NCBI GenBank assembly: GCA_902800015.1
Contig: CADCCU010000002.1
Coordinates: 1-64,000 of the forward strand
Direction: 5' to 3'
Length of the DNA stretch: 64,000 nucleotides
DNA from: an uncultured Ureaplasma sp.
GTDB taxonomy: Bacteria > Bacillota_I > Bacilli_A > Mycoplasmatales > Mycoplasmoidaceae
Below, in pieces: positions 1-64,000 of this stretch. Below the pieces are notes generated by a model. That model worked only from the letters and a program-made list of their open reading frames with translations, was not told the DNA's origin and did no database searches. The position numbers were made by a program, and so were the translations under genes. Every line of letters starts with the position of its first letter. Position 1 is the stretch's first letter.

Positions 1-247
1 TTTCACCCTCATCTCTTTTTTGATCTAACTGAGATTTATATAACGTTTTAAAATCTTCTTCCATTCGGGCATATGTTACATCATTAATGCCATATGTTGC
101 ATCTCATCCACCAATATCATTAATGATATTTTGATTTGCCACTGAGCATGAAGTTAATACAGTTGTTACTGTTGTACTTGCAATAATCGCAGTAGCAACT
201 GAAAGAAAAGTTTTAGTTTTTTTAGATATTCTCGTAGTATTAATCAT
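1..247 (-). CDS. Putative lipoprotein, N-terminal part (runs off window)
   Basis: The gene starts with ATG at 247 and continues beyond position 1; about 82 codons are visible. The N-terminus is basic (MINTTRISKKTK), followed by a hydrophobic stretch and a lipobox ending TVLTSC, so the mature protein should be lipid-anchored at Cys34 on the outer face of the membrane. One TGA codon reads as Trp after the lipobox. The rest visible (GWDATYGINDVTYARM) does not let me assign a family. A minus-strand TATAAT lies at 254-259, only about 7 bases above the ATG, so the transcript may be nearly leaderless. Function unknown; the surface location is inferred from the signal. Confidence 0.75.
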
Positions 248-280
248 AAGAGTATTATATATATATATATTGAGTTAATT

Positions 281-307
281 TTGCAAAAAAACCAACTTTT
301 TTTGCAA
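281..307. repeat. 11-bp perfect inverted repeat upstream of lipoprotein
   Basis: TTGCAAAAAAA at 281-291 is repeated in inverse orientation at 297-307 with a 5-base loop. It lies just upstream of a (TA)n run (about 256-270) that abuts the minus-strand -10 box of the lipoprotein gene. It could be a terminator-like hairpin or part of the promoter region; which one is not decided by the sequence. Confidence 0.5.
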
Positions 308-386
308 CATTACTCATTTATGTTATGTCAAATTACTTGTTAACCTGCAATGCAAATTATTGATAAGAGAGAATCAAAAATTAATA

Positions 387-392
387 TATAAT
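387..392 (+). promoter_or_regulatory. -10 box of the Ser-fMet-Asp-Phe tRNA cluster
   Basis: TATAAT is placed 18 bases before the first base of tRNA-Ser. No good -35 hexamer is seen at the usual spacing, which is common in mycoplasmas. Confidence 0.55.
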
Positions 393-410
393 GTTATTAA
401 GCGTTTTTGT

Positions 411-503
411 GGATGCTTACCCAAGTCTGGCTGAAGGGACCGGTCTTGAAAACCGGAAGGTATCGAAAGGTACGCAGGGGTTCGAATCCCTTAGCATCCG
501 CCA
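411..503 (+). tRNA. tRNA-Ser (TGA anticodon)
   Basis: Acceptor halves GGATGCT and AGCATCC pair perfectly. The anticodon loop is CTTGAAA, giving anticodon TGA, and there is a long variable arm as expected for a class II serine tRNA. CCA is encoded at 501-503. First gene of a four-tRNA cluster. Confidence 0.95.
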
Positions 504-508
504 TATAT

Positions 509-585
509 CGCGGAGTAGAGCAGCCTGGTAGCTCGTCAGTCTCATAATCTGAAGGACGTTGGTTCAAATCCAACCTCCGCAACCA
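509..585 (+). tRNA. Initiator tRNA-fMet (CAT anticodon)
   Basis: The anticodon loop is CTCATAA. C1 and A72 do not pair, which is the formylation and initiator hallmark, and the D-arm closely matches the bacterial initiator form. CCA is encoded. The anticodon stem is unusual: positions 29-31 are A,G,T and 39-41 are T,C,T, so the normal three G:C pairs are replaced by A:U, G:C and a U:U mismatch. Confidence 0.93.
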
Positions 586-587
586 AT

Positions 588-663
588 GGTTCAGTGGTGT
601 ACCGGTTAACATGCCTCTCTGTCACAGAGGAGATTGCGGGTTCGATTCCCGTCTGGACCGCCA
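588..663 (+). tRNA. tRNA-Asp (GTC anticodon)
   Basis: Acceptor GGTTCAG pairs with CTGGACC (one G:U). The anticodon stem CCTCT/AGAGG encloses loop CTGTCAC, anticodon GTC. T-loop TTCGATT is standard and CCA is encoded at 661-663. Confidence 0.95.
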
Positions 664-710
664 TATAAAGGTTTCGTAGCTCAACCGCCATATAAAGGTT
701 TCGTAGCTCA
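657..710 (+). repeat. 27-bp tandem duplication spanning the tRNA-Asp/tRNA-Phe junction
   Basis: Positions 657-683 and 684-710 are identical 27-bp units. Each carries the 3' end of tRNA-Asp (ACCG plus CCA), the spacer ATATAAA and the first 14 bases of tRNA-Phe. The first copy leaves a truncated tRNA-Phe 5' end; the second leads into the complete tRNA-Phe. Confidence 0.95.
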
Positions 711-772
711 GTCAGTAGAGCAAAGGACTGAAAATCCTTGTGTCAACAGTGCAATTCTGTTCGAAACCACCA
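697..772 (+). tRNA. tRNA-Phe (GAA anticodon)
   Basis: Acceptor GGTTTCG pairs with CGAAACC, the anticodon stem AAGGA/TCCTT encloses CTGAAAA, and CCA is encoded. The T-stem AACAG/CTGTT pairs, but the T-loop reads TGCAATT instead of TTCAATT, so the normally invariant U55 (pseudouridine) is G. Confidence 0.92.
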
Positions 773-774
773 TA

Positions 775-815
775 AAAAGGTCAACTAATTGTTATAGTTA
801 GTTGACTTTTTGTTT
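775..815. terminator. Bidirectional terminator between tRNA-Phe and pyk
   Basis: A hairpin with arms GGTCAACTAA and TTAGTTGACT is flanked by A-run on the left and T-run on the right, so it can stop both the tRNA cluster (plus) and the glycolytic operon (minus). Confidence 0.85.
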
Positions 816-831
816 TAATTTGTTAAAAAAA

Positions 832-2337
832 TTAAATTTCGTAAAGTTTCTTGTTCATATAAACAAGAGTTAACTTTTTTAATTTAGAAGTTTTAAATAT
901 ATCTTTAACAACTTGTTCATATTTTTCTTTTGCTTTATTTAAATCGTTAACTAAATATGTTTGAATTCCATAATAAATTCCATAGTAATTCAATAATTCT
1001 TTTTCACTAGTTACAAGAATTGTAGGCACTATAGGGCGCAAATTTGAAATAGCTTTAATTAATAATTTATCATCAGAAAAGATAACTAATGATTGATATT
1101 TTGATGTTATGCCAAGATGTTTATCATTTGGCAATATTTTTTTGGCGATTTTAACTCCAATACTTTTAGCATATTGTGGAAAACTTTTATTTCTTAAAAA
1201 TTTGATATAAGCATTCCAATAGTTAAATCTGCTTTCAGCATATACATCAATGTTTGACATTGTTTGTAAAGCATTTACCGGGAATTCGCCATTTGCAGTT
1301 TCTCCAGAAAGCATTGTTGCGTCTGCACCAAGTTTAACAGCATAATATACGTCAGTGACTTCAGCTCTTGTTGGTTGGATATTATGTTCAAGTGAATCAA
1401 GCATTTGTGTTGCTACAATTGATAACTTGCCTTGGCTACGAGTTTTAGATATAATTTGCTCTTCTCAATATGGAACTTCTCAATAAGGAATTTCTAAGCT
1501 TAAGTCTCCACGCGCAACCATAATACCATCACTAACGTCAATAATTTTATCTAGATTCTTTATCGCATTTTTTGTTTCAATCTTACTAATAATTTGAATA
1601 TTTTGTGAATTATTTTTTGCTAATATATCTCTTATTGCTTCAACGTTAGCAGCATTGTTAACGAAAGATAAAGCAATAATATCTAATTTATTATCACATG
1701 CAAATTGAATGTCTTGTTTGTCTTTTTCTGATAAGAATGGCATTGTGTAATCAGCATCAGGTAGATTAATACGTTTTCTTTCAGAAATATAATGAGAATT
1801 TTGTGCAACAGCTGTAATGATATTTTTTGATTTATCAATTTTTGTTACTAATAATCTTAGCTTACCATCATCAACTAAAATAATTGAACCAACTTTGATA
1901 TCATTAATCATATTGTAGTTTGGTGTGGTTGCGTTGACACTAAATTTCTTGCTGTTGCCTATGATATCTTTGGTTGTATAAATTTCCAATTGAGTACCAA
2001 TAGGAACTGGAACTTTACTATTAAATTTACCTAAACGGATTTCTGGACCTTTGGTATCTAGAATAATAGGGATATGTTTATTTAATTTTTTAGCTACATC
2101 ACGAATTATTTTAATTCTTAAAAGTTGTTCTTCATATGTACCATGACTAAAATTTAGTCTTGCACAGCTCATACCCGCATTGATTAATTGTTCAACATTA
2201 CTATATGCTTGTGCAACAGCTTTTTTATTTTTTGTTAAAGTTAGATCTTTGAGTGATCAAAGATTACCAGTAATAGCTGGACCAAAAGTAGCAATGATTT
2301 TGGTTTTTTTATCAAACGTGTCAATAAGTTTTTTCAT
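832..2337 (-). CDS. pyk: Pyruvate kinase
   Basis: Converts phosphoenolpyruvate and ADP to pyruvate and ATP in the cytoplasm, the last ATP-yielding step of glycolysis. The 501-residue protein starts MKKLIDTFDKKTKIIATFGP, keeps the substrate-loop motif SCARLNFSHGT, the metal/substrate region DTKGPEIRLG, the catalytic stretch IISKIETKNAI followed by GIMVARGDLSLEIP, and ATMLSGETANGEFP. TGA codons read as Trp inside the conserved PYWEVPYWEE segment. The start ATG at 2337 lies 5 bases after the pfkA stop, so it is the last gene of eno-pfkA-pyk. The length matches family members. The gene is followed by the shared terminator at 775-815. Confidence 0.97.
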
Positions 2338-2342
2338 ATAGT

Positions 2343-3347
2343 TTATATTTTGTTGTATTCATTAAAGTTTTTTAGCATTTCAGAATTAATTGTTTTAGCC
2401 TTCATCGCAACTGCTTTTTCGATATCAATGTGAGTAATTCGGTTATTTTTAATACCAATTGCATAACTTCCATTTTGGTTATTAATTGCTAAATTAAATC
2501 CATAATCTGTCATATCAATAGCTAGATTACGATCCTCAGCTGTAGGAATACCACCTCTTTGTGTATATCCTAATACACAAACACGCGAGATACGATTAGT
2601 TGCTTTTTCAATAGCATCAGCAATTTCTTTCAGTGTAGGTAATCCATCGCGACCATATATTTTTTCAGTAACAACGATTATGCATGAACGATGCTTGTTT
2701 TTTCATGTTTGTTTAGCAATATCAATAATTTCTTTAGTGCTTAAAACATTTTCAATAGTAATGATTTCTTCAGCCTGACAAGCAATACCAGCATTAATAG
2801 CTAAATCCGGGAATCTTCTTCCCATAACTTCAACCAAACAAACTCCTAAGTGAGAATCAAAACTGTTTCTAACTGCATCAATATTATTCATAATATTATT
2901 TAAAGCGGTTGAAAAGCCGATAGTTTTTTCTGTAGAAGATATATCGTTATCAATTGTTCCTGGGAAGCAAATTACACGAACACCTAATTTTTTTAAAGCT
3001 GCGGCTCCTTGATATGAACCATCACCACCAATAACAAACAAACAATCAATTTTATTTTTTCTGAGTATTTTAGCCGCCTTTTGTTGGTATTCATACTCTT
3101 TAAATTCTGGAAAACGAGAACTACCGATAAAAATGTTACCAGTAGCATAAAAATATGAAAGTTTACTTAAATCAGGTTTAGTAAAGTCTTCATTTATCAA
3201 ACCATAGTAACCATTATTGATTAATAATATTTCAACACCATAATAACGACATTTTCTAATCATTGTGATAACAACATTATTCATGGCTGGTGAATTGCCA
3301 CCAGAAGCTAATATTGCTACTTTCTTTATTTTTTTATCTTTCAACAT
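2343..3347 (-). CDS. pfkA: ATP-dependent 6-phosphofructokinase
   Basis: Phosphorylates fructose 6-phosphate with ATP, the committed step of glycolysis. The 334-residue frame shows ILASGGNSPAMNN near the N-terminus (family consensus GGDxPGMN, here with Asn for Asp), then VIGGDGSYQGA with the Gly that marks ATP rather than pyrophosphate users, and the catalytic FPGTIDNDI motif. I chose the ATG at 3347, 4 bases after the eno stop, because it places the first strand next to the start as in other bacteria; an upstream ATG at 3371 would overlap eno. Middle gene of the eno-pfkA-pyk operon. The altered GGN motif is worth noting but the rest is typical. Confidence 0.95.
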
Positions 3348-3351
3348 ACAA

Positions 3352-4707
<1,356 letters not shown>

Positions 4708-4772
4708 ATATACTCCAGACCTATAAAATTACATTTACTATTATATTTTAAAATCTAATACTAATTAAATAA

Positions 4773-4800
4773 TTAAAAAAACACACTATAAGTGTGCATT
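4773..4800 (-). terminator. Terminator of the 4834-5265 gene
   Basis: Read on the minus strand, a GCACACTTATAGTGTG hairpin is followed by a run of seven T. It sits 3' of the small membrane-protein gene and upstream of eno. Confidence 0.75.
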
Positions 4801-4833
4801 TTTAATAAGCTGTTAAAATATGATGAATTAAAA

Positions 4834-5265
4834 CTATCTACTTTTTTTACTTTTTTTAGTTTTTTTATTAGATATATTTTTATTCTTTCATTCATTATAA
4901 ATCTTGTTCTTAACACGTTTTTCATGTTGAGCAGCACTAATTTCTCTTTGCATTTTTGAAGCTTTACGTGGAGTAATGCTTGTTAAAGTAAAAATGATAG
5001 AAATAATTTGCATAATGAATAAAATGACACCTACAACTAGCATTGAAAATCCATATGGTGTTAGATGCAATCCAAATATTCATGGAATTTCACTAGTTAC
5101 ATCAAGTGGAGAATTTTCTATACCACCACTTACAAAGAATGTTGCAATAATTAAAGCGATGTAACAAACTAACAAGAATAAAGTTATGGTGGTTATAAAT
5201 TTTCTAAAACCATATTTTTTATTTAATTTTGCTTTGTATTTTACTTGATCTTTTTGCGAAATCAT
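4834..5265 (-). CDS. Small two-helix membrane protein of unknown function
   Basis: A 143-residue protein that I do not recognise. It starts with a charged segment (MISQKDQVKYKAKLNKKYGF), has a first membrane helix around residues 24-47 (TLFLLVCYIALIIATFFV), an external loop, a second helix around residues 72-95 (SMLVVGVILFIMQIISIIF), and a very basic tail ending in lysines. TGA is read as Trp twice. AAAGGAG precedes the ATG by a normal distance and TATAAT (minus) lies at 5292-5297. It forms a single-gene unit with its own terminator. The long basic tail suggests a cytoplasmic side that could touch nucleic acid or ribosomes, but this is only inference. Confidence 0.8.
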
Positions 5266-5440
5266 AAATTTTCTCCTTTATATGTTACTGTATTATACAA
5301 TTTAAAAATGTGAATGATATATTTTTATAATTATTACTTTAAATAAGTTAGGAACATCGTCTTGTTTAATCCAAATACAATTATGAATTATGAGTTCTAA
5401 AGTCTTGTGTAAAAATATTTTTATCAAAACTAAATTTATG

Positions 5441-5446
5441 TATAAT
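5441..5446 (+). promoter_or_regulatory. -10 box for the L10 leader and rplJL operon
   Basis: TATAAT lies a few bases upstream of the start of the conserved leader structure, so transcription should begin near 5453. The 338-base gap between 5266 and 5603 is otherwise the leader itself plus about 150 bases in which I see no gene. Confidence 0.7.
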
Positions 5447-5452
5447 AACCAA

Positions 5453-5570
5453 GCAATATGCCAAAGACAGTAACGAGCATTTGATGCTTTAATAATGTTA
5501 CCGAGGTTATATAAAAATTTATTTATACACCTTCGAGATAAACTTGGCATAGAAATGCCAAGTTTTTATT
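5453..5570 (+). ncRNA. Ribosomal protein L10 leader with attenuator hairpin
   Basis: The region directly upstream of rplJ has the hallmarks of the L10 leader. GCCAAAGACAGTAACG opens a stem closed by GTTACCGAGG, with an inner AGCAT/ATGCT hairpin, matching the L10(L12)4 binding fold. It is followed at 5541-5568 by a perfect 10-bp hairpin (AACTTGGCAT/ATGCCAAGTT) and a T-run. In the family, excess L10-L12 complex binds the leader and lowers rplJL expression. Here the terminator suggests control by attenuation; that is inference. Confidence 0.8.
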
Positions 5571-5603
5571 AGCTATTGCAAATATAATGAAAGGAAAAAG
5601 ATT

Positions 5604-6089
5604 GTGAAAGCAATAATTCAAAAAAAAGTTAATGAAGTTGAATCACTAACTAATGATATTAAAGGTGCAACAAGTATTCTTGCTTTTGAATATCACACTG
5701 TACCAGCAAAAAATATTGCTGCAGTAAGGCGTGTGCTACATGACAGCAATGCTAAAATGTATGTTGCTAAGAATAACATTTTTAATCGTGCATTCAAACT
5801 TGCTAATGTACCATTAGCTGAACTTTCTGGTCCTAATGCTATCATCGTTGCTCATGGCGACGAAGTTATCCCATTCAAAGAAATTCATAAATTAATGAAT
5901 ACTTATAAACAAGTTGTTTATAAATGTGGAATTATTGGTAATGAAACCATTCTTCCTGAACAATTAGCTACAATTGCTAATATTCCATCAAGAAATGGCC
6001 TATATTCTATGTTACTATCTTGTTTACAAGGACCAATCCGTAATTTTCTATACGGTTTAAAATCCGTTGGTGAAAAGAAACCTCAATAA
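5604..6089 (+). CDS. rplJ: 50S ribosomal protein L10
   Basis: L10 (161 residues) builds the base of the ribosomal stalk and binds L12 dimers through its C-terminal helix. The N-terminal domain KKVNEVESLTNDIKGATS and the GPNAIIVAHGDE region match the family. Initiation is probably at the GTG at 5604: AAAGGAAAAAG sits 5-15 bases before it and no ATG is available in frame. It is followed after 21 bases by rplL, the usual partner. Expression is expected to be controlled by the L10 leader just upstream. Confidence 0.95.
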   Translation: MKAIIQKKVNEVESLTNDIKGATSILAFEYHTVPAKNIAAVRRVLHDSNAKMYVAKNNIFNRAFKLANVPLAELSGPNAIIVAHGDEVIPFKEIHKLMNTYKQVVYKCGIIGNETILPEQLATIANIPSRNGLYSMLLSCLQGPIRNFLYGLKSVGEKKPQ

Positions 6090-6110
6090 TTATTGTTAAG
6101 GAGAAATAAT

Positions 6111-6482
6111 ATGGCAAAATTATCTAAAGAAGAAATTATTAGTTCATTAAAAGAAATGACTTTATTAGAAATCAATGATCTAATTAAAGCTATTGAAACT
6201 GAATTTGGTGTTAGTGCTGCTGCTCCAGTTGCTGCAGCTGCTACTTCAGCAAAAGCTGAAGCACCCACAAGTGTAAAGATTACTTTAACTGATGCTGGAG
6301 CACAAAAAGTTGCAGTTATTAAAGCTTACCGTGAAGCAACAGGTGTTGGTTTAATGGAAGCAAAAACTGCTGTTGAAAAAGTTCCTGCTAAGATTAAAGA
6401 AGGACTAAAGCCTGAAGAAGCTGAAGAATTAAAGAAAAAATTCGAAGCTGTTGGTGCTAAAGTTAAAATTGAAGCTGAATAA
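6111..6482 (+). CDS. rplL: 50S ribosomal protein L7/L12
   Basis: L7/L12 (123 residues) is the multicopy stalk protein that recruits translation GTPases. The N-terminal dimerisation domain begins [20 protein letters not shown], followed by an Ala-rich hinge ([18 protein letters not shown]) and the globular C-terminal domain with [13 protein letters not shown]. The ATG at 6111 is preceded by a strong AAGGAG 8 bases upstream, which decides this start over an in-frame TTG at 6093. Cotranscribed with rplJ. Confidence 0.96.
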
Positions 6483-6506
6483 TTTAGAATATAAGCATTT
6501 ATTAAC

Positions 6507-6776
6507 ATGGCAATTTCTAAAGAATTTAAAGCACAATTAATTAAACAATATGGTGGCAGTGAAAAAAACACTGGTGCAATAGCAACACAAGTTGCTATTC
6601 TTACAGCTGAAATTAATGCAATTACATTGCATGTAAAGTCTAATCATAAAGATTATTCTTCAAAAAGAGGTCTATATAAGAAAGTTCAACAACGTCGTAG
6701 ATTGTTAAACTACTTAATGAAGAATGATATTGAAGCTTACCGAAATTTAATTAAAGATCTAGGCTTAAGAAACTAA
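6507..6776 (+). CDS. rpsO: 30S ribosomal protein S15
   Basis: S15 (89 residues) binds the central domain of 16S rRNA early in small-subunit assembly. The sequence shows the four-helix family pattern, with TGAIATQVAILTAEINAIT, HKDYSSKRGLYKKVQQRRRLL and the final NYLMKNDIEAY. It lies 24 bases after rplL without a clear Shine-Dalgarno sequence and ends just before a strong terminator, so it probably belongs to the rplJL transcript. The rplJ-rplL-rpsO order is not the usual rplKAJL cluster; rplK and rplA are absent here. Confidence 0.95.
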   Translation: MAISKEFKAQLIKQYGGSEKNTGAIATQVAILTAEINAITLHVKSNHKDYSSKRGLYKKVQQRRRLLNYLMKNDIEAYRNLIKDLGLRN

Positions 6777-6790
6777 AAACATTAATATTT

Positions 6791-6828
6791 TAAAAATAGT
6801 GATTTTCGAAAAAGTCACTATTTTTTTC
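6791..6828 (+). terminator. Terminator after rpsO
   Basis: Hairpin AAATAGTGA...TCACTATTT followed by a T-run, 15 bases past the rpsO stop codon. Confidence 0.85.
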
Positions 6829-6841
6829 ATATTTAACATAT

Positions 6842-8707
6842 ATGGACATTACTTATCAAAATCATGAAAATCATTGTGGTGTTTGTGTTGTCAATAGTTT
6901 AGTTAAATATTATTATGGCAATAGTAATTTTAATCAAATATTAACTGATGCAAATGTTACAGATAAAGGATTAAGCATTTTTGAATTTGAATCATTATCA
7001 CTTAAATACGGAATATTAGCTGAAACATATGAAATAAATGTTAATGAATTGGAACATTTAGATATTAAAGACTATTTTGTCATTGTTATTTACACTAATA
7101 ACAATAACCATTTTGTTATTGCTAAAAAAATAAATAAAGGTATAAAAATATTTGATTCGGCAAAAGGTGAATATATATTAGATTATCAACAATTAAATAA
7201 AGTATTTGCAAACATTATTATCAAATTAGATAAAACTAAATTAAACAATCAAATTAAATTTAATAAGAATATAACAAGTTATTTAAATATTAAGCTCGTG
7301 ATATTAATCATTTTGATTAATATTATGATTTCATCTTTGAGCATTTGTTTTGGTATGCTTATGAATTATATTCTAGATCTGTGTGTTATTAGTGAAAATA
7401 TTAAAAACTTAGTTATTATCTGTATAAGTTTTATCACTATAAGTTGTCTAAAACATTTATGCAGTCATCTTTTAACACATTTATTGGTTAAACATTTAAA
7501 AACTCAATATTACTTTTATAAATCAAAATTATTAAATAATTTATTTAACAAAAAAAGCGGATTTTTTAATAAAGTTTATAAAAATAATTTCTTTATTTTG
7601 AATGCAGCAATAAATACAATCTGTAATTTTAATATTAATGCCATTCCTAATCTTGTTGCTAACATTATTATTGACTTTGTATGTATATGCATTCTTTGTT
7701 CCAATAGTGCTTATTTTTTAATCTCATTAATTACATTAATTATTTTCCAAATATTTTATTTGATTGTTAATTTAAATTTTCAAAAACAAAACCTAGAGAG
7801 AAACATCAAAAATGCTAATAAAATTAGCATTTATTCTAATCAATATATTAAAAATAATGAATGTTATAACAATTGTTTTGCTTATGAAAAACTAAAACAA
7901 AACTTAAATAATGAATTTAATATAAGCTTAAGAAATAATGTATACCAATCTGTTAATTCTTCAAAATTAGCATTAATATCTAATTTATTCAATGATTTTA
8001 TATACATCACAACTTGCTTTGTAAGTATGATAATGATTTGGCATAATAATAATATTTCAATAGGAAAAATTCTTTTCATTATTAATACCCAACTTATATT
8101 GTCAAACAATATATTAGAAACATCTAATTTCTTTAGTCAAAGATTTATCTATAAAAAAATGCACTATATTTATGAACAATTTTGTGATGTTAATAATATT
8201 AATAATACATCAAACAATTTGTTAAATAAAATTGATAATATTCAAGAAATTGATCATAATAAAACTAAGAATTTAGTTAATGGTAAATTATATCACCGTA
8301 ATAGTTTTTATGAATTTACCAATTGTTTACTTAACCGAATTAATCTTGAAAACTATAAAATTAAACTTAATGGTTTAGATACGCAAAATATTAGCCAAAA
8401 CTGGTTAAATCAATCAGTATGTTATTTCAATAATGAAATAAGTTTTTTAATTGATCAGTTTGACTATAGTAATCTTAATAACCAGATAATACTAAATTGT
8501 ATTAAACAATTTAATATTAAAATTGATATGACAAAAGATTTTAATGAAACCATTATGATTAATTGCTTGAAATTATTAACATGTCAAAATAAAATTATTA
8601 TCTTCGATAAATATTTCAATAATTTACCACAAGATTATAAAAAATTCGTTAATGAGAAAATCATTAATGAACTTGTTAAAAACAATTTTGTATTAATTAA
8701 TGAATAA
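6842..8707 (+). CDS. C39 peptidase/ABC exporter-like membrane protein with degenerate ATPase domain
   Basis: The 621-residue protein has the order of a peptidase-containing ABC exporter. Residues 1-130 form a C39 cysteine peptidase with Gln6, Cys12 (ENHCGVC), His90 (NNNHFVIAKK) and Asp105 (KIFDSAKG), the full catalytic set. Residues about 150-430 hold some six membrane helices. The last 190 residues align in order with a nucleotide-binding domain (KIKLNGLDTQNIS, then KIIIFDKYFNNLP as Walker B), but there is no Walker A lysine, no LSGGQ signature and Lys replaces the catalytic Glu. Family members cleave double-glycine leaders and export peptides; here ATP-driven transport looks lost. The frame is intact and long. 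It converges with the next gene, one base apart. Confidence 0.8.
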   Translation: MDITYQNHENHCGVCVVNSLVKYYYGNSNFNQILTDANVTDKGLSIFEFESLSLKYGILAETYEINVNELEHLDIKDYFVIVIYTNNNNHFVIAKKINKGIKIFDSAKGEYILDYQQLNKVFANIIIKLDKTKLNNQIKFNKNITSYLNIKLVILIILINIMISSLSICFGMLMNYILDLCVISENIKNLVIICISFITISCLKHLCSHLLTHLLVKHLKTQYYFYKSKLLNNLFNKKSGFFNKVYKNNFFILNAAINTICNFNINAIPNLVANIIIDFVCICILCSNSAYFLISLITLIIFQIFYLIVNLNFQKQNLERNIKNANKISIYSNQYIKNNECYNNCFAYEKLKQNLNNEFNISLRNNVYQSVNSSKLALISNLFNDFIYITTCFVSMIMIWHNNNISIGKILFIINTQLILSNNILETSNFFSQRFIYKKMHYIYEQFCDVNNINNTSNNLLNKIDNIQEIDHNKTKNLVNGKLYHRNSFYEFTNCLLNRINLENYKIKLNGLDTQNISQNWLNQSVCYFNNEISFLIDQFDYSNLNNQIILNCIKQFNIKIDMTKDFNETIMINCLKLLTCQNKIIIFDKYFNNLPQDYKKFVNEKIINELVKNNFVLINE

Positions 8708-8708
8708 A

Positions 8709-10796
8709 TTAAAATTTAATATTCCCGTTAAAGATATTATTTAAAAAGTATTCAACTGCAACCATCGCTCGAACATCGTTATCACAGTATTTTCCTAGAT
8801 TTTCAACTGTTGTTTTTCAATCTTGATCATTTAATAAACCAAAGAATCTTTTGGTTGATGCATTTTGTGCTTCAGTTCCATTAGTGATTTGAGTTAACTC
8901 TGTTTTATAATTTTTACATCCGGTAGCTTTAAATGAATAATTATCATACTTTTCTACCAAAGGTAGAATCTTTTTAATTGAATAAAAACCTTTTAGTTCT
9001 TTAAACACCACTTGAAAGTTTTTTTCCTTAGCAACAATATTAAAAAAATCAGCTAAGTCGTAGATATTATTATTAATAACTTCGACTTTTTTACGATATT
9101 CAGTTTCATTAATATAATTTGCCATTTCTTTTAATCTTGTACGTTCGAAGTTTCTGTTAAACACAATATAAGAGTACTTACGACATACATCTAAATCTTC
9201 ACTAGGTAAAATTGCATCGATTATTTTCTTAAAATCATTTTTATTAATTCCATTAATAGGATCAATAACAAGATAAGGCATAGTTTGTAAGTTTTTATCA
9301 CCATGGTCAAAGATAATTGAAACTTGATTAACTACTTGCATGAATGGCGGATAATTATCTACAACTCTGGTTGCTATATTTAACGACTCAAAATCAAAGT
9401 AAACTTTTTTTGATCTTAAACTCTTAAAATGATTTAAGGCATCGGAACAAATTCCATAGGTTAATATCTTGTTATCTTTACAGATTGTATTTAGGTATTT
9501 GTTAAGAGCTTTGCGTATTTTATGTTTATTATCAAAAAGGCTTTTATCGAGTAAAAGTCTTCTAATAAATTCATCATCTGATAAATCATTTATGTCATTA
9601 TCATTAAACATTCATATTTGATCAATATAAGGAATTAAGTTACCTGAGAATTGTAATGATGGATACTTATTGACCCCATTTTTATCACATAAAAAATAAT
9701 AATAATCTTTTAATGCTGATCAATAATCATTATCTTTTATTTTCGATTTATATATTTTTGAAGGGATTAAAGAAGGAGTGGAATTATCAATTTGATAATT
9801 ATATAGTTCGTCAATAATATTTCAAAACTTATCCGAATTTTCTAGAAATTCTATATAAATATCTTCGTATCCTTTTTTGCCTTTGAAAGACGGATGATGA
9901 TCAAGCAATGATTTAATTGTTGTATCTTCAGGTGATTTATTACTTTCGCCTAGTCGAATTAATAATTTTAAATGTGTAGCGTCTGTTAATGTTAAATTCT
10001 CGAGTTCTTTTTTTTGATCTTCATTAGGTAGAAAACCAGTTTTATTAATTGGACAATTTTTTGTTAAAACAAAACTAATTTGTTTTGTACCTAATAATTC
10101 ATACTTGACAATACATAAATAATAATCATCAAGATAATAATCTTTGTCTTTTAATGCTTCTTCAATAATTTGTTTTTGGTAATAGATATCAATTAAATGA
10201 TTTAATTTAGGATTTGTTGTTCCTTTTGTTTCAACAAGAAACAATTTACCATCTACATTAATTAAAGCATCAGGCTTAGCAATTGCTTTATTTTTTGCAA
10301 TAAATGTTGGTTGAAACATAATTGCATACTTGTGTGTTTCTAAATATTGCAAGGTTTTAGTAAATTGTTGATTATTATTAAGTTTAAATGCAGAAAAATC
10401 AATAACATCAAATTCATTAATATTATTTCTTTTGAAATAATCGCTGAAATATTGTTTGATATATGTCTTAGATTTTTGGTCGATTATATTACCTTCAAAA
10501 ACTTTAGGATCGGAATTATCAAGATCAATATGTTCATCTTTAAGTTCTTCAACAAAAGAGTAAACATCGATCTCATTTTCATTGAAGCCATCTTTTGGCT
10601 CATCATTATCTTCAAAATCAGAATCGTTTATATTAGATAGTTGATTTTTTGTAATGTTTTTAATCATTAGATCATGAATATAATTCTCAAGTTCTTTCGT
10701 TGGATAAAATCATTCATCTTTAGGACGATAAAAGTAACGAATATAATCATACTTTCTGATATATTCTGGTTTTTTACGTAATAAAGTTTTATTCAT
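8709..10796 (-). CDS. DUF2779 family protein: PD-(D/E)xK nuclease plus DEDD exonuclease-like domain
   Basis: The 695-residue frame, read through several TGA-Trp codons, combines two nuclease-type regions. Around residues 174-192, KPDALINVDGKLFLVETKG gives the D...ExK core of a RecB/Cas4-like nuclease. Around residues 466-690, VYFDFESLNIA (DxE) and YCDNDVRAMVAVEYFL fit the DUF2779 DEDD exonuclease-like region. Such proteins are widespread in mycoplasmas, but their substrate is not known to me. It lies 8 bases downstream of lysS in the same direction, so it is probably read from the same transcript. No cas genes are nearby. Function assigned only as a probable nuclease. Confidence 0.75.
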
Positions 10797-10804
10797 AATA
10801 AAAA

Positions 10805-12286
10805 TTATTTGTTCCTATCCTTCATGTGAGGGAATAATAAAACATTTCGGATAGTTTCATTATTAGTAAATAACATTACTAATCTATCTATACCATAGCC
10901 AATGCCAGCTGTTGGTGGTAAACCATTCTCTAAAGCTTCAATGAAGTCCATATCCATTTCATTAGCTTCATCATTACCTAAGTCTTTTTCTTTTAGTTGG
11001 TTTTCAAATCGTTCATATTGATCAATTGGATCATTTAGTTCACTAAATGCATTAGCAAATTCTTTACCACAAATAAAGAATTCAAATCTTTTTGTCATCT
11101 TTGGATCATCTGTTTTTTTCTTAGCAAGCGGTGAAACTTCAATAGGATATTCATAAACAAATGTCGGTTGTTGGCATATTTTTTCACCAAATTCATCAAA
11201 AAACTTAGCTATAATATGGCCGCGGTTTCTTTCATGAGGTAAAAGTTCTAATTTAAATTCTTTTGCAGCAGTTATAGCTTCTTCATCAGTTTTGATTTTG
11301 TTAAAATCAACATTAGTTGCTTGCTTAATAACTTCTATCATTGTTACACGTTTAAAAGGTTTTGAAAAATCAATTTCTGTGCCACGATAATTTAATTTCA
11401 TTTTATCAATACAAGAAGCAATATAACGGTACAATTTTTCAGTTAAATCCATCATATCTTCCATAGAAGCATAAGCAGTGTATGCTTCCATACTTGTAAA
11501 TTCTGGATTATGCGTAGCGTCCATACCTTCGTTACGGAAAATTCGACCAATTTCATATACTTTTTCAAAACCACCAACAATTAACTTCTTTAGAGGTAGT
11601 TCAGTGGCAATTCTTAAATAGTATTCACGGTCTAATGTATTATGATGAGTAATAAACGGTTTAGCTGCAGCACCACCTAATATAGGTTGCAATACTGGTG
11701 TTTCAACTTCAAAATAACCATTTTCATCCATGAATTTTCGAATTAAAGAAACAATTTTACTACGTAAAACAAAAGTTTGCATTGACTCATCATTCATGAT
11801 TAAATCAACATAACGATGTCTTGCACGAATTTCTTCATCAACTAAACCGTGTCATTTTTCTGGTAATGGTTTTAATGACTTAGATAGCAATGTAAATGAC
11901 TTTACATTGATAGTAACTTGACCTGTATTAGTTTTCATTGGTGTGCCATGAATGCCAATGATATCTCCAATATCTAATTTTTTAAATTCTTTAAAAACAT
12001 TTTCAGGTACACCTTTTTTATTCAAATAAAATTGTGTTGTTCCATAAAAATCTTTAATAATACCAAATGTCTGTCTAATTGCCATAATTCTTCCAGCAAT
12101 AATGATTTCATCATTTGAATTATGTAGTTCTTCTTTAGAAAATTTATCGTATTTATTTTTAAAACTTGCGGTATTAAAATTACGAATAAATTTATCAATT
12201 TTAAAAGGGTCTTTATTATTTTTTTTAAGTTCTTCTAGTTGATTACGTCGAATTAATTCTTGATCGTTAAATTTTCTATTATCCAT
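10805..12286 (-). CDS. lysS: Lysyl-tRNA synthetase (class II)
   Basis: Charges tRNA-Lys in the cytoplasm. The 493-residue protein has an N-terminal OB-fold anticodon-binding domain (DEIIIAGRIMAIRQTFG) and the class II catalytic core. Motif 1 lies around FEVETPVLQP, motif 2 around YEIGRIFRNEGMDATHNPEF and motif 3 around PPTAGIGYGIDRLVML. One in-frame TGA (Trp) lies between the two domains. Its start overlaps the stop of the upstream TSCPD gene by 8 bases, which implies translational coupling. It is part of the trpS-HAD-TSCPD-lysS-DUF2779 run. Confidence 0.96.
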
Positions 12287-12566
12287 TTTGTTCTCCTTTT
12301 GGTTTTAATTCATGATTTTTAATTTTAATTAATGCTGTTGCTAATTGATCAGGGCATGATGAAGGTCGCATACCGCATGGAGTACCTTTTAATAAATTAA
12401 TAACTTCATCCATATCTCGATTAGCAACTAATTTACAAATACCTGCGGTGTTTCCTGGACAACCACCTGTAATCTTTATTTTTTCAATAATATTATTATC
12501 CCTAATTCAAATTTCCATTAATTTTGAACAAGTATATTGTGTAGTATATTCGTACTTTTTAACCAT
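12279..12566 (-). CDS. TSCPD domain protein (TIGR03905 type)
   Basis: A 95-residue protein with the segments YTCSKLMEIW, ITGGCPGNTAGIC and GTPCGMRPSSCPDQL. The last contains the TSCPD-type signature for which the family is named, and the conserved cysteines suggest metal or cofactor binding. The family is also found fused to some ribonucleotide reductases, but standalone members have no firm function. The start overlaps the end of the upstream HAD gene by 8 bases and its stop overlaps lysS by 8, so all three are probably translated in series. One TGA is read as Trp (residue 20). The assignment rests on my recognition of the motif. Confidence 0.78.
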
Positions 12567-13467
12567 TTTTCTTCCTCTTATTAGCAAAACCTCTTAGTTT
12601 AAAAAATTTAATCAATTCTTTTGCAACGCCACAATTGTCATTATCATATTCAGTAATATATCTTGCATATACTTTAGGAGCTTCTGAAGCATTTTTCATA
12701 GCATAACTATGACAAGAAGGTGTTAACATCTCAACATCGTTATCACCATCACCAAATGATAAACATCGATCAAGAGTAATACCATAATAACTAGATAAAA
12801 ATTCTAGACTTTTACCTTTACATGCAAATTGTGAATTAATTTCAATAACAATACCATTGGTTCTTTCGCGTCATAAACGAACAGTTAAAGTATTTGAATA
12901 TAAATGAAGATAATACATTATTTCATCAATTTTTGAAGCATCATTTAACATTAAGAACAATATTCTAACGTCAGTACTTTTGATATTTGAAAAATCATCA
13001 TTTATTTTAAATAAATGTTCATCATCAATAACGTGTAGTTTTTTAAGATACCATTCTTTTTCGCTTTTAGTTTTAGGGAGATTTAGCATATAGGTACCAT
13101 TGTTATTTAATAAAACTAAATTCTTTAGTGTTTTTTTAAAAGCATTTAAAACTTTTTTATTGGTAAATAAGCTAATAATAACATCAAAACTAAAGCAAAA
13201 GTTAATAGTTTTAAATGTTGGATTGCAAGGATGTCATATACATGAACCATTATGATTTGATAATAAATGTTTTAGTTCTAATTGACGATATATTGACAAT
13301 GATGTTTCTATAGGACGACCTGTAAGAATGCAAAAAACATGACCATTATCAATCAACTTTTTAACAACATCAATTGTTAATTGGTCAAGTTCTCCTTTGT
13401 TATTTAATAAAGTGCCGTCAAGGTCTGATACAATTAGATATCTACGGTTTTGTTCATTGATTGTCAT
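12559..13467 (-). CDS. Cof-type HAD hydrolase
   Basis: A 302-residue HAD-superfamily phosphatase of the Cof/YidA type, likely acting on sugar phosphates or nucleotide-sugar side products; the substrate cannot be read from sequence. Motif I is LIVSDLDGTLLNN (nucleophile Asp), motif II lies in CILTGRPIE, a conserved NHNGSCI follows, and motif IV is LSFGDGDNDVEML. The cap domain lies between. Trp is encoded by TGA several times. The ATG shares one base with the trpS stop (TAATG) and its 3' end overlaps the TSCPD gene by 8 bases. Confidence 0.9.
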
Positions 13468-14483
13468 TATTTTTGTAATCCTACTTTTTTATAAACAAGA
13501 GCAAGCTTTTTATTAGCTATTTTATTTAACTCTTTTTGGTTTTGGTTTAAAATTGGTAATATTTTCTTTTCGTAATTTTTATGTGCTGCTTTGTAGTGTT
13601 TTTGAATTTTAGTTAAAAATTTAACTAAAATATCAGCTAAATCTTTTTTAAAAACACCATAATTTGAATTTTTATATTTATTCTCAATTTTTGTAAAAGG
13701 AATATCAGTTAATGCACTGTATATAGATAATAAATTACTTACTCCAGGTTGATTAACTGGATCATATTTAATTTTATTAAGTGCATCAGTTTTAGCAGAC
13801 ATAATCTTTTTACGTACTACGTCTGGTTCATCAAGTAAATAAACAACACCTTTTTGATTTTCAGTAGATTTTGACATCTTGACAGCTGGATTTTGTAAAT
13901 CCATAATTCTAGCTCCAGTTTTAGGAATAAATGGACGTGGAATGTTAAAAAGTTTACCATATTTTTTATTCATACGGTTTGCTAAATTAGCTGTTAATTC
14001 CATGTGTTGTTTTTGATCAGCACCAACAGGAACAATATCAGCATCATATAGTAAAATATCAGCCGCCATTAACACAGGGTATGTAAATAATCCAGCTGGA
14101 ATAGTGTCTGTACCATTAGCATTAGTAAATTTTTTAGCTTTATCTTTATATTGAGTCATGCGGTTTAGTTCACCAATTGTGGCATTACACATTAAAATGT
14201 GTTCTAATGCAGGGTGAGCCATAACATCAGATTGATATCATACATGATTTTTCTTTAGATCAAGTCCACATGCATAATACATACATACTACACTCTTCAT
14301 GTTTTCATAAATTGATTTGTAATCAATTTTAGGGTTTGTAATTACATGTAAATTAGCTACAAAAATGTAAGATTCATAATTATTTTGAAAATCAACATAT
14401 GATTTGATTGCGCCAAAATAATTGCCTAATGTTAACTTGTTTGATGGCTGAATACCAGACAATAACTTTTTCATTTCTTTCAT
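13467..14483 (-). CDS. trpS: Tryptophanyl-tRNA synthetase
   Basis: Charges tRNA-Trp; in this organism the product must serve UGA as well as UGG codons. The 338-residue class I enzyme shows GIQPSNKLTLGNYFGA (HIGH-type motif), VPVGADQKQHMELT and the NPAVKMSKSTEN loop (KMSKS). The start is ATG 14483 or ATG 14474 three codons later. TATAAT on the minus strand at 14495-14500 puts the transcript start only about 5 bases before ATG 14483, so translation may be leaderless. The gene opens the operon trpS-HAD-TSCPD-lysS and is divergent from the EIIB-like gene. Confidence 0.96.
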
Positions 14484-14494
14484 AGTACTACTAT

Positions 14495-14500
14495 ATTATA
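14495..14500 (-). promoter_or_regulatory. -10 box of trpS operon
   Basis: TATAAT read on the minus strand, 12 bases upstream of the trpS ATG, within the 27-base gap separating two divergent genes. Confidence 0.6.
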
Positions 14501-14510
14501 ATTAAAACAT

Positions 14511-14876
14511 ATGAATATATTTACACGCGTTTTATTTGACATATTCACTCTTGGTGTCTTTGAAATTATTTTACACGCTAAGGCTAAAAAAGTTGCTAAT
14601 GTTAAAAATTCTGAATTAACTTATTCTAAAACTTATAAATTTAACATTAATAACTTTATCAACGATCTTGGTGGAATCGATAATATTGAAAATGTTTCGT
14701 CAACACTATCTAGTGTAAAAATTAATCTTAAAAAGATTAATTTAATCATTGCAGATTTACAAAAAAAATATCAAATTAAAGGCATAACAAAATCAAATAA
14801 TGTATTAATTTTAGTTTTTGGCGATAATGCTAAAACAATTGCAGAAAATATTGAAAAATTATTAAAAACTAAATAA
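14511..14876 (+). CDS. PTS EIIB-like protein lacking the phosphorylated cysteine
   Basis: A 121-residue protein with an N-terminal hydrophobic segment (FTRVLFDIFTLGVFEIILHA) followed by an EIIB-like fold: INDLGGIDNIENVSSTLSSV aligns with the glucose-family EIIB consensus GGxxNIxxxxxCxTRLR. The position normally occupied by the phosphoryl-accepting Cys is Ser or Thr, and the TRLR Arg are gone. A standalone EIIB-like protein is known in other mollicutes (MG129 type, from memory). Because the accepting residue is missing it is unlikely to phosphorylate sugars; a structural or regulatory role is possible. No PTS genes are adjacent. Divergent from trpS. Confidence 0.65.
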   Translation: MNIFTRVLFDIFTLGVFEIILHAKAKKVANVKNSELTYSKTYKFNINNFINDLGGIDNIENVSSTLSSVKINLKKINLIIADLQKKYQIKGITKSNNVLILVFGDNAKTIAENIEKLLKTK

Positions 14877-14951
14877 ACATTAATTTTACAGTGCAAATAA
14901 ATCTTAAATAGGTTTTTGACGTCATGTTAAACATTTACGGTTTAATTAGGA

Positions 14952-16712
14952 CTATTTGGTTTTGGGTTTAAAATAACCTTTGTTTTTCATTCATATAACC
15001 TTGTTATCATAAGAAGTTAATGTCAAATACTTATTGTAAAAGGTAGAGATTCAAATATTTCAAATAAATCACGAAACTACAATTGATGCTAGTGGGCTTG
15101 CTAGGTATATAATTTCTTGTTTAGTTACAATTGAAATACCAAACATTATAAATGAAACAGGAACAAAACAAATTAAATTATATGTCATTGCTGCAATATT
15201 ACTTCGAACAGTTTGACCTATTGCTTGGAATAAAATATTAGGACCCATGGAAAAAATATAAACAATATCTTTAATTATTACAAATATTAATAGTGTAGAT
15301 GCAATCGTACTTTCATGAATATTAAAAATCATTAGAAAATATTTATTAAAAACAATGACTAAAGCGAATCATATAGAAAGTAAAGCAACAAAAAACTGTG
15401 ATATTGCAAATGACTTTCGTAATCGTTCAAAATCTTTTAAACCATAGTAATGTGCAATCATTATTCGCGCACCGTGAACCATTCCTGAAACTAATGATAA
15501 AAATAATGCTTCAATTGGTAATATTGCGCCATAGAAATTTGTATATCCATCAGCTGTAGTGCCACCATCACCAATTATTTTAATCAAAATACTTGAAAAA
15601 ATGAATAACATTAAAAAATTCATGAATGTATCACATAAATTTCTTACAAGTGAAGAAAGGCCAAAGAAAAATATTCGTTTTAATGCATGTAATTTAAAAT
15701 TATGTTTTTTTAAATTTAAGTCAGAATAATGTAAATTAGTCATATTACGTTTATTCAATACTTTTATGTAAATAAAAAATCATAAGTTGTTAATAACATA
15801 TCCAATCAATGTAGCAACTGCGCTACCAATCACTGCCATATGAGCATAATAAATTAATATCCAATCAAGGAAAATATTTATAGTGTTGGATACTACTATT
15901 GCAATAATAATGTTAACAGAACGTCCCTCAGTTATCAATAAGCCACTCAAAAGTGAACTATAAAGCATTAAAATAAGGCCACCGATAACAATATATCCAT
16001 ATTCTTTTGAATATAACATTGTCAAATCTGATGCTTTGCTATATACTTTTTGCAAACAAAGGAAGACTGTATTAAAATCTAAGCCAGTTTTATTGCATGC
16101 TTGGAATATTAAATCTTGCCCTTTCATCAATTCTGCATATGGATCACCATGTTCAAAATGCAAAATAGAATTTAAAGCAACAGAAAAAATTCCTGCAAAA
16201 ATAGCATAAATAATCAATACAAAATAAAAACTTGTACATCAAGCTTGGCCAGCATTATTATTGATTGTTTTGCCGTTCACTTTAGCAAAATATAATGATG
16301 ATCCAGCAAAAACAAATTGAGAAAAAGCAACAATTATCAATGCTAGTGGTGCAAAATATGTAATTGCGTTACGAACAATTAATGTCGTTGAATATTTAGT
16401 TAAATAAACATCCAAACCTGCATTATTTAGTTTATCAACATAATCTATATAGTCATTATATGAAGTTCCAGCACCGGTAATCATATTTTCAAATGTATTA
16501 GATAAAGGCACTAATCGTGTTAATAATAGCTCATCAATAAAAACATATAAAGCAGACATAAAAGTAATAATTGTTGTTGGAATAATTATCGCCACAAATA
16601 TTCGCAATAAAGAATGGTCATCTCAAATGCTTTTATGTTGCTTCTTTTTATTAAAAAAGTCTTTTTGGTTGTTTATATTGTAATCAATTCGATCACCGAT
16701 ATTAAATGCCAT
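14952..16712 (-). CDS. MATE family efflux transporter
   Basis: A 586-residue polytopic membrane protein, reconstructed across eight or more TGA-Trp codons in one frame. It has about 12 hydrophobic helices in two halves, an N-terminal soluble stretch of some 35 residues (MAFNIGDRIDYNINNQ) and conserved MATE features. These include IVSNTINIFLDWILIY, GSAVATLIGYVINN and a second-half FMNFLMLFIFSSILIK, like NorM/DinF proteins that exchange cations for drugs or metabolites. The substrate is unknown. The protein ends MKNKGYFKPKTK. It is a single gene between rpoC and the convergent EIIB-like gene; 75 bases separate the latter, with no clear terminator. Confidence 0.85.
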
Positions 16713-16742
16713 AAATTATATCTATTGTATTATATAAATAAA

Positions 16743-16768
16743 ATGGTTGTGGAATTTTCCACAACCAT
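16743..16768 (-). terminator. Terminator of rpoBC
   Basis: ATGGTTGTGGAA and TTCCACAACCAT form a near-perfect 12-base inverted repeat 18 bases past the rpoC stop, followed on the minus strand by TTTATTTAT. Confidence 0.8.
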
Positions 16769-16786
16769 CACTAGTTTAAAAACAAA

Positions 16787-19700
16787 TTATTCTTTAGTTT
16801 TTTTTAAACCAGTTCCAGCAGGAATTAATCGACCTAACATTACATTTTCTTTCAAACCTTTTAAGTAATCGGCTTGATTTTTAATGGCTGCATCAGTCAA
16901 TACTTTCTTAGTGTCTTGGAAACTTGCAGCAGATAGGAATGAATCACTATGACTTGGAATATCATCCAAACCATAAATCACATTAACAGCTGTAATTGGT
17001 GCACGGTTGCTGATCAACAATTGCTTATTAGTGTTAATATAGTCATTAATACTAATAATTTGACCAACAAAGTATTCAGAATCACCAGGACTTAATACTT
17101 TCATCTTATTAGTCATTTGACGAATAATGATTTCGATATACTTATCACTAATTTCAATACCTTGTAAACGGTAAACTTTTTGTACTTCTTTTAATAAGTA
17201 TTCACGTGCAGCTTTAATACCAGCAACATGTAATAAGTCATTAATATTTACTAAACCATTAGTAATCTTATCACCAGGAACTACATGGTCGCCAACTTTT
17301 ACACGAAATACAGATGTTAAAGGCGCCTTGTATGAAACAATTTCATTAGTTTTATCTGTTTCTACCTCAATAATATAACCTTCATCAGTCGCATTTTTTG
17401 ATTTAATCTTACCATTTACATCACTAATTAAAGCAAGTTCATAATCTTTTGGTGGGATCATATCAAATAATTGTTTCAAACGTTCGAAACCTTGCGCAAT
17501 GTTACCACCAGCAGAACCACTAGCACCACCAGTATGGAAAGTACGTAAGTTTAATTGTGTACCAGGTTCACCAATAGATTGTGCAGCAACTACACCAATA
17601 GCTGTACCAATTTCAATAGGTTTATTTGTAGTTAAATCATTACCAAAACAATGACGACAAATACCATTTTTTGCTTTACAGTGAATAGCACTTCTTACAG
17701 TAACTGTTTCTACACCAGCTGCTTCAATTGCCTTAGCAATTTCAGGAGAAATAATCTCATTTGGTCCTACTAGCTGTTTATTTGTTTTTGGATCAAATAC
17801 AGCATCTAAACTATAACGGTTTACAATTCGATCATATAATGGTTCAATAACAACATTTTCAAATGTATCAACAATAGCACTAACTACTACACCTTTTGTT
17901 GTTCCACAATCATCTTCGGTAACAATAACTTCTTGAGCAGCATCAACAAGTTTTCTTGTCATATAACCAGACTTAGAAGTTTTCATCGCAGTATCGGCCA
18001 TACCTTTACGTGCACCATATGATGAGTTATAGTATTCACTAATAGTTAATCCATCAATGAATGAGTCTTTAATAGGAACTTCAATAGTATCTTTAATTAC
18101 ATGGCCACCTGTTTTACGTTCATAGTTATATGAACGGTTCATCAATCCACGCATACCAATTAATTGGGTAAATTGTGATACATTACCACGAGCGCCAGAG
18201 TTAGCCATAATAATTACAGAGTTATTAGCATTGCTTGGGTCATTCATGATCTTTTCAATATCAGAAGTAACTTTATCTTTTACATTACTCCATAGGCTAA
18301 CAACCTTAGTATATCTTTCATCATCAGTTAATAGACCCTTACTAAATTGTTTACGGAATTTAGCAACTTGTTTATCAGCTTCAACAAAATATTCTTGTTT
18401 ATTCTTGTATGTAGGAATATCAAATACTGACATAGTAATTCCACTCTTGGTAGAATATTTAAATCCTAAATCTTTAATCTTATCCATTGTTGATGAAACA
18501 ATAGTATCAGCATATTTACTGTGAAGCATTAAAATTAAGTTACTTACTGATTTTTTAGCAAATGGTTTTGCTAATTCACGAACTTTAATTGCTTCTCTAA
18601 TATCAGTTGTATAAGGAATTAAATCATTTTTTGGTAATTTGCCATTGGCGTTATTTACAAAATTAAATGATGCAGGTAAAGCGTTATTGATTAAAATTTT
18701 ACCAATAGTTGTAATAATGATACCATCATTACTAAATGTCTTTTTACTATATGCTTTAGTTGATATACCAACTAATGCTCTTAAATCAACTACACCTAAT
18801 TGGTAAGCTTTAATTGCTTCACTAGCAGATGCAAAGATGATTCCTTCACCTTTAGCACCTTTAATTTCAGTTGATAAATAGTAAATACCAATCAACATAT
18901 CTTGTGAAGGAGTAATAATTGGTTTACCATCTTTTGGACCAAGGATATGTTTAGCAGCCATTAAGTATTCACGAGCTTCTTTTACTGATTCATCAGTAAT
19001 AGGTAAGTGAACAGCCATTTGGTCACCATCGAAATCAGCGTTAAAAGCAGCACATGCTAATGGATGCAAGCGAATAGCTTTACCATCAACAATTTTTGGT
19101 TCAAATGCTTGAATTCCTAAACGGTGAAGTGTAGGCGCACGGTTTAATAATACAGGACGTTGTTTAATAACCTTATATACTACTTCTCAAATTTGATCAT
19201 CTTCTTTCATGATCATTTGTTCAGCGATTTTAATATTATTAGCAATTGGTTTAATTTCATTGCCAAAATCATCAGTTTTACGAATCAATTCATGAATAAT
19301 ATATGGTTTGAATAATTTCAATACCATAGAAGTAGGAATACCGGCTTGGGTTAGCTTTAATTCAGGACCAACAACAATAACTGAACGACCTGAGTAGTCA
19401 ACACGCTTACCTAATAAGTTTTGACGGAATAAACCTTGTTTACCTTTTAAATGATCAGTTAATGATTTTAATGCACGGTGATCTTTAGATAATACTGGTT
19501 TGCTACGGCTTGCATTATCAAATAAAGCATCAACTGATTCTTGTAACATACGTTTTTCATTATTTAAAATAATGGTTGGTGCATTTAAACTCATTAAATG
19601 TTTTAAACGTTCGTTACGAATAATAATTTTTCGATAAAAATTATTAATGTCGCTTGTAGTAAATTTACCACCATCAAGTTGAACAATTGGACGAGTGTCA

Positions 19701-20578
19701 GGTGGAGTAACAGGAACAACTTCAAGAATCATTCATTCTGGTTTGTTATTTGATTCAATGAATCATTTAATGGTTTCTACACGACGAGTTAATTTTCTAA
19801 ATTCAACTTTGCTTGGATCGGTTTTCTTTAAAGCTTTTTGTACATTATTAAATTCAGTTTGTAAATCTAATGCTTTTAATAACTTTTGGATTGCTTCAGC
19901 ACCAATACCAAATTTAATACCGGTGTATTTAGTAATGAAGTTGAAGACTTCTTCAATACTAAATGGTAATGAAGAGTCTTGTAATCTTGTAGCGTAATCA
20001 TTTGCTCGTTCATATTCAAATGATTTCTTGTCAAGTTTCTTCATAATATTTTCTTTTAAAATCTTACGTAATTTAGCACGGTTTGATTTTGAAGATTTAG
20101 GATTATTTAAATCAATAACTTCCTTGTTATTGAATACCTTATTACCATTATTATCAAGAATTACATAGTTAACAAAGTAAACTATTTGTTCAACTTCTTT
20201 ATAAGGAATATCTAATAATAAAGAAATCTTTGAAGGATTAGGTAATTCTTTAATCATCCAAGTATGTGCAATTGGAATAGGTAATTTAATATGACCCATT
20301 CTTTCACGACGAACAATAGATTCAGTAATTTCTACACCACAGTTTTCACAAACTTTACCACGGTATTTAATTTTCTTATATTTACCACAAGCACACTCAA
20401 AGTCTTTTACAGGTCCAAAAATTACTTCATCAAACAAACCACCTTTTTCAGGTTTTAATGTTTTATAGTTAATTGTTTCACTACGAGTAACTTCACCATG
20501 TGATCAACTAAGGATCTTTTCGGGAGAAGCTAAATGTAAATTTAAACCTTTAATTTCATCAATTTTCTTAATTGCCAT
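16787..20578 (-). CDS. rpoC: DNA-directed RNA polymerase beta' subunit
   Basis: The catalytic Mg-binding subunit of RNA polymerase, 1263 residues. The N-terminal zinc finger is visible as [19 protein letters not shown], the active site as [16 protein letters not shown] (the three Asp bind Mg), and the second zinc site as CRHCFG after CKAKNGIC. The bridge/trigger region [20 protein letters not shown] and [22 protein letters not shown]-type motif (present as [20 protein letters not shown]) are intact. The ATG at 20578 lies 18 bases after the rpoB stop. It is the second gene of rpoBC and is followed by a strong terminator. Confidence 0.98.
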
Positions 20579-20596
20579 ATTTATTTTCTCCAATCT

Positions 20597-23500
20597 CTAG
20601 AAGTAATTTTCATCCTCGTTGTCTTCACTATTGACATCGAAATCTTTTATTGAAACGAAATCATTGCGATTTTCATTTTGCTTCTCTTCGTCATCACTAA
20701 CTGCAGTGTATGAGTTAATGTCTTCAACTTTACCATTAGCATCAATTACTGACATATTTAATGCTAGACCTTGCAATTGTTTTGATAATAATTTGAAAGT
20801 TTCAGGTAATCCTGGTTCAGGAATTTTGTGGCCTTTAACAATTGCACTATATGTACCATTACGTCCCTTTACATCATCAGATTTAATGGTTAAGATTTCT
20901 TGTAGGTTGTGTGCAGCACCATAAGCCTCAAGTGCTCATACTTCCATTTCACCAAATCTCTGACCACCGTTTTGTGATTTACCACCTAGTGGTTGTTGAG
21001 TAATCTTGCTATATGGACCAACAGCACGAGCATGAATCTTGTCATCAACCATGTGGTCAAGCTTCATCATGTACATTACACCAACAGTAGTTAAATTATC
21101 AAATGGTTCACCTGTTTTACCATCATATAATTGGAACTTACCAATTTTTGATTTATTATTTGTAGGGAAGCCTGCTTCTTTAATATTGTTGATTACATCA
21201 TCAACTTCAGCACCAGAGAATACAGGTGTAATTGCTTTATAGTTCAATATTTCTAAATCAAGTCCAGCATTTTTTACCATTAATAAGATGTCATTATATG
21301 AAATCTTATTTTTTGCATCTTCAAGAGTTTCAATATGATTTTGTTTACAATATTTACTGATTGATTTAATTAATACTCTAGCTTTTTCAGCTGGAATACC
21401 AAAATTCTTAGTAAATAATTTTACAGCTTCAGCATTTGTTTTTGAATTTAGAACAAATTCAATTGCTTTTTGTTGACCTAGTGCACGCATTGATAGACCT
21501 AAGTTAATTTCAAGTACTTGACCAATATTCATACGTGAAGGTACACCTAGTGGGTTTAAACAAATATCAATAGGTGTTCCATCTTCCATAAAAGGCATAT
21601 CAGCAACTGGCGCAACAATTGAAATACATCCTTTATTACCATGACGTCCAGACATTTTGTCACCAATTTGGATCTTACGTTTTTGAATAATAAATACCTT
21701 AATTGATTCAATTACATCATCATCTAATTCATCACCATTAACAACGCTAAATCTTTGAACTTTTGCAACAATACCATCACCACCATGAGGAACTTTTAAA
21801 GAACTTTCGCGATAATTCTTTGTCTTGTTACCAAAGATAACTTGTAATAGTTTTTCTTCAGGTGTAAAATCACTTTGTCCACGAGGAGTTTGTTTACCAA
21901 CAAGAATGTCACCTTCATGAACTTCAGCACCAACCATAATGATACCGTCTTCATCTAAGTAACGTTTAGCTTCTTCGCTAACATTATTTAAATCACGAGT
22001 GATTTCTTCATCACCATTGTTAGTACGTAAACAATTAATTGTGTGTTCTTCAATAGTGATTGATGTATAAACATCATCTCTTACTAGACGTTCAGAAATA
22101 ACAATAGCGTCTTCGTAGTTGTAACCATTTCATGTAGTGAAAGCTACCAATGGGTTTCTACCTAGAGCTAATTGACCATTGTACATAGCAGGACCATCTG
22201 CTAAAGTTGTATTTTCTTTAACTTTTTGTCCAACAGTTACAATTGGCGTTTGGTTAATGCAAGTGTTTTGATTAGATTTGTGATATTTTACTAATGAATA
22301 ATTATCTAAACGATTTGACTCATTACGGATAGAAATTGTGTTACCATCAATTTTTTCAACAACTCCGGCATTCTTTGAAACAACAGTTAATCCTGAATCA
22401 TGAGCAATTTTGTATTCAGTACCTGTACCAACAATAGGTGCATAAGGTTGAAGTAATGGAACGGCTTGACGTTGCATGTTTGCGCCCATTAATGCACGAG
22501 TAGTATCATCGTGTTCCAAGAATGGAATAGCACTTGCTGCAATTGATACAACTTGTCTTGGGGCAATATCAACATAGTCTATTTGACTAATTGGTAATTC
22601 TTCTTGACTTGCACGGAAACGACAAATTGCAGATTTAACTAAAATCTTACCGTTTTCATCATGAGGAATTGTTGCTTCACAAATTGCATAGTTGTCTTCT
22701 TTTAAAGGAGTTAATCATTCAACTTCTTTTTGAATTACACCGTTTTTAATTGGATGATATGGTGAAACTAAAAAACCATTCTTATCAATTTGTGTAAATG
22801 ATGCTAATGACATAATCAAACCAATATTCATACCTTCAGGTGTTTCAATTGGACAGATACGTCCATATTGTGAATAGTGAACATCACGAATATCTAGGTT
22901 AGGGTCTTCACGAGAAATACCACCATCACCCATCGCAGAAATACGACGTTTGTTTGACAATTCAGATAATGGATTTTGTTGATCAACGAATTGAGTTAAT
23001 TGGTAAGTATTAAAGAAATTTTTAACAACAAATTGGAATGCTTTAGTGTTAACAACTTTTGCAGGTGTCATACCTTTAGCAAATTTTTCTTGTTGTTCTT
23101 CATTAGCAGTAGCAATAGAAACAGAAGCTAATTTATCTTTAATTTGTTTTTCAACACGAACCATTCCAATTTGTAATTTTGATTTTAATTGTTCGCCAAT
23201 TAAACGTAAACGTTTGTTACCTAAATGGTCAATGTCATCATATTTACCGATACCAAATGGTAAATTGATTGTGTATGACACACAAGCAATAAAGTCAACT
23301 AATGACAATGTGTAACAATTTGCAATACGTTCATCAATTGAAGTCTCACCAATGATTGGTGTTCATTCAGTTTGTTGATCATTGTTTGTATAAACGTTTA
23401 CACATTCAATATTCATGCATTGATTTTTTAGAATCTTAGTTTTGTTTGGAATTTCCACTTCATAAACAATATCTAATTCTTGGTTTTCTGCCAATTTTTT

Positions 23501-24937
23501 GAATGCATCTAATTCTTCTTTACCAATTAATGTTCCTTTTTTCAAGAAAACTTTACCATTTTTGTAAAGAATATCTTCAGAAATTACTCTTTGATATAAA
23601 CGATCTGATACACGCATTTTGTGTAATGTACGGTATCTTCCAGCACTTGTTAGATCATATTTTCTAGGATCCATGAAGTGACTAACGATTACATCTTGGT
23701 AACAAACAGGATTAATTTTACTACTTGTATCAGATTCAACACTACGAGTTGAAATTGAGAATTTAGAAATTAAATCCTTTGCAGCTTTTTCAGTAATAAT
23801 AACATCTAAAATATCACGAATCTTTTTATCTTCTAAATCTGTTTTGGCATCTAGAATTTTATTAATCTGTGCTTGGAAAACAGAAATCTTTGCTTTAATT
23901 TTCTTTTGTTCAGTTGGGCTTGCATTTGCTAAATCATGTTGTAAAGATTCATATGTTTCTTTATTTTCATCACAAAGTTTTTCGTAACGTGCATTAAGTT
24001 CCTTAACTTCTTTAACGCAATCTTCATACTTGATAACATATTGTTTCAATTTTGTATCAATTGGTGAACCCTTACCAGTATCTTTAACTTGTCTTAGTTC
24101 ATCAACTTGACTTCGATATTCCATGATTTCTGGATCTTGAATAATATCATCATGGTTATATGAACGAACTTTTTCTTTACCTTTAGCGCATTCATTCAAT
24201 AGTGTGTTAATAATTGACAAGTCATCATTAAACACACGACGAATTTCATCTTGAGTCATACCAAATGCTTTTAATAAGATAGTTGCAGGAATTTCAACGA
24301 TTGCATCATTTTGTGAATTTCTTACTAAAGCATTGATCATTTGCAATTGTTCATCATACATGAAGTTAATTAATGTACCACGTGAAGGTAATAATTCACA
24401 AGCATATCCATAACTGATATGCTTTTTATTGTTTAGTTTAATTTGTGATTTGTTTGAAATGTATACACCTGGTGCTCTCAGTATTTGTGAAACAACAAAC
24501 TTTTCAATTCCATTAATGATAAATGTTCCTTTTTCAGTCATCATTGGAATATTAGCAAAGAAAATACCATGAGTTAGACCTTTGCTATCTTTTCTAACAG
24601 TAATCTTCTCGCCACTTTTGTTGTCAACAATGTATGTATCAACATAAAGTGCTTGTTCGTAATTTTTACATTCATTACGGCATTGTTCTTCAGTACGTAA
24701 TGGTTTTGCAAAGTTAATACCACTGAAATAAACTTCATATCGATTATTCTTTGCATGTTTTACTGGTGAGTAACTCAAAATAATTTTTTCTAATTCAGTT
24801 TTTAGAAATTTTTGGTATGAGTCGCGTTGCATTTGAAGTAAGTTAGGTTCTTCAAAATTAATATTAATCTTACTAAAATCTCGACAAGTAACAAGATTTG
24901 AATAAGTTTTTTCTGTGTAGTTAGAATTATTGGCCAT
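20597..24937 (-). CDS. rpoB: DNA-directed RNA polymerase beta subunit
   Basis: Core RNA polymerase subunit, 1446 residues, longer than the roughly 1190 of Bacillus. Hallmarks include [32 protein letters not shown] (rifampicin region), [17 protein letters not shown] and [11 protein letters not shown] charged coiled-coil insertion of about 140 residues sits near residues 250-410, between [18 protein letters not shown] and [15 protein letters not shown], where other bacteria have about 25 residues. An acidic tail ([15 protein letters not shown]) follows the conserved C-terminus. Trp is encoded by TGA several times. TATAAT is seen on the minus strand at 25001-25006. Confidence 0.98.
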
Positions 24938-25060
24938 TTTAATCCTTCGATCAACTAAATATAACTATTATTTATATGCTTAAATAAATAGTATTTTAAG
25001 ATTATATATATATTTTTAAAAATTTATAAATTATTTTTAGAATATTATTTTTTTAAATAA

Positions 25061-25082
25061 AAACCCCTATAATTAGGGGTTT
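25061..25082. terminator. Hairpin terminator between tRNA-Arg and rpoB
   Basis: AAACCCCT and AGGGGTTT form an 8-bp stem with a 6-base loop directly 3' of tRNA-Arg(TCT) on the minus strand. The downstream U-run is modest. Confidence 0.6.
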
Positions 25083-25088
25083 ATTTTA

Positions 25089-25166
25089 TGGCGCGCTTGG
25101 GGGGAGTCGAACCCTCGACCACAGGCTTAGAAGGCATGTGCTCTATCCAAACTGAGCTACAAGCGC
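25089..25166 (-). tRNA. tRNA-Arg (TCT anticodon)
   Basis: Acceptor GCGCTTG pairs with CAAGCGC, the loop CTTCTAA gives anticodon TCT, and CCA is encoded. Two stem mismatches are present: U29:C41 in the anticodon stem (CATGC/GCCTG) and A50:C64 in the T-stem (GAGGG/CCCCC). Confidence 0.92.
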
Positions 25167-25223
25167 ATACAAATATTATAAATAAAATTAGACGTACTCT
25201 AATCTAAGTTTTATTTTTTATTT

Positions 25224-25229
25224 TATAAT
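25224..25229 (+). promoter_or_regulatory. -10 box of PQ-loop gene
   Basis: TATAAT on the plus strand 30 bases before the ATG at 25259. Confidence 0.5.
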
Positions 25230-25258
25230 AGCTTTGTCAAAAATTATAGTTAAACCAT

Positions 25259-26014
25259 ATGATTTTGTTCATTATTATTCAAGTAATTTTATGAATTTGT
25301 GTAATTACAGCAGTTACTATCATGGTTCCACAAATTGTAGCTTTACATCGCAATAAATATGCAGATAATTCCTCAGTTTGAACATATTGAGTTTATTTTT
25401 TTTGTAATTTAATTTGAACAATATACCAAACTTTATACATCATTTGAAGAATTTATTATGCAAATGATAATCCACCTGATACATTAGAATTATCATTATT
25501 AGGTGGTCAATTAGCTAGTGATATTATTGCATTATTAATTGCAGTATACCTAGTGATTATTAAGCACTATTTCTTAAATATCTTTAAGAAAATTGGGAAA
25601 TCTAAAATATCTGAAAATAAAAAAATGTTGATACAACAAAAGAATTCATCATTTATCAAAAAAAATATTTATTTAATTGAAAACCAATACAATAATTTTT
25701 ATAAATTAAACCCAAAACTATGTACGAAAATTGTTGGCAAATCATTCAAAGATTTAATGCCTAAAGATAAGATCAACATGCTTTTAAAAATATTAAAAAT
25801 TATCTCTCGTAATCTTGATGATAAACATCTGATTAATGTTTATAGTTTTAATAATAAACTTATAAATAAGTTTATTATTAATTATAAAGAAATGTATCCT
25901 AATATCTATAAACAAATTATTTCAACTTTAAAAATTAAAACTCTAAATCTTCAAGACTTATCGTATGAAATTAAATTAAGGATTGTATTTATTCAAATTT
26001 CAAATCTAATTTAA
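25259..26014 (+). CDS. PQ-loop membrane protein with long soluble tail
   Basis: A 251-residue frame that begins at ATG 25259 and contains several TGA-Trp codons. The N-terminal 105 residues have three hydrophobic helices. The second half of helix 1 reads TAVTIMVPQIVALHR, the Pro-Gln pair of a PQ-loop repeat, followed by SSVWTYWVYFFCNLIWTIYQ. This one three-helix unit resembles half of a SemiSWEET/PQ-loop transporter and would need to dimerise to make a pore. The remaining 145 residues (from about FKKIGKSKISENKK) are basic, soluble and unlike anything I know. Transport substrate unknown. It lies alone between tRNA genes and ends at a hairpin terminator. Confidence 0.65.
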
Positions 26015-26020
26015 AATAAA

Positions 26021-26046
26021 AAACACAGGAGTCAATCCTGTGTTTT
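26021..26046. terminator. Bidirectional terminator
   Basis: AAACACAGGA and TCCTGTGTTT form a perfect 10-bp stem with a 5-base loop. It serves the PQ-loop gene on the plus strand and the tRNA-Ile/Ala pair on the minus strand. Confidence 0.8.
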
Positions 26047-26053
26047 GATTCTA

Positions 26054-26130
26054 TGGTGGAGGATATGGGATTCAAACCCACGACCCTCTGAGTGCAGATC
26101 AGATGCTCTATCGGACTGAGCTAATCCCCC
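26054..26130 (-). tRNA. tRNA-Ala (TGC anticodon)
   Basis: Acceptor GGGGGAT pairs with ATCCTCC and includes the G3:U70 wobble that identifies alanine tRNA. The anticodon loop reads TCTGCAC, so anticodon TGC is preceded by C33 instead of the near-universal U33. CCA is encoded. It lies 5 bases after tRNA-Ile. Confidence 0.9.
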
Positions 26131-26135
26131 ATAAG

Positions 26136-26212
26136 TGGTGGGAGCAAATGGATTCGAACCAGCGACCTCACCCTTATCAGGGGTGTGCTCTAACCAACTG
26201 AGCTATACTCCC
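26136..26212 (-). tRNA. tRNA-Ile (GAT anticodon)
   Basis: Acceptor GGGAGTA pairs with TGCTCCC (one U:G). The anticodon stem CACCC/GGGTG encloses CTGATAA, anticodon GAT. The T-stem GCTGG/CCATT has a C50:U64 mismatch. CCA is encoded. Confidence 0.93.
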
Positions 26213-26214
26213 AT

Positions 26215-26236
26215 GTTAGCATGCCGTTATGCTAAC
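26215..26236. repeat. 8-bp inverted repeat at the 5' edge of tRNA-Ile
   Basis: GTTAGCAT and ATGCTAAC flank a 6-base loop, 3 bases upstream of tRNA-Ile. No T-run follows on either strand, so I do not call it a terminator. A minus-strand -10 (TATAAT) lies at 26250-26255. Confidence 0.5.
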
Positions 26237-26334
26237 AACATTCTTTAATATTATATATAAAAAAGCAATTTTGTAAACTGTGGTATTTTTCACAAGTTTT
26301 AAGCCTTTGATATATCCAAAATGTTAAAACAAAA

Positions 26335-26733
26335 TTAACGCTTTGTAAATTGTGGACTTCTACGTGCACCATATTTACCGAATTTTTTACGTTCTTTTGC
26401 ACGAGAATCACGGGTAAGCATTTTGTTTTTCTTCAAAATAGTTTTGTATTCTGGATTTGCTTCAACAAGAGCACGTGCAATACCTAAACGGATAGCACCA
26501 CTTTGTCCTTGCATACCACCACCAATAACTTTAACTTTAATATCAAATTTATCTTTGGTATTAGTTAAAACTAATGGTTGTTGAAGGTTTTGGATTAAAA
26601 ACATGTTTGGGAAATAGTTTTTTAAATCACGGGTATTAACTGTGATTTTACCAGTTCCAGGAATTAAACAAACACGAGCTACTGATGTTTTACGTCGTCC
26701 TAAACCTTTGTATTCTACTTTAGCTTCTGTCAT
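26335..26733 (-). CDS. rpsI: 30S ribosomal protein S9
   Basis: S9 (132 residues) sits in the head of the small subunit, and its C-terminal tail reaches the P-site tRNA. The sequence shows [14 protein letters not shown] near the N-terminus, [20 protein letters not shown], and the terminal [12 protein letters not shown] with the invariant final KR. It starts 3 bases after the rplM stop, the usual L13-S9 pair. Confidence 0.97.
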
Positions 26734-26735
26734 AA

Positions 26736-27191
26736 TTATTTTCTAACCCCTTCAGCTTGAACTTTAATAGGATGATGTGCTTCATAATTCTTAGTTACTT
26801 CTTTTTTGTAAATATGTAACTTAGTGATGATTCTTCTTGATAGACGGTTTTTAGGTAGCATACCTTTTACTGCTAACTCTAATAATTCATCTGAGTATTT
26901 ATTAAGCATAGTCTTGCCATCACGTTTTCTCAAACCACCAATGTATTGTGAATGTGAATATCAAAATTCATCTTCTAACTTATTACCAGTTAGAATGATT
27001 TTATCAGTATTGTAAACAATAACATAATCTCCACAATCAACATTTAATGTCATGGTAGGTTTATTTTTACCTCTTAATAAATTTGCAACTTGAACTGCAA
27101 GTTTGCCTAAAACTGCATTGGTAGCATCAATAATGTACCATTTGCGGTCTTTCATTGCAGTTTCTTTTTTTATCATTGTTGATTTTTGCAT
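26736..27191 (-). CDS. rplM: 50S ribosomal protein L13
   Basis: L13 (151 residues) is an early large-subunit assembly protein. [36 protein letters not shown] and [11 protein letters not shown] mark the family, and one TGA in DEFWYSHSQ is Trp. The first ATG (27191) has AGGAAAA about 10 bases upstream, supporting it over internal ATGs at codons 6 and 13. It forms a two-gene operon with rpsI. Confidence 0.96.
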
Positions 27192-27329
27192 AATAATTTT
27201 CCTAAAATTAACTAATTTCGTACTAGTACAATCGAACCTTTAAGATTTAACAGACATATTTAAATAATACATTTATTTTTTTATTTATCACATATTTTGT
27301 TTATTGTCTTATAATAGTTATGTCAAGAT

Positions 27330-27407
27330 GTCCTAGTACCTCAGTTTGGATAGAGGAATTGCCTCCTAAGCAATCTGTCGGTGGTTCGACTCCACTCTAG
27401 GACGCCA
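27330..27407 (+). tRNA. tRNA-Arg (CCT anticodon)
   Basis: Acceptor GTCCTAG/CTAGGAC and anticodon stem ATTGC/GCAAT are perfect; loop CTCCTAA gives CCT. CCA is encoded. TATAAT at 27310-27315 lies 14 bases before the gene. Confidence 0.95.
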
Positions 27408-27416
27408 TAAACAAAA

Positions 27417-28166
27417 TTAAGCGTTTTTTAAAACACAATAGTGAAGATGATGCTGATCAGTAGTAAAATTCGCATCGTTTATTTCTTTAATTGCTATATC
27501 TGGGTAATATTCCCCATTCAAAGTCAATTTAATTAATCCAACACATGAATCAAGCGTATTTAATTTAGTGTATGAATAAACAATATCAGAAAAAAACTTA
27601 TCTGCTGATTCTTTAGCATTAATTTCTAGTTTCATTCATGATTCCATATCATAAACGAATTGAACAAAATCACCTTTTTTTAAGTTGATATTGTCTAAAG
27701 AAAAATCATCTACCATTTGAATATTGACATATCCTTTAAAAAGAAAATTAAAATAGTTATTTTCTTTTTGTTCAAACCTGTAATCGTATTGTGTATTAAT
27801 TGTACATTTTTTTTCATCATATAGTTTTATAAAACTATATCCTGTAGGTAAAATTTGCACTGAATAATTGTTTTGACTATTATTACTAATAGTTAAACCT
27901 TCAACACCTAAAAAATTAAAAGTATCAAATAAAATTTCATTAGCTTTAGTTACATCTGAATTTGAATCCAAAAATTCTTTAATAAATAATTCTTTTGCTT
28001 CCTCTATTGTGCTGACTTCTCCAAGGTCAATATTAGGGGCATTAAAATTATCTTTAACAATATTAATGACATTAACAAGTGGGTCAACACCACTAGCACA
28101 ACTTGTTGGAATGCAAGCAAAAGGAATTACTGATAATGGTAACAATTTTACTAATTTAAATTTCAT
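27417..28166 (-). CDS. Hypothetical lipoprotein
   Basis: A 249-residue protein with a short signal peptide (MKFKLVKLLPLSVIPFACIP) and lipobox PTSC, giving a lipid-anchored Cys at residue 23. The mature part is acidic and mixed alpha/beta in appearance, with no domain I recognise; one in-frame TGA lies near residue 178. It starts 5 bases after the hemW stop, so it is probably the last gene of the fnr-miaA-hemW transcript. Surface localisation is inferred; function is unknown. Confidence 0.75.
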
Positions 28167-28171
28167 TGCAC

Positions 28172-29227
28172 CTATATTATAGAAATAAGAATTTCATCGA
28201 TTTGATTGATATTTTTTGCAATTACATGATGTTTTTTTATTGTAATTAAATTTTCATTTATTTTATGTTTAAAATAATTAAATGCTTTTTTATGCAATTT
28301 ATTTTTTAAATCAAGTCCACTAGCTAATCTGAATCCCATCATTAAGACTTGAAAATAATATTCTTTTAATGTGTAAATTTTATTTATTTTGCACATCTTT
28401 TCAATATTGCCTTCATAATGATAATAATTCATATTTTCAAGTCCATATGCACCTAAACCAATAGCTTTTCAATCATTAGTATTCCAATAACATAAGTTAT
28501 GTTTGGATTGATATTTTTTATCAATACATCAACTAGATACTTCATATCTAATAAAATTATTATCATGCATTTTTTTAATGATATATGCTAGTTGTTCTTC
28601 AATTTTTAATTCATTTTCATGATAATCTTGTTTAGCAAGAATAGAGTTATTTTTGACTTCTAAGCTATAAAAAGAAACATGGGGAATTTTGTTGTTAACA
28701 ACAAAATCAATATCATCTTTTATATCTTTTAAACTCATTAATTCATATCCATATATAAAATCTAAACTAATATTATTAATGTTATGCTTTTTCAACAATT
28801 TAATCGCATCGCATACATCATTCATAGAATGCTTACGGTTAAATTTCTGATTAATTTTTTCGTTAGCAGACTGTACACCTAATGATATACGATTAACTTT
28901 ATATTGCTGAAATAGTTTGACTTGCTCTAAGTTAATAAATTCTGGATTTGCTTCAATGGTAAATTCACAATTAAATGATCTTATTTTTTTACAAACTTTT
29001 AATAATTTTTCTAAATTATTGAAACTTAATGAATTGGGTGTGCCTCCGCCTATATAAATAGTTTTAAATTTATTTTTTATTTCTTTATTAATTTGTGAAC
29101 AAATAAGATTAATATATTGATCTTCTTGAACTTGTGATTTAGGAATTTGGCGAACAAAATCACAATAAGTACAAATAGACTTACAAAAAGGTATATGTAT
29201 ATATAAGTTTTTTACTTTGTGATTCAT
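28172..29227 (-). CDS. hemW: HemW-like radical SAM protein
   Basis: A 351-residue radical SAM enzyme of the HemW/coproporphyrinogen oxidase-like family. The FeS-binding motif is CKSICTYC (CxxxCxxC). YIGGGTPNSL and FTIEANPE and the SLGVQSANEKINQKFNR block are typical. HemW proteins bind heme and act as heme chaperones in other bacteria; mycoplasmas lack heme synthesis, so its role here is uncertain. Its ATG overlaps the last 16 bases of miaA, and the lipoprotein gene follows closely. TGA is Trp in the RYEVSSW segment and elsewhere. Confidence 0.88.
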
Positions 29228-30114
29228 TTTTTAATTTCATTAAAAATTTGTTTTTGATTAGTTTGATTGAATAACAAATGTTGAGGATACTTATTATTTA
29301 TCCAGGTAATTTGGCGTTTAGCATAATGACGAATTTTTTGTTTGATTTTTTCATAATCAACTTTAATGTTATTATTAATTGCATAATAGATATCACCATA
29401 GCCTATAGCTTTAAAACCAATAAACTTACTTAAATCTGTGCCTGGGTATTTATCAATAATTGTTTTTACTTCATCTTCTCATCCAGATTTAACCATTTCA
29501 TCAACTTTATGATTTATAGAATAATATAACTCTTGACGTGTTGGATAATTGCATTCAATCATTAAATAATCATAAATAGGCTTATTTGTTTTTTCTAATG
29601 CTTTTTTATCGTTTTTTTGATTAATAACTTCTAATGCTCTTGTTAATCTGCGGCGATTGTTAATGCCAATTTTATCCGCTAATTTAGGATTAAGTTTACT
29701 TAATAAATCATAAAGCTTTTGATTATCATATTGATCATATTCACATGATCGCTTATTAGCTGACAAATCATAATTTTTGATAACAGATTCAACATATAAA
29801 TTACTGCCACCGACAATAATTGGCAATTTATTTTTATTAAGAAGTTGATCAATAGTTTTAAAACATAAAGTTTGAAACTTTTTAATGTCCCATTCATCTT
29901 TTAAGCTGATAGTTTGATTTAAATGAAATTTAGCACTAGATAATTCTTCTGTTGTTGGTGCATTAGTGCCAATACTCATATCACGATATACTTGATATGC
30001 ATCAGCATTGATAATTTCACCATTAAACTTATTAGCAATTAATATTGCTAATTTTGTTTTATGGCTTGTTGTTGGTCCAACAATAACAATAATCTTAGAT
30101 AATTTTGATTGCAT
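29212..30114 (-). CDS. miaA: tRNA dimethylallyltransferase
   Basis: Adds the isopentenyl group to A37 of tRNAs that read codons starting with U. The 300-residue protein shows the N-terminal P-loop IVGPTTSHKTKLA, then FNGEIINADAYQVYRDMSIGT and PIIVGGSNLYVESVI and NNRRRLTRALEVI. The P-loop has His where the family has Gly just before the catalytic Lys. The ATG shares a base with the fnr stop (TAATG), and the end overlaps hemW by 16 bases. The TGA-Trp positions fit (KSGWEDE, KKWITK). Confidence 0.9.
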
Positions 30115-31052
30115 TAATAATTTCTAGTTTTAATGACAATGTCATTAATTGCCATTGCTGCTTCACCCATACCAGCAATAATTAAATGAGGTCGGTTACT
30201 ATAGTAACATACATCACCTATTGCATATACATGATCTAGGTTTGTCTTTTGGTTATGATCAACAATAATTTTATTGCCATTAACACAATTAAGTTTTTGT
30301 ATATACTTTTCAGGAGCCATATCCATTTTTTGTCCATATTGGACAATAATTTCATCAAAATTTAAAGATTGTTCACAACCATCAACATTATCTTTTATAA
30401 ATAAAGTGTTATTTTCAATTCTTAGACATTGTTTGTTTAACAACACCTTAATATTTTTATTCTTCATTAATTCATTAACATTTTCGCCACTAGCACGAAA
30501 AGCATCACGACGATGAATAATAGTAATCTTTGCAGTTGAATGTTTAACAATGTTATTAGCTCAGTCTACAGCTGAATCACCGCCACCAAGGATGACAACA
30601 TTTTTATCATTGTATGTATTAAATGGTTCAACAATATACTTAACTTTATCAATATTTGCTCCAGGTATTTCTAGTAAATTAGGTTTAGATATACCATTAC
30701 CTGTAGCTATAACAATATTCTTAGTTACCACTTGATGATTATTTATTTGTAAATAAATAAGTTCATCTTTAATTTCAAAATCATTAATTTTTACATTGTA
30801 AACAATATCAATATTTTTCGATGTATGAAGTTGTTCATCGAGTTTTTGAACAAATTCGTTTGCGGTAATTGATTGAAATAGTGGAAAATCTTTTATGTGT
30901 TTATGTGCATATAAATTTAATGGTTGACCGCCAAGTTTGTCGTTAACCTCAACAAGTAAGGTTTTTAAACCTTTGTTATCACTTAGAAAGGCACAATAGC
31001 AACCTGCAGTTCCACCACCTAAGACAACTACATCATATTGATTATTAAACAT
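30114..31052 (-). CDS. Type 2 ferredoxin/flavodoxin-NADP reductase (YumC-like)
   Basis: A 312-residue FAD-dependent NAD(P)H oxidoreductase. The FAD site is VVLGGGTAGCYCAF, the second Rossmann motif is VVILGGGDSAVDWAN, and IIHRRDAFRASG and IAGMGEAAMAIN follow. It resembles thioredoxin reductase but lacks the redox CxxC that should precede the NADPH domain (PFNTYNDKN instead). I therefore assign it to YumC-type ferredoxin-NADP reductases. The electron partner is not in this window. First gene of the fnr-miaA-hemW-lipoprotein cluster, divergent from hpt. Confidence 0.85.
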
Positions 31053-31111
31053 ACTTCTGTTTTCTTTGTGTTTATTATTATAATTATTAAATATATAAAG
31101 TGAGATACATA

Positions 31112-31711
31112 ATGAACAAAATCGATAGAAGATGTGAAAAAATTTTATTTAGTCATCAACAAATAGTTGCTGCTTGTAAAAAAGCTGCAAAGTGAATTGA
31201 TAAAAAATTCAAAAATAAAAAGCTTACTATTGTTGGTGTTTTAAATGGTTCTGTTCCTTTTATTGCTGAATTAATCAAACACATCACTATTGATTTTAGA
31301 CTGCGTTTTGTTGAATACCACTCATACTTTGGTGGAGTAGTATCTGTTAGCAAAACAAATGTTGTTGTTAATTTAAAAGTAGATGTTGATGATAATCATG
31401 TTCTTCTTGTTGATGATGTTGTTGATACAGGTTGAACAATGTCAAACTTAAAAAATGCTTTGCTTATGGAAAATAATGCAAAGTCAGTATCTTTAATGAG
31501 TTTGATTGATAAACCATCAAAACATGAAGTTCCTTTGGAAGATTTTTACAGTTGTTTTAAACTTGAAAATAAATTTGTTGTAGGATTTGGTTTGGATTAT
31601 CAAGAATTTATGCGTGGAATTCCTTATATCGGAATCATAAAAAAATCTATTTATGAAAAAGAACTTAAAAAAGCTAAACAAAATCAAAAAAATAAAAGTT
31701 TAAGGAAGTAG
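31112..31711 (+). CDS. hpt: Hypoxanthine phosphoribosyltransferase
   Basis: Salvages hypoxanthine and guanine with PRPP to make IMP and GMP, essential where purine synthesis is absent. The 199-residue protein has LTIVGVLNGSVPFIAEL, the PRPP loop VLLVDDVVDTGWTM, and VVGFGLDYQEFMRGIPYIG at the base-binding end. TGA encodes the Trp in DTGW. The C-terminus is a short basic tail. It is followed after 2 bases by ftsH, a common neighbour order in firmicutes and mollicutes. Confidence 0.94.
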
Positions 31712-31713
31712 TT

Positions 31714-33864
31714 ATGGCAGAAAAAAATACAAATACCCCTGAAAATAATAAAGATGAAAAAAGTTCATCTAGAAGTTCAAATTTTAAATCATCTTGAAAA
31801 TGATTAAAATGAATTATAATTTGTTTAACTTTTGGTGGTATCATTACTTTAATTTGATATTTTTCTACAAACCATTACACTATGGTTAGAAATATACAAA
31901 ATGTAAGCATTACTGAAAACAGTAATCAACAAAAAATTGAAATTACTACTACTGAAGGTAGAACGTATAGTGCTCAATCAGCAAACATCAACAATTTGAT
32001 TTATGCTGAATACTATGTATCAGGTGGTAATAAAATATCTTACCGATTCTTTGTTAATAGCACCAATGCTGGTAAGTTATCAATTGCATTAACTGATTAT
32101 TCACAAAGTGAGTATATTGAAATTGGTACTGAAAAATATTTTGCTATCGTTCATAATGTTGATTTAGGTGGTTACCCAATTTTCTATGCAATAACTAAAG
32201 ATGCCTACTATAACTCAACTGATGGTAAAACATGGACTAAAGCTGTAGGTGATAATTTAACATTAGATCTTGCATTTAACAATGTGATAACAAATGCAAC
32301 TATTCCAAGTTCATCAAATATTGGTTACATCTTATTACAACTTCTTCCTACAGTTATCATCGTAGGTTTATTTATATGGTACTTCTCTAAAATGTCAAAA
32401 TTGCAGGGTGGTGGTGAAGAATCAATTTGATCAGTCGGTAAATCACAAGCTAAGCTTGCAAAAAGTAAATACAAATTTTCAGATGTTGCTGGATTAAAAG
32501 AAGAAAAAGATGAATTAATTGAAATTGTTGATTATTTAAAAAATCCAAATAAATATGCAGCAATGGGTGCAAGAGCACCTAAAGGTGTGATCTTATATGG
32601 TCCTCCTGGAACAGGTAAAACATTATTAGCTAAAGCTGTTGCTGGTGAAGCTAAGGTCCCATTTTACCAAGTAAGTGGTTCCTCTTTTGAAGATATGTTG
32701 GTTGGTGTTGGAGCTAAACGTGTAAGAGATTTATTTAATAACGCTAAGAAAACTGCACCATCAATTATTTTTATTGATGAATTTGACTCAGTTGCTGCTA
32801 AACGTGGCCGTAATGATATTGCGGGTTCAAGTGCTGGTATTGCAGACCAAACAATTAACCAATTATTGGCAGAAATGGATGGATTTGATACAAAATCAGG
32901 AATCGTTATTATTGCCGCAACAAACCGTTTAGATGTTTTAGATAATGCAATTCTCCGTCCAGGTAGATTTGATCGTCACATTCAAGTTAACTTACCTGAT
33001 ATTAAAGAACGTGAATTAATCTTAGAAATTCATGCTAAAAATAAAAATATCTCTTCAAAAGTTAATTTAAATGATATAGCTCGTAGAACTCCAGGATTTA
33101 GTGGTGCCCAACTTGAAAATGTTTTGAATGAAGCTACTTTATTAGCTGTAAGAAATAATAAAATGGCAGTTGGAATGAAAGAAATTGATGAGGCAATTGA
33201 TCGTGTAATTGCTGGACCAGCAAAACATTCAAGAGTAATTACTGAAGCCGAAAAGAAACAAATAGCTTATCATGAAGCGGGTCATGCACTTGTTGGATTA
33301 AATATGCCTGGAAGTGATGTTGTTGAAAAAATTACTATTATTCCTCGTGGTCAAGCTGCTGGATATACTTTATCTACTCCTGAAAAACAAGAAATTTCAA
33401 TTCAAAAGAAATCAGATCTATTGTCAATTATTACAAGCACATTAGCAGGTAGAGCTGCTGAAGAAATAATTTATGGTAAAGAAAATATCTCTACTGGAGC
33501 TGCTAATGACTTATACAAAGTAACTAAAATTACTAAAGCAATGGTTACACAGTTAGGTATGACAGACTTAGGAATGACACAATTTGTTCCTAGTGAAGGA
33601 ATAATTAACCCATATTCAAATCAATATTCTGAACAAACTGCTCAAAAAATTGATCTTGAAGTTGAAAAAATTATTCAAAAACAATATAACAAAGCTAAAC
33701 AAATTATCGAAAAAAATCGCAAAGAATTAGACTTAATAGTCGATTCATTACTTGTATTAGAAACTATTGTTAAATCACAAATTGATTACATTCATAAAAA
33801 CAAAAAACTTCCTATAGAAGTTATTGAAAAGAAAAACAGTTTTAACAAAGAAGTAAAAAATTAA
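31714..33864 (+). CDS. ftsH: ATP-dependent zinc metalloprotease FtsH
   Basis: Membrane-anchored AAA protease, 716 residues, that degrades misfolded membrane and cytosolic proteins. A first helix (about residues 30-52, WLKWIIICLTFGGIITLIW) and a second helix (about 205-226, LLQLLPTVIIVGLFIWYF) flank an external domain. The AAA core has GPPGTGKTLLAKA (Walker A), IIFIDEFDSVAAKR (Walker B) and RPGRFDRHI (SRH). The zinc site is YHEAGHALVG. Three TGA codons in the N-terminal part are Trp. It is the second gene after hpt; a stop-free, full-length frame is present. Confidence 0.97.
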
Positions 33865-33929
33865 ATTAACTGTAATATTATTGTGTAAAAATTATAAAGA
33901 TGTTTTTTAGTTGAATTTTACTTCACTAA

Positions 33930-34631
33930 TTAATAAATCTTATTAATTAATGTTTCTAAAATAATCGAGTTTTTCGATCATGGTTTATGTTTAATAAAAT
34001 TAATTTGTTGGTTAAAAGATTCATTAAAATAGAATAGTTGTTCAATTTGATATTGTGTTTTTAATGAACTATAAAGTTGGAGACACTTTTTGTCAAATCC
34101 ATCATAGTTTGATATAGCAAATGGATATTTAAAAATATTAATGTTGTAATGATTTATAAAATCGCGTGAATTATTTGATATTTCAAACTTTGTATTTTTA
34201 GTGTATTCCAAAAAATTAATTAAAGTAATTTTTTTATTCTTAATGAAGAAGTCGTCTAATTTAGATCATTGATTCTTATAGTCAACAACAATATAGTCGT
34301 ATTCATTTTCAATTAGTTTTAATTGCCTTTTTAATAATCTTAAAACCTCATCAATATCATTAACTTTTACATTTTGATTTGTATCTGTACCAAACATTAA
34401 AATATCTAAGTCTTTTTGATATTGATAAAATTTAAATGTAGCTATCGATTTTACACCTTTGTTAATGTCAATATTAGTTTTAATTTTATTAAAATATTTT
34501 GGTGATAAAATAGTACTGAACATCAAAACTTTTTGATGTTTATTAACTAAACCTGTAGCAAAGTTAATAGCAAAATAGCTCTGTGCTTGAGTTGCTTTTG
34601 GATTATGATTTAAAATAATAATAGTTTCCAT
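33930..34631 (-). CDS. ParA-like protein without a Walker A motif
   Basis: A 233-residue protein at the place where many bacteria have parA/soj, directly downstream of rsmG (gidB). The N-terminus aligns in outline with ParA: METIIILNHNPKATQAQSYF followed by AINFATGLVNKHQKVLMFST, but the KGGVGKTT P-loop is replaced by NPKATQAQS. YDYIVVDYKNQW occupies the position of the ParA Walker B-type strand. No nucleotide-binding lysine is present, so ATP-driven partitioning is unlikely. The remaining 110 residues are not recognisable. The stop at 33930 ends the mnmG-rsmG cluster. Alternative: an unrelated protein that has converged on this outline. Confidence 0.55.
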
Positions 34632-34634
34632 ACT

Positions 34635-35327
34635 TTAGCCGATAATTTGCTTTCAACTTCTTGGGTATTTATGATTTGTCTTTTTTTGTTTTTTAAAGAC
34701 AAATACATGATGTAGAATATCACGAACACTAAAATCATATTCATTTGTTAATAACAAATTTAGGTTTTTGATCATGGTTTGAGCAGCAATTAATTCTTGG
34801 GCATATTTTTTTGATTTAGGTTCAATAATTAAACCATTAACTTTTGCATATGGTGCACTGATTTCTAATAAAATTTTTAATTCGGCAACAGCACGGGAAG
34901 TAATTAAATCAAATGATTCATATTCGTGCTCATTAATATCTTCTGCTCGTTTATTAATGATAGTGACATTGTTTAAATGCAATCTGTCAACTAATTCATT
35001 TAAGAATTTAACTTTTTTAGCTGTAGCTTCAATGATCGTTAAATGGATATGCTTAAATAATAGTTTGATAATAATTCCTGGGATACCACTACCTGAGCCA
35101 ATATCAAGAACGTTATTAATTTCATCAAAATCAATTTCTTTGTAATCAATAATGGAATCAAAGAAATATTTTTCATAAATAACTTCTTCATCAGCAAGAT
35201 TAGTTAGATTGAATAATTTATTTTGTGATTGAACAAAATCTTTATATACCTCAATTTGATTAAAAAAATCATTGGGTATATTTTTAAAGTTTTTTTGGAT
35301 TAATTGTTTAAATTCGGTTTTGTTCAT
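34635..35327 (-). CDS. rsmG: 16S rRNA (guanine-N7) methyltransferase RsmG
   Basis: Methylates G527 (E. coli numbering) of 16S rRNA. The 230-residue protein carries the SAM-binding VLDIGSGSGIPGI, then LTIIEATAKKVKFLNEL and FDLITSRAVAELK typical of GidB. The ATG is 1 base beyond the mnmG stop and the gene is followed by the ParA-like frame. This mnmG-rsmG-parA order copies the classic gidA-gidB-parA neighbourhood. Confidence 0.94.
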
Positions 35328-35328
35328 C

Positions 35329-37161
35329 TTATTTTCTATTTGTTTCTACATAGTATTTAATGATCATTAGATCATTAATACTTATGCCAGGGATTCTTGA
35401 AGCTTGTTGTAAAGTTAATGGTTTAATCTTGTTTAATTTCTCACGGGCTTCAAGTGGAAGATTCTTAATCTTATTGTAATCATTAATATGATCAATTTTT
35501 AATAACATTTGTTTATTAAATTTAGCTAGTGTTTTTTCTTCGTTTTTAATATAACCATAGTATTTAACTTGGATTTCAATCTTCATTTTAACTTCATCAT
35601 CTAGTTTTGCATAAATACTGTTGGTTAAAACATCATCAATTTTGATTTGTGGTTGTTTTAATAAATCATAGAGATTATGACTGTGGTATTTTGCGGATAA
35701 ACCTCTAATCTTTTTTAATGATGTAGTTTTTAAATAAGCAATTGCTTGTTTAATAGTTTCACTATTCTTTATGTATTTGTTGTATCTTGCTTTGGAATTT
35801 AGTCCAACTTGATAACCAATCTTTAATAATCGGTCATCAGCATTATCGTTTCTTAAATATAATCGATGTTCGGCTCGGGAAGTTAATAATCGGTATGGAT
35901 CTTTAACTCCTTTGGTGACAAGATCATCAATCATTACACCAATATATGCATCACTACGAGAAAGAATTATTTGTTTTTTATTTTCAATATTTAATGTTGC
36001 ATTAATTCCAGCGATGATTCCTTGTCCTGCTGCTTCTTCATAACCGCTAGTACCATTAATTTGTCCAGCAAAATATAAATTTTTAATTAGTTTGGATTCT
36101 AAAGTCGGTCATAGTTGAGTTGGATCAATAGCATCGTATTCAATTGCATAAGCATATTGGATAATCTTACAGTTTTCTAAACCAACAATTGTGTGAACAA
36201 ATTGTTCTTGAACTTCTTTTGGTAAAGAAGTTGATAAACCTTGTAAGTAATACAAATTACTATTTAATGATACAGGCTCAATAAATGTTTGGTGTCTTGG
36301 TTTATCTTTAAATCGAACTAACTTATCTTCAATACTTGGACAATATCTTGGTCCAACTCCTGATATTTGACCAGAATACATTGCTGATAAAGATAGATTA
36401 TCAAGAATAATCTTATGGGTTTTCGCATTCGTATAAGTTAGATAACAAGGAATTTGTTTACTATATGGGCGGAATTGTTTACCATAGAAGTTGAAATGTA
36501 ATTTTGCATTAGTACCTTTTTGTATTTCCATCTTATTAAAATCAATACTATTTTTATCAACTCTTGGTGGAGTGCCTGTTTTAAGTCTTAGTAGACTAAA
36601 ACCTAAATCCTTTAAGTTATTAGACAAATTATTTGATCTTGGAAATCCTAAAGGTCCTGATGCTTTTTTAACTTTACCCATATGCGTAATAGAGTTCATA
36701 TAAGTGCCTGTAGTTAAAATAACTGCTTTAGCTTTAAAAATACCTTTAGGAGTATTAATACCTTTAACAGTATTATTTTCAACTACTAGTTCATTAACTT
36801 CAATGCAGTTTAAATCAATGTATTTATGTTTTTTGATTTCTTCTAGGAAGTATTGATGATATACTTCCTTATCAATTTGAGCACGGTATGCCCAAACACC
36901 AGGACCTTTCGAACTATTTAACAGTTTCATTTGTAAAGCACAGTGGTCAGTGGCAATACCTTGCATTCCACCTAGTGCATCAATTTCACGGGTAACAATT
37001 CCTTTAGCAGGTCCACCTATAGAAGGATTGCATGGAGCTTGACCAACTGAATCTTCAATTAAAGTAAATAAACCAACTTTATATTTTTTATTAGCAGCAG
37101 CAAATGCAGCTTCAAGTCCTGCATGTCCAGCACCAACAACAATAACATCATAGTTTTTCAT
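35329..37161 (-). CDS. mnmG: tRNA uridine-5-carboxymethylaminomethyl synthesis enzyme MnmG
   Basis: With MnmE it modifies U34 of several tRNAs. The 610-residue FAD protein begins MKNYDVIVVGAGHAGLEAAF (Rossmann motif), with PCNPSIGGPAKGIVTREIDA, RLKTGTPPRV and TSRAEHRLYLRNDNADDRL. The ATG at 37161 lies 2 bases after the pepP stop and gives the standard N-terminus; an in-frame ATG 45 bases upstream would overlap pepP. TGA Trp codons occur. mnmE is not in this window. Confidence 0.95.
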
Positions 37162-37163
37162 AA

Positions 37164-38255
37164 TTAAATAAAGTCCTTTGGTGCTTTGGCTGTTAAATTG
37201 ATACATCCTTTGTTGGTAACAACAACTGTATCTTCAATTCTTATTCCAGCTAAATTAATATCATATACTCCAGGTTCAATGGTAACAACTGCATTTGCTG
37301 GAATAGTTTGTTCATAATTAGGTGCACAATTTGGTAGTTCATGGATGTTGATCCCTACACCATGACCTAAAGCATGAGTAAATAGTTTACCTCATTTCTT
37401 ATTTTTAGCAATATAGTCACGGCATATTTTATGAATTTGATTGCCTGCAACTCCGGCATGAATTGATTTAATTCCTAGTTGGTTAGCATCATATACTAAT
37501 TGGTACATAGAAAGTAAATCTTTACTTGGTTTTTTATTTCCAACGAAAAATGTCCGTGTAATATCTGAACAATATCCTTGGTATATACAACCAATATCAA
37601 TTAGAACTAATTGGTTGTTCTTTAAAATTGATTTGCCTGGAGCATGGTGGGGGTTAGCACTGTTTTTACCAAAACAAACTATTGGACTAAATGATACACC
37701 ACTAGCTGGTGAATCTAAAATTAATTTTTCAATATATTTTGCAGTTTGGATTTCGCTAACACCTGGTTTTAGTCATTTTCTTGTTTGGTTCATGACATTA
37801 ACAATAATATCAGCAGATTTCTTTAATAGTTTAATTTCTTCATCAGTTTTAATGATTCTTAAAAAATCTGTATCAATACTGTTGATGTTTTTAATTTTTA
37901 GTTCTTCAACAATCTGCTGATATTGTTTTAATGTTAAATAATCAGATTCAAGAATTAAAGAACTAATCTTTAATTCTTTGATTAATAAACTTAATCGTTT
38001 TAAATTAGATAAGTCATTACTAGCGACTAATTTGATACCTTGTGGTAAAAATTGTGATTTGCAATAATTGTAATAACGGTTGTCAACAATAAAGTAAGTA
38101 AACTTCTTAGTGATTAAACATAATCCTGCTGATGTTTTAATATTAGTGATTCAAAATCGATTGGTATCACTGACAAATAAAATTGCATCAGTATTTAATA
38201 ACTTTAATGTGTTAGCCACATATTGATATTTAATCTGATAAGAGGTTTGCAACAT
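37164..38255 (-). CDS. pepP: Xaa-Pro aminopeptidase (M24 family)
   Basis: Releases N-terminal residues next to proline from peptides; a cytoplasmic metalloenzyme. The 363-residue protein has a creatinase-like N-domain and the M24 catalytic domain. Metal ligands are in LVLIDIGCIYQGYCSDITRTF (two Asp), THALGHGVG (His), TIEPGVY (Glu) and GIRIEDTVVV (Glu). The C-terminus ends TAKAPKDFI. Start ATG 38255 is 1 base after the rpmG stop. It could be called pepQ-like; M24B is certain, the exact substrate preference is not. Confidence 0.88.
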
Positions 38256-38256
38256 C

Positions 38257-38418
38257 TTATTTAGCTTTAGTTTCTTTGTGAATTGTGGTTTTACGACAAT
38301 ATTTACAATATTTTTTTTGTTGTAGTTTTTCAGGTGTTGTCTTTGGGTTTCTTCTAGTTAAGTAGTTAATGTGTTTACATTCACTACATTCTAATCGTAC
38401 ATTTTTCTTATCTGCCAT
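38257..38418 (-). CDS. rpmG: 50S ribosomal protein L33
   Basis: L33 (53 residues), a small zinc-binding protein of the large subunit. MADKKNVRLECSECKHINYL and CKYCRKTTIHKETKAK hold two CxxC pairs, so this is the zinc-binding form. It opens the run rpmG-pepP-mnmG-rsmG, with a minus-strand TATAAT near 38451-38456. Confidence 0.95.
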   Translation of the reverse strand: MADKKNVRLECSECKHINYLTRRNPKTTPEKLQQKKYCKYCRKTTIHKETKAK

Positions 38419-38478
38419 AATCTATAGATGTCCTTTATAAAAGTATGTATATTATATTAATTAATTTAAATTCTGAGG

Positions 38479-38484
38479 TATAAT
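38479..38484 (+). promoter_or_regulatory. -10 box for intergenic RNA candidate
   Basis: TATAAT on the plus strand, upstream of a G-initiated structured segment. A separate TATAAT with TTGTAA at -35 occurs further down (about 38611-38630), suited to the lipase-like gene. Confidence 0.5.
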
Positions 38485-38490
38485 ATCTTT

Positions 38491-38610
38491 GTAGGGTGCA
38501 AGCTTTACTGGCTACCCAAGCCAATTAGTTTAACTAATTCGAATTGGGCTTTTAAATTAAAAAGCTCTGTGGTCTTCCTGAACCCGCTGTAAAGCTATCT
38601 AATCAGGGAT
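38491..38610 (+). ncRNA. Candidate structured RNA of unknown class
   Basis: The 233-base gap between rpmG and the lipase-like gene contains a segment rich in pairable elements. AGCTTTAC (38501-38508) is complementary to GTAAAGCT (38589-38596). GGGT (38494-38497) pairs with ACCC (38513-38516), which puts AGCTTTAC in a loop and makes a pseudoknot possible. An internal hairpin AAGCCAATT/AATTGGGCTT with an inner AATTAGT/ACTAATT stem follows. I could not match it to SRP RNA, RNase P RNA, tmRNA, 6S or a riboswitch I know. It has its own promoter-like box, so it may be an independent transcript. Confidence 0.4.
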
Positions 38611-38651
38611 TGTAAAATAAATTATAATATAAATATAAGTGGCAGATATTT

Positions 38652-40910
38652 GTGAAAAACATTAAAAACTCAGAACAAAATAAAGGTTGCAAAACCAAGA
38701 AATACAAAAAAACAATAATGGGTTTGTCAATTTCATTTCTTGGATTGCAAAATATTAATCTTTTATGTTTATGTTCTTTACAACAAACATTACAAACATC
38801 TTCAATTCCAACCATTGGAATTACCAAGAATAATCAAAATGAATCAATTACAACAATTAACATTGTTGCACATACTTTAGGTAAGGCTTCAAACATTTTC
38901 AATCTATTGTACAATGGTGAAAAAGTTACTAACTTTAAAGATGTTAAATGTGAGTATATTGGCGATCCTGAATTAGCTAACAAAATAATACTTGACACAG
39001 ATTTTAGTATTAAATGGAAAGATACAATTGAAGTTGGAAAATATAATGCTAAATGAAGAATTACATATAAGGATAAAAAAATAGAAACTCCTCAAATTGT
39101 ACTTAATTGCTTATCTAAAACTGATTATGAACAAGGCAAAATTCCATCAGAATATGAAATAAATCCTAAGCAACAAGAGGAACAACTTCCATCAGAAACA
39201 ACAAAAGTATATGACATATCTTCTCGTGGAGCAAAGTTTAAATATTCTGATAGTTTTTTTACAAAACTATCATCGCAATATAATCCCTCATTAGCTGTTG
39301 CTTCATATGGTCTCATTAATTGTGCAGGAAACTATGAAAGTGTTCGAATTGAAGATAGTGATAAATGGATAAAAGATTTAATGTTGAACCAATTCAAGTT
39401 TCAAAATTATGAACAGATTGGTTATAGAAAAGCATTAACAAGCAAATCAATTGGTGCAACAATTGCATCGAAAGAAATATATTTAAAATCTGAAAAGTCA
39501 ACTTTACTTTGTTTACCTATAAGAAGCTTCAGTTATAACAATGAATGAACTGATAACATGTTTGTTGGTGATGGTACATCTAATGATACAAGAACTATAA
39601 CTTCATCATTTGATTCAAAGCAATATACATTCGCAAATAAATATCAAAACCATGCTGGTTTCTGCTTATCTGCAATGGTTGTATTAAATTTTTTAAGACA
39701 ATATATTGAAAAATACAATATTACTGGAAAAATTAAATTATGAATTGTAGGTTATTCTAGAGGTGGTGCAGTTGCTAATGTTGCTGCAGCTTTATTGGAT
39801 AGAGCTATAAATGAGAAAAATTTAAAAGAATATTTAGGTAAAAATATTAAATGTGAAATTTCTCATGATGATATTTATGCTTACACCATGGGAACCCCTC
39901 AAGGAGCATATGCAAATCAAAATCCTAGTCCACGTTCAGCAATTTATAACAACATTTTTAATTTAATTAATCCGAATGACGTTGTTACACAAGTTCCATT
40001 AAGACAGTGAGGCTTTACACGTTATGGTATTGATAAATACATGACTACAAAGACTATTGATCCTAACTATGAAATAAATAAAAAGTTATGAAAAAAACAA
40101 ATGAAAAATCCATCTGTAGTTGATAAAATTGACAACTTTTCTATATATAAAGTAAATGGTGATGTTAATAAAGAAGAATTCCTTAATGTTACACCTCAAA
40201 TTGCTTGACATATGCTTGCTTCTGGTATTACTGAAGAAATACCAAGCAGAAAACAATATGCTGATCAACTTCAAGGACATCTTCAAGAAGTCATAAGTAA
40301 ATATGTTTTTGGTCAAAAAGATAAAGCACATCTTATATATGCAATCTTTAATGGATTATTTTTTACTAAACTTATTGATAATGCAAGAGTTGATGCGATG
40401 GTTATATCAATCTTAAGAGGTGGTTATGAAGTAATAAATGATATCCACTCACATGATAATTACTTTTCATATGCAAAAGCAAATGATTTATCATATGTAG
40501 GCAAAAATGATCAAGTACAATTGTTTGATGAATACACATTTTATGATGTATATACTAGAGCATTTGATCAAGTAAGTATGGTTGATACTAATAAAAATTG
40601 TTACTTATTTAAAAATGAACCTAAACCTTCATCAGAAAAAATTAATCAACCATATGGAAATCAAATATCAAGTTGTGTTTTTGATTATGCTATATATCCA
40701 TACTATATTGAAGCAATTATTCCTGCTGGTTATAATATTGACTTTAAAATCAATTTTAATGCTATCCATGTTTGAGCAAACTGGGATGGTTTTGCAAAAA
40801 TAACAACAGTATCATCTAATCCAAATAAAAATGGTAAAGTAATCTTTTATGAAGAACATGGTGTAAATATTTTCCACTCATATCACTCAGGTAACGGACA
40901 TTTAGATTAA
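38652..40910 (+). CDS. Secreted or surface-anchored lipase-like alpha/beta hydrolase
   Basis: A 752-residue protein starting at GTG 38652. A basic segment (KKYKK) precedes a hydrophobic stretch (TIMGLSISFLGLQNINLL) that ends LLCLCS, a possible signal peptide or lipobox. The central part shows KIKLWIVGYSRGGAVANVAA, a nucleophile-elbow GxSxG motif, followed by IYAYTMGTPQGA and a NPNDVVTQVPL loop that could supply the acid; a His lies near the end (YHSGNGHLD). These are the order and spacing of class 3 lipases. Substrate is unknown; lipid scavenging from host membranes is inference. Eight TGA codons or more read as Trp. A promoter (TTGTAA/TATAAT) lies just upstream. Confidence 0.7.
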
Positions 40911-40994
40911 TAAAAATACATTAGATATTGTTACAAACTTTCATTATTTTTCTTATAAATAAATTTATTATTGAAATAATATAATTAATTTAAC

Positions 40995-41330
40995 ATGAAA
41001 AAAATTGAAATTAATGATGAAGTTTATGAGAAATTAGAAAAAGCTTATGCTGATTTTAGAAAAAATCAGGATAAGATACCACCAGCTATTTATAAAAAGT
41101 ATGGTGATAGTTTTGATAGTTTTGTACAACAAATATTATCTGACTATATAGATAATCTACAAAAATCAGTTGAATTTAGCAAATCTTTTGGTGATATGTT
41201 TAAAGGTTTAGATATGTCTAAACTAAAAGAAGAATTATCTTCTTTATCATCACTTTTCTCTGGTGAAAAACAAAAGGAAGAAGACAAAGAAGAAGAGAAA
41301 AGTAGTGATCCTAGCAAGACTAAGAATTAA
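40995..41330 (+). CDS. Small charged protein of unknown function
   Basis: A 111-residue soluble protein. The N-terminal MKKIEINDEVYEKLEKAYAD and the region FDSFVQQILSDYIDN suggest amphipathic helices, and the C-terminus is a run of Glu, Lys and Ser (KEEDKEEEKSS). The N-terminal IEINDEVYEKLEK pattern resembles the start of small ribbon-helix-helix or antitoxin-like proteins, but no partner toxin is adjacent. It converges with hsdR; the two stop codons overlap by 4 bases. Function not assigned. Confidence 0.6.
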   Translation: MKKIEINDEVYEKLEKAYADFRKNQDKIPPAIYKKYGDSFDSFVQQILSDYIDNLQKSVEFSKSFGDMFKGLDMSKLKEELSSLSSLFSGEKQKEEDKEEEKSSDPSKTKN

Positions 41331-44300
41331 ATACCAAGATATTTTTCAAAGTATTCTTTTAATCTTTTTATAACTTTTTGTCGTGTTTCATAATGTTTAT
41401 TACCACTTTTAAATATTGAAATAGGTGGTAAGATATTCTCAATATGCATACCAGTAGTTTTTAATTCACCATCTTTAAATGAATCATCAATATATTTAAT
41501 TGTTTTGTCTTTATTCAATCTATATTGATTAATGATTTCTAACAACTCATTATATTTACTTTTCGATGTATAGTCCTCTCATGCATTAAAAATATTATCT
41601 GTTTTATTTACAGTTGCAACGAAATTCTCAATAAGTTCTTTTTTACTACGTAATTCAAGACTTGAATCAATAGCTCTGCTTATTTTTAATTCTATTGTTT
41701 CATCTTTTGCGTTATTTTTATGATGAACGCTAACCATTTGTAGAATGGTATCAACACCTACTTCTTCTTGTTTTAATGATTCAATCTCAAAAACAAGATC
41801 ATCATTTATATCAACAGCTTCACCTTCATGCTTTTTTCTTCATTTGTCATAATACTTTAAATATATACTTTGATAATCTTGAAGATCTCTTGCTGATAAA
41901 ATATCATTTTCCTTAAATTCATCAAATGTGAATAGAATAGTTCTTGCTCTAAGTATTGAACTAAATAGATTTACAAAATCCTTTTCTGCTTGTTCTCCTG
42001 ATTTTCATTTATTAAGTGATGATAATGGGTATTCACTCTTAATCTGCTCAACTAAATCTTTATAGCCAAGTATTTGTTTGCCATTAGAATCTATATAACC
42101 AAAGAAATATTCTTTGAAACTTTTTAACACACATATACCCATTGCATTTTTATCACCAAACATTGCAACAGATTCTTCTACTTGTTTTTGTAGCGACCTA
42201 AAGCAAATAATATTACCATATTTTTTTATAGAGTTTAATATTCTATTAGTTCTTGAAAATGCTTGAATAAGTCCATGGTCTCTTAAATTTTTATCAACTC
42301 ATAATGTGTTTAATGTTGTTGCATCAAATCCAGTTAAAAACATATTTACAACAATTAAAATATCTATCTCTCTGTTTTTCATTCTGTATGAAACATCTCG
42401 ATAGTAGTTTTGGAATTTATCACTAGATGTATCAAAGTTAGTTTGGAAAATGTTGTTGTAGTCTTGGATAGCAGCTTCTAAAAAATCTCTTGATGCTTTA
42501 TCTAAGTTTAATGTACTTTCTGAATTTTCTTCTTCAATAATACCATCAACGCCTTCTTCATTTGGAGAATAACTGAAGATGGTTGCTATATTAAGCTTCT
42601 TTAATGGATCAACTTCCATTTGTTTTTTAAATTCTAAATAATATTGTTTAGCGGCATCTATTGATCAAACACAAAATATGGAATTAAAGCCGTTTAATGT
42701 TTTTGATGTATATATTGGTTTAATTTTGTTATTTCTTGCGGAAACAACTTTATTTATATTATCAATTGCATTGTATGAATAAACTTCTTTACCATATGTT
42801 TTTTCTCTGAAGTTATCTAAAATATATTTAACATTATTGCTAATTCTTCTTGGGTCGGATCAAACTTTTTCACGATCAATATCAGACACTTTTTTATCTT
42901 TGATATTTGATTTCATATCAAATGTTTTTAGATATTGAATCTTAAAAGGCAAAACATTGTGATCTTGTATAGCATTAACAATATTGTATGTATGTAATTC
43001 ATCACCAAAGATTTGCTTTGTAGTTTTTAAAATATTTGTGCTATTTTGATTTTTATTTCTGTTCCCTATAGGTGTTCCAGTAAAACCAAACAAGTGATAC
43101 TTTTTAAAGTTTTTAATAATTGCTTTATGCATATCACCAAATTGACTTCTGTGACATTCATCAAAAATTATTACAACATGTTTATTAAAAATAGGATGAG
43201 TTGTATATTTTTTAATAAAACGATCTAGTTTTTGAATTGTTGTAACAATTAATTTCTTATTTTCACTAGAACTATCTAATTGTTGCTTTAATATTCTTGT
43301 TGATGTGTTGCTATTTGCAGCATCTTTTTGGAATTTATCATATTCACACATTGTTTGATAGTCTAAATCTTTTCGATCAACAACAAATATGACTTTATCA
43401 ATGTAATTAAATTTAATAGCTAATTGGGAAACTTTAAATGAAGTTAATGTTTTACCACTACCAGTTGTATGCCAAATATATCCACCAGCCTTAATACTTC
43501 CATATGTTTTATAATTATTTGATATTTCAATACGATTAATAATTCTTTCTGTAGCTGCTATTTGGTATGGGCGCATAACAAGCAATAAATTATTAACTGT
43601 GAAAACACAATATTTAGTTAAAATGTTTAATATTGTATGTTTTGCAAAGAATGTCTTTGTAAAATCAACTAAATCATAAATAACATTATTATTTGCATCT
43701 GTTCAATACGAAGTAAATTCAAAACTATTTGATGTTGATGTTTTTCTATTATTAATATTATTGTTAGATTCTTTTATATGATTGTTTCTTGTAGTATTTG
43801 AATAATATTTAGTTTCAGTTCCATTAGAAATTACAAAAATTTGAATATATTTGAATAGTCCTTTTGAAGCTCAAAAACTATCTCTTTGATATCTTTTAAT
43901 TTGATTAAATGCTTCTTGTAAACTAACTCCTCTTCTTTTTAGCTCAATATGAACTAAAGGAAGACCATTGACTAAAACAGTTACATCATATCTATTTTTG
44001 TATTTACCTTCATTTTCAACATATTGATTTATAACTTGTAACTTATTGTTGTGAATACAACTTTTATCAATAAGTTTGATATTTTTTGTTTGACCATCAT
44101 CACATTTTAATAGTTGAACATAATCTTCTTGAATTTTTCTTGTTTTATCAGCGATTTCTTCATCTTTTCCAACAATATTATTGTTAAAAAATCAATCTCA
44201 TTCATCATCAGAAAATTTATATTTATTTAGTTCTTCTAGTTTAATTCTAAGATTTTTTATAAGATCGTTTTCATTATGAATTGGTAAATATTCATAACAT

Positions 44301-44437
44301 TGAGATTGAAGGATATTTATAAATTCTTGTTCAAGATCATGTTCACTTTGGTATGAATCTGATCTTTTACCTTTTGATTTATAATCAGTAACAACTGTTG
44401 AATCTTCTGATCTTAAAATAATATCGTAGTAGCTCAT
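41327..44437 (-). CDS. hsdR: Type I restriction endonuclease subunit R
   Basis: Motor and nuclease subunit, 1036 residues, that translocates DNA and cuts unmodified DNA when bound to HsdM2S. The nuclease motif is at [17 protein letters not shown] (ExK). The helicase has Walker [13 protein letters not shown], the DECH box [14 protein letters not shown] and [29 protein letters not shown] is the conserved motif VI region. The frame is continuous through many TGA-Trp codons with no true stop. The ATG overlaps the hsdS stop (TAATG). The product depends on HsdM for target recognition, and hsdM is out of frame in this sequence. Confidence 0.93.
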
Positions 44438-46233
44438 TATTTCTCCTTATATTCACTAAATGTTAAGAGTTTATCTCTATAGTATTGATATTGTTTTTTT
44501 CTTGCTTCGATTTCAGCAGGTAGACCATTTACTAAATCATTACAGTATGAATCAAAATTATTTAAGATATTAACAATTTTCTCTTGAACTGGTAATGGTG
44601 GTAAAGAAATAGAATATTCTTTTTTAATAACAGATGGGTGTGCTTTTTTTGTGTAGTTAAATTCTTTTGATGATCATTGATTCTCAAGTGTATAAAATAG
44701 ATATTTTGTGAATAATAATTTATTATTTAAATTTTTTATTCAACCACAAACATTTGTAACAGAATATTTCAAATTATTCCTATAGAAAAATTTACCACCA
44801 CCATCTATGCTTCATGTGATTCGTTCATCATCGAACATATATTTACCATATCGACCAATTTCACCATTATTTGTTGCAGAACTTGAATAAACGGGAAAAT
44901 TTCCAGGAGTTTCACGAATATCGTTCTTACTTATAACATTACCTCGACCCATACAAATTATTTGCATTTCATCTAAGTCATAAAGTTGAACATTTGCATA
45001 ACCAAATACATACTGTAGCATTTTAATTAGACCTTCCGCTCTCTCTCTCTCTCTCTCGATGCCAGCTGCAGAATTAATAGTTACATTTAGATCAAATGAC
45101 AATAACTTATCTCTGTAGTATTCATATTGTTTTTTACGTGCTTCAATTTCAGCAGGTAGACCAATTTGTAAGTCAGAACAATTTTTTTCAAAATTATCTA
45201 ATACATTAACAATTTTTTCTTGGATTGATAATGGAGGGATGGGAATTTGGATTGAAAATAATCTATTCATATCAATTCCTGGCACAGCACCTTTTTTAAA
45301 TGACTTAATTTTTTCTTCTTGTAGTTTTAAACAATGAAATACATATTTTTGAGAAAGATTTTTAATTGGTAATAAAGCATAACGAGAATCAACAATTCAT
45401 GCATTTTCATTTATAAAATCAATATATCCTACACTTCCTGCAACATTTATTGTTACTGTTTGTGGATGAATATTAAATTTGTTATATTTTCCAAATGGTA
45501 ATGTTGATCCCCCACCATAAACATTATATTGACCATTGTCAATTAAATCACGTTTACAAATTCGTATTCCTCTAAATATTTTATCCTTTGGGTATATTTC
45601 ACTTAATTTTTTATATTCCACTTTATTATCAAAAGTTAGCATATAATTTCGATAATATTCATATTGTTTCTTTCTATTGGTTAGCTCAGTGGTTAGCTCA
45701 GTGGTTAGCTCAGTAAATGAATCTAATATATTAACAATTTTTTCTTGGATTGATAATGGAGGAACGGGGATTTTAAATTTCTTTAAACTTTGCAAATTTA
45801 TGCTTGTCAATGGTCCTTGAGCCATTCCTTTAATCACAAGATATTTATTACTAATGTAATAAAATAAAAACTTATAATTTAGTTTTTTACCAACTTCTAA
45901 TGCACATACTGATTGATTTGCAGTTAACTTAATTTCATTAATTCCACACCGTGCAACAGTTGCACCAGTCATCGCTACTAAAACCGATTTTTCTTTAATT
46001 CATTTTGTAGATGACTCCTTTAAACCTAAATCAGTTATCATAATTTGTGTATTCGTAATGTTGTTAAAGTTTATTTCACCAGATCTAAGTCATGGAATAT
46101 TGCCTCCATAGTAATCTTTTCTGGTTGTTTTTGGTGTTCCTCCTGAAAAAATTTTTATACACACCTGATCAAGACTTCTATATTCAACACCATTAGGACA
46201 CAATTCTTTTATTAACTCATCAAGCTTATTCAT
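44437..46233 (-). CDS. hsdS: Type I specificity subunit with three target-recognition domains
   Basis: The 598-residue frame encodes three TRD-plus-conserved-region units; ordinary HsdS has two in about 400 residues. The conserved region PPLSIQEKIVN-LD recurs near residues 158 and 331 and as PPLPVQEKIVNIL near 548, each followed by a RKKQYEYYR helix. Three TELT repeats of 12 bp lie in the first central region (45679-45714). A (GA)9G tract at 45039-45057 encodes ERERER at residues about 393-398, just after the second unit. In either other frame the tract runs into a stop within five codons, leaving a standard two-TRD protein of about 400 residues. The gene lies between hsdM and hsdR with TAATG overlaps. 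Confidence 0.9.
45039..45057 (-). repeat. (GA)9 dinucleotide tract in hsdS
   Basis: Nine GA repeats plus one G read on the minus strand inside the hsdS frame. Uneven dinucleotide tracts of this kind mutate by polymerase slippage, and here slippage changes the reading frame. Confidence 0.95.
45679..45714 (-). repeat. Three 12-bp repeats encoding TELT in HsdS
   Basis: Three perfect tandem 12-bp units encode TELTTELTTELT in the central conserved region between TRD1 and TRD2. The multiple of three keeps the frame, so repeat-number change alters helix length rather than truncating the protein. Confidence 0.95.
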
Positions 46234-47808
46234 TATTCTTCTATCTCCTTGATGATTTGATTGATCTTAGTTCTTAATTCATCTTCTTTTTTTACAATTT
46301 CAGTAATTTCAGAATTTAATTTTTTAATATCAATTATTTCTCTTGTATCTTCTTTTTCAACATAAGTTGAAACTGATAAATTATAGTCATTAGATGCAAT
46401 TTCTGCATTATCTACCAATTTTGTAATGTATTGAACATCTTTTCTTTCAATAAATAGCTTTAATATATCATCAATATTTTTATCTGTTAGTTTGTTATTG
46501 TTTGTTACTTTCTGATAGTATTTACTTGCATCAATAAATAATGTTGAATTTTCTTTCTTAGATTTCTTTAGAACCATGATGCATGTAGCAATAGATGTTC
46601 CAAAGAACAAGTTAGAAGGCAATTGAATGATGCAATCAATAAAATTACTATTTACTAAATACTTTCTTATTTTTTGTTCAGCTCCACCACGATATAGAAT
46701 GCCAGGGAAGCAAACTATAGCTGCTGTACCATTTGTAGCTAATCATGATAATGAGTGCATAATAAAAGCCATATCGGCTTTTGATTTTGGTGCTAAAACA
46801 CCAGCAGGTGAAAATCTTTGATCATTAATTAAATAAGATATTGAATCACCTTCTCATTTAGTTGAATATGGTGGATTACTTACTATTACTTCAAATGGCT
46901 CATCATCTCAATGAAGAGGATTAATTAATGTATCACCATTGGCAATATTAAACTGATCAAATTCAATATCATGAAGAAACATATTAATTCTGCATAGGTT
47001 ATATGTAGTCAAATTAATTTCTTGACCATAGAAACCATTTCTTACTTTCCTTTTTCCTAGAATCTTTGCAAATTTTAAAAGTAAAGATCCAGAACCACAT
47101 GCTGGATCATATACTTTGTTAATCTCTTTTTTGTCAGTTATTGTCAATTTAGCTAAAAGTTCAGAAACTTCTTGAGGTGTATAGAATTCCCCCCCCCGAT
47201 TTACCAGCATCAGATGCATACATACCCATTAAAAATTCATATGCATCACCAAATGCATCAATAACATTTGACTTATAATCACCAAGATCCATGTCACCAA
47301 TATTATCAATAATTTTTACAAGTTTTTTATTTCTTTCAGCAACTGTGCTTCCTAACTTATTACTGTTTACATCTAAATCATCAAATAAGCCTTTTAAATT
47401 ATTTTCACTCGCTCTGCCTTTTGATGATTGTTCAATTGCATTAAATATATTCTCAAGTGTTTCATTTAGATTTTCATCATTTTTAGTATTTTTCCGAACA
47501 TTACAAAATAATTGACTTGGGAAAATAAAAAAACCTTTAGCATTAGCAATTGATTCTATTTCTTCTTTAGGAATAGATTTTACTTCTTCATCAGTTAATT
47601 TTGCATAATCACAATTTTTATTACCTGATTCTTGCTCCTTTTTATTTATTCAGTTTGTAAAATTTTCAGAAATATACCTGTAAAATAAAAAACCTAAAAC
47701 ATATTGTTTAAAATCTCAACCATCCACTGATCCTCTTAGGTCATTAGCAATTTTTCATATAGTTTTATGTAGTTCTTCTCTTTCTTTTTCTTTTCTGTTA
47801 TCAGTCAT
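46233..47808 (-). pseudogene. hsdM: Type I DNA methyltransferase subunit M, out of frame at a G9 tract
   Basis: HsdM supplies the adenine methyltransferase. The N-terminal part (47808 down to the tract) reads in one frame to [21 protein letters not shown]. The remainder continues in another frame as [17 protein letters not shown], with [13 protein letters not shown] (SAM motif) and NPPYSTKWEGD (catalytic motif). The frames are joined at a run of nine G (47189-47197). Eight G would restore a 524-residue HsdM; as given, translation stops at 47149 after about 219 residues. I list it as a pseudogene only because this copy is OFF; the homopolymer makes it likely to be reversible. A sequencing error in the tract is the main alternative. 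Confidence 0.88.
47189..47197 (-). repeat. G9 homopolymer in hsdM
   Basis: Nine consecutive C on the plus strand (G on the coding strand) in an AT-rich genome, placed at the GKSGGEF motif of HsdM. It is the longest G/C homopolymer I noticed in the window. Confidence 0.95.
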
Positions 47809-47912
47809 AGTTAAATGTTAATTTGAAAGTACATATTTATTATAATAAATGACAACAATTTCTTTAGTGTTTCTCCCACACTTCACCCTTTAATTTGCTA
47901 CACTATATATAT

Positions 47913-48473
47913 ATGAAAGTTTTAACCCAGATAAAATCTAGACAAGATTTTAGATCATGATTAGTTAAGAATCATGCAACAAGTAAAGAATGTTGGATCT
48001 ATATTAAAAGAGCAAAACCAATAGATCCTAATACTTTTTACTATCTTGATGCTGTAGAAGAAGCTCTATGTTTTGGTTGAATTGACAGCATCCATATGAA
48101 ATATAAAAATAAATTAGTAGCAAGATTTTCTCCAAGAAGAAAAAATAGCTACTGAACAGAATTAAATAAAGCAAGAGTAAAAAGATTAGAAAAATTAGGC
48201 TTAATGACTGATGCTGGAAGAAAAGTATTACCTAAACAAAAACCTTATCAAATTGATAAAGATGTCATGAATGCTTTAAAACAAGCTAAAGCTTGAACAC
48301 AATTTAAAAAGTTTCCTTTACTATATCAAAGAATTAGAAGCTACAATGTAGCTTTCTATAAAGATAAAAATCTTGATACATACCATAAAGCTTTAAAACA
48401 TTTGATAACTGAAACTAAAAAATCAAAAATGTATGGAGAATGAAATGATTATGGTCGATTACTAGATTATTAA
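47913..48473 (+). CDS. YdeI/OmpD-associated family protein
   Basis: A 186-residue protein of the YdeI (OmpD-associated, bacteriocin-protection) family as I recognise it. The pattern is TSKECWIYIKRAK, LDAVEEALCFGWIDS, ARFSPRRKNSYWTELNKARV and RLEKLGLMTDAGRKV, followed by a C-terminal helix-rich part with KQAKAWTQF. At least six TGA codons encode Trp, which hides the frame under the standard code. Function of the family is uncertain. It is divergent from hsdM; a TA-rich -10-like region lies immediately before the ATG, so the transcript may be leaderless. Confidence 0.8.
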
Positions 48474-48511
48474 TTTAAATCAATTAACCTAATACATATA
48501 ATTAAAATGTT

Positions 48512-49519
48512 ATGAAATTCCAATTTAATAAAAAAGAATATCGAAGTTCATCAAATATTGATACCCAAAAAGCAATTAAATTTATCAAAGATAAATTTCA
48601 AAAATATTTATCAAAGAATTTAAATTTATTGCGTGTATCTGCACCAATATTTGTTGAAGCTGTTACTGGATTAAATGATGATTTAAATGGTATAGAAAGA
48701 AAAGTAAGTTTCACACCATTATTTGATGATAATGCAAGACTTGAAGTTGTCCAATCATTAGCTAAATGAAAACGTCATGCTTTAAAGAAATATGGTATTA
48801 AAACAGGACACGGTATATATACTGATATGAACGCAATTAGAAGGGATGAAACCCTTGACCAAATTCATTCACTTTATGTTGACCAATGAGACTGAGAAAA
48901 ATGTATAAAAGCCTCAGACCGTAATGTTAAATTTTTAAAGAAAAATGTTTTATTAATTTGTGATGCTTTAGATAAAACAATAAAAGATGTTAAAAAAATA
49001 TATAAAAATATTGATTTGGAATTTGATAAAATTCCATACTTCATCACCAGTGAAGAACTATTACAAATGTATCCTAAGCTTTCACCAAATGAAAGAGAAA
49101 CTGAAATTTGTAAAAAACACAGTACAGTTTTTGTTATTGGTATTGGAAATAAACTATCTGATGGTATTCCCCATGATTCAAGAGCACCAGATTATGATGA
49201 TTGACAATTAAATGGTGACTTATTAGTCTATGATAAGGTTTTAAATTCTTGTGTTGAGCTTTCATCGATGGGAATCAGGGTTAATGATAAGAGTATGTTA
49301 TCTCAATTAAAGGCATCTAAGAAAACCGATAGGTTAAAATTTACATACCATAAACAAATTATTAATAAAGAATTACCATTGAGTATTGGCGGTGGTATTG
49401 GTGAATCAAGAATATGTCTTTATATCTTAAAAAAAGGTCACATTGGTGAAGTTCAAGCTTCAGTATGAGATAAAAAGAATAAAGACTTTTGTGATAAACA
49501 CAATTTAAAATTGTTATAG
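48512..49519 (+). CDS. asnA: Aspartate-ammonia ligase (asparagine synthetase A)
   Basis: Makes asparagine from aspartate, ammonia and ATP; a class II aaRS-like enzyme. The 335-residue protein shows [49 protein letters not shown] and [16 protein letters not shown], all family signatures. TGA encodes Trp five times or more, for example in VDQWDWEK. It follows the YdeI-like gene by 38 bases in the same direction. Confidence 0.95.
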
Positions 49520-49630
49520 ATTAAAAGTATTACTACTTTATATTCATTTTCAAATAAATTAGGAATTTTTGAAAAAACCTCCCAATTTTTGTATTTAATA
49601 CATGGAAAGATAGCAAACTTTTCATAAAAT

Positions 49631-49777
49631 ATGAAAATAAATAAAATTACCAAGAAAATAAAAGTTACTGAAAGTGACTTCAAAGATTTCAGTAATATTG
49701 CTACTATACCGGAACATTTCGAAAAAAGTATGGTATTATATATAACAACATGGCAAGAAGTGCCAGATGATAACTAA
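49631..49777 (+). CDS. Short ORF of 48 codons, unknown
   Basis: An ATG-initiated frame starting MKINKITKKIKVTESDFKDF and ending TTWQEVPDDN. It resembles the start of a small DNA-binding or antitoxin-like protein but is too short to assign. The stop is 10 bases before the broken ORF at 49787. The 590-base stretch from 49520 to 50109 holds only these two short frames and a terminator. Confidence 0.35.
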   Translation: MKINKITKKIKVTESDFKDFSNIATIPEHFEKSMVLYITTWQEVPDDN

Positions 49778-49786
49778 AAAGACACA

Positions 49787-49975
49787 ATGACCACTAAACC
49801 TGAATAATTTATTGAATTCGAAAATAAACAAGAACAACGTTGAAAAGGACAACAAGAATTTAATCAAAAAGTTGTTAAACGATTAGATGATAAAGATAAA
49901 TTAATTCAACAAATTCTAGGCTTAGTTCAGCCATTAGTTAAACGTATCGATAATCTTGTTGTTAAAATAATTTAA
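49787..49975 (+). pseudogene. Broken coiled-coil ORF with an early TAA
   Basis: A 63-codon frame starts MTTKPE, then meets TAA at 49805, and continues in the same frame as FIEFENKQEQRWKGQQEFN and a helical, heptad-like tail (LVQPLVKRIDNLVVKII) to a TAA at 49973. The TGA in EQRW is Trp. The charged coiled-coil pattern is reminiscent of the DUF16 family of M. pneumoniae, but similarity is weak. The internal stop is a true TAA, so the copy is probably a relic. Confidence 0.45.
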
Positions 49976-50052
49976 AAGAGTAGTTTTTAAACATACCTAT
50001 TATGCAACTATTAGGTAAAAGCAAATAGCTATTTATAAGGTGAGTTGTTAAA

Positions 50053-50088
50053 TAAAAAAAACATCTAGATATCTAGATGTTTTTTATA
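50053..50088. terminator. Bidirectional terminator between asnA relic region and LRR lipoprotein
   Basis: A nearly perfect palindrome, AAACATCTAGAT followed by ATCTAGATGTTT, with A-run on the left and T-run on the right. It follows the minus-strand lipoprotein gene at 50110 by 22 bases. Confidence 0.8.
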
Positions 50089-50109
50089 AAAATTAATATA
50101 GACTTTTAA

Positions 50110-52026
50110 TTAAAATCCTGCTTTTGTTCAGCCACTAGGTAGTTGGAAATCTTGTGGATTTTGACTACCGTTGTAGTAGAATATACCAGAACTAGCAACA
50201 CCAGATACTCAAGAATTAAAACATCTAGTATTATAGTTGCCTATGTAACCAATTTTAATTGAATTTAATGAAGCACAGCCTTTAAACATGTAAACATAAC
50301 AATAGTCTACCAAAGTTGTTGCAGGTAACTCAGGCGCAACAGTTAAAGATGAACAACCATAAAACATATAGTAATAACATCCATCTGCTAAAGTTGTAGC
50401 TGGTAAATCAGGTGGAATAACTAAAGAAGTGCAATTTCAAAACATAGATCTATAACAATCTTCTGCTAAATTTGTTGCAGGTAAATCAGGCGCAACAGTT
50501 AAAGATGAACAACCATAAAACATATTACCATAACAATCATATTTTAAATTTGTTGCAGGTAAGAAATTTTCACTAACACTTGTTATGCCAGTTGAATTCC
50601 CAAATAAATTATAAAAACAATAATTGCATGGGATGTCAGTGATATCGCCTGATTCTTCGGTTTGTGCACCATTATCCAATAGTCCCATAATGTTACCAGA
50701 AAGAGAAACATCACCTCTAATAGATAGACATGAATAATTTGTATTTGATGTTGATCAACCATCAGGATTATTACCTTTTAGGTATAATGTTGAATTTTGA
50801 AGAATATTTAATGTTGAGCCATATGTTCGTCAGTTAATACCATCTGTTGAGTATTTTAAATTAGGATTGCTTGAACCTTTATTGATTAATTCAAAAGTTG
50901 AGTTTTCATTAGCAATAATAGTTACATAAGATCGTGAATGAACTTTTCAGCCACTAGGTAGTTGGAAATCTTGTGCAGTTTGACTACCATCGTAATAGAA
51001 TGTACCGGAATTAGCTACACCTGATACTCAAGAATTAAAATATGTAGAATCATAGTTGCCTATGTAACCAATTTTAATTGAATTTAATGATGAACAACCA
51101 TCAAATATTCGTCCATAACAACTACTTACTAAACTTGTCGCAGGCAACTCAGGTGCAGTGGTTAAAGCTGTACAATTATTAAACATACCATAATAACAAT
51201 TTTCTGCTAAAGTTGTTGCTGGTAGCAACTCAGGTGCAGTAGTTAATGAAGTACAGTTCTGAAACATTCAATCATAACAATTATTTGCCAAACTTGTTGC
51301 AGGCAAGTTAGGTGCAGTGGTTAAAGCTGTACAATTTTTAAACATTGTTCGATAACATTTTTCTGCTAAACTTGTCGCAGGCAACTCAGGTGCAACAGTT
51401 AAAGATGTGCAGCCATTAAACATATGTTGATAACAACTAGCTGCTAAACTTCTTGAAGATAATTTAGGTGCATTAGTTAATGATGTGCATTGATAAAACA
51501 TACCATCATAACAATCTTGTTTTAAATTTGTAGCAGGTAAGAAATCTTCACTAACACTTGTTATTCCAGTTGAGTTTCTAAATAGATCATAAAAACAATA
51601 ATCACATGGAATATCAGTGATATCACCTATTTCTCCTAATGTTGCTCCATTATCCAATAATGCCATAACATCTCCTGAGATAGATACATCACCAGTAATA
51701 GATAAATATGAATAATTTGTATTTGATGTTGACCAACCATCAGGATTATTACCTTTTAGGTATAATGTTTGACCTTGGTTAATATTTAATTCTGAGCTAT
51801 ATGTAGATCAACTTTTACAATCAGTTGAATATTGTAAATTTGGATTGTTGCCACCAGAATTATCTAAAACTAATGCTGAGTCAGCATTAGCAGTAAGAAT
51901 AACACATTGATATTGTTTATTATCATTTTCTGAACCACAACTTGTTGACACAGCAGCAATTGTGCCAATTGATGTAATTCCTAATGTAGGAATTAATATT
52001 GATTTTAATAATTTTGTTTTGTTCAT
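50110..52026 (-). CDS. BspA-like leucine-rich-repeat (DUF285) lipoprotein
   Basis: A 638-residue surface lipoprotein. The signal peptide MNKTKLLKSILIPTLGI ends in a lipobox AAVSTSC. The mature protein consists of two tandem copies of one architecture. Each has a beta-rich segment (YLKGNNPDGWSTSNTNYS), then a stack of 26-residue LRRs of the form CYxxMFxxCxSLTxAPxLPATxLA, then a closing IKIGYIGNY...FNSWVSGV segment. I count about five to six repeats in the first copy and four in the second. BspA-type LRRs mediate attachment to host or protozoan surfaces in other organisms. Seven or more TGA codons are Trp. It is monocistronic with its own terminator. Confidence 0.9.
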
Positions 52027-52186
52027 AATATTTCATTATAGCATAAAAAGCATAAAATCAAAAAAAATTCAATAAGCATACATGTAAATATTGTCTTTGT
52101 CAAAAATGTCACACAATAAAATTTCTGAAATTATTATTACAACATCACTAATAAATAAAATACAGCAATAAAAAATAAAAGTAAGC

Positions 52187-53209
52187 TTATAAATTAATAG
52201 AAGCTGTTAAACTCTTAATGAATGATTCTAAGTCAAATTCCTTTAAATCATCTAAAGATTCACCTAAACCAATAAATTTAACTGGTAAGTTAAAAGCATC
52301 TTTAATAGCTAATACAATGCCACCCTTAGATGTACTGTCAATTTTTGTTAATACGATTCCAGTAATTTTAGTAACTTCATTGAAAGCTTTTGATTGATTG
52401 ATTCCACTCTGTCCAGTTGTTGCATCAATTACTAATAACGATTCACATGGTTGTGTTGAATCAAATTTCTTAATCACACCATCAATTTTTTTAAGTTCAT
52501 TCATTAAGTTGATCTTATTTTGTAATCGACCAGATGTATCACAAATAACAATATCATCTTTATTGGTCTTAGCATTATTAATACCAGTATAAATAACACT
52601 TGCAGGATCTTGATTTTCCTTAATTGGTGTATAAATATTAACACCAATCTTTTCAGCTCAAATTTTTAATTGCTGAATTGCTCCAGCTCTAAATGTATCT
52701 GCTGCCACTAATGAAACTTTATATCCTTGTTGCTTATAGTAATAAGCTAATTTAGCAATTGATGTTGTTTTACCAACGCCATTAGCACCAGTTACAAGAA
52801 TAACATTTGTTGTATTTTTTTTAATGTTTATTGAAAAATCAACATTGGTGTTTTGGATGTAATAAACAAATAGTTTATCAACAATAATTTCTTTTATTAG
52901 ATTAGGATCTTCCACACGTTGAAATTTTATTTCTTCAACGATAGCATCTATTATTTTTTGCGTAGATTTAGGCCCAATATCAAATAGAAGCAAAGCTTCT
53001 TCGATTTCTTCTAACATTGCTTCATCAATTTTTTGATATTTCTTGGCAATATTATTGATGGAATTTGAAAGAGAATCACTTGATTTTTTTAATCCTGCAT
53101 CAAATTTTTGTTGATTAATAACAGAATTTTCTTCATTCTTTTTTTCAATTTCTTTAGCTACATTTTTTTTGTTTGTAAATAAACCTTTAAGTTTTGATCA
53201 AAGTCCCAT
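52187..53209 (-). CDS. ftsY: Signal recognition particle receptor FtsY
   Basis: GTPase that docks SRP-ribosome complexes at the membrane. The 340-residue protein begins MGLWSKLKGLF, then a charged A-domain (reduced), the N domain, and the G domain with [19 protein letters not shown] (G1), [30 protein letters not shown] (G3) and [13 protein letters not shown] (G4). TGA Trp at residue 4 and AEKIG region. The ATG lies 2 bases after the smc stop; it is the last gene of a rnc-smc-ftsY run. Confidence 0.96.
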
Positions 53210-53211
53210 GA

Positions 53212-56175
53212 TTAATTTTCCTCGGTTTTATCGGAACCAAATTCATCTTTTGCTTGTGCTAATTCCACTTTAAAAATACTTGTTACACCTTTTTGTTGCA
53301 TTGTTGCACCAAACAAAATATCACATTTTTCCATAGTACCAGGGCGGTGAGTAACAACAATGAACTGTGTATCTTTACTTGACATTTGAATCATATTAGC
53401 AAATCTTTCAACGTTTGCAGGGTCAAGTGCAGATTCAGCCTCATCAAGAATTACCAATGGAAAACTTTTGATTTTCAATATTGTAAACAATATTGATAAG
53501 GCAACTAATGATTTTTCACCACCTGATAACAATGAAAGTCTTGTAACTTTTTTACCATAAGGAGCAACAACCACATCAATACCAGAAGTCAAAATATTTT
53601 CTGAATCAGTATATTCAACATTACATGTGCCCCCACCTAGCAAATATTTAAATATTTCAGGTAATTTTTCATTAACTTTTCTAATGGTGTCGTCAAAATC
53701 TTTTTTAACTTGAATATCAAGAGTATTAATAGCTTCTTCAATATGTTGTTTTGCTAATTCAATTTCTTTTTGCTGTTTTGACATTTCATCATAACGAGTT
53801 TGAATTGATTCAAGATCATTTAACGCTTCCATGTTAATTGGACCTAAACGTGAAATTTCATTTTGTAATTGAATAATTGCATCTCTTGCTTGCTGATCGC
53901 TCATTGGTAATTCATTGACATAATTTTGCATAGCAAACTCAATTGTCATGTGATATGTTTGATTAATTTTATTTTTTACGGTTTCAATGATTGACTCACA
54001 TTTTACTTGTTCACCTTGATTTTGAGCAACTACATCTCTTGCTTTATCAACTTGGAATCGTATTTGGGTTAATTTAGCTTCAGTATCTGAAACTTGTGAC
54101 TTGTAAATAGCTTTTGAATTTCGATTAACACTCAAATCTTCGTATACTTTATTTTTCTTGTTTATCAATTTCGCAAGTTCAATTTCAATACTATTTTCAT
54201 CAATATTTGTTTGTTCTTCATTTAAACCTGCAGTTTTAGTTAGTTGTTTATAATCACTTTCATATTTTAATAACAAATTTTCATTTGTTCTTAAAATTTC
54301 TTCATAACGTGAAAGTAAGATTTTCTTTTCACTTTGTTTAGCAGTAATTTCATTTAAATCAGCGATAGTCTTCTCAAGTTCACTCTTTAATTGTAAATAC
54401 TTTTCATTGATTTCAGGATATGATTTGTTTAATTCATCCAAAGTTTTCTTAGAGTCTAATTCATTTAAGACACTATTTTTATTGATATAACCACCGGTTA
54501 TACTTCCCCCAGGTGCAATTTGTTGACCATCAAGAGTAACAATCCTATATAGTTGGTAAGTCAATCTAGATAAACTAGATGCTGAATTCAAATTGCTAGC
54601 AATAATAATATTGCCTAACAAGAACCTAATCACATTATCATATGCTTCATCATAACTAATAAGATCGCATGCAATACCACAATAACCATCACGATCTTTT
54701 AAAATTTCAAGATGTTCAGGTCTTAATCCTTTAGGACGAATGGTCTCCATTGGTAAGAATGTGGCTTTTCCAGCACGATTTGATTTTAAAAAATCAACAG
54801 CTTTTTCAGCATCAACATTTTTTTCAACAACAACATTGTGTGTATTTTTACCTAATGCAGTAGCTATAGCTGTTTTATAATCTTGTTCAACCTCAATGAA
54901 GTCTTTTACTAGACCATAAATGCCAGTTAATGCAAGTTTATTTTCAATAATAACTCTTGCACCATTATCAACATTTGAATTAGAATTTAATAAATCAACA
55001 AGTTGTTTGATTTTAGTTCTTGTTTCAATTAATTTATTAGATTGTTCATTAGTTTGATCGTTTAAGCTGTTTCTTTTTGCTAATAAATTATTAATAATTT
55101 CATCATATGCATTAATACTATCTTTTAATTTTGTTATGTTTGTATTAGCATCATCAATGGTAAATTTAGTTGATGAAATAATATTTTTAAAAGCATCAAC
55201 TTTTTTTGTTAAATTTTCACTTTCCAAATCAATTTGTAACTGCGAGTGTAAAGAAGATTTACGGATTTCAAGTTTGTTGATTTGTTCAATTAACTTATTT
55301 AATTCGTTAGATAGTCGTTCAATGTTTTGGTCAGCAGCTTCTTGTTTTTGTTTTTCAAATTTAATTGATTGATCAAGTTCTTTTAAATTTGGTTCAAACT
55401 GTTGTAGTTTTTCTTTAGCATCCTCAACATCTTGCTTAACGGTTTTTAATTTTTCAGTGTAATACTTTAAATCTTTAACCATCATAGTTAAATCTAATTC
55501 TTTTAAAGTTTTAGATTTTTCTTCATAAATCTTTACTTTTTCAGCTTGTTTTTTTATTTTCTTTAATGTACTTTCAAGCTCAGTATTTATATCAATAATT
55601 CGATTTAAATTTTCTTGAGTTTTTTCAAGCTCTTTTGTTGCATCTTCACGTTTTTTGGTATAAATACCAATACCTGCTGCATCTTCAAAAATAGTTCGTC
55701 TTTCTTCAGGCTTTGCATCAACAAATCATTGAACTGTACCTTGAGAAATAATTCCTAATGAACCTTTAGATAAACCAGTATCTAAAAAGATATCTTGTAT
55801 ATCTTTTAATCGACATGGTTCATCATTAATATAGTACTCATTATTGCCTTCACCCTTTACAAGTTTTCTTGTAATAGCTACATTTTGTAGTTCAGTATGT
55901 AATGCACCATTAGAATTATCAAATTCTAATGTAATTGCGGCAAAACTTGCTGGTTTATGTTCATTAGAACCATGAAAGATAACATCTTCACTAACTTTTG
56001 ATCGTAAAACTTTATTCGATTTTTCACCCAATACTCATTTTATTGCATCAATGATGTTAGACTTTCCACTACCGTTAGGTCCAACAACTCCTGACATGTT
56101 ATTTTTAAAATCAATTACTGTTTTAGTGGCGAATGATTTAAAACCATTTATTATTATTTTTTTTAGAAAAATCAT
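53212..56175 (-). CDS. smc: Chromosome segregation protein SMC
   Basis: The SMC ATPase organises and segregates the chromosome. The 987-residue protein starts MIFLKKIIINGFKSFATKTV and has Walker A VVGPNGSGKSNIIDAIKWVL. Two long coiled coils flank a hinge near GIYGLVKDFIEVEQDYKTAI. The C-terminal signature is RLSLLSGGEKSLVALSILF, with Walker B FPLVILDEAESALDPANVER. The length is shorter than the roughly 1190 of Bacillus SMC, mainly in the coils. A single-frame read with TGA Trp (for example QWFVDAKPEE). It shares a run with rnc upstream and ftsY downstream, as in many firmicutes. Confidence 0.96.
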
Positions 56176-56198
56176 AAGAAATTAATGCGTTAGATTTA

Positions 56199-56909
56199 TT
56201 ATATAAATCTATTTTTGTCCCAAATATTTTTTGTTCCTGCAAATTTTTTACATGCAGCTTTAGCAGCATTTTGTTCAGCTTCTTTTATTTTTGTGCCTGA
56301 ACCTGTGCCATATTTTATGTTGTTACATCATAATTCAACTTTATAATGATTTGGTTTATTATTAACTACATGGTATTGAATCTCATGTTTATTGTATTTC
56401 ATCATCATTTCTTGTAGTTTGGTTTTATAATCAAAAACATTATTTAGTTTATGAGTTTTGTAATTACTAATTAGTGTATTAGTAATTACTCTTTTAGCAG
56501 TATTGTAGCCTAAATCTAAATAGATGGCTCCCATTAGAGCTTCATAGACATCTTCAAGAATTTTTTCATTAAAATTATTTTTTGAATTAGCTATTGACTT
56601 ACCAATCTTAATGTATAAATTAAGATTAAGATTTTTAGCAGTGATTACTTCAGATTTAGCTTGAACAATTAAGATTTTATCTTTTGACATTTGTCCAACA
56701 TCTAATTTAGGATTTTGATTAAATAAATACTCACAAACGACAAAAGAAATTACCTGATCACCTAAAAATTCCAATCGTTCGTAGTCATATGATAAATGTT
56801 TATCATTATGATATGAAGCATGCGTAAGTGCTTCGATATACAAAAAATAACTCTTTGGAGTTATTTTTAATTTGTTAAAAAGATTGACTAGTGCTTTATT
56901 ATTTTCCAT
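56199..56909 (-). CDS. rnc: Ribonuclease III
   Basis: Cleaves double-stranded RNA, including rRNA precursors. The 236-residue protein has the catalytic helix signature YERLEFLGDQVISFV and EDVYEALMGAIYLD with both acidic metal-ligand sites, and a C-terminal dsRNA-binding domain (DYKTKLQEMMMKYNKHEIQY, then KEAEQNAAKAACKKF). TGA is Trp at the domain start. The ATG overlaps the plsX stop by 11 bases; smc follows. Confidence 0.95.
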
Positions 56910-57882
56910 TATTAAATTGTTTTTGAATTTTTTCAGTAACCTTATTTTTGATAACCTGATGTAACAAAACTAAAGCTGAATAGAATTGTTGTTCGTCAGC
57001 AGATCCATGAGTTTTTACAGCTGGTTTGGTTAAACCAAGTACAATTGCTCCAGCTTTATTTTTATAATCATATGTTTTCTTAATATTCTTTAAAACAAAT
57101 ATTGATGAAATTGCAGCTAATCAATTTCAAGGCTTCTTGAAATTTTTTTTCAATGAAATTGATATTGATTTTAATCCACCTTCTAATGATTTAAGTACAA
57201 GATTTCCTGTATATCCATCACAAATAGCAATATCAACAATACCTTGCATCAACTCACGTGGTTCAACAAAACCAACATAATTTAATTCTTTATCATTCAA
57301 TAGCATATCATTAGCTATATGGTGATAATCAAATCCTTTATTAGTTTCTGTACCAATATTGATTACACCAATAGATGGATTAGGAATATTCTCAACATTT
57401 TTAAAATAAATATTTGCCATTCTTGCGAAATTGTACAAATCTTGGCCATTACATTCTTTATTAGCACCAGCATCGATAATAACAAAATATTTACCTTTAG
57501 TTGTTGTTGGTAAAAATGGCATAAATCCAGCTCGTGCAAGGTTTTCAATTGGTTCTAATAAAAAACGAACAATCGTTACATAACCAGATGTACTTCCTGC
57601 AGATAAAACACCATCAGCAACATTATTTTTTACTAATTCTATTGCTTTGTACATACTTGAATCATTCATTCGTAGTGCTTGAATTGGAGTAGTATCCATT
57701 TGAATTACATCCTTAGCATAACAAATTTCAAATTCATTTTCTTTAATTAAAGGTTTAATTATTTTGCTATCACCAACAAGAATAATATTAACATCATTGT
57801 ATTTCTTAACGAATTTTCTTGCAGCTTTAATTGCTTCAGAAATATCGTTTTCAAAACCCATTACATCTAATGCTATTTTCAT
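56899..57882 (-). CDS. plsX: Phosphate acyltransferase PlsX
   Basis: Makes acyl-phosphate from acyl-carrier substrates for phospholipid synthesis at the membrane. The 327-residue protein begins MKIALDVMGFENDISEAIKA, where other members have DAMGGDxAP. VIQMDTTPIQALRMNDSSMY, DGVLSAGSTSGYV and AICDGYTGNLVLKSLEG are typical. The plsX-rnc order is the same as in Bacillus. Its ATG lies 1 base after the galU stop. Confidence 0.93.
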
Positions 57883-57883
57883 A

Positions 57884-58765
57884 TTATTTGTTTTTTAAAA
57901 AATTTTTTAATATAACTGCCATTTTTTTATCTTCAAGTGCCTTATGAAGAGTAGCTTGTAAATAGCCTTCAGTAGAACCTATATCATAACGTTTACCAGA
58001 AAAATTACATGCATATAAGCCTGAAGTTTTAGCTATTGTTTTTAATGCACTGGTTAATTGAATTTCTCCAGACTTATCAGGTTTACATTTTGCTAAAGCA
58101 TCAAAAATATCAGGGGTTAAGATATATCTTCCTAATGCTGCATAATTGCTTGGAGCCTGATCAACATCAGGTTTTTCAACCATATCTTTAACTTTAAATG
58201 TTTTATTTGATATTTTCTTATTTTGTGGTTCAATAATACCGTAAAGTTTAGTTTTTTCTTTTTCAACAAGTTGAACACCTAAAATTGAACATTTGTGTTT
58301 GTAATATGCATCAATACATTGCTTGATAGCGGTAGGTTGATTTTTTTGTGTAAAAACAACATCATCACTAAGAATAACAGCAAAAGGTTCATTATTAACA
58401 ATTTGTTTAACATAACTTATTGCATCGCCCAAACCTTTAGCATGTTTTTGACGAATAAAAACTACATTAGTCATATTTGAAATACTTGATACCATTTTGT
58501 ATAGTTCAACTTTATTTTTTTGCTTCAAAACAGTTTCTAATTCAAAAGAATGATCAAAATAATCAATAATTGAGTTCTTTTGTGAAGAAACAACAATAAT
58601 TATTTCCTTAATGCCAGAATCAATGGCTTCTTTAACTAGATAATGAATTGTTGGAACATTCAAAATTGGAATCATTTCTTTAGCTAGTGATTTAGTAGCT
58701 GGAAGAAATCTTGTACCATATCCAGCAGCAGGAATTACTAGTTTTGTAATTTTTTTGATTGACAT
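57884..58765 (-). CDS. galU: UTP-glucose-1-phosphate uridylyltransferase
   Basis: Makes UDP-glucose from UTP and glucose 1-phosphate, a precursor for glycolipids and galactose use. The 293-residue protein has the nucleotide-binding N-terminus LVIPAAGYGTRFLPATKSLA, KEMIPILNVP, QKHAKGLGDAI, VILSDDVVF and MVEKPDVDQAPS, all signature motifs. It lies between uvrA and plsX in a same-strand block. Full length, no anomalies. Confidence 0.95.
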   Translation of the reverse strand: MSIKKITKLVIPAAGYGTRFLPATKSLAKEMIPILNVPTIHYLVKEAIDSGIKEIIIVVSSQKNSIIDYFDHSFELETVLKQKNKVELYKMVSSISNMTNVVFIRQKHAKGLGDAISYVKQIVNNEPFAVILSDDVVFTQKNQPTAIKQCIDAYYKHKCSILGVQLVEKEKTKLYGIIEPQNKKISNKTFKVKDMVEKPDVDQAPSNYAALGRYILTPDIFDALAKCKPDKSGEIQLTSALKTIAKTSGLYACNFSGKRYDIGSTEGYLQATLHKALEDKKMAVILKNFLKNK

Positions 58766-58788
58766 AACTGTTATTAATTATATATAAA

Positions 58789-61629
58789 CTATTGTTTTTT
58801 ATTAGTTAGTAACTTTTTTAAATATTGAGCAGTATACGAGATATCACAATAATTTAATAGTTGTTCAGGTGTTCCAGTTGCTATAACTTGGCCTCCAGAA
58901 TCACCACCATCTCTACCAAGGTCAATAATATAATCAGCGCACTTAATTAAATCTAAATTATGCTCAATAACAATTAATGTTGTTCCAGCATCAACAATAC
59001 GGTTAAGAATATTAATTAATTTCTTAATATCATCAGTATGTAGACCAGTAGTTGGTTCGTCAAGAATTAAAATTGTCTTACTTGTACTATTCTTTTGTAG
59101 AAATTTTGCAAGTTTAATTCGTTGTGCTTCACCACCAGATAAAGTGTTAGAATTTGCACCTAGTTTTAAATATCCTAAACCTACATCATTTAATAAACTT
59201 ATTTTATGATGAATGTTTGGAATATTTTTAAAAAACTCTAATGCTTCATTAACGCTCATTTCTAGAACGTCATAAATTGATTTACCTTTATATTTAATGC
59301 TTAAAGTTTCATCATTATATTTTTTACCATGACATTCATCACACTTAACATAAACATCAGGCAAGAATTGCATAGCAATTCTAATCACACCATCACCTTG
59401 ACATTTTTCACAACGACCACCTGGAATATTAAAAGAGAATCTTCCTTTTTTATATCCGCGAGCTTTAGCTTCAGGAACCAAGGCGAACAATTCACGAATG
59501 TCATCAAATACACCAATATAGGTTGCTGGATTGCTTCTTGGTGTTCGACCAATTGGTTCTTGAGTAACAATGATTAATTTATCAATATCTTGAATACCTG
59601 TGATTGATTTAATTTTTCCAGCTTTAGTAAATGGATTGAACAAATACTTTTGAATGTTAGTAGCTAATGTATCCAATACAAGTGTAGATTTTCCACTACC
59701 ACTTACACCTGTAACACAGATAAATTTTCCAAGAGGGAAATTTACAGTGATATTTTTTAGATTGTTCTCTTGGGCACCTTTTATAGTTATTTTTTGACCA
59801 TTACCACTTCGTCGAGTTTTAGGAATAGGAATAAATAATTCACCAGAAAGGTATTTTCCGGTAATTGAGTCTTTAGATTGCATAATTTCTTTAGGTGTAC
59901 CACTTGCAACAACGCTACCACCGTTAATTCCTGCTCCTGGACCAATATCAACAATGTAATCTGCTTGTAACATAGTTTCTTCATCATGTTCAACGATGAT
60001 GATGGTGTTACCAAGATCACGCATCTTTTTTAAAGTTGTGATTAACATATCATTATCTTTTTGGTGCAAACCAATTGAAGGCTCATCAAGAACATAAAGC
60101 ACACCTGTTAAATTGCTACCAATTTGAGTAGCTAATCTTATTCGCTGTGCTTCACCGCCTGATAAAGTATTAGCATTTCTTGATAATGTCAAATATCCCA
60201 AACCTACATTTTGTAAAAAAGTTAAACGATTAATAATTTCTTTAAGGGCTAGTTGAGCAATTTGTGCTTTTTGATCATTTAATTTTAACTCTAAAAAGAA
60301 ATTTAATAAGTCATCAATTGACATATCAGTTAAATCAATGATACTTTTGCCATTAATTTTTACACATAATGCTTGTGGTGATAATCTTTTTCCACCACAA
60401 ACTTTACATACTTTTTCAGACATGAACTTTCCATAGAAAGTTCGTGCCATTTCACTAGTAGTTTCAAAATAAAGTCTTTTAACATGATTTAAAACACCTT
60501 CAAAGTATTCATAACTTTCACGTTTCAAACCATTAGCTGAAGTTACATTAATATGAAAAGGTTCATCTGATCCATATAGAATATAATCAAGTTGTTTTCG
60601 TGTTAGTTTGTTAATTGGTGTATTGATATTGATCTTGTAATGTTTTAACATGCATTCAAATATTTGTCATTCAATATTTGTTGTGCCTGCAGTATTTTTA
60701 TAGTATTCAATGCCTCCATCAATAATTGATAATTCAGGATGAGGGATCATTTTATGTTCATCGCCTTCAAATGTAATACCTAAACCACGACAATTAGGAC
60801 AAGCTCCAATTGGTGAATTAAATGAAAATAATCTAGGTTCCATTTCAGGAATTGAGAAACCACATTTTTTGCATGCGTGTGCTTCAGAATATTCAAATTC
60901 TTGATCATTGACAAGAACAATAACTTCATGAGTTGGTGAATTCTTTAATGCACTTTCCACTGCATCATTAATTCTTGACCTTGTATCTTTATCATCATGG
61001 CCAACAATTCGGTCGATGATGATATCAATGTTATGAAAATTATTTTTATTTAAATCAAACTCTTCGTCTAAAGAATAAATTTTATTATCTATTCTTAAGC
61101 GTAAGAAACCTAAGCTTCTTAATTTATCTAATTCTTTTTTAAATGTGCCTTTTTGTTTTCTTACGTATTTAGCAATAATTTGGATTTTATCGTTCTCTTT
61201 AAAATTTTCAAAAATTTTATCAACAATTTGTTTAATGGTTAAAGTTTCAATTTTACCATGACCATTAGGACAGTATGGATCACCAATACGTGCAAATAAT
61301 ACTCTTAAAAAATCATAAATTTCTGTTACTGTTCCTACAGTTGATCTTGGGTTATGCGATGTCGATTTTTGACTTATTGCTATTGCTGGGGATAAACCCT
61401 CAATTGTATCAACATTAGGTTTTTCATTTCCACCTAAAAATTGACGTGAGTATGTAGATAATGATTCTAAATATCTACGTTGACCTTCAGCGTAAATCGT
61501 GTCAAAAGCTAGAGATGATTTTCCACTACCACTAACGCCTGTAATAACAACAAGTTTATTTTTTGGAATCTCAACATTGATGTTTTTAAGATTATTCTCT
61601 CTTGCACCTTTTATTATCAATTTTTCCAT
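58789..61629 (-). CDS. uvrA: Excinuclease ABC subunit A
   Basis: DNA-damage recognition ATPase of nucleotide-excision repair, 946 residues with two ABC modules. The first Walker A is [19 protein letters not shown] and the second [18 protein letters not shown]. Both ABC signatures ([19 protein letters not shown] and [17 protein letters not shown]) and Walker [11 protein letters not shown] and [10 protein letters not shown] are intact. The zinc fingers are CPNGHG (degenerate), CKKCGF...CPNCRG, CKVCGG and CEKCQGDG...CDECHG. uvrB and uvrC are not in the window. Confidence 0.97.
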
Positions 61630-61641
61630 AACAAAATATTA

Positions 61642-62619
61642 TTATCTTTTTGTCTTTTTATTTATCAAATTAATAAGTTTCTTTTCATCACCAACAATTA
61701 AATGTGTTTGAAATGATGCAGATCTACTTATTAAATTACTAAAAATATCAATAATATTTTTTGGTAAAAATATATTTTGTGTGGTAAATTGTGCATCAAA
61801 TAAATTTTTGTTATCAATTAAATATTGAATGTTCAAGTAGTGATTTTTTGAAAATGCATTTCAAATGGTTTTATCAAAAGAATTTAAAACAAAGTAATAT
61901 GTTTTGGTGTTATCAATTTGGTAATTAAGATCTTCTAAAACTTTATAATAAGCATTAATCGGTAAAGATTCTATACTAGATACACTAAACGTATTGTTTT
62001 CAATAGGTGAGATATAAAAGTCTAAGTCATCTTCTAATAACTTAATTTTTTTGTATTTTTCAATTAAGATGTTTATATCGGTATCATAAAAAACAAAATT
62101 TAAAAATTCATTTTCATATATGAAGTGTTGATAAGTTAAATAATTTTGAATTAATAAAATGTCAGTAATAAATGCACTTTTTAATCTTACAAACTTTTTG
62201 ATATCTTCAGAATAACAATAAGATTTAGTTTTAGAACTTGAAACAATTAAAAGTGATTTTAACATTGCTTCATGAATTAAAAAAGATTTAGCAGTATAAG
62301 TAAGTGGAAGTGAAAATAAAATGCTTTTATTAGCAATGCTATATAAACATGAACCGTTACTACTAATGATATATCCGGTTTTTAATTTTAAAGATTTTTC
62401 AAAAAGTTTTAGTACGATGTTTAAACTAAATTTTGTTAAAAATACATAAACAACATCATTTTGATGTTTCACTAATAAATCACGATTTTTTTTAGACAGA
62501 AAAGATGAAGTAATTTCATCATTTTGTGGGTCAATATTAAAAATAAAAATTCTTTTTTTAGTTTTTGATGACTTACTTACGCTTTTTTGTTTTTTATTAT
62601 CGGTCTGTTTTTGTTTCAT
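61642..62619 (-). CDS. HAD-like protein with lost catalytic residues
   Basis: A 325-residue protein that follows the Cof-type HAD outline without the catalytic residues. A basic start ([22 protein letters not shown]) leads to [14 protein letters not shown], which sits where DLDGTLL should be. [20 protein letters not shown] replaces the TGR motif. [19 protein letters not shown] matches the usual ssNGs region, and [13 protein letters not shown] stands where GDSxND is expected. I infer a decayed phosphatase fold, possibly reused as a binding protein. It lies between thrS (1 base) and uvrA (12 bases). Function unknown. Confidence 0.55.
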
Positions 62620-62620
62620 T

Positions 62621-64000
62621 TTACTTCATCAGATTTATTTGTTTCTTTAAAAGTTCAATAAATTTCTTTAAAGAAATATTAACTTCATTAGTCTTACCAT
62701 ATTGACGATAGGTTACAGAATTGTTTTTTGCTTCTTTTTCACCAATAACAACTTGATAAGGAATTTTTCTAATCTGTGCTTCTCTGATCTTTTTTGATAG
62801 GCGCTCATTACTATAGTCAACTTTTGCTCGAATATCATTATTTAACAAAGTTAATTGCATATCATGAGTAATATCTTCATATTTTTCATTAACAGGGATT
62901 AGCATAACTTGAACAGGTGATAATCATAATGGTAATACACCCTTAGTTTGTTCTAATAAGATAGATAAATAACGTTCAAAAGTACCGATGATTCCTGCAT
63001 GAATAAATACTGGTGTTGCTTTTTTACCATTCTTGTCAATATATTCAAGTTTAAATCTATTAGGTAATAGGAAATCCAATTGAATTGTTGAAACAGTAAT
63101 AACATGACCTAAAACTGTTTTTATTTGCATATCAATTTTTGGACCATAGAAAGCAGCTTCACCAATTACTTCCTTGTAAGGAACTTTTAATGTTTTTAAT
63201 GCTTTCCTTAATTGATCTTCTGCACTATTTCACATTTTGTCATCATCAAAAAACTTTTCTTTATTTTTTGGATCACGCAATGATAATTCTACTGAATAGA
63301 TTGAAGTGCCTAATGTTTTATGTGCCTCGTTAATGATGTTGTAAATCTTTTTAATTTCTTCATTTATTTGACTTGACATTAAGATAGTGTGTGTGTCAAC
63401 AAGTTGCATTTGTCTTACACGTTCTAGACCAGTTAATGCACCACTAGCTTCATAACGATGTTGGATACCAAATTCAGCAATTCTAAATGGTAATTCACGA
63501 TATGAATGTGGTTTTTGTTGATATGTTACTATGTGGTGTGGGCAATTCATAGGTTTTAACACATATTCTTCATTATCAACTTTTAATTCTGTGAACATAT
63601 TTTCACGATAATGGTCTCAGTGTCCTGAAATTTTATATAGTTCAGTTGTTCCTAAAACAGGTGTCTGAACAAATTTATATTCGTTTCTTTGCAATAATTT
63701 ACGACAATAATCTTCGATTTGAAACTTAATATTAGTTCCATTTTCAAGCCAAATAGGTAATCCTTGACCGATTCTTTCATCAAAACAAAATAATTCAAGA
63801 TCGGCTCCTATTTTACGATGATCTCTTTCATTCTTTTCAGCTAAGAATGCTTTGTATTCATCATAATCCTTTTTGCTGTATCTAGCCCAGCCTTCAATAG
63901 CTGTAAGTTGTTCACTATTAGAATCATTATTAAAATATTGGCCTGAAACATTTATCAATTCAATAAATTCAGATTTTGGAAATTTGTGTAAACCTAAATT
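62621..64000 (-). CDS. thrS: Threonyl-tRNA synthetase, C-terminal part (runs off window)
   Basis: Charges tRNA-Thr. About 460 residues of the catalytic and anticodon-binding domains are visible. Zinc ligands lie in [13 protein letters not shown] (Cys), [16 protein letters not shown] (His) and [14 protein letters not shown] (His). [14 protein letters not shown] corresponds to motif 2 and the C-terminal domain [13 protein letters not shown] to the anticodon-binding fold. TGA encodes Trp in SGHWDHYR, MWNS and LPLWLS. The N-terminal part lies beyond 64000. Confidence 0.94.

Follow-up and report, generated by a model that had tools for sequence, protein, structure and literature searches.

Gene organization of the locus

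The window, that is, the whole stretch of 64,000 nucleotides analysed here, was translated with genetic code 4 (TGA read as W). Its minus strand carries hsdM (47808..46233), hsdS and hsdR in this order as one operon, both gene joints being TAATG overlaps (Table 1). HsdM, HsdS and HsdR are encoded together, with matches to TIGR00497 (both hsdM pieces above the cut-off), Methylase_S, TIGR00348 and EcoR124_C, and the 404-aa HsdS of EcoR124 is the best solved relative of the HsdS found here (phmmer 6e-38). Judged by these similarities, the system is a type I restriction-modification hsdM-hsdS-hsdR operon of the EcoR124 (type IC) kind. It departs from the two target-recognition domains (TRDs) of that kind, since the assembled hsdS frame holds three units and the alternative frames hold two. 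The initial annotation had described a third TRD and conserved region fused onto a two-TRD HsdS, and the 598-aa frame with its three Methylase_S stretches bears this out. Units 2 and 3 resemble each other mainly in the conserved coil, so that TRD2 and TRD3 are not duplicates; all three TRDs differ.

The TTEL repeats of the coil between units 1 and 2 form a tandem four-residue repeat, and their alignment with the TAEL stretch in HsdS of EcoR124 has no gaps. The repeat-bearing coil is 13 aa long here and 13 or 17 aa long in most relatives with such repeats, which corresponds to one repeat more or less. EcoR124I and EcoR124II are one coil repeat apart and hence differ in half-site spacing; the 12-bp repeat of the window hsdS could alter this spacing as well. 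EcoR124I and EcoR124II thus share with the window system the HsdM/HsdS/HsdR family and a 12-bp repeat coding for a four-residue turn in the central coil, whereas they have two TRDs and no tract that switches domain number.

Table 1. Features of the hsd operon, with positions in the window
Feature	Position	Strand	Remarks
hsdM 5' part	47149..47808	-	219-aa ORF; HsdM_N; TIGR00497 positions 1-202
hsdM G9 tract	47189..47197	-	at KSGGEFYTP site; breaks hsdM frame
hsdM 3' part	46233..47219	-	328-aa ORF; N6_Mtase; TIGR00497 positions 198-515
hsdS	44437..46233	-	598 aa (code 4), three TRD units; Pfam Methylase_S in three stretches, total 232 bits
hsdS unit 1	45628..46233	-	TRD1 and conserved coil with TTEL repeats; Methylase_S 45676-46197
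12-bp repeat	45678..45714	-	perfect, 3.1 copies, encodes TELTTELTTEL; coil between units 1 and 2
hsdS unit 2	45058..45627	-	TRD2 and conserved coil; Methylase_S 45139-45624
GA tract	45039..45057	-	19 bp, 9.5 units; unit 2/unit 3 junction; (CT)9.5 on + strand, GAGAGAGAGAGAGAGAGAG on coding strand
GGAAGG	45032..45037	-	possible Shine-Dalgarno sequence for restart of unit 3
In-frame ATG	45019..45021	-	codon 405, 17 nt past GA tract; would yield 194-aa unit 3 in split state
hsdS unit 3	44440..45038	-	linker EGLIKMLQYVFGYANV, TRD3 and conserved coil; Methylase_S 44503-44976
hsdR	41327..44437	-	1036 aa, EcoR124-type (PF12008); AAGGAG precedes its ATG

The GA tract between units 2 and 3

The GA tract starts at codon 393 and spans codons 393-399, which encode ERERER(A); it is in frame in the assembly, which corresponds to the fused state. 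A (GA)9 tract had been noted at this position, and the position is right, but the unit count should read 9.5 (19 bp). When the tract was changed computationally by -2, -1, +1 and +2 units, hsdS came to 400, 402, 402 and 404 aa, the shifted frames ending with KV or SGRSN before a stop that lies 2-6 codons past the tract; with +3 units (12.5) the computed product is 600 aa and again fused. The earlier estimate of about 400 residues with a stop within five codons was therefore essentially right. As read from the frames, tract length sets how many TRD units share one frame. When the window was shuffled 100 times with dinucleotides preserved, a tract like GA9.5 appeared in none of the shuffles, and no other (GA)≥6 tract is present in the 568-kb assembly. 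The uniqueness of the hsdS tract in this assembly should not be over-read, because many congeners hold numerous GA tracts.

A unit 3 that is a separate gene with its own start and ribosome binding site had been named as the finding that would speak against a fusion. Such an ATG does exist behind GGAAGG, and both alternative frames stop 1-5 nt before it, while the fusion also stands in the assembled frame; "separate gene" and "fusion" can both hold, one per tract length. Most hsdS genes of the genus that bear a tract, and that of G052, a relative from another genus, have an in-frame ATG 7-23 nt past it. In G031 the nearest one is 63 nt past the tract, and none was found soon after the tract in G084, G085 and G038. 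The chance of such ATGs, estimated from methionine frequency, is ~1e-8 if 10 of 11 loci are taken as independent, a value that makes the result look more significant than it is, as G013 was judged by eye and three loci share ancestry. Restart of unit 3 at its own ATG is thus plausible here, and not universal, because the ATG is missing from G084, G085 and G038. It is known that separate HsdS halves reconstitute type IC activity and that type IC truncations form half-subunit dimers. The split state may produce a two-TRD HsdS together with a separate one-TRD half-subunit, and not just a truncated protein. That hsdR might no longer be translated when the gene is split, by polarity through the TAATG overlap, was considered and is not claimed because hsdR carries its own AAGGAG site.

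A second tract in hsdM

The hsdM gene splits into its two frames exactly at the G9 tract, and both pieces together span TIGR00497 end to end. A G8 tract would restore the frame and the KSGGEFYTP motif. G9 is the only G run of seven or more in the assembly, and no tract of this type appeared in shuffles of the window; both of the assembly's unique tracts (GA9.5 and G9) sit in the hsd operon. At the corresponding Gly-Gly position, the G runs are 2-5 long in 79 sites from distant taxa, whereas within the family 7 of the 16 sites have 7-9 G, four of these seven being out of frame. Because long G runs recur at this site in the family, hsdM is very probably phase-variable. With G9, HsdM is not intact in this assembly, and it is intact in relatives. 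Since hsdM is out of frame, the assembled genotype reads as OFF for the whole system, and an active enzyme is probably not produced. The G9 length may still stem from an error of assembly. Neither this tract nor the 12-bp coil repeat nor the ATG after the GA tract was present in the initial annotation. A different tract in the same gene was seen near the hsdM start of species without the hsdM G tract, namely CA10 (L029 305-324) and GA8.5 (L031 5922-5938).

Tracts between TRD units in related genomes

One assembly per species was compared, the window genome being G000, and tract-length variation is therefore seen between species and between loci. In G052, from another genus, a two-unit HsdS of 398 aa comes with a 21-bp GA tract that has TAG directly behind it, and unit 3 lies in another frame. 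The two-base offset to GAAGG is equal in both genomes, so the 21-bp tract is exactly one GA unit longer than the 19-bp tract of G000, and the gene is split after unit 2. Unit 3 of G052 is ~89% identical to that of G000. Compared as DNA, most of CR2-tract-linker-TRD3 is 83-95% identical in the two genomes, whereas the values are 38-50% for most of TRD1 and TRD2 and 69% for hsdR. This contrast shows that the CR2-tract-linker-TRD3 cassette moved between genera. Across genera, tract and linker are kept (about 83-93%) while the TRDs differ. G026 is fused, with its tract in the same phase as in G000; it has CR2-tract-linker and CR3 in common with G000 and a different TRD3. The G026 sequence starts inside its gene yet keeps the coil before TRD2, so this gene also had three units.

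In G085, one downstream unit follows G12 at one locus, where it is split, and G10 at another, where it is fused. Together with the comparison of G000 and G026 with G052, this gives tract-length differences between related alleles that change the frame. At three G084 loci, one or two further units come after a two-unit HsdS, with GA tracts at the joints, and four-unit chains occur; the joints with GA29, GA20, GA14 and GA12 are split, and one GA14 joint is fused. G030 encodes a second complete three-unit HsdS (567 aa), with a tract of the G7-G9 class between its units 1 and 2. Two-unit hsdS genes of the same genus have G7-G9 (G019, G015, G022, G012, G031) or CA8 (G013) between the units, and GA tracts occur in the hsdS of G026 and G008. 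Throughout the family, one or two additional TRD units come after a two-unit HsdS; the joints bear GA or G tracts, and the maximum is four units. The layout recurs in four genera, among which are both fused and split alleles. The relatives, showing both states of the joint, and the frame logic together support the toggle between a conventional and an extended HsdS that the initial annotation had proposed.

Several further arrangements were observed in these genomes. Four-TRD chains are found at L151 4773-7201, L153 3879-6532 and L149 6858-9404, with GA or G tracts after unit 2, and a single chain of this set can hold fused and split joints together. The three-unit hsdS at L155 6889-8761 and L156 6032-7799 are split after unit 2 in overlapping frames, with a joint that has no long tract. 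Two one-contig genomes of the same family have rows of at least 10 single-TRD hsdS ORFs around hsdM (L174 4937-16196 and L175 6487-17001).

Outside these groups, a scan of genome contigs with HsdS as query gave no match. When an alignment of HsdM was the query, mollicutes were nearly absent from the matches (one Acholeplasmataceae MAG), probably owing to patterns that read W as TGG; the 80 loci obtained were used as outgroup. In these 80 hsd loci from distant taxa, the HsdS ORFs have at most 461 aa and fewer than three coil motifs. A plasmid search gave weak matches only.

Structure models of HsdS

In the AF2 model of full-length HsdS, TRD1 and TRD3 were resolved and the pLDDT of unit 1 was mostly 58-95. 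TRD2 had almost no aligned sequences in this model, and units 2-3 were therefore modelled separately, which resolved TRD2 and TRD3 at a mean pLDDT of 82.5 (TRD2 89-97, TRD3 mostly 82-95). The linker is poorly placed in the models (pLDDT about 36-57). In Foldseek, both models matched solved HsdS structures with TM-scores by query length of 0.2-0.4, values so low that the models do not fix the mutual arrangement of the TRDs.

A probable length switch for the number of TRDs

We consider it likely that a hypermutable GA tract joins a third TRD unit to this HsdS and that tract length switches the protein between two and three TRDs. Slipped-strand mispairing would change the tract length in growing populations. 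By sequence, the three TRDs lie in a single chain of 598-600 aa at 9.5 or 12.5 units, and at other lengths translation stops behind a complete two-TRD HsdS of ~400 aa. This two-TRD HsdS would give an ordinary TRD1/TRD2 motif, while unit 3 may restart at its own ATG as a half-subunit able to pair with itself. In the fused state, pairs of TRDs might compete for the two HsdM subunits, by analogy with JHP1422 of Helicobacter pylori, and add or replace a motif. The second tract, G9 in hsdM, would turn the whole system on and off. The relatives show that the tract-linker-TRD3 block travels from genus to genus as one cassette and that further genera repeat the arrangement, with tracts of GA or G and up to four units. 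A wider reading, that HsdS chains are expandable across this mollicute family, with TRD cassettes appended after a two-TRD HsdS and a hypermutable tract at each joint setting two, three or four TRDs, has in our view slightly less than an even chance of being correct.

A possible explanation, which we hold somewhat less probable than not, is that unit 3 is always translated, either fused or as a restarted half-HsdS, so that the three TRDs stay constant and only their linkage changes. The codon-405 ATG with its GGAAGG, just beyond both alternative stops, and the similar ATGs of the genus agree with it, as does the reconstitution of type IC activity from separate halves; the lack of such an ATG in G084, G085 and G038 and its distance in G031 argue against it. 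Since most known methyltransferases switched by simple sequence repeats are published as ON/OFF, the locus might also be a plain ON/OFF one, where a single tract length gives a working HsdS and the others are dead. We find this unlikely, for the shifted frames still yield a complete two-TRD HsdS of standard length. The three-unit gene could also be a decayed or transient product of TRD recombination, a pseudogene-like relic in which the tract is a hot spot with no selected function, as the out-of-frame hsdM and the common split alleles in relatives would allow. This seems quite improbable: the three TRD units and hsdR are intact and the frames otherwise open, tract and linker are conserved across genera where the TRDs differ, and in four family loci the hsdM breaks sit on the tract itself, as phase variation would produce and random decay would not. 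That both tract lengths are errors of a draft genome in 14 contigs, homopolymers being error-prone in assemblies, and that the true gene is always split or always fused, is very improbable given that independent assemblies in several genera share the tract-at-joint layout with differing lengths.

Comparison with known systems

Type I systems are known to switch specificity when hsdS genes are inverted or shuffled, or when a single tract splits a two-TRD HsdS; in the present locus, the tract would determine how many TRDs are joined to an HsdS that is complete without them. Under the wider reading given above, slippage would be enough for one hsdS gene to supply several methylation motifs, and neither a recombinase nor an inversion would be needed. 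To our knowledge, the competition of an extra TRD for HsdM has so far been addressed with one H. pylori enzyme, and the natural series described above (two, three and four TRDs, fused and split) would let TRD competition for two HsdM subunits be tested.

Simple repeats are present in about 10% of type I systems. NgoAV of Neisseria gonorrhoeae, a type IC system with a G-tract in hsdS1/hsdS2 whose short product is itself active (PMC9577141), resembles the window hsdS in that HsdS units are joined or separated by a repeat tract lying between them and the alternative frames are truncated; in NgoAV, specificity changes too. NgoAV toggles between one and two TRDs by poly-G, whereas here the tract is GA, a complete two-TRD HsdS would gain a third TRD, and hsdM carries a further tract. 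Within the window genus, the layout of several two-unit relatives is exactly that of NgoAV. Atack et al., as cited in PMC9465063 and PMC7394358, proposed phase variation for AG[n] repeats in mycoplasma hsdS, and as far as those citations describe them, these genes share with the window hsdS a GA/AG tract within the gene.

A three-TRD HsdS had been called unusual in the initial annotation, and it is indeed rare, but it has been studied before. H. pylori JHP1422 (M.Hpy99XV) has three consecutive TRDs in one frame, as here, and methylates two motifs using different TRD pairs, TRD1+TRD3 and TRD3 alone giving different motifs (PMC3936762). In JHP1422, TRD2 equals TRD3 and variation arises by recombination, whereas in the window hsdS all three TRDs differ and the tract would control the third. 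MAGa6310 of Mycoplasma agalactiae is likewise a three-TRD HsdS in a mollicute, and arose by domain movement (PMC3077401); hsdS of M. agalactiae is reported to be without such repeats (PMC9465063), unlike the window hsdS with its GA tract. Three-TRD HsdS and tract-switched HsdS are thus each known, and their combination appears to be new. The literature searched, which did not extend to the main repeat survey of type I genes, gave no case in which a tract controls the addition of a third or fourth TRD.

Other repeats in the congeners and in the window

GA tracts of at least 16 bp lie in other genes of congeners, whose kinds were assigned by eye: apparent DNA-modification genes, namely N6 and Dam-like methyltransferase genes, several of them split at the tract, and genes whose products have a DndC-like FPVISFSGGRDSVVL motif, as well as genes that look like lipoprotein genes (L188, L207, L208, L212, L196, L199, L200, L213, L197 and L204). 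This suggests that GA tracts are a genus-wide contingency device. Elsewhere in the window, a lipoprotein-like protein (50110-52026, minus strand) has 78-bp tandem repeats (LPATxLAxxCYxxMFxGCxSL) and resembles BspA-like/DUF285 mycoplasma surface proteins.
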